DNA of 21,025 bases, taken from the IMG/VR virus record IMGVR_UViG_3300031785_000072, positions 1 to 21,025 of that record; one strand, 5' to 3'. This DNA is from a virus. Both the position numbers and the translations under genes were made by a program. Shown here piece after piece: positions 1 to 21,025 of this stretch. Position 1 is the first letter of the stretch. Every line of letters starts with the position of its first letter. Under the pieces are notes generated by a model that did no database searches, was not told where the DNA came from, and saw only the letters and a list, made by a program, of their open reading frames with translations.

Positions 1-658
1 CATCATCTTTTGTTCCAGAGCCTTCAGATGGGTCTATACCACCATCACGTCTAGGAAAATTCATCTCACCACCCATAGCAGCATATGTTATGGGTAGACC
101 ACCTATTTGACCACCAGGACCACCAAATCCAAATGGTCTACGTTCAAACGCTGTTCTTTCATCTTCTTCTTCTTCAGTCAAATTTGCTAATAATTGTGCT
201 ATTAAACCTGCACCTATACCCTCTCCTATTGGACTATTTAAAATTTTAAATAAAGTGTTGTCGCCTTTCATACCTAATCCTTGCAACAATTGAGCAGACA
301 TTGTTTTTGGCTCAACAATATTTTTTACAGCTTCAACACTAGAAGCACCACTAGTTTTATTAGCTAATTGTGATGACAAAGAGGTGGTGGCATCAGGAGA
401 AACATTACTCGCTCGGGGAAACTTGTCTTGTAGTGCTGTTCCTCCAATGCCACCTATTAAAGCAGACCTTAAAGCATCTTTTGGTTTTCCACCCATTGCT
501 AAACTACCAAGACCACTAGCTAAAGCATTTGTAATGAGAGGACTAGAAGCTGCTTTTGTCATACCTAGAGCAGATAAACCTTTTCCTGCTAGCGGCCCGA
601 GAAAATAACTACCTGCTACTGGTAAAACAACTTTTTTTAATATATCGCTTAAACCCAT
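1..658 (-). CDS. Gly-rich phage virion protein, C-terminus cut by window edge
   Basis: An open frame runs from ATG at 658 to the left edge without a stop, giving 219 visible residues. The N-terminus (MGLSDILKKVVLPVAGSYFL) and residues 40-80 are small-residue-rich and hydrophobic (LASGLGSLAMGG, ALIGGIGGTAL), which suggests membrane-active or packing helices. An acidic patch (EEEEDE, 162-167) comes before a Gly/Pro-rich stretch (FGFGGPGGQIGGLP, 176-189) and then the motif MGGEMNFPRRDGGIDP (195-210). From memory, GG(x)M(x)FPRRDGGI followed by a KDD..A.L..GEFV continuation is common in virion proteins of marine phages; the visible end reaches KDD just before the edge. It starts 9 bases after the preceding stop and lies distal to the nozzle gene, where internal or ejected virion proteins are often coded. 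The function is inferred only from context. Confidence 0.8.
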   Translation of the reverse strand, partial: MGLSDILKKVVLPVAGSYFLGPLAGKGLSALGMTKAASSPLITNALASGLGSLAMGGKPKDALRSALIGGIGGTALQDKFPRASNVSPDATTSLSSQLANKTSGASSVEAVKNIVEPKTMSAQLLQGLGMKGDNTLFKILNSPIGEGIGAGLIAQLLANLTEEEEDERTAFERRPFGFGGPGGQIGGLPITYAAMGGEMNFPRRDGGIDPSEGSGTKDD

Positions 659-667
659 GCCTTTATC

Positions 668-991
668 CTAACTTATTTCTAAATAACTTACAACCAAATG
701 TAAACGATTAGCTGTAGCTGCTGTTGCTTTTAATATCTCAGAGTCTTGTAACACTAATGGTTGTGTCAACAATTCAACTGTTGTATTTGCACTAACAGCC
801 TTTACTTTAAACAAACTAAACACTGCACTATCTGTATCTGTAATAGTTAATGTAATTGTATCAGCATTTCCACTATCTTCTGATACAAGCATTGATTTTA
901 TAATATTTGTAGAGCCAACAGGTGTTGTCAACACAGTTGTTGCATTTGTTGTTGTTAAATCTACTTTTGCATTTTTGTATGTATTAGCCAT
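668..991 (-). CDS. Small beta-rich virion protein (107 aa)
   Basis: The frame is open from an ATG at 1006, but the internal ATG at 991 is preferred. There the stop of the upstream 52-residue gene and the start share one base (TAATG), the junction type seen throughout this operon, and the product then begins MANTYKNAKV. The 107-residue protein is rich in Thr, Val and Ser, with alternating beta-strand patterns and no Cys, signal or membrane segment. Its layout (NATTVLTTP...STNIIKSMLVSE...ITLTITDTD...FKVKAVSANTTVEL...LVLQDSEILKATA...LHLVVSYLEI) resembles a small beta-sandwich that is common as an accessory virion protein. The 108-residue protein at 11022-11348 has the same order of strands. No enzyme motif is visible. 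A decoration or tail-associated role is inferred from position only. Confidence 0.8.
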   Translation of the reverse strand: MANTYKNAKVDLTTTNATTVLTTPVGSTNIIKSMLVSEDSGNADTITLTITDTDSAVFSLFKVKAVSANTTVELLTQPLVLQDSEILKATAATANRLHLVVSYLEIS

Positions 992-1149
992 TATCCTGTG
1001 AACCAACCAAATGCTTGTGCGTCATCTTCAACTGTGCTTGTTGATTGTTGAGATATAAACAATTCTAACGCTCTTATCAAATCTTCTACATACTGTCTAT
1101 CAATTTGTTCGGGTGGCTCTGGTAATCTAGGAGGTATAACAACTGACAT
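991..1149 (-). CDS. Small conserved-looking phage protein (52 aa)
   Basis: This 52-codon frame starts at ATG 1149 and ends at TAA 993-991. Its ATG overlaps the stop of the 706-residue nozzle-like gene by one base, and its own stop overlaps the next ATG by one base, so it exactly fills what would otherwise be a gap. The product begins MSVVIPPRLPEPPEQIDRQY, continues as an amphipathic helix (VEDLIRALELFISQQ, 21-35) and ends in QAFGWFTG. A proline-rich start, a short helix and a C-terminal GW are, from memory, features of small proteins found next to nozzle genes in marine podovirus-like genomes. It has no enzyme motif and is too short for a stable catalytic domain. It could be a structural peptide or an assembly factor. 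Real coding is likely because both junctions fit precisely. Confidence 0.75.
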   Translation of the reverse strand: MSVVIPPRLPEPPEQIDRQYVEDLIRALELFISQQSTSTVEDDAQAFGWFTG

Positions 1150-3269
1150 TATCTTCTCCCATCTGGTCTAATGTTAACTCTAGGTGTACCAAGTTTCCAT
1201 TTCATGCCTGTTGCACTTGAGTCTACACGCAAAGCAAATGAACGTCCTCTTGCTCGTAAATTTATTTGATTGGTAAATAATTCTACAGGTGATGTAGCAG
1301 TTCTTGTTGCAGTACCACTAGATGTGTTGCCATAGTCCTCACCAGGTTCATTTCTTGCTTTGATTGTAAAGTTAGCTGCAGGTGTGCTTTGATTAACAGA
1401 ACCTTCAAATGTCAAGTCAGGTATAACTTTTTGTATTAAACTAAATTTATCACCATCACCTATATCCATTGGTGCTGACTCAATAAATGATGTCATGGCA
1501 GAACCATCATCATCATATCCTGTCTCGTGATTAAATAAATAAGATGAACCTGCTGCGATAGGAAATGTTCGGATTCCTCTATCAAGCCAAGCAGTTCTAG
1601 CTAACGTGCCAAAATACCATATTTTTTGACCATAATTATATACAACATACTTATCTATATCGCCTGTACCACCATTGTTAAGTGAGTTTGATTCAGATGG
1701 ATAAAACCATATAACTTCTGAGTATTCAGAATTAACACCTGCAACAACTTTATCTGCTTGTTGACTGTTAAAATCTAAGAATACTTTATCTTTGACAGTA
1801 CAAGGTAAAGTTTGCGTTCCACCAGCATATACATAGAAATTATCTTTACCCATCCAAAATACAAAATCTTGTGTGGCAATTGCTGCTGAAGGTCCAGCAA
1901 TCGTTATATTAGATGATATTTGTTCTATGCCATAATAAAGAGGTGCACCTAAATATCTAAGTGTATGTAAAGAAATATCAGTAAAAACAAGTATTTCACG
2001 TTTTGTTTTAACAGCCTGTACGAACTCAGAACCAGAGCCTATACTTAAAAAACCTGCACTAGTTGTCGCAGATACAGTATAAACAAGTGGATTGTCAAAA
2101 GATGAAAATCTTACTAACAATGGGTCTTGTGTCGTTGTTGCATAAGTATTAGCACCAAAAGCAAATACATGACCTTGATCGCTAACAAGAACTTGTTTTG
2201 CAATTGTTGGTGTGTTTTCTGCTCCTGATAAAGTGCTTATTTCAACGGCTCTTGTTCCTAAACCATTTGTTTTATCCCAACGATAAACTCCACCATCTCT
2301 AGGATTTATAAACAAATCTTCACCAAAATTGTCATGTGACCAAACTCGTAATTCTGTTTCTGTTGCAATAACACCTGCTGCACCCCAAGCAACAAAATCA
2401 TCTGTTGATAAAACATTACCTACAGCAAGACGAACTGTTGCACCATTTGAATGTGTTGTTGCTGTTGTGCCACTATGTCCTCTTGTAACAGTAAGCGTAT
2501 TATCATCTGTCGTAGCCGATACAAGCATTAATTCATCACCAACTAATATAACATCATTGTCTGTTGTTATTCCTGTTTCATCATTAACATCAACACCTGT
2601 CTCACTATTATCTAAATCTTCAGCTAAAGTAGTTGTTAAAGCTCCTGCTGTTGTACCACCCCATGTGCTTGAACCCCAACCTGTACCACCTACTTGAGAG
2701 TTAAGACCTACACTAATTTGATATACGGCATCTGTTCCACTACCACCATTCCCACTGTCTGAAGCATTAGCAGTTACACTAACTGTAATTACATAGTTAT
2801 TAGCATCTGTTACAGATACAATTTGATGTTCTGCATTGAGTATCGCTGCTGTTACATTACCACCTAAACTAACAGCTTGACTAAAAGTTACAAAATCACT
2901 TTCTGCCGCACCATGATTACTCTCTGTAACAGTTATATTTGCAGAGCCATTTGTAGCAGAAAAAGTCGTAGAGTTTGTGGTTGATGAACGAATTGGTGTT
3001 ATGTCATTAAATGTACCACCTTCTTCTATATAGTATTTTAAATGTGTACCAACACCAAGAAAGTTTGATCCATCAAGTGCTAACCAATTATGTAAACGTC
3101 TTGCTGTGCCTTGATAAGTGTTGCTTGTTAACTTTTCCCAACCACCAAACTTTTCTGGATAACCAAAACGAAAACGTATCTTATCACAGTCAACCCAACC
3201 ACCTTCGTTGCTGTACTTTGTAATCTCTCTGTTTATACCTGGTTTAAACTGTAGTTTGGTTAATGGCAT
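1149..3269 (-). CDS. Tail nozzle / P22 gp10-like stabilisation protein
   Basis: A 706-residue protein with the N-terminal signature of phage DNA-stabilisation/nozzle proteins: PGINREITKYSNEGGWVDCD (10-29), followed by KIRFRFGYPEKFGGWEKL. The long beta-rich body (about 290-640) has aromatic, propeller-like segments such as GHVFAFGANTY, LRYLGAPLYYGIEQI and FVFWMGKDNFYVYAGG. This type of protein forms the end of a short tail, below the adaptor ring, and seals packaged DNA. Two modules appear inserted near the N-terminus. One (about 103-168, ANITVTESNHG...NNYVITVSV) also occurs in the protein at 14196-14699. The other (about 209-285) has the pattern VGDELMLV...LTVTRGHSGT. The start overlaps the upstream stop by one base (TAATG). 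In P22 the adaptor and nozzle genes adjoin; here a ~10 kb fibre cassette separates them. The assignment rests on motif recall. Confidence 0.85.
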   Translation of the reverse strand: MPLTKLQFKPGINREITKYSNEGGWVDCDKIRFRFGYPEKFGGWEKLTSNTYQGTARRLHNWLALDGSNFLGVGTHLKYYIEEGGTFNDITPIRSSTTNSTTFSATNGSANITVTESNHGAAESDFVTFSQAVSLGGNVTAAILNAEHQIVSVTDANNYVITVSVTANASDSGNGGSGTDAVYQISVGLNSQVGGTGWGSSTWGGTTAGALTTTLAEDLDNSETGVDVNDETGITTDNDVILVGDELMLVSATTDDNTLTVTRGHSGTTATTHSNGATVRLAVGNVLSTDDFVAWGAAGVIATETELRVWSHDNFGEDLFINPRDGGVYRWDKTNGLGTRAVEISTLSGAENTPTIAKQVLVSDQGHVFAFGANTYATTTQDPLLVRFSSFDNPLVYTVSATTSAGFLSIGSGSEFVQAVKTKREILVFTDISLHTLRYLGAPLYYGIEQISSNITIAGPSAAIATQDFVFWMGKDNFYVYAGGTQTLPCTVKDKVFLDFNSQQADKVVAGVNSEYSEVIWFYPSESNSLNNGGTGDIDKYVVYNYGQKIWYFGTLARTAWLDRGIRTFPIAAGSSYLFNHETGYDDDGSAMTSFIESAPMDIGDGDKFSLIQKVIPDLTFEGSVNQSTPAANFTIKARNEPGEDYGNTSSGTATRTATSPVELFTNQINLRARGRSFALRVDSSATGMKWKLGTPRVNIRPDGRR

Positions 3270-4000
3270 TATGAACCTATTGAACTGTATAAATCAGAAA
3301 AGGATATTGTACCAGATGACGGAACACCAGAATTAACACTCAATGCTCGTGAACCACTGCCACTTGATCCAGTGTTTATAGCTACCTGATTGTATATACA
3401 ACTATAATTAGGAGTTAAAACGAAAGGCATTTTAACTGAAACTCTTACAGCCGAACCTGCTGTTGCACTAAAACTACCTGTTCTTGTAACAGGACCAGCA
3501 CCACTTCCACTAGAACCTAAAACATCATCAACTAAACTATCATCATCAGAAGATGTACCAACATGAAAAGTTCCATTAGTTAATTCATAAGAAAATGTTT
3601 GATAATAGTAAGTTGCAGTATGACTAAATGTTAAATCAAAAACTGTATCTGGTGGAGCAGTACCACTAGTCCAACTTGAATTATAAAAAAATGTATAATT
3701 AGTATAATAATCAGTATAAGAAGGACCACTGGCATGAGCTACACCACCACGCCAATAACCATAATCAGCACCTGTATTTGGACTTGTAGACGTAGCAGTG
3801 TTACCATGATTATATCTTGCACCTGAATAACCATAACCAGTTATAATGTTTGCTACTTCAGAAACAGTTACTGTTGTGTTAACTTCGTCAGGTACTTCAC
3901 TACCACCTCTATACAAGTCACTCATAGATATAGCACCAGATATGCCAAACTCGGTTCGCATATCACTCATACTTATAGTGCCACTACTTGTTAGAGCCAT
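3269..4000 (-). CDS. Tail fibre-like protein with GxISxSDL motifs at both ends
   Basis: A 243-residue, Tyr/Ser/Gly-rich protein. A short motif occurs three times: SSGTISMSDM (5-14), SGAISMSDLY (21-30) and SSGTISFSDLY (228-238). Motifs of this kind (ISMSDLY-RGG-PD) are recurrent at the N-termini of marine phage tail fibre and virion proteins, where they may dock the protein to the particle. The central part (about 55-135) is exceptionally aromatic (ADYGYWRGG, YTDYYTNYTFFYNSSW, ATYYYQTFSYEL). That is compatible with a carbohydrate- or surface-binding tip, but no catalytic motif can be seen. It sits between an S74-terminated fibre and the nozzle gene. Its stop overlaps the nozzle start by one base. 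A fibre or tail-tip role is inferred from composition, motifs and place. Confidence 0.75.
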   Translation of the reverse strand: MALTSSGTISMSDMRTEFGISGAISMSDLYRGGSEVPDEVNTTVTVSEVANIITGYGYSGARYNHGNTATSTSPNTGADYGYWRGGVAHASGPSYTDYYTNYTFFYNSSWTSGTAPPDTVFDLTFSHTATYYYQTFSYELTNGTFHVGTSSDDDSLVDDVLGSSGSGAGPVTRTGSFSATAGSAVRVSVKMPFVLTPNYSCIYNQVAINTGSSGSGSRALSVNSGVPSSGTISFSDLYSSIGS

Positions 4001-4002
4001 AC

Positions 4003-5430
4003 TTAGCCATATCTCTTTAATTTATCAATTTGTTTTTGCTGTTCTTTAATTGCTTCAATTAAAACACCAACTATATTACCATATGCAACAGACTTATACT
4101 CACCATCTGTTACAACCTCTGGTAATACTTTTTCTATCTCTTGAGCAATTACACCAATACCTTTTTCAGCTTGTTTAGTATAAGATACGCCACGCATATT
4201 CATAACTTTATCTAAAGCATTATCTATTGTCTCTATATCTGATTTTAATCTTTCATCTGAGAAAGCTGTAATATCGCCACTAGCAGTAATTGTACCAGTG
4301 TTAGATATATTTCTAAAACCACTAATGTCTTTATTGCTATCAACGATTACTGCTTTTGACGCAGAAACAGTTCCTGCAGTTATACCATCAACTAAATTTA
4401 ATTCTGATGCTGTGGAAGTAACTCCATCTAAGATATTTAATTCAGCAGCAGTGGAAGTTATTGCTGTGCCACCTAATGTTATTGATCCAGAGACATCAAG
4501 ATTACCATTCATATCTATGGTGGTTGCTGTTATATCTATCTCTGTAGGAGATGCTATTAAAAGTGTATCTGAACCACCACTTCGTATGAATTGATCTAAA
4601 TTACTAGCATCATCAAAAAATATACCTCTTGTTGAGTTAAGAAGTAACCCTAAATTATGAACATGAGTCAAGGACACTTCACTGTCAGCACCAAAGTTAA
4701 TTGATTTGCTATCTGTAATAAGATTTAAATCACCCTCATGTGTTAATCTCATCTTTTCTGTTGCAGCTTCAGAACTACCTAACTTAAACACCATGTCTGT
4801 TTGATTGTTATCTGACGCAAAAGCATTATCTGCTTCAGCTACGATAGATGCTGCAACTTCAATAGCATCTGTACCACCACTTTCATTTGGTGCTTGGAAT
4901 TGTAACGCACCAAGAACATCACCATCAACAACTGATGTATCAGATGTCTGTAATGTCAACAAAGCACCATCACCAGTTTTTACTGTTAAATCTTCTGTAA
5001 AAGCATCTGATCCAGTTTCTATTTGTGCAACTGCCGCACCAGACCCTGCACCATCTGCATATACAATAGCAGTCTTACCATTACCCACAGTAACAGTTGC
5101 ACCACTGCCTTGTTTAATTATTATAGACTGACTGCCAGAGGTATTGTTAAATACAAAGTACAGTTTGTCTTGATCGTTAGGTGATATGGTAACAGTGTTT
5201 GTAGAACTTAATGTGCCACCAAAAACTAAAACTTTAAAATGACCATCTGATAAAGCACCATCTGTTGTTGTTAACGTATGTGTTGTACCAGATAATGTGA
5301 TTGCACCTACGCCATTTATAGCTCTGTCAAGAATATCAAAGTTTGTATTGGTTGTTGCACCCCAAGTACCTGCTTGTTCGCCTGTACCAATCTTCTCTAT
5401 GCCATTATTTGCTGTATACGAACTCGCCAT
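4003..5430 (-). CDS. Tail fibre with C-terminal peptidase S74 chaperone
   Basis: A 475-residue modular fibre. The N-terminal region (GIEKIGTGEQAGTWGATTNT, 10-29, then NFDILDRAINGVGAITLSG) is a common particle-proximal module in marine phage fibres. The shaft includes SINFGADSEVSLTH (243-256), a block shared with the fibre at 10036-11010, and the repeated units TAAELNILDGVTS and TASELNLVDGIT (327-351). The C-terminal ~85 residues are a peptidase S74 intramolecular chaperone: FSDERLKSDI (390-399) places Ser391 and Lys396 five residues apart, as in the endosialidase catalytic dyad, followed by GIGVIAQEIEKVLPEVV and a terminal coiled coil. S74 domains trimerise the fibre during folding and then cut themselves off. 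An SD-like GGAGT lies before the ATG. Two genes in this window carry this domain, the other at 8088-9734. Confidence 0.9.
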   Translation of the reverse strand: MASSYTANNGIEKIGTGEQAGTWGATTNTNFDILDRAINGVGAITLSGTTHTLTTTDGALSDGHFKVLVFGGTLSSTNTVTISPNDQDKLYFVFNNTSGSQSIIIKQGSGATVTVGNGKTAIVYADGAGSGAAVAQIETGSDAFTEDLTVKTGDGALLTLQTSDTSVVDGDVLGALQFQAPNESGGTDAIEVAASIVAEADNAFASDNNQTDMVFKLGSSEAATEKMRLTHEGDLNLITDSKSINFGADSEVSLTHVHNLGLLLNSTRGIFFDDASNLDQFIRSGGSDTLLIASPTEIDITATTIDMNGNLDVSGSITLGGTAITSTAAELNILDGVTSTASELNLVDGITAGTVSASKAVIVDSNKDISGFRNISNTGTITASGDITAFSDERLKSDIETIDNALDKVMNMRGVSYTKQAEKGIGVIAQEIEKVLPEVVTDGEYKSVAYGNIVGVLIEAIKEQQKQIDKLKRYG

Positions 5431-5439
5431 CTATAACTC

Positions 5440-5919
5440 CTAATTTGTACTCACATCTGTCCAAGTGTCGCCTGTGTGAGTAATCTCTGTCCAATTATCA
5501 CCTGTATGCGTGATCTCTGTGTAAGTCACAGTAACACTCGGAACAATTTCTGTAAATAATAATTCACCAGTAGCTGTCTGTGTTAAGCTAAAACTTTGTG
5601 TAGAAAATCCTTCTGCTTGGTATGTACCTACTGTTGTTTGATCAATATTAAAGTTTATATCTATTTCTTGATCTGTGCCTTTTACAAAAACAGCAGAAGA
5701 AGTTTTAGTAAAGTTTAAATCCATTGTTGTAACAGGTATGTCAGGTACAACAGCACCTTCTGTTGACTGCTCAAAAACTCCTGATATATCTGCGACACCT
5801 ACCAGTATACCAATACCAGCACTTGCTTTAGAAGCAATGCCACTCATCTCTGCATTACCTTCGAGTATTTTACTTATACTACTAATAGGTGTTTCAGAGA
5901 GGGCGACATGACCTAGCAT
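5440..5919 (-). CDS. Virion/tail-associated protein with C-terminal WTEITHTGD repeats
   Basis: A 159-residue protein starting MLGHVALSETPISSIS, a type of N-terminus (ALSE.PIS) that recurs, from memory, in small tail-region proteins of marine phages. Residues 20-50 are rich in Gly, Ala, Ile and Val. The middle (70-130) alternates as beta strands. The C-terminus is a clean tandem repeat: TEITHTGDNW (134-143), TEITHTGDTW (144-153), then TDVSTN. Exposed Trp/His/Thr repeats of this kind fit a small beta-structured surface, possibly for binding or oligomerisation. There is no recognisable enzyme motif. Its ATG shares one base with the stop of the upstream 67-residue gene, and it ends 9 bases before the S74 fibre start, which suggests co-translation with the fibre. 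A structural role is inferred. Confidence 0.7.
   Translation of the reverse strand: MLGHVALSETPISSISKILEGNAEMSGIASKASAGIGILVGVADISGVFEQSTEGAVVPDIPVTTMDLNFTKTSSAVFVKGTDQEIDINFNIDQTTVGTYQAEGFSTQSFSLTQTATGELLFTEIVPSVTVTYTEITHTGDNWTEITHTGDTWTDVSTN
5461..5520 (-). repeat. Two tandem 30-base units encoding TEITHTGD(N/T)W
   Basis: Two adjacent 30-base units at the end of the 159-residue protein gene encode TEITHTGDNW and TEITHTGDTW. They differ at one residue and at several silent positions, so the duplication is conserved as protein more than as DNA. A degenerate third start (TDVSTN) closes the gene. Confidence 0.8.
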
Positions 5920-6122
5920 TAACTAGCCTTTTTTTCTTCTAATGATTGTATTAACGCACTTGTATAAGAGTTTTTAGCAACACGGATTGGATCAAGTTGA
6001 AACGACAATCGTTCTTCTTCTGCTGTCAAAGCTCTTATTTGTTTTATTAAATACTTTTGTTGATCGGACATAGCATCAATATTGTGATCCTTGCCGTTTA
6101 TATTTATTACGTTATCACTCAT
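5919..6122 (-). CDS. Small conserved phage protein (67 aa), possible fibre helper
   Basis: A 67-residue protein with a short beta start (NVININGKDHNIDAMSDQQK) followed by a long charged helix (YLIKQIRALTAEEERLSFQL and on to IQSLEEKKAS). The pattern (I-NG-ydid-LSd-Qk, then an Arg/Glu helix ending near A..SLE) matches a small conserved protein seen in tail fibre regions of cyanophages and pelagiphages. I recall it as a DUF6447-like family, but I cannot confirm that here. There is no membrane segment or catalytic motif. It overlaps the upstream fibre gene by four bases (ATGA) and the next gene by one base, so it is translationally coupled to both. It may be a fibre chaperone or a small virion component; the sequence does not decide. 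Confidence 0.75.
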   Translation of the reverse strand: MSDNVININGKDHNIDAMSDQQKYLIKQIRALTAEEERLSFQLDPIRVAKNSYTSALIQSLEEKKAS

Positions 6123-6784
6123 CCAGCAATCTCCTGAACTGTTAGCACTGATACAGTTCTTGGGTCATAAAAAGCATTATCTCTATCACTATGTGATCTG
6201 TTAATGTACGCAATAGCACTTGCACTATTAGTTGTTCCTTGATAATCTTTATATTGAATTTTATAAGTTACTTGAGATGTAGTGTTCGGTGAGTCTAATA
6301 TGTTTATTGGAATTGGAGATATATCATACGTATCCCAGCCGTTTGTAGCAGCTGTAGCAGAATAGACTTGTGGTCTGTTACTAGCAGAATCACCTACTGC
6401 TAAAGTTGTGCTATCTCTAACAACTATAATGTAAGACCTAAAATAATTTTCAGCAACATTTACAAAGCCAGTAACTAGCACTTTACTTGACGTTGAAATA
6501 GGAGTTATATCTAGTGTTAATCCAGTATCAGTATAACTGTTTCCTTGTGCAGAACTAGCTCCAGTTAATGTCATTGACAATGTTTGTATTATAGAACCAC
6601 TAGGCATTTTATCTGTACCAATAGTTCCTAACTTACTTGAAGCTATAGCTGCACTCGCATTTACTTCTGTATTTGTCACTGCTCCCGCACCTATCTTTGC
6701 ATTTGTCACAGCGTCATCAGCGACTTTTGCCGTTGTAATAGCGTCATCTCCTATTGCATTTGTACTTAAAGTTGTTATTGCCAT
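6119..6784 (-). CDS. Short tail fibre-like protein with DDAxTxAK repeats
   Basis: A 221-residue protein. Its first ~55 residues are a repeat-based stalk, NAIGDDAITTAKVADDAVTN then AKIGAGAVTNTEV, with the unit (D/G)DA(I/V)T-AK(V/I) recurring about every nine residues; the block SAAIASSKLGTI follows. Such repeats are typical of trimeric phage fibre shafts. The remainder (75-221) is a beta-rich globular domain ending TVSVLTVQEIAG, with NRSHSDRDNAFYDPRT near residue 194. This is a head-like domain common at the tips of marine phage fibres. No S74 domain is present, so it must fold without self-cleavage or use a helper. The start overlaps the upstream stop by one base (TAATG). A receptor-binding role is inferred. 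Confidence 0.8.
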   Translation of the reverse strand: MAITTLSTNAIGDDAITTAKVADDAVTNAKIGAGAVTNTEVNASAAIASSKLGTIGTDKMPSGSIIQTLSMTLTGASSAQGNSYTDTGLTLDITPISTSSKVLVTGFVNVAENYFRSYIIVVRDSTTLAVGDSASNRPQVYSATAATNGWDTYDISPIPINILDSPNTTSQVTYKIQYKDYQGTTNSASAIAYINRSHSDRDNAFYDPRTVSVLTVQEIAG

Positions 6785-6972
6785 TAGTCTGCATCCTCTA
6801 TTGTTAGCTCACCTGCATCAACTTGTCGTTTGATTTCAGCGTAGTGTCTGTTATCTTCGCTTAATGGAACACCCATTTTTTTTCCATCTATTGTGCAATG
6901 AATACAACTTATTGTATTTGTTGTTATATCTTTAAAATATTTTGCATTTGTTATTGTCATTTTTTCATTCAT
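6784..6972 (-). CDS. Small tail-region protein (62 aa), candidate fibre assembly factor
   Basis: A 62-residue protein with a beta-type first half (MTITNAKYFKD...NTISCIHCTIDGKK) and a conserved-looking second half, VPLSEDNRHYAEIKRQVDAG. The pattern VP.d..N.hY.ei...v..G...i is widespread in small proteins beside phage tail fibre genes, where they are often taken as tail fibre assembly proteins. Two Cys residues (SCIHC) are close together, but no second pair completes a zinc site. It lies between two fibre genes. Its own stop overlaps the next ATG by one base, and 8 bases separate it from the upstream fibre stop. A second ATG at codon 5 is possible, but the first has GGAAT at a reasonable distance. 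The function is not proven. Confidence 0.75.
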   Translation of the reverse strand: MNEKMTITNAKYFKDITTNTISCIHCTIDGKKMGVPLSEDNRHYAEIKRQVDAGELTIEDAD

Positions 6973-6980
6973 AATAATTC

Positions 6981-8087
6981 CTATAATTCTGCTGATAAAG
7001 TAAGTTCAGCGTTAGTAGTATCAATTATATACAAACCTCCTACATTACCTGTTGAACCATCTATATCTGAGTTATTTATAAGTGTAGTTACTTTTGTATT
7101 AGTTGAATTTAAAGCAACATCATTAAAATAATCACCATCAGCGTTTCGTATAAACTGAAAATCGTTTGTACCATCTGTACAAGATACTGTTGGATTTGCT
7201 CTCATTTCTACTGGGTGATACAAAAAGCCTATCATTAAAGTAGCATTATACTGCCAACCACTTGCAAAATAACTAGTTGCTGAACCTTTCGGTACAGGAG
7301 CATAAAAATATCTTTGACATCTAGCTAAATTATCTGAAAAAGATTCATGTGCAAAAGGCGTAGCAACTTCTCCTAATTCCCATTGAACACCTGTTATTAA
7401 CCAATTATAACTTGTATTACCCAAAACATTTACTTGCCCTACAGCAGAATTTGCAGCAGTATCATCAGCCCAAGTAGTTTGTAATGACCCACTTGTAAAA
7501 TTAGAACCTGCAAGTAACCAAAAATCTAGTGTCATGCTTTGTGCATTATCGTCATCTAAAGGGTCGCCTGTTGATGTATCACCTGCAAAGGTAATCGTTT
7601 TATGTTCCCAAGTATCTGCTGTATTTATTGTATATGATTTAGATATTTGTCTTGAATTATCGTGGTCATACAATCTACATATATGTGTTCCTGTTAATCC
7701 TGATTTTACCCAAAAAGAAACTGTGCTTGATTTAGCTGTTGAAAAACCTTTTTGTAACCTTTGTAAAAATTGACCTTCAAAACATTGTCTTATTATTGCA
7801 TACTGTGCTGTTCCAGTTGAGTCAGCAGTTGTTACATCTATTTTAAGACTATTATTAAAACCTTGACCTGATGGTAAATCTGTTGCTTGTGACATAGTAA
7901 TCGTAGCACCAGTGTTATCAAGAAATTTCCAACCATCACACGAATAATAACCAGATGCAGTTATACCTGCAGCACTTGTTGGTCTTTGACAAATAGCCAT
8001 ATCACCATTCATAACTATGTTACGATTAGCTAAACTACCTGCTTCAGATGCTGTAGCTAAATCTGCAAATGTTCTTGCTCTGCTCAT
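6981..8087 (-). CDS. Tail fibre / receptor-binding protein with jelly-roll module
   Basis: A 368-residue protein. After a short N-terminal helix (RTFADLATASEAGSLANRN) comes NIVMNGDMAICQRPTS (23-38) and then YYSCDGWKF (47-55). That is the start of a carbohydrate-binding-module-like jelly-roll found on many phage fibres (N..iNG.f...QR...y..D.W.f). Strands STVSFWVKSGLTG and TWEHKTITFAGD continue this fold, and the module closes with WLITGVQWELGEVATPFAHE (229-248) and LARCQRYFY. In this family the closing block (tGvQlE.G..aTpFe.rs...eL..CQRYy) is diagnostic to my knowledge. Residues 265-368 form another beta-rich tip. No S74 domain is present. The start follows the upstream stop directly, with GGAGGAAG as its SD. 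It probably binds host surface glycans. Confidence 0.85.
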   Translation of the reverse strand: MSRARTFADLATASEAGSLANRNIVMNGDMAICQRPTSAAGITASGYYSCDGWKFLDNTGATITMSQATDLPSGQGFNNSLKIDVTTADSTGTAQYAIIRQCFEGQFLQRLQKGFSTAKSSTVSFWVKSGLTGTHICRLYDHDNSRQISKSYTINTADTWEHKTITFAGDTSTGDPLDDDNAQSMTLDFWLLAGSNFTSGSLQTTWADDTAANSAVGQVNVLGNTSYNWLITGVQWELGEVATPFAHESFSDNLARCQRYFYAPVPKGSATSYFASGWQYNATLMIGFLYHPVEMRANPTVSCTDGTNDFQFIRNADGDYFNDVALNSTNTKVTTLINNSDIDGSTGNVGGLYIIDTTNAELTLSAEL

Positions 8088-9734
8088 CTACGCTTCCTCC
8101 AATGTCTTTACTTTGGCTTCTAATGTTTCTATTCGTGTCATTGCTTCCTGTAAGGCTTTGACTGCTTTCATATAAAGAACAGAATACATAACAGCTTTTA
8201 CCTTAGATTTTTCTTCAACTTTTTTTTCATAGCCTTTAACATCTCCAACTTTTTTACCATCTGGTATAGTATCTGCTTCTTTATAATAAATAGGTTTATC
8301 TGTATCATCTACTATTGTTCCAAAACTTGAATCAATCGCTACATCACCTTCAGTTGGTGCTGTTTCTCTAATTAATTTTGGACTAGTTGTTTCTAATTCT
8401 TGTGCAATAACACCAATCTGTGACCATGCTTTCTCGCCATATTTTTCAATATCATCTTTCTTTTTAAAGTTTCTAATCTTTAAATTTTTAATATCATCCC
8501 ACTGAGAACTAGAATCAACAATATCTTGTTTTAATCTTTCATCAGATAAAGAACCATAAGAGTTGTCGTGATTAACTATATCACCATCACTATATACAAG
8601 TAATCTCGTATTTCCACTATCATTACAACTTATAAAATAATTACTATTATTATCCATAGCAACTTGAGGTGTTCTAATAGCTATACCAAATGGACTATTT
8701 GTACTTTCATTATCAAGTATCATAGAAGTGCCACTTGCAGAAGTAGCATTTACTGTTAAATTACCAGTAGAAGAAAGTACCATTCTTTCACTGCCCTCTG
8801 TTGCAAAACCCATTCCACCACTACCATGATAATATTCAATTCTTCCTACAGTATTATTTCCAGTTCCATCATTAAAATATATTGAACCATAACCACTTGT
8901 TCCACTTATTATACTCATTCCAGAAGAACCAGATGTTGATGATTTTTCAATAATTAAACCATTACCATAACTATTATATTGAGTTGGGTCTGTAACACCT
9001 ATTCCAACTCTACCACTAGAATCAATTCTCATTTGTTCTGAAGTGTTAGTACCAAACCTTATATAATTATCATCGTGCTTATATTGTATAAAACCAATAT
9101 CATTATCACCATCATCACCAAATATAATTCCACCATAATTTGTATTACCAGTTAAAATATTAATTCCAGTTTCTCCGTCACTTTCTATGACCACTCCAGA
9201 ATTAGTATGTGGTGTTCCTTGACCACTTGAACCTTCAATAACATGAAGAACATTAGTACCACCTTTTATTTTAACGTGGTCATCTCCTGCTACCTTAAAA
9301 TGTATTTCATCATCTGTGTCTGCTGTAATACTAGAGTCTGCATCTGCATCTAATATTAATTCAGTTCCATTCATGTCTAACGTACTGTTAGCAGTAACTG
9401 TGCCACTATGCGTAACATTTCCACTAAATGTACCACCACTTGTAGCACTTACCATGTCAGCAACAGTAAATACGTCATAGACTATGACAGTCACTTCGTC
9501 ATTTGTATTGAGTGCTGATAGACCTGCTATCGTGTTAGCAGTGCTTGTGTTATAGTCTGTTGTTGGTTTTAATAAAACACCATTGAGATACACATCAACG
9601 TATGCACCATCTGTAAATGTTAGAGTAGCTCCATTGGCATCTGCTCCACTTACGGATGTGTCACCACTTGAAGCTAGATATATAAATCTATTTCTTACTC
9701 CAAATCCGTCTGTTGATCTTCCTATGTATGGCAT
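8088..9734 (-). CDS. Long tail fibre with C-terminal peptidase S74 chaperone
   Basis: A 548-residue fibre. It starts MPYIGRSTDGFG, the same five-residue start as the fibre at 10036-11010, then has a VDVYLNGVLLKPTTDYNT domain (46-63) typical of phage fibre bases. The shaft holds ELILDADADSSITADTDDEI (125-144) and repeated beta blocks (SSGRVGIGVTDP, NLTVNATSASGTS). Residues 395-548 are a peptidase S74 domain: SLSDERLKQDI gives Ser397 and Lys402, the expected dyad. WSQIGVIAQELE and a C-terminal coiled coil (IETLEAKVKTLEEA) follow. Compared with the S74 end at 4003-5430 this copy has a ~50-residue insertion rich in Asp/Lys between the VIAQELE block and the final helix. The chaperone is expected to drive trimerisation and then cleave itself at the Ser. 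Confidence 0.9.
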   Translation of the reverse strand: MPYIGRSTDGFGVRNRFIYLASSGDTSVSGADANGATLTFTDGAYVDVYLNGVLLKPTTDYNTSTANTIAGLSALNTNDEVTVIVYDVFTVADMVSATSGGTFSGNVTHSGTVTANSTLDMNGTELILDADADSSITADTDDEIHFKVAGDDHVKIKGGTNVLHVIEGSSGQGTPHTNSGVVIESDGETGINILTGNTNYGGIIFGDDGDNDIGFIQYKHDDNYIRFGTNTSEQMRIDSSGRVGIGVTDPTQYNSYGNGLIIEKSSTSGSSGMSIISGTSGYGSIYFNDGTGNNTVGRIEYYHGSGGMGFATEGSERMVLSSTGNLTVNATSASGTSMILDNESTNSPFGIAIRTPQVAMDNNSNYFISCNDSGNTRLLVYSDGDIVNHDNSYGSLSDERLKQDIVDSSSQWDDIKNLKIRNFKKKDDIEKYGEKAWSQIGVIAQELETTSPKLIRETAPTEGDVAIDSSFGTIVDDTDKPIYYKEADTIPDGKKVGDVKGYEKKVEEKSKVKAVMYSVLYMKAVKALQEAMTRIETLEAKVKTLEEA

Positions 9735-9737
9735 ATG

Positions 9738-10022
9738 TTATTCCGTCTTACCAGTATCTGGATTAAATGTCTTGTTTAAATTTTTCATTGAATTTTGCCA
9801 ATTATCAATTTGCGTCTTACACAAATCATATGCGTCTTTAATGTAATCATCATCTGACTTTCCATCAACTATAGTAAGCCATTTGTCAATTGCATAAAAA
9901 TTATTTTTTTCATCTGTAATTGCAAAACCTACTCGTTTTTTTAATGTACCATCATCTGAAAGAGTATTCTTTTCATTTACTTTTTCATCAGTAAAATCTT
10001 TTATTTTATAAGTTAATGCCAT
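9738..10022 (-). CDS. Small fibre-cassette protein (94 aa), unknown function
   Basis: A 94-residue soluble, charged protein beginning MALTYKIKDFTDEKVNEKN and continuing with a Lys/Asp-rich beta half (GTLKKRVGFAITDEKNNFYA). The second half is helical (DDYIKDAYDLCKTQIDNWQN, 57-76). I do not recognise a named family. The form (a ~90-residue protein starting .TYKI, beta then helix, between two large fibres) resembles small accessory proteins in marine phage tail cassettes. It has a good SD (AAGGAGAT) before the ATG, so it is translated independently. Three bases separate it from the next fibre start. A fibre chaperone or adaptor role is conceivable, because both neighbouring fibres share the MPYIG start. 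The sequence shows no catalytic residues. Confidence 0.7.
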   Translation of the reverse strand: MALTYKIKDFTDEKVNEKNTLSDDGTLKKRVGFAITDEKNNFYAIDKWLTIVDGKSDDDYIKDAYDLCKTQIDNWQNSMKNLNKTFNPDTGKTE

Positions 10023-10035
10023 TTTAAATATCTCC

Positions 10036-11010
10036 TTATGCCGCTAATACACCTACTGTGTAAACTGTATCACCACCTCTAGTATTTTTTAATGTAAATT
10101 GATATTGGCTTCCTGAACTAAATACACAAGCCATTTTACCATCTGTATCTGAAACAGCAAAATTTGTATCCCCAGTAAGATTAAATTCACTACCAATCCA
10201 AGAAACAAAAAACAAATTTGCATAACCTGTACTATGAACAGTTAATATAACAAGCATCCCTCCAGCAGGTGTGCCTGAAGTTATAGTTACACTTGCATCG
10301 TCTGCTAAAGTAAAAGTTGCAAAATTAGTCGTACTAATTCTAATAGCATCTACTTGACCTATACTCATAAATGTTTCACTATTTGCCGTAAAACCTAAAG
10401 AATGAGTGTTATTATCATATGTTATTTGTCCTGCATCTGTATCATCTACATCACCAAAACATATTCTTGAAACATTGTTTGCGTCAGTTAATAAAGACAT
10501 ACCAACAGCACCTGTGCCACCAACAACAAGATTATCAGCAGATGTGTTCGCTGTTCCAAAATTACTTGTTGTTTGGTCGCCTACATCTAAAATTAATCCT
10601 TTATCTGCAAGATGAGTTAAAGTTACATCGTTATCTGCTCCAAAATTTAACGCTGCACTATCCGATGCAAGACTTAAATCATCTCCTACAGAAACATCTC
10701 CTGTAAACGTACCATCTACGGCTGTAAGGTTTTGTGCCGCAGGATGTGTTGCTGTACTTACTGGTGTATTGTGGTGCATTACATAAATATTATTCGTGCC
10801 ACTTGGAGGAGCACCAGTAAACGTCAATGTAGTACCACTAATTGCATATGCTGTTGTTGGTATCTGTCTTACGTTCTCAACATAAACAGCTACACCATTT
10901 GTCGTTGCTGGTTTAGATAATGTAAATGCAGTCGTACTACCATTACCACTAAATGTATCTTTAGTGACTGATGCAAAGTTTACTGCTGGTGTGTTTCCTA
11001 TATACGGCAT
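10036..11010 (-). CDS. Tail fibre with MPYIG N-terminal tag
   Basis: A 324-residue fibre. The start MPYIGNTPAVNFASVTKDTF is a highly recurrent N-terminal tag in marine phage fibres. It leads into a phage fibre base domain (FTLSKPATTNGVAVYVENVR, then ISGTTLTFTGAPPSGT, 30-75). The shaft has VSVGDDLSLASDSAALNFGA and then DNDVTLTHLADKGLIL (about 109-141), a block shared with the S74 fibre at 4003-5430. The last ~90 residues form a beta domain (ADDASVTITSGTPAGGMLVI ... VYTVGVLAA) of the kind that ends non-S74 fibres. No protease or lyase motif is visible. An SD (AGGAGAT) precedes the ATG. The protein is probably a trimeric fibre anchored through the MPYIG end. Confidence 0.82.
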   Translation of the reverse strand: MPYIGNTPAVNFASVTKDTFSGNGSTTAFTLSKPATTNGVAVYVENVRQIPTTAYAISGTTLTFTGAPPSGTNNIYVMHHNTPVSTATHPAAQNLTAVDGTFTGDVSVGDDLSLASDSAALNFGADNDVTLTHLADKGLILDVGDQTTSNFGTANTSADNLVVGGTGAVGMSLLTDANNVSRICFGDVDDTDAGQITYDNNTHSLGFTANSETFMSIGQVDAIRISTTNFATFTLADDASVTITSGTPAGGMLVILTVHSTGYANLFFVSWIGSEFNLTGDTNFAVSDTDGKMACVFSSGSQYQFTLKNTRGGDTVYTVGVLAA

Positions 11011-11021
11011 TAGGTTATCTC

Positions 11022-11348
11022 CTACTCACTAATTGCATCAACAACAGAAACCCAAACATCTGCTGAACTTGCTGTATTACTTTGCACTTTTAAAACATCA
11101 TTATTCTGCATAACAATTTTAGCACCACCATCTAAAACTTGAATTGCACCCCCAGTAGGCACTGGTGCATTTTTAACAATGTAAAAATCATTTGAGCCAT
11201 CATGGATAAATACATCTATTGTAATTTGACTTGTTGTTGTATTTGCTACATTTATTCCTACTATGGCATCATCTGAATTTGCTGTTCTTAACGTAGAAGC
11301 ACTTGTTCCAACATTTCTTGCTTTATCTCTTTCAAAATCTTGTGCCAT
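11022..11348 (-). CDS. Small beta-rich virion protein (108 aa)
   Basis: A 108-residue protein, MAQDFERDKARNVGTSAST then beta strands (IVGINVANTTTSQITIDVFI, DFYIVKNAPVPTGGAIQV, NDVLKVQSNTASSADVWVSV). The order (polar start, NV/T turn, strand, D-N, FY-VKNAPVP, L..G-KIVMQNNDVLKV, DVW.SV) matches a small virion protein family met in T4-like cyanophages and marine podoviruses, where it accompanies fibre or neck genes. The 107-residue protein at 668-991 has the same strand order, so the two may be distant paralogues. It has its own strong SD (AGGAG). It lies between two fibres and has no signal, membrane segment or active-site motif. Confidence 0.75.
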   Translation of the reverse strand: MAQDFERDKARNVGTSASTLRTANSDDAIVGINVANTTTSQITIDVFIHDGSNDFYIVKNAPVPTGGAIQVLDGGAKIVMQNNDVLKVQSNTASSADVWVSVVDAISE

Positions 11349-11361
11349 TATATTCTCCTAT

Positions 11362-12897
11362 TCACAACGCTATAGCCATAGCTGTAGCGAACCCTTTTGT
11401 AGCTAATTCTTTACCTTCAACTGCTAATACACCTGCACTTGCTCTGGATAAAGTTGTATCACTTGCATGACCTAATTCTATATTACCAGATGTTGTTAAA
11501 CTTGTTAAAGTTCCAACTGATGTAATATTAGTTTGTGCTGCAGTTTGTAATGTACCTGCTAACTGTGTCGCTGTTAGTCTTCCTGTACTTGGATTATAAG
11601 TTAAATCACCATCACTCTCTAATCCAAGATTACCACCATCTACATCGCCACCTGCCGTAAAGACAATCGCATTATCTTCATTTGTGCTTTCATTGTCTGT
11701 AATTGTAACTGTAGTAGCAACTGCAGCAGTTCCAGAGTAACCACTAGAAGTAATTGTTCCTAATGAAGCACCACCATCTGAAAAAGTTATTGTACCACCA
11801 TCTGCATCTAATGTGATACCACCACTTGAATCTAGTGTTACAGTTGTTCCTGCAAGTTCTGCCGTACCATCTGCCGTAATTTGTATGTTAGCTGCTGCTG
11901 CATTGTCATCAGTTGTAACAATATCTAATGTGCCATTTGTTCCTACTGTTATAGTGGCTGTATCACTAGTAGAACCTGTCATGGTAATGACTTTGCCATC
12001 AATTGCCACATCATCTACAGTAAGAGCTGTAAGCGTTCCTAATGATGTAATATTGGTTTGTGCGGCTGTTGTTAGAGTTACATCAGCTATGTATGTTTTT
12101 ACACGGCTCATGTCAGATTTTCTGTTTGTGCCACCTCCACCATCGTCAACTATAATCTCATCTGCATCTGCAAGAGCAGCACCTATATCTGTTCCACCAT
12201 CAATATCTAATGCACTAATAGCAACCTTACCTGCTGTGGATATTGTATCAAGTTTAGTATCAGCAATTGCTGCACTAGATTTTATATCAGCGTTAACAAT
12301 GTTTGTTATTGTGTTATTATCAGAATCTATACTTTTGTTTGTTAATGTTTGTGTTATTGTTGTAGCAACTAAATCTGATGTAGTGGTAACATTTGCACCA
12401 TGATCTGGGAGCCTTAACGTATTGGCTGCTTGTGCAGAATGTGGTGCACCAATAAGAGTTTGTGCATGAGCATTTGAACTTTCACAATAGAACTTAATCT
12501 GTGATACAGCACCACCATCATTTTTAAGATCAATCAAACCACCTGCAATAAACAAATCATGTGGTATGGATACATGACCATCTGCATCTTCAAAAACTGC
12601 TTTATCAGCAGGGTATGTCATAAATATAGTTCTTGTACCAGATGACCAGTTGACAGCACTATTTGAGTTAGAACTAGCCAGAACAGTTGTTCGGGCTAAC
12701 GTAGTTCCAGAAGATGTAAATGTACCAATACCAATTTCAAAGTCAGTATTGTCAGTGCAACAATAGTAAGTTGTATCGCCATTATCAAGATTAGCAGTAA
12801 AAGTCTCAAAACCAGTTACAGCACCAGCTAACGTGTATGTTCCAGTGCCTGTTGTAGTTGTAGTTTCTTTTACTCTATCATGTATCTCTAAAGCCAT
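11362..12897 (-). CDS. Long tail fibre with repeated AAQTNITS blocks
   Basis: A 511-residue low-complexity fibre. The N-terminal domain (MALEIHDRVKETTTTTGTGT, then TLAGAVTGFETFTANL) is a recurrent particle-attachment module of marine phage fibres, as is the following YYCCTDNTDFEIGIGTFTSS. The shaft contains TITQTLTNKSIDSDNNTITN (180-199), VNADIKSSAAIADTKL (201-216) and two copies of TAAQTNITS(L/V)GTLT(A/S)LT (277-293 and 452-468). The block SAAIA..KL also occurs in the fibre at 6119-6784. The C-terminus (VLAVEGKELATKGFATAMAI) is a short helical end, not an S74 domain, so the protein ends without the self-cleaving chaperone of its two relatives. Its start shares one base with the previous stop. 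Function: tail appendage, probably receptor-binding or a shaft. Confidence 0.82.
   Translation of the reverse strand: MALEIHDRVKETTTTTGTGTYTLAGAVTGFETFTANLDNGDTTYYCCTDNTDFEIGIGTFTSSGTTLARTTVLASSNSNSAVNWSSGTRTIFMTYPADKAVFEDADGHVSIPHDLFIAGGLIDLKNDGGAVSQIKFYCESSNAHAQTLIGAPHSAQAANTLRLPDHGANVTTTSDLVATTITQTLTNKSIDSDNNTITNIVNADIKSSAAIADTKLDTISTAGKVAISALDIDGGTDIGAALADADEIIVDDGGGGTNRKSDMSRVKTYIADVTLTTAAQTNITSLGTLTALTVDDVAIDGKVITMTGSTSDTATITVGTNGTLDIVTTDDNAAAANIQITADGTAELAGTTVTLDSSGGITLDADGGTITFSDGGASLGTITSSGYSGTAAVATTVTITDNESTNEDNAIVFTAGGDVDGGNLGLESDGDLTYNPSTGRLTATQLAGTLQTAAQTNITSVGTLTSLTTSGNIELGHASDTTLSRASAGVLAVEGKELATKGFATAMAIAL
11494..11544 (-). repeat. Fibre-internal repeat copy B (TAAQTNITSVGTLTSLT)
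   Basis: This 51-base segment encodes residues 452-468 of the 511-residue fibre. It matches copy A at 12019-12069 in 15 of 17 residues. A 27-base core (11519-11545 against 12044-12070) is identical at 24 positions. It looks like an internal duplication that has diverged. Confidence 0.75.
12019..12069 (-). repeat. Fibre-internal repeat copy A (TAAQTNITSLGTLTALT)
   Basis: This is the first copy of the 17-residue block in the 511-residue fibre (residues 277-293), lying 525 bases upstream of copy B in reading direction. This block is a common shaft element in marine phage fibres. Confidence 0.75.
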
Positions 12898-13331
12898 TAC
12901 TTCAGCTCAATACTCAAGTTATTCGTGTTAATTCTAAATATATCATTTTGTGCAAGAGTTTTACTTGCATCCAAAGCACCTACAAACAGTATGTTACCAC
13001 TTGAACTTGCGTCTGCGATAAATACATGAGTGATTGTAACGTTGCCACTGTCTGTCTTTGCAGGAAACTCAATCTCACTTGCATTTTTTGCTGTCTGTGT
13101 ATCTGTTGAGTCAGCACCTATGGTTGTCCAATTAGTTGCAGTTACTTGCTGTCTAAGGTATCCACCAAAACTTGCTTCTGTTAAAGAGCCAGTTTCAGCC
13201 GCAGATACTGCCGTTGCTAGTCCAACATATATACTGTCACCTGGACTTGAGAAACTAAGAGAATTATTTTTAAATAAAAAATGTAATAATCTTCTCTCTA
13301 AATAGTTGGTTGCTGCATTTGAGGTTGCCAT
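12897..13331 (-). CDS. Phage tail protein of the gp80-like family (144 aa)
   Basis: A 144-residue protein with a recognisable phage pattern: an N-terminal helix NYLERRLLHFLFKN (9-22), then SIYVGLATAVSAAETGS, EASFGGYLRQQVTATNW (53-69), KNASEIEFPAKTDSGNVTIT (89-108), HVFIADASSSGNILFVGAL (109-127) and a final KTLAQNDIFRINTNNLSIEL. The family (YLE..LL.h......p...Y.gL......GGYaRq....F........G..THv.i.Da...G..L..g.l...k.v..GD..r...g.l.i.l) is common beside tail fibre genes of many phages and is usually annotated as a tail fibre-associated or gp80-like protein. It has its own SD (AGGAG). Its stop overlaps the 511-residue fibre start by one base, so it is probably part of the same appendage. The exact role is unknown. 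Confidence 0.8.
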   Translation of the reverse strand: MATSNAATNYLERRLLHFLFKNNSLSFSSPGDSIYVGLATAVSAAETGSLTEASFGGYLRQQVTATNWTTIGADSTDTQTAKNASEIEFPAKTDSGNVTITHVFIADASSSGNILFVGALDASKTLAQNDIFRINTNNLSIELK

Positions 13332-13341
13332 AATTTATCTC

Positions 13342-14196
13342 CTATGTCCTTGCTCTTCTAGGTAATCCTTGCCTATAAGCATCAGCATTTTCCCTAGCCT
13401 CACCTAAATCTTTTAATCTCATAAGTTCTTCATTAAATCTTTTTTCATACAAAGTCAAAACGTCTGGTTCACCTTTCATAAAAATATAACTCTCATAAAG
13501 CGATCCGTAAAGCAAAGCATTACGAGCATTTTTACTTAACCATGTTGTTGTTGTATCACTTGATATAGCAGATATGGCAGATGAAGCACCTGTTGTGCCA
13601 CCTGTCACTGTCTCACCACTTGTAAAAGCTGTAGTAGGTACAATGATTGTTAACTTGTTTGTACTGTCGTTTTTACTTTGTATTGTAGCTGTAGCACCAC
13701 TAGAAGCACCTGTTATTACTTCATTGACAGCAAGACTAGAGGAAGATGCAACTGTTAGTTCAATTGTACTGTCTGCTAAACTTGTTGGTCTATAATAATA
13801 ATGTAATTCTACAGAGTAATTACTGTTAGGTGTTGGTGCGAGTATAAAATTATCTACATCAAATCGTGCATAATACTTTGGTGCACCAGTAGTAGAACTG
13901 TTTGGATTATACTCTTGTATAAAGTTTACATCTTTTTCTAACAAAAACTCTATATTGCTAGAGTTTGTTATAGATAAACTAAAAGAAGCTAAATAATCGT
14001 CAGGCACAGATAAAAATCTATCTGATGATGTCGTAGCACTTGTCACGTTTTTACGAAATACTTCAAAGTCAACAGTTTTAAATATTCTGTTTTCTGCTGC
14101 TCTTATGAACTCTCTAAGGTTATTAACAAAAGTTGTTTCAGTATTCTCAGAGTAATCTTGTATGGTTGATTTTAATGTTGTTAATGTAAAACTCAT
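13342..14196 (-). CDS. Phage head-tail adaptor / tail tubular A-like protein
   Basis: A 284-residue protein with the helical start of an adaptor ring protein (TLKSTIQDYSENTETTFVNN, then FIRAAENRIFKTVDFEVFRK), a PDDYLASFSLSI segment, and PKYYARFDVDNFILAPTPNS (106-125). After that comes a YYYRPTSL strand, then a C-terminal helical part (AARNAL-like: KNARNALLYGSLYESYIFMK) with YEKRFNEELMRLKD. This architecture matches short-tailed phage adaptors (SU10-type or T7 gp11-like) to my knowledge. Residues ~145-212 look like an insertion: two copies of a small unit, LAVNEVITGASSGATATI (155-172) and FTSGETVTGGTTGASSAIS (191-209). It overlaps the preceding gene by one base (TAATG). It probably forms the ring between portal and nozzle. 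Confidence 0.75.
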   Translation of the reverse strand: MSFTLTTLKSTIQDYSENTETTFVNNLREFIRAAENRIFKTVDFEVFRKNVTSATTSSDRFLSVPDDYLASFSLSITNSSNIEFLLEKDVNFIQEYNPNSSTTGAPKYYARFDVDNFILAPTPNSNYSVELHYYYRPTSLADSTIELTVASSSSLAVNEVITGASSGATATIQSKNDSTNKLTIIVPTTAFTSGETVTGGTTGASSAISAISSDTTTTWLSKNARNALLYGSLYESYIFMKGEPDVLTLYEKRFNEELMRLKDLGEARENADAYRQGLPRRART

Positions 14197-14699
14197 TAAG
14201 CCTCCAATGTAACAGGACCTGCTGAAGCAATCTTGCCACCACCTCTTATTGATCCTACAGTTGCAGTATCTGAAACTGTTATGGTGTAATTATTTGTATC
14301 AACAACACTAGCAATAGTAAAGCCAGATGAATTTTCCATTACTGATTTTGTTATACCATCAAAAGAAACTACGTTCCTAAATCTAACTGTTTCTGATGCA
14401 GATCTACCATGACTTTTTTCTGTTACAGTCACTGTACTACTTCCAGAACTACCTGTTTTAAATGGATCAAGCTCTAACAAAACTTCAATAGCTGGTTCTG
14501 TTCTTTCTGGTCTTGCGTCACGTAAAGCCTCTGCATCTGCTTTTTTTGGTCTAGGATCAAGTTGTGGATGTTTTTCTTCATATTCATCTTTACCAACAAG
14601 CAAACCATTCCATTCTTTTCGTGTATCTTTGGTACGATACCTAAAACCAGAACGATCTGAAATTACATAAGCATCACTTCCATTTGCATACTTTGGCAT
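14196..14699 (-). CDS. Neck/virion protein with nozzle-type beta module
   Basis: A 167-residue two-part protein. Residues 9-50 follow the pattern DAYVISDRSGFRYRTKDTRK then EWNGLLVGKDEYEEKHPQ. Related phage proteins, as I recall them, often have Cys at the turn positions (ICDRCGF...VC..C), forming a zinc ribbon. This copy has no Cys anywhere, so that fold must be stabilised differently. A charged linker (ADAEALRDARPERTEP) leads to a beta module at 84-155: SSTVTVTEKSHGRSASETVR ... FTIASVVDTNNYTITVSDTA. The same module is inserted in the nozzle-like protein at 1149-3269. Both junctions of this gene are one-base TAATG overlaps, with the adaptor genes on either side. It is probably a structural neck component. 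Confidence 0.7.
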   Translation of the reverse strand: MPKYANGSDAYVISDRSGFRYRTKDTRKEWNGLLVGKDEYEEKHPQLDPRPKKADAEALRDARPERTEPAIEVLLELDPFKTGSSGSSTVTVTEKSHGRSASETVRFRNVVSFDGITKSVMENSSGFTIASVVDTNNYTITVSDTATVGSIRGGGKIASAGPVTLEA

Positions 14700-15367
14700 T
14701 ATCCAACCTTATAATAAGATAAACTAGGAGTTATAGTAAAAGATGATCTATCTCTATCTTCTGCCATAGCTCTATCAAATTCTTCTTCATAAGACGCTTT
14801 TAACAATTGTATTCTTTCAGGTGCTTTTTTAAGGGATATGTAATAAGCTAAACCCGCAGCTAAACAAGGATAAAACCTAAAAGGCACCTCTAAAGTATTT
14901 TGCATGGTGTCAGCATCTTGTATTCTTGTTAAAGCATCATAGTGTATAACATCTGTACTATTCTCTGGAGCCGGCCATATTTTTAAATTAGGTGTGATTT
15001 GTCTATCTAAAAAATACTGTGTCGGTCTTCCTGTCGTTGTTTTTGTTGGTATAGATAAATAAGTATCACGACTTATACGTGACATATTAAAATCTGTACC
15101 ACTTCTTCTTACAACAACAGAAAGTATATCAATTACATCTGTGCCTAAACTGTAATCTACATCATCTGCTGTAAGTGCTTGAGTTCTTTGAACAATTGTC
15201 CATTGATTTAGTCCACGATTAGCCCACTCAGCTAACATTAAATTAAGTGATCTTTTTGCTGTTTTAAGATCGTAACCTGTTCGTATTTCTAAACCACATC
15301 TTTCATATGCTTCTTCTATATAATCATCAACTGCTAATTCAAAATCGGTAGAGCTTGATGTTGTCAT
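14699..15367 (-). CDS. P22 gp4-like head-tail connector / tail accessory factor
   Basis: A 222-residue protein with the features of a short-tailed phage connector: an acidic helical start (DDYIEEAYERCGLEI, 13-27), then TAKRSLNLMLAEWANRGLNQ (35-54), WTIVQRTQALTADDVDYSLG (55-74), a VIDILSVVVRR strand and PTQYFLDRQITPNLKIWPAP (114-133). The C-terminus has FYPCLAAGLAYYISLKKAPE and a charged helix. The sequence order (A..ll..iL..wa..G..lwt.....lt....y.Lp..v.dil.v..R......RP..y...r...P.i.lwPaP) matches P22 gp4-type accessory factors, which bind below the portal and hold the DNA in. It has an SD (AGGT) seven bases upstream. A second adaptor-like protein at 13342-14196 means the neck may have two ring proteins. 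Confidence 0.78.
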   Translation of the reverse strand: MTTSSSTDFELAVDDYIEEAYERCGLEIRTGYDLKTAKRSLNLMLAEWANRGLNQWTIVQRTQALTADDVDYSLGTDVIDILSVVVRRSGTDFNMSRISRDTYLSIPTKTTTGRPTQYFLDRQITPNLKIWPAPENSTDVIHYDALTRIQDADTMQNTLEVPFRFYPCLAAGLAYYISLKKAPERIQLLKASYEEEFDRAMAEDRDRSSFTITPSLSYYKVG

Positions 15368-15374
15368 ATTTACC

Positions 15375-15560
15375 TCAAATCGTTTGCGATACGAAAATTA
15401 AAACTAATGAACATAATTGGGCGATAGCTAATACAACTATCGCCCATATTTTTTGATTTAAAGATTTAATGTCCTCACGTAAATGAGTAAGATGATTATT
15501 CTCAATAGTATCTAATCTTTGATTAATAACCTTTATATCACCTTGTAATTTTGTAGACAT
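15375..15560 (-). CDS. XhlA-like coiled-coil membrane protein (61 aa)
   Basis: A 61-residue protein: residues ~5-37 form a coiled coil (KLQGDIKVINQRLDTIENNH, then LTHLREDIKSLNQKIW), followed by one hydrophobic segment (AIVVLAIAQLCSLVLIFVSQ, 40-59) at the C-terminus. This is the layout of the XhlA haemolysin/holin-associated family (D-k-l..r...iE..h..hi..di..l..k-W-TM). In other phages such proteins take part in lysis or sit in the membrane. Here it is placed among neck genes, away from any endolysin, so a role in lysis timing is inferred only by family. It overlaps the upstream gene by one base (TAATG). A perfect 9-base inverted repeat lies inside its coding sequence at 15419-15445. Confidence 0.7.
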   Translation of the reverse strand: MSTKLQGDIKVINQRLDTIENNHLTHLREDIKSLNQKIWAIVVLAIAQLCSLVLIFVSQTI

Positions 15561-15961
15561 TAATAACCTTTTCTTACTTGCATAATAATTGTGTAAGTAT
15601 CTGCACTAGAGTGTCCAACAGTAGTAAATTTTATATCACCTGTTTTACCACTACCAGAATTGTTCGGAATACCACCAAAAGATGTATAATCGTGATAACC
15701 AGATTGGTTTTCTCCTAGTTGTATTGCCAATACATCAGATGAAGCATCAAAAAGAATACTAACTTTCATACCTGTACACTGCCACCATATTTTTTCTATA
15801 GTTGCATCTGTACAAGCACGTCCACTTGCATCACCTCCTAAAGCACTTACATCAACTTTTGTAACGGCACTTTCACCTGTGCCGTCACTTATGTTAGTAA
15901 ATTTTAAAACAGCCGTCTTTAAGCCATCTTGTATGGTTTGACTTGCAACTGTATCAGCCAT
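15560..15961 (-). CDS. Beta-rich virion protein (133 aa)
   Basis: A 133-residue protein with a beta-sandwich look: AVLKFTNISDGTGESAVTKV (17-36), then DVSALGGDASGRACTDATIE, KIWWQCTGMKVSILFDASSD, and GGIPNNSGSGKTGDIKFTTV before the end. The pattern (v.k..d.S.l.......i..i.W...g..v.i.fDAt.d.....l..n..G..D...fGGi.n......GDi.fTt...) is, from memory, a common virion structural protein of marine phages. It has a strong SD (GGAGGGTAAC before ATG). It is the second gene after the terminator gap and its stop overlaps the XhlA-like gene by one base. No catalytic motif is visible. It probably sits in the neck or head surface. Confidence 0.78.
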   Translation of the reverse strand: MADTVASQTIQDGLKTAVLKFTNISDGTGESAVTKVDVSALGGDASGRACTDATIEKIWWQCTGMKVSILFDASSDVLAIQLGENQSGYHDYTSFGGIPNNSGSGKTGDIKFTTVGHSSADTYTIIMQVRKGY

Positions 15962-15970
15962 GTTACCCTC

Positions 15971-16591
15971 CTAAAATACAGAGTATTCTAATTCAACTGT
16001 AAATCTTCCAGCAGTTACATCAGCATTGACTGTGGTTGTTGCTCTAGCATATAAATGAACATTGGCAACTGCGGCAGTTACGTTTGGAACAAATATATGA
16101 TAGTTACCAGCAGTATCATTAAAATTAACGTCTATTTCAGTGATAGATTGTGTAGCACTTAATTGTTCGTTAAATGATGTTACTCCAGCACCTACTATTT
16201 CTGTACCACTTACGGCTGCGTTTGTGGCAGTACCACTTGTAGAACTCAATGCTAAGTTACCAGCTAATGTTTGTCCAGCAGCAGTTGTGATACCAATTAA
16301 AGCCTTATGAATAAAAATTTTAGATGGTGTAACTAAATCATCAGGAGCATCTACATTTAATGTTCCTAATTCCACTAAACAATCTCCATCTGCATAAGCA
16401 GTTGAAGCAGCGTCTGTCGATGCTAAAGTACCAGCAAAAGATTGAATCTTTCTTGTACCCATAGAAATTAACTGTCCAGTTGAATTAACTGAAAAACCAG
16501 TTTCTGTAATAGCACCAGTAGTTGAGCTTTCATTTATTACTTTAAAACCACTCTTTGATCGAATGGTACTCGAAAAAGTTGTATTAGCCAT
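15971..16591 (-). CDS. Virion structural protein (206 aa), unknown role
   Basis: A 206-residue protein, rich in Ala, Thr and Val, beginning MANTTFSSTIRSKSGFKVIN (1-20). It has a segment TGFSVNSTGQLISMGTRKIQ, then LVELGTLNVDAPDDLVTPSK (about 72-91), and a C-terminal beta half: TEIDVNFNDTAGNYHIFVPN, AAVANVHLYARATTTVNADV, TAGRFTVELEYSV. The Phe-Ser-Ser-Thr-Ile-Arg-Ser start and the beta ending recur in uncultured marine phage genomes as conserved structural proteins. I do not know a resolved function. It is the first gene after the terminator and follows the 113-base non-coding gap. An AAGGAG SD lies 6 bases before the ATG. A virion surface role is inferred from composition and place. Confidence 0.75.
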   Translation of the reverse strand: MANTTFSSTIRSKSGFKVINESSTTGAITETGFSVNSTGQLISMGTRKIQSFAGTLASTDAASTAYADGDCLVELGTLNVDAPDDLVTPSKIFIHKALIGITTAAGQTLAGNLALSSTSGTATNAAVSGTEIVGAGVTSFNEQLSATQSITEIDVNFNDTAGNYHIFVPNVTAAVANVHLYARATTTVNADVTAGRFTVELEYSVF

Positions 16592-16655
16592 ATTAATCTC
16601 CTTGTCTCGGCTATTGTCGAACTAAGTTGTTCGTCAAGGTTTTTTTTAAAGATAT
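16592..16655 (-). promoter_or_regulatory. Possible promoter region for the neck/tail genes
   Basis: The gap between the capsid terminator and the next gene holds, on the minus strand, a TTGACG hexamer (16637-16632), close to the -35 consensus. About 16 bases later comes AATAGC (16615-16610), a weak -10 candidate with three of six matches. A 5-base inverted repeat CGAAC-TAAGTT-GTTCG (16618-16633) lies between and could be an operator or chance. A start of transcription here would re-initiate expression after the terminator. Evidence is only the hexamer and the position. Confidence 0.25.
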
Positions 16656-16686
16656 AAAAAAAAAGGCGACTTGTAAAGTCGCCTTT
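16656..16686 (-). terminator. Intrinsic terminator after the major capsid gene
   Basis: A perfect 11-base inverted repeat (AAAGGCGACTT at 16662-16672 and its complement at 16676-16686) with a 3-base loop. On the minus strand it is followed by a run of nine T (16664-16656, three of them in the stem). The stem is GC-rich at its centre. It lies 19 bases after the capsid stop, in the only long non-coding gap of the window. It probably ends or attenuates the head transcript. Confidence 0.9.
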
Positions 16687-16704
16687 AACAATTGTTCGGT
16701 TTAT

Positions 16705-17613
16705 TTAAGCACCTGGTGAACCGAATACACATCTTGGATCAGAAAATCCAAATGAATATCTTTCACGAGCTTTAAACCTCATATTGCCAGTTGTGAAGTC
16801 GTCTTCCATTGAAGTAGCAAGAGGTGCTCTTTCAAAATGTATGAAACCTCTTGGTGCATCAGTTTTAATGAAGAACGCATCAGTATCTGTTAAGAAATGG
16901 TTCACTACATAACCTTCTGGTAGCATACCCATGTTCTTAATAGCGTTAACATCATTATCGGAAGTGCTTGGTCTTAGAGTTGACTCTAATAGACGATCAG
17001 CAACAAATTGTAGTTGAGGTGGAATAATAAGTTTCATTCCACGTAGTGCAATGATCATATTTCTCTCATCAACAAATGTTGAGATGTCAATTAAAGCGTT
17101 CTCTAATGAAGTTTCATTTAAATCAGCAGCTGTACTTGGCTCATTTCTAAATGTACCACCTCCACCTAGTGGGTGATCAGTTGCACAAAGCTCCTTACCA
17201 TCACCACCTGTGAATGAACTATCAAACGCATTGTTCAAAGTTGCCGCAGCTTTTACTTGTTTGCTGTGTGCCATAGAACGAGCTAATGCTCTTGTATATC
17301 TTGCACCTAATCTGTCGTACAAGTTATCTTCCATAGCTTCTTGCGTTAAAGCAAACGCTAATGCAATTGTTTCATGCGTATAACGTGCAGTGTAAACTTC
17401 ATTTGCTGTGTCAAAATTAACCCCAGCACCCTCAGCTTTAGTTGGTGCGTTACCAAAACCTGATAACATCACTTCTTCTTCAAATGCTCTGTCAGAAGAT
17501 TCTGTGTCGTAGATTTCTGCGTGTTCTGCATCATATCTATCATACTCCATGCCAAACAATGCGTTTAGACCTGGTTCTAGCTCTTTCGCTAGTTGTGCTC
17601 TACTTATCGCCAT
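16705..17613 (-). CDS. Major capsid protein (Mu gpT-like, HK97 fold)
   Basis: A 302-residue protein with the signature of Mu gpT-type major heads: YDRYDAEHAEIYDTESSDRA (24-43), FEEEVMLSGFGNAP, TKAEGAGVNFDTANEVYTAR (58-77), then LAFALTQEAMEDNLYDRLGA, RYTRALARSMAHSKQVKAAA (104-123), LNNAFDSSFTGGDGKELCAT and DHPLGGGGTFRN (146-157). The C-terminal part has LRGMKLIIPPQLQFVADRLL and FKARERYSFGFSDPRCVFGS. This family builds the icosahedral shell with an HK97 fold; 302 residues is in its usual range. The start has a perfect SD (AGGAGGT, 17625-17619) five bases before ATG, the strongest in the window, fitting high expression. An intrinsic terminator follows the stop. No large N-terminal delta domain is seen, so a separate scaffold is expected, and one lies upstream. 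Confidence 0.93.
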   Translation of the reverse strand: MAISRAQLAKELEPGLNALFGMEYDRYDAEHAEIYDTESSDRAFEEEVMLSGFGNAPTKAEGAGVNFDTANEVYTARYTHETIALAFALTQEAMEDNLYDRLGARYTRALARSMAHSKQVKAAATLNNAFDSSFTGGDGKELCATDHPLGGGGTFRNEPSTAADLNETSLENALIDISTFVDERNMIIALRGMKLIIPPQLQFVADRLLESTLRPSTSDNDVNAIKNMGMLPEGYVVNHFLTDTDAFFIKTDAPRGFIHFERAPLATSMEDDFTTGNMRFKARERYSFGFSDPRCVFGSPGA

Positions 17614-17623
17614 TATCTACCTC

Positions 17624-18208
17624 CTACGCTAAGCCTGCACCTTTTTGACCAAAAATAGAATTTTGGATCACAACGTGCACATTGGTTGCATCTGACGAAA
17701 CATCAGAATTTTCAGGGTCTTGCGAAATGTCAATACATTTTAAAGGTAAACCAGCAGTTGTAGCACCAGTTGCTACGTCTAGCTCAGCACCAGAAATACC
17801 AGTGGTGGTACTACCAGAGCTTGTGTAAACAATATCAAAGTTACCAAATAAATCTGCAACTGGAAAAGCTGCATTGCATTGAATTTCATAGATAACATTT
17901 GGGTCATCTATGATAAAAGCAATAATGTCAGAAGCATTAGTGCTTGCAGGATAGAAATTACTAAATTTCTGCTCCTTAGTTGTTGGGTCAGTATACTGAA
18001 CACCATTGAATACACCTACAATAGGAACTGTACCACCATCAGCGTGTACTTCTACAGTACCACCAGTAACTTGAGCTACCATGTCACCTTGAAAGATTGA
18101 TGTTCCATAATTTGCGGCGATTCTATATCGGCTTTGTCCACCAGTGAAAGGCATACCACCTATTCTACCTACAGGACGCATACCAAAAGCGGCATCTTGA
18201 TTTGCCAT
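17624..18208 (-). CDS. Probable capsid decoration / head stabilisation protein
   Basis: A 194-residue Gly- and Thr-rich beta protein starting MANQDAAFGMRPVGRIGGMP, then FTGGQSRYRIAANYGTSIFQ, GDMVAQVTGGTVEVHADGGT (41-60) and VPIVGVFNGVQYTDPTTKEQ, and ending NVHVVIQNSIFGQKGAGLA. The order (aaFGlrPv...GG.....g...y.ia..y.t.if.GD.V......g.i........ivGVf.Gv.Y.d) matches a head protein found beside gpT-like capsids in many marine phages. It is presumed to decorate or stabilise the shell. It ends 10 bases before the capsid start, and its last codons hold the capsid SD. An SD (AAGGAGAT) precedes its own start. No catalytic residues are visible. Confidence 0.8.
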   Translation of the reverse strand: MANQDAAFGMRPVGRIGGMPFTGGQSRYRIAANYGTSIFQGDMVAQVTGGTVEVHADGGTVPIVGVFNGVQYTDPTTKEQKFSNFYPASTNASDIIAFIIDDPNVIYEIQCNAAFPVADLFGNFDIVYTSSGSTTTGISGAELDVATGATTAGLPLKCIDISQDPENSDVSSDATNVHVVIQNSIFGQKGAGLA

Positions 18209-18223
18209 AATTAGATCTCCTTA

Positions 18224-18694
18224 TTAATCATCATTTAAATTTCGGTTATTCCCAAAGGAAACATTGCTGTTTCTTTGAGGTTTTAATTTTGGCATGACAG
18301 GATTATTCTCTCTCATCCAATCACGATCCACAGCATCCATTTGTGTCTGTGTTTTATCTTCAAAATATTTCTTACGTTGCTCCACAATTTCTTCTGGAAC
18401 TCTCGCAAGTAATAATCCACCAGTGCCTATAACCCCAGCGTTTTTACCTTCGTCAATAACAGGAGCATCAAAATCTGGATAATCTTCTGCCTTAACAAGT
18501 TCATAACCTTCACGTCTTCTTTTGTGAATATTGTTTTTATCGTCATACTCCATGACGGATTCTCTTATCCACCTATGTTTATATCCTATAGGTGCTTCAG
18601 GAGCGTCTAATGCAGACGGTGGCTTCCAATCGTTTCTTCGCTCTGTTTTTTCACGAGATTGCGAATCTCGACTTTTTCTATCAATTTCAGCCAT
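18224..18694 (-). CDS. Conserved head-region protein (156 aa)
   Basis: A 156-residue highly charged protein. The N-terminal 25 residues are basic and polar (MAEIDRKSRDSQSREKTERR). The core (35-130) is a pattern common between scaffold and capsid genes of marine phages: PIGYKHRWIRESVMEYDDKN, NIHKRRREGYELVKAEDYPD, then GGLLLARVPEEIVEQRKKYF (92-111). QTQMDAVDRDWMRENNPVMP (116-135) follows, and near the end comes NVSFG. Its function is unknown to me; the place suggests a head-assembly or packaged component. There is no membrane segment or Cys. The start overlaps the scaffold stop by one base (TAATG), so the two are probably translated as a pair. Confidence 0.8.
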   Translation of the reverse strand: MAEIDRKSRDSQSREKTERRNDWKPPSALDAPEAPIGYKHRWIRESVMEYDDKNNIHKRRREGYELVKAEDYPDFDAPVIDEGKNAGVIGTGGLLLARVPEEIVEQRKKYFEDKTQTQMDAVDRDWMRENNPVMPKLKPQRNSNVSFGNNRNLNDD

Positions 18695-19611
18695 TATGTT
18701 CTCCTTGATTCTATTTTAGCAACTTCCTTTGCATATCTCTCAAGAGGTATGTTCATTTTTTTAGCGAAAGCTACTTGACCCGGTGATAATTCAACCGTCT
18801 TTTTTCGCCCTGATTTTACTGACCGTCCATTGGACGTTGCAGGAGCAACAGCTTGGGCGTTTTGCCGTTTATCCTGAAACTTGTTTGGAAAACTATCTCT
18901 CATACGCTTATCTATTTCAGCGTAATATTCATCAGATGTTGGATCATAACCTTCTGAACCAACTAATTGTTGATGTAATCCTTGAGCTGCACCTGTCATA
19001 ACCATGTCTGATCCAAACCAAGTATTTGATTTCATCCATGTTTGTAATTTAGGATCAAGGTCTTCTACTTTAGGTGCTTGTTGTCTTTGAGATGTTTGTT
19101 CTGGTTGTGGTTGTTGAACCTCTTGTTCTGCTCTGGCTTTTTGTATTCTTAGTCTTTCTTTTTCAATAGCTAATTTTGCCATGACATCTTGAGCTTCTGC
19201 CATCTTTTCAGAATCACCAGCTTCATAAGCTTCTTTAAACAGTTTTTTAGCTTGATCAGTTTGAGTTTCTACACGAGTACCGTATTCAGTAATATAACCT
19301 TTATCTAAATTAGATAGCTTTTGTTTTAACTCTTCGTTTTCTTTTTTCTGCTGTTGTGCAAACTGCATAGCAGCATCAGCTTCTTCTAAAGCTTGTTTTC
19401 TTTTAGCAGTTAACTGATTAATTCGTTTTTTTACATTTTCGCTATAATCTTCTAATTCATCTGACTGTTCTTTTTCTTGAACATTTGTTCGGGTTTCTTC
19501 TTTTTCAGGAACAGTTGGTATTTCAGATGTAGTTGTTTGATTATTTGTTTCTTCAACATCAATAGCGACAACTTCATTTTCTTCTACAGCGTTTTGATTT
19601 TCTACATTCAT
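18694..19611 (-). CDS. Scaffolding-like head assembly protein
   Basis: A 305-residue acidic protein. The first ~55 residues are Glu/Thr/Asn-rich and disordered (MNVENQNAVEENEVVAIDVE). Then a long coiled coil follows (KKRINQLTAKRKQALEEADA, AMQFAQQQKKENEELKQKLS) and helices rich in Glu, Ala and Gln to about residue 175. The C-terminus is a compact basic part, KKTVELSPGQVAFAKKMNIP then LERYAKEVAKI. Acidic coiled-coil proteins with an LtpeQv..Ak.lgi....YAk end sit directly upstream of capsid genes and serve as internal scaffolds. An upstream in-frame TTG at 19623 is rejected, because the ATG at 19611 has GGAG seven bases before it and the TTG itself lies in that SD. No protease motif is seen. Confidence 0.82.
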   Translation of the reverse strand: MNVENQNAVEENEVVAIDVEETNNQTTTSEIPTVPEKEETRTNVQEKEQSDELEDYSENVKKRINQLTAKRKQALEEADAAMQFAQQQKKENEELKQKLSNLDKGYITEYGTRVETQTDQAKKLFKEAYEAGDSEKMAEAQDVMAKLAIEKERLRIQKARAEQEVQQPQPEQTSQRQQAPKVEDLDPKLQTWMKSNTWFGSDMVMTGAAQGLHQQLVGSEGYDPTSDEYYAEIDKRMRDSFPNKFQDKRQNAQAVAPATSNGRSVKSGRKKTVELSPGQVAFAKKMNIPLERYAKEVAKIESRRT

Positions 19612-19628
19612 ATTATTCTCCAATTTCT

Positions 19629-20111
19629 TTATACATAGGAAATATCACTAGGGTCAAGTATTGTTGCGATAATATTGTCATCATTTATCAATCTTACCTC
19701 TAAATTCTCAACTTTAAAGCGATTTCCTGCATATCTTCCCATAAGTATCCAACTTTTTTCAGAACACCAAGCACCTGTTGGGAATTTCCCAGTATCAGAG
19801 TAGGCATCCGGCCCAAGTTTTACGACATAACCAGCGACAGTCGCAAAGCTTTCACGATCTCGTGTCGCATCAGGTATGAACACACCTCCCTTTGTTTGTG
19901 ACTTCATATAGTAAGGTATAACAAGAACTCTATATCCTACTGGTTGAGGAAGTCTTTCCAAAGCAGAAGGTTCTAGTTTGGAAGGGTCTTTAGAATTTGG
20001 ATTATCTTCTAATTTAGGAAAACCTTTTTTAACTGCATCAGGTATTTCCATACTTGCTTCTTTTTTACGTGCATTAGCAAATCTCTCTGGCACGAATAGT
20101 TTTTTAGCCAT
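19629..20111 (-). CDS. groES: Viral GroES/Cpn10 co-chaperonin
   Basis: A 160-residue protein whose residues ~53-157 form a Cpn10 domain: PQPVGYRVLVIPYYMKSQ (55-72), then GGVFIPDATRDRES (75-88). The second segment is the mobile loop, in which V77-F78-I79 stands at the place of the GroES IVL tripeptide that docks on GroEL. ATVAGYVVKLGPDAYSDTGK (90-109) corresponds to the GroES barrel strand and the G.G..l..G turn. WILMGRYAGNRFKVENLEVR fits the conserved f..y.G..vk.d..ey, and IIATILDPSDI (147-157) fits the final ILAIVE-type strand. About 50 N-terminal residues (basic and Pro/Glu-rich) have no match in the 97-residue cellular GroES. It overlaps the upstream gene by eight bases and stands before scaffold, decoration and capsid genes. 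It probably replaces host GroES on host GroEL to fold head proteins, as T4 gp31 does for gp23. Confidence 0.88.
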   Translation of the reverse strand: MAKKLFVPERFANARKKEASMEIPDAVKKGFPKLEDNPNSKDPSKLEPSALERLPQPVGYRVLVIPYYMKSQTKGGVFIPDATRDRESFATVAGYVVKLGPDAYSDTGKFPTGAWCSEKSWILMGRYAGNRFKVENLEVRLINDDNIIATILDPSDISYV

Positions 20112-20301
20112 CTTCTAGCTCTATTCCTTTCATCGCAGCTTTTATTTCTTCTTCAGCGTAAGTCATGCCACGTATTTGACCTACAATGAACCGATAGTCC
20201 TCTATGGATTCTACCGTACCATTAGAGAGTGTAATCATAAAATCTTGTTTACGCTCTCTTATGTTCTTTAACAAATGTTCAGCTAGTTTTATTCCGTCCA
20301 C
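20104..20301 (-). CDS. Small conserved phage protein (65 aa), GTG start
   Basis: A 65-residue soluble protein, largely helical: KLAEHLLKNIRERKQDFMIT, then SNGTVESIEDYRFIVGQIRG (26-45), and MTYAEEEIKAAMKGIELEDG. The pattern (LA..L...i..r......l..Gtv.s.e.Yr.i.GqirGl......i) recurs in small proteins near portal and head genes of several marine phages, and the family has no known function as far as I know. The best start is GTG at 20301, which gives a 23-base overlap with the upstream gene. The first internal ATG would remove the conserved helix. No metal site or membrane segment is seen. It is followed by the co-chaperonin gene with an eight-base overlap. Confidence 0.75.
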   Translation of the reverse strand: MDGIKLAEHLLKNIRERKQDFMITLSNGTVESIEDYRFIVGQIRGMTYAEEEIKAAMKGIELEDG

Positions 20302-20578
20302 TTTGTTTTCTTATTGCCTCTTTACCTTTTTTAAAAATACTTGCAACTTGAGCTTTACCCATTACTTTTGCTCTTTGCTCTCCAACAGTGAGGATTTGAA
20401 TTTTTCTTGCATATGGTTTATTGATTTTTTTAACCTTTGCAACTGTTGCTCTTGCGTCAGATGGAGTTGCGAATTTGATGCCAACAGTGTCTTTAGGATT
20501 TTCATCCGTGTATAAACGTCTACCACTGCCTTTAGGTTTCTTACCTGTTCCGACTTTTGGGTCTTTTCTTTTTGCCAT
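20279..20578 (-). CDS. Basic phage protein (99 aa), DUF5872-like
   Basis: A 99-residue very basic protein: MAKRKDPKVGTGKKPKGSGR (1-20), RLYTDENPKDTVGIKFATPS (21-40), DARATVAKVKKINKPYARKI (41-60), then QILTVGEQRAKVMGKAQVAS. The opening K(D/P).GTGKKPKGSGRRLYTDENP is a striking conserved block, recalled from small proteins annotated as DUF5872-like. A short helix-containing basic protein of this type may bind nucleic acid or associate with packaged DNA; no motif proves this. The start lies inside the end of the 44-residue gene (38-base overlap), and the end overlaps the 65-residue gene. It sits between a membrane protein and the chaperonin in the head operon. Confidence 0.78.
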   Translation of the reverse strand: MAKRKDPKVGTGKKPKGSGRRLYTDENPKDTVGIKFATPSDARATVAKVKKINKPYARKIQILTVGEQRAKVMGKAQVASIFKKGKEAIRKQSGRNKTS

Positions 20579-20675
20579 TATTAATAATACTTTTTAATGT
20601 TTTTGCTTGTGCAGCGTGTGTTTTAGATGCTTTACTTAAACCTTTAATTACTTTTTTAATTTTTCTAAGTGCCAT
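20541..20675 (-). CDS. Small basic phage peptide (44 aa)
   Basis: A 44-codon frame from ATG 20675 to TAA 20543-20541. The product, MALRKIKKVIKGLSKASKTH then AAQAKTLKSIINNGKKKR and four more residues, is an amphipathic basic helix. Its start shares one base with the stop of the holin-like gene (TAATG), and AAGGT lies at SD distance. Its end overlaps the next gene by 38 bases, so the final basic tail is written in the same bases as that gene's start in another frame. Small basic peptides of the form KKI.KVIKGL.KASK.HA.QAK.L... occur, from memory, at this place in marine podovirus-like genomes. The function is unknown; DNA binding or membrane interaction is possible. Confidence 0.7.
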   Translation of the reverse strand: MALRKIKKVIKGLSKASKTHAAQAKTLKSIINNGKKKRPKSRNR

Positions 20676-21025
20676 TATTTACCTTTTTTATTTATCATTT
20701 GCAAACCCTGTTTACCAAATCTATATCCAAATGAGCTACCTATTATTATATATAACATATTTGAAAACCAATTCGGTGTATTTTGATCTAAAAATACAAA
20801 ACCTTCCTTAACATATGGCTGAGTCCAGGGCAGGAAGCAGCAAATTAATATTGCTCCAAATATAAGTGACCAAAACTCGTCCTTCCAGCTTTCACCCATT
20901 TGATTTGTAAGGGCTTGTTCATTCAACATTGAACTTGTCGCTTCTGTCTCGTAAACTTTTGCTTCGGCTCTAGCTCTAGCTACTTTTACTTCTGTTTCGG
21001 CTTTCGCTTTATCAACTCGACCTTG
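20675..21025 (-). CDS. Holin-like membrane protein, N-terminus cut by window edge
   Basis: The frame is open from the right edge (codon at 21025-21023) to TAA at 20677-20675, giving 116 visible residues. An internal ATG at 20929 exists, but codons upstream are clearly coding. They give a charged coiled coil (RVDKAKAETEVKVARARAEA, then KVYETEATSS), which runs into SWKDEFWSLIFGAILICCFL (visible residues 46-65), PWTQPYVKEGFVFLDQNTPN and a second hydrophobic segment MLYIIIGSSFGYRFG. This order (acid/base helix, DEFW, TM, P..QPYV..GF..L...P.W, TM) matches the phage 3TM-holin type found before head genes in marine phages and gene-transfer agents. It probably sits in the inner membrane. Whether it times lysis or has a head role cannot be told; no endolysin is in the window. 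Confidence 0.78.
   Translation of the reverse strand, partial: QGRVDKAKAETEVKVARARAEAKVYETEATSSMLNEQALTNQMGESWKDEFWSLIFGAILICCFLPWTQPYVKEGFVFLDQNTPNWFSNMLYIIIGSSFGYRFGKQGLQMINKKGK

Follow-up and report, generated by a model that had tools for sequence, protein, structure and literature searches.

The window analysed here (21,025 nucleotides, positions 1 to 21,025 of IMG/VR virus record IMGVR_UViG_3300031785_000072) encodes a GroES-type co-chaperonin that carries a long N-terminal tail with a conserved peptide at its tip. We propose that this protein of a marine phage acts as a T4 gp31-like lid for the GroEL of the host and helps the folding of the head module, its tail providing tethers that present a docking peptide; we give this reading a probability of a little under four in five. 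The co-chaperonin gene itself is largely ordinary, encoding a protein of a familiar type where such genes usually lie.

A Cpn10 gene ahead of the head genes

The genes considered here all lie on the minus strand:

20104..20301 (-): 65-aa gene, phrog_32603, overlapping the GroES start by 8 bases
19629..20111 (-): co-chaperonin gene of the Cpn10/GroES family, 160 aa (Pfam PF00166, PHROG 3188, AlphaFold2 fold)
18694..19623 (-): scaffold-position gene, phrog_28737, 309 aa, lying between GroES and capsid in those related phages that were inspected
18224..18694 (-): conserved head-module gene, phrog_36003, 156 aa (PHROG match and related phages)
17624..18208 (-): conserved head-module gene, phrog_37556, 194 aa (PHROG match and related phages)
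16705..17613 (-): major capsid protein, 302 aa (PF25209 Phage_capsid_4, E 1e-12)

The initial annotation had placed a Cpn10 gene at these coordinates, which are correct (read from 20111 to 19629), and had suggested a profile search to verify it. Indeed, the protein matches the Pfam profile PF00166 over its full length (residues 56-151, profile positions 3-93 of 93) with E 3.9e-9 and 36.9 bits, the curated cut-off being 21.1 bits. It also matches PHROG 3188, 'co-chaperonin GroES' (E 3.9e-11), and the best solved relative in a PDB sequence search is the GroES structure 3nx6 (E 5.5e-7). The AlphaFold2 model contains the Cpn10 barrel at residues 54-152, preceded by a low-confidence tail (pLDDT of 45, 44, 58 and 65 in successive 10-residue blocks over residues 1-40). 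The alignment was shallow, and the best of five models reached a mean pLDDT of 73.8 while the other four were poor (42-62), thus it is mainly the sequence profile that carries the fold assignment. When the model was compared with known structures by Foldseek and VIA-align 2, GroES chains ranked top (Z 8.2-9.6) and unrelated reductases fell below them (Z 6.5 and below). T4 gp31 was among the structural matches (Z 8.0), which supports the analogy drawn at the outset between the two proteins. We infer that the phage co-chaperonin forms a heptamer and binds GroEL.

The predicted place before the head genes was also confirmed, the order being GroES, scaffold-position gene, 156-aa gene, 194-aa gene and major capsid protein. 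The capsid protein is 72% identical to that of DSL-LC04, the closest found. The 309-aa protein, a putative scaffold named for its position, has no Pfam match over the cut-off; PDB sequence searches with four head genes besides GroES, this one among them, returned nothing. The 309-aa protein ends in V.L.P.QVA.AKK..PLE.YAK, a pattern common to the clades of the window, HTVC027P and DSL-LC04 and a candidate capsid-binding end.

The mobile loop and known co-chaperonins

19827..19895 (-): mobile loop TKGGVFIPDATRDRESFATVAGY, codons 73-95, four residues longer than in host GroES

The loop begins with the expected hydrophobic tripeptide after Gly-Gly (TKGGVFIPD, residues 73-81). The distance from the tripeptide to the next conserved G/A-x-V is 14 residues in all three IMG/VR clades sampled (217 sequences in which the loop pattern matched, not deduplicated) and 10 residues in 41 alphaproteobacterial GroES, one of which met the pattern a residue late; the phage loop is therefore four residues longer. 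In the alignment, all phage relatives have this four-residue insert, and both host GroES sequences lack it. Host GroES of Alphaproteobacteria shares the barrel and the loop pattern GG-xxx-PD-xx-[KR]-[ED]-[KR] with the phage protein, but has no tail, a loop shorter by four residues and III or LII as its tripeptide.

The V-F-I tripeptide of the window had been taken as an altered docking site that might tune the affinity for the host chaperonin. Affinity tuning did not emerge from our analysis, and a host-specific docking change was rejected, because the clade has no fixed tripeptide and includes III as well: the 58 distinct clade sequences have IYI (24), VFI (7), III (6), IFI (5), VYI (5), IYV (4) and others. 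Moreover, the proper comparison is with alphaproteobacterial GroES (III in 37 of 41 sequences, LII in three, ILI in one) and not with the IVL of E. coli, so that V-F-I is no special docking change. An aromatic middle residue is frequent in the window and HTVC027P clades and absent from the DSL-LC04 clade.

Like the window protein, T4 gp31 is a phage co-chaperonin of the Cpn10 fold with a lengthened mobile loop, 22 residues as compared to 16 in GroES (PMC6318259). The two differ in several respects: identity in structural alignments is 10-12%, gp31 is about 111 aa long and has no such tail, and the roof loops missing in gp31 (PMC6318259) contrast with a roof segment (residues 100-120) of host-like length in the alignment of the window protein. 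Since this segment is not shortened, we do not file the protein as a gp31 orthologue.

The GroES proteins of the Pelagibacter phages HTVC023P and HTVC027P (MN698239, MN698241) are among the closest known counterparts. They share the Cpn10 domain, the lengthened mobile loop, the slot before the head genes and an N-terminal tail of about 39-50 residues; however, the tail sequence is unrelated and identity over the matched part is 36-50%. The co-chaperonin of DSL-LC04 (OR003939) resembles the window protein in domain, loop length and gene order, but differs in its tail motif (TALE.KW, DAY) and in having IVL, as in E. coli, for its loop tripeptide.

Capsid pairing, chaperonin partner and lineage

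A relative of the capsid protein was found in 21 phage records, and the 15 records with a GroES relative detectable by tblastn are all among them. Fourteen of the 21 were inspected directly and six further by coordinates. The Cpn10 gene lies about 2 kb from the capsid gene, upstream of the head genes, in 18/18 records with a capsid identity of at least 38%. In the 12 inspected records above this threshold, it has the portal region on one side and the head genes on the other, usually in the order small gene, GroES, three genes, capsid, with extra small genes in some; the distance between the GroES and capsid matches is likewise about 2 kb in MinM2, Pra-JY27, CRP-901, GB2A, RLK and KcrB. The three distant records (26-30% capsid identity) gave no GroES match: in the two that were inspected, nothing fills the slot and the scaffold-position gene comes directly after the portal; MW202604, the third, agrees with MW202601 in length and in match coordinates. 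The hosts written in the records are Alphaproteobacteria, cyanobacteria, Alcaligenes and one stated gammaproteobacterial host. GroES is one of the 13 core genes of HTVC023P-type pelagiphages (PMC9599517), thus its presence in the head-gene slot was already known.

A chaperonin partner is not apparent in these phages. The initial annotation had noted that the window lacks a GroEL gene, and this held: a Pfam scan of its ten main proteins gave no Cpn60 match, the window being a fragment. Cpn60 was also found in 0/15 related phage records, including the whole genomes of HTVC023P, HTVC027P and DSL-LC04, whereas the control search found it in 14/14 cellular genomes. Supplying a lid without GroEL is thus the pattern of the related records, the window itself covering part of a genome. 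The absence of Cpn60 from the related phages implies that the lid must work with host GroEL. As the phage seems to lack a chaperonin of its own, its co-chaperonin would cap the GroEL of the host, and the capped chaperonin would then help to fold head-module proteins, most likely the major capsid protein, as T4 gp31 does. The capsid protein as client is suggested by gene linkage; the order of the genes is by itself no proof of the client's identity, and a capsid protein of 33 kDa does not call for an enlarged cage, points that we count against our own explanation.

The co-chaperonin could instead boost host folding in general during infection, its place in the head operon only setting late expression. 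The loop outside the tripeptide and the insert resembles that of host GroES (PD..[KR][ED][KR]), as would suit a general role, and gp31 is stated to substitute for GroES with every GroEL client of E. coli (PMC6318259). A general booster would not, however, be expected to co-occur strictly with one capsid type across varied phages, in the same slot every time, and we consider this alternative somewhat unlikely.

The SAR11 host assumed at first is not established. The near-complete relative of the window, the 59-kb contig IMGVR_UViG_3300030110_001528 (about 69-82% nucleotide identity in the longer aligned parts), has a TerL 56-62% identical to those of HTVC023P, HTVC027P, 023Pt_psg01 and DSL-LC04, but another replication module: its primase-helicase is closest to that of Wolbachia phage WO, it also carries a Sak4-like protein and a cytosine methylase, and it lacks the PolA present in both HTVC phages. 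A PolA related to that of HTVC023P, which has been used to define the HTVC023P type (PMC9599517), was absent from this contig and from six shorter relatives; the window spans no replication region. The window lineage thus shares its head module with HTVC023P-type phages and apparently not their replication module, and the WO-like primase-helicase together with the missing PolA looks like a module swap. Relatives of the window (L312-L314, contig of L023) have head and terminase genes in common with HTVC023P-type phages; the relative encodes an amidoligase-like protein (L313:7394-8548), and its cytosine methylase is of the C5 type (L313:14391-15545). The only two relatives in bacterial assemblies both occur in Rhodobacteraceae MAGs or bins, on short contigs with phage genes only, thus a host is just hinted at; a search for tRNA genes as host hints found none.

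The N-terminal tail

20082..20105 (-): conserved N-terminal motif KKLFVPER, codons 3-10, the tail tip
20010..20081 (-): variable linker, codons 11-34 (pN/pS 0.62, indels; pLDDT about 44-65)
19950..20009 (-): pre-core segment N..DPS....SALERL, codons 35-54 (pN/pS 0.29)

The long N-terminal extension proved to be real: about 54 residues, predicted to be unstructured, precede the Cpn10 barrel. The end of the 65-aa gene overlaps the GroES start in ATGGCTAA, and close relatives show the same sequence context there. Two observations support the ATG start: the 65-aa gene terminates within it, and codons 4-10 evolve in the manner of coding sequence; overlap, shared context and first codons kept as protein together argue that the extension is no annotation artefact. 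An internal start at M21 was rejected, M21 being present in just 15/58 sequences and the codons upstream of it being constrained. Most related phages have a small gene, of about 65 codons, ahead of GroES; the stop codon of this gene and the GroES start overlap in the window lineage. The description of the extension as basic fits the window protein (net charge +3) and does not extend to the clade, where the charge of 58 sequences runs from -3 to +6 (median 0.5).

The tail falls into zones of different constraint. KKLFVP occurs in 51/58 distinct sequences, and K4, V7 and P8 in 58/58; N39, P43, R53 and L54 of the pre-core segment are also invariant in the 58 sequences. Codons 4-10 (KLFVPER) are as constrained as the barrel, with a pN/pS of 0.134 as compared to 0.167 for codons 96-154. 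These values are simple pairwise sums without correction for saturation or phylogeny, from relatives picked for their similarity to the window protein; what is robust in these data is how the zones differ inside one sequence set. In codons 4-10, pN is low (0.076) and pS is normal (0.565), thus the constraint acts on the peptide.

Docking peptides typically take this form, with a short conserved stretch at the end of an unstructured linker that varies, and the tail tip KKLFVPERFANARK is best read as a candidate for one. The conserved motif lends some support to the functional role first suggested for the extension. On a seven-membered ring, the tails would form seven flexible tethers, each presenting KKLFVP to a phage or host partner. 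Whether the tail has some docking role at all we regard as evenly balanced. A narrower version, in which the seven peptides would capture one particular protein of the phage (capsid, portal or scaffold) and deliver it to the chaperonin of the host, seems quite unlikely; if true, the phage would select what the host machine folds, and each phage clade would have evolved a docking peptide of its own.

Tails of similar length carry other conserved motifs in the HTVC027P clade (K.AL..KY) and in the DSL-LC04 clade (TALE.KW and DAY), and homology between the tails of the three clades was undetected except for a short pre-core DP..L....R segment. In relatives from other phages, the stretch ahead of the Cpn10 domain ranges from about 2 to about 33 residues, and some relatives with the same capsid module are nearly without a tail (proteins of 107-113 aa). 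Since its sequence differs fully between clades and some relatives have almost none of it, the tail is dispensable for the core function. It could be a spacer or solubility tail whose conserved start reflects translation initiation, a real possibility given its predicted disorder and clade-specific sequence, and K-rich starts are common in AT-rich genomes. However, a constraint at the DNA or RNA level would lower pS, and the pS of 0.565 against a pN of 0.076, with V7 and P8 never changing, speaks against initiation as the cause.

The tail tip could also imitate the C-terminus in which the scaffold-position protein ends (AKKMNIPLERYAKE), thereby recruiting the capsid protein to the lid, AKKLFVPERFA resembling AKKMNIPLERYA by eye. 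The local alignment scored no better than shuffled tails (P 0.37), with a clade mean z of 0.26; we rejected such mimicry as highly improbable. Comparison of the tail with 15 other window proteins gave a best P of 0.054, insignificant after 15 tests.

All together, the observation is sound and concerns a protein of a known type, in which the tail is the part of interest; we found no description of a conserved tail in the literature on N-terminal extensions of phage GroES, though an earlier one may exist. Co-chaperonins are already known from phages, and the choice of their clients is generally put down to the size of the cage or to the loop. That GroES is strictly paired with a single capsid type suggests that host GroES by itself does not suffice for this capsid. 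A lid bearing a conserved peptide on a tether would offer a second, testable means of steering the host chaperonin to viral proteins, in phages that occur in many marine samples.
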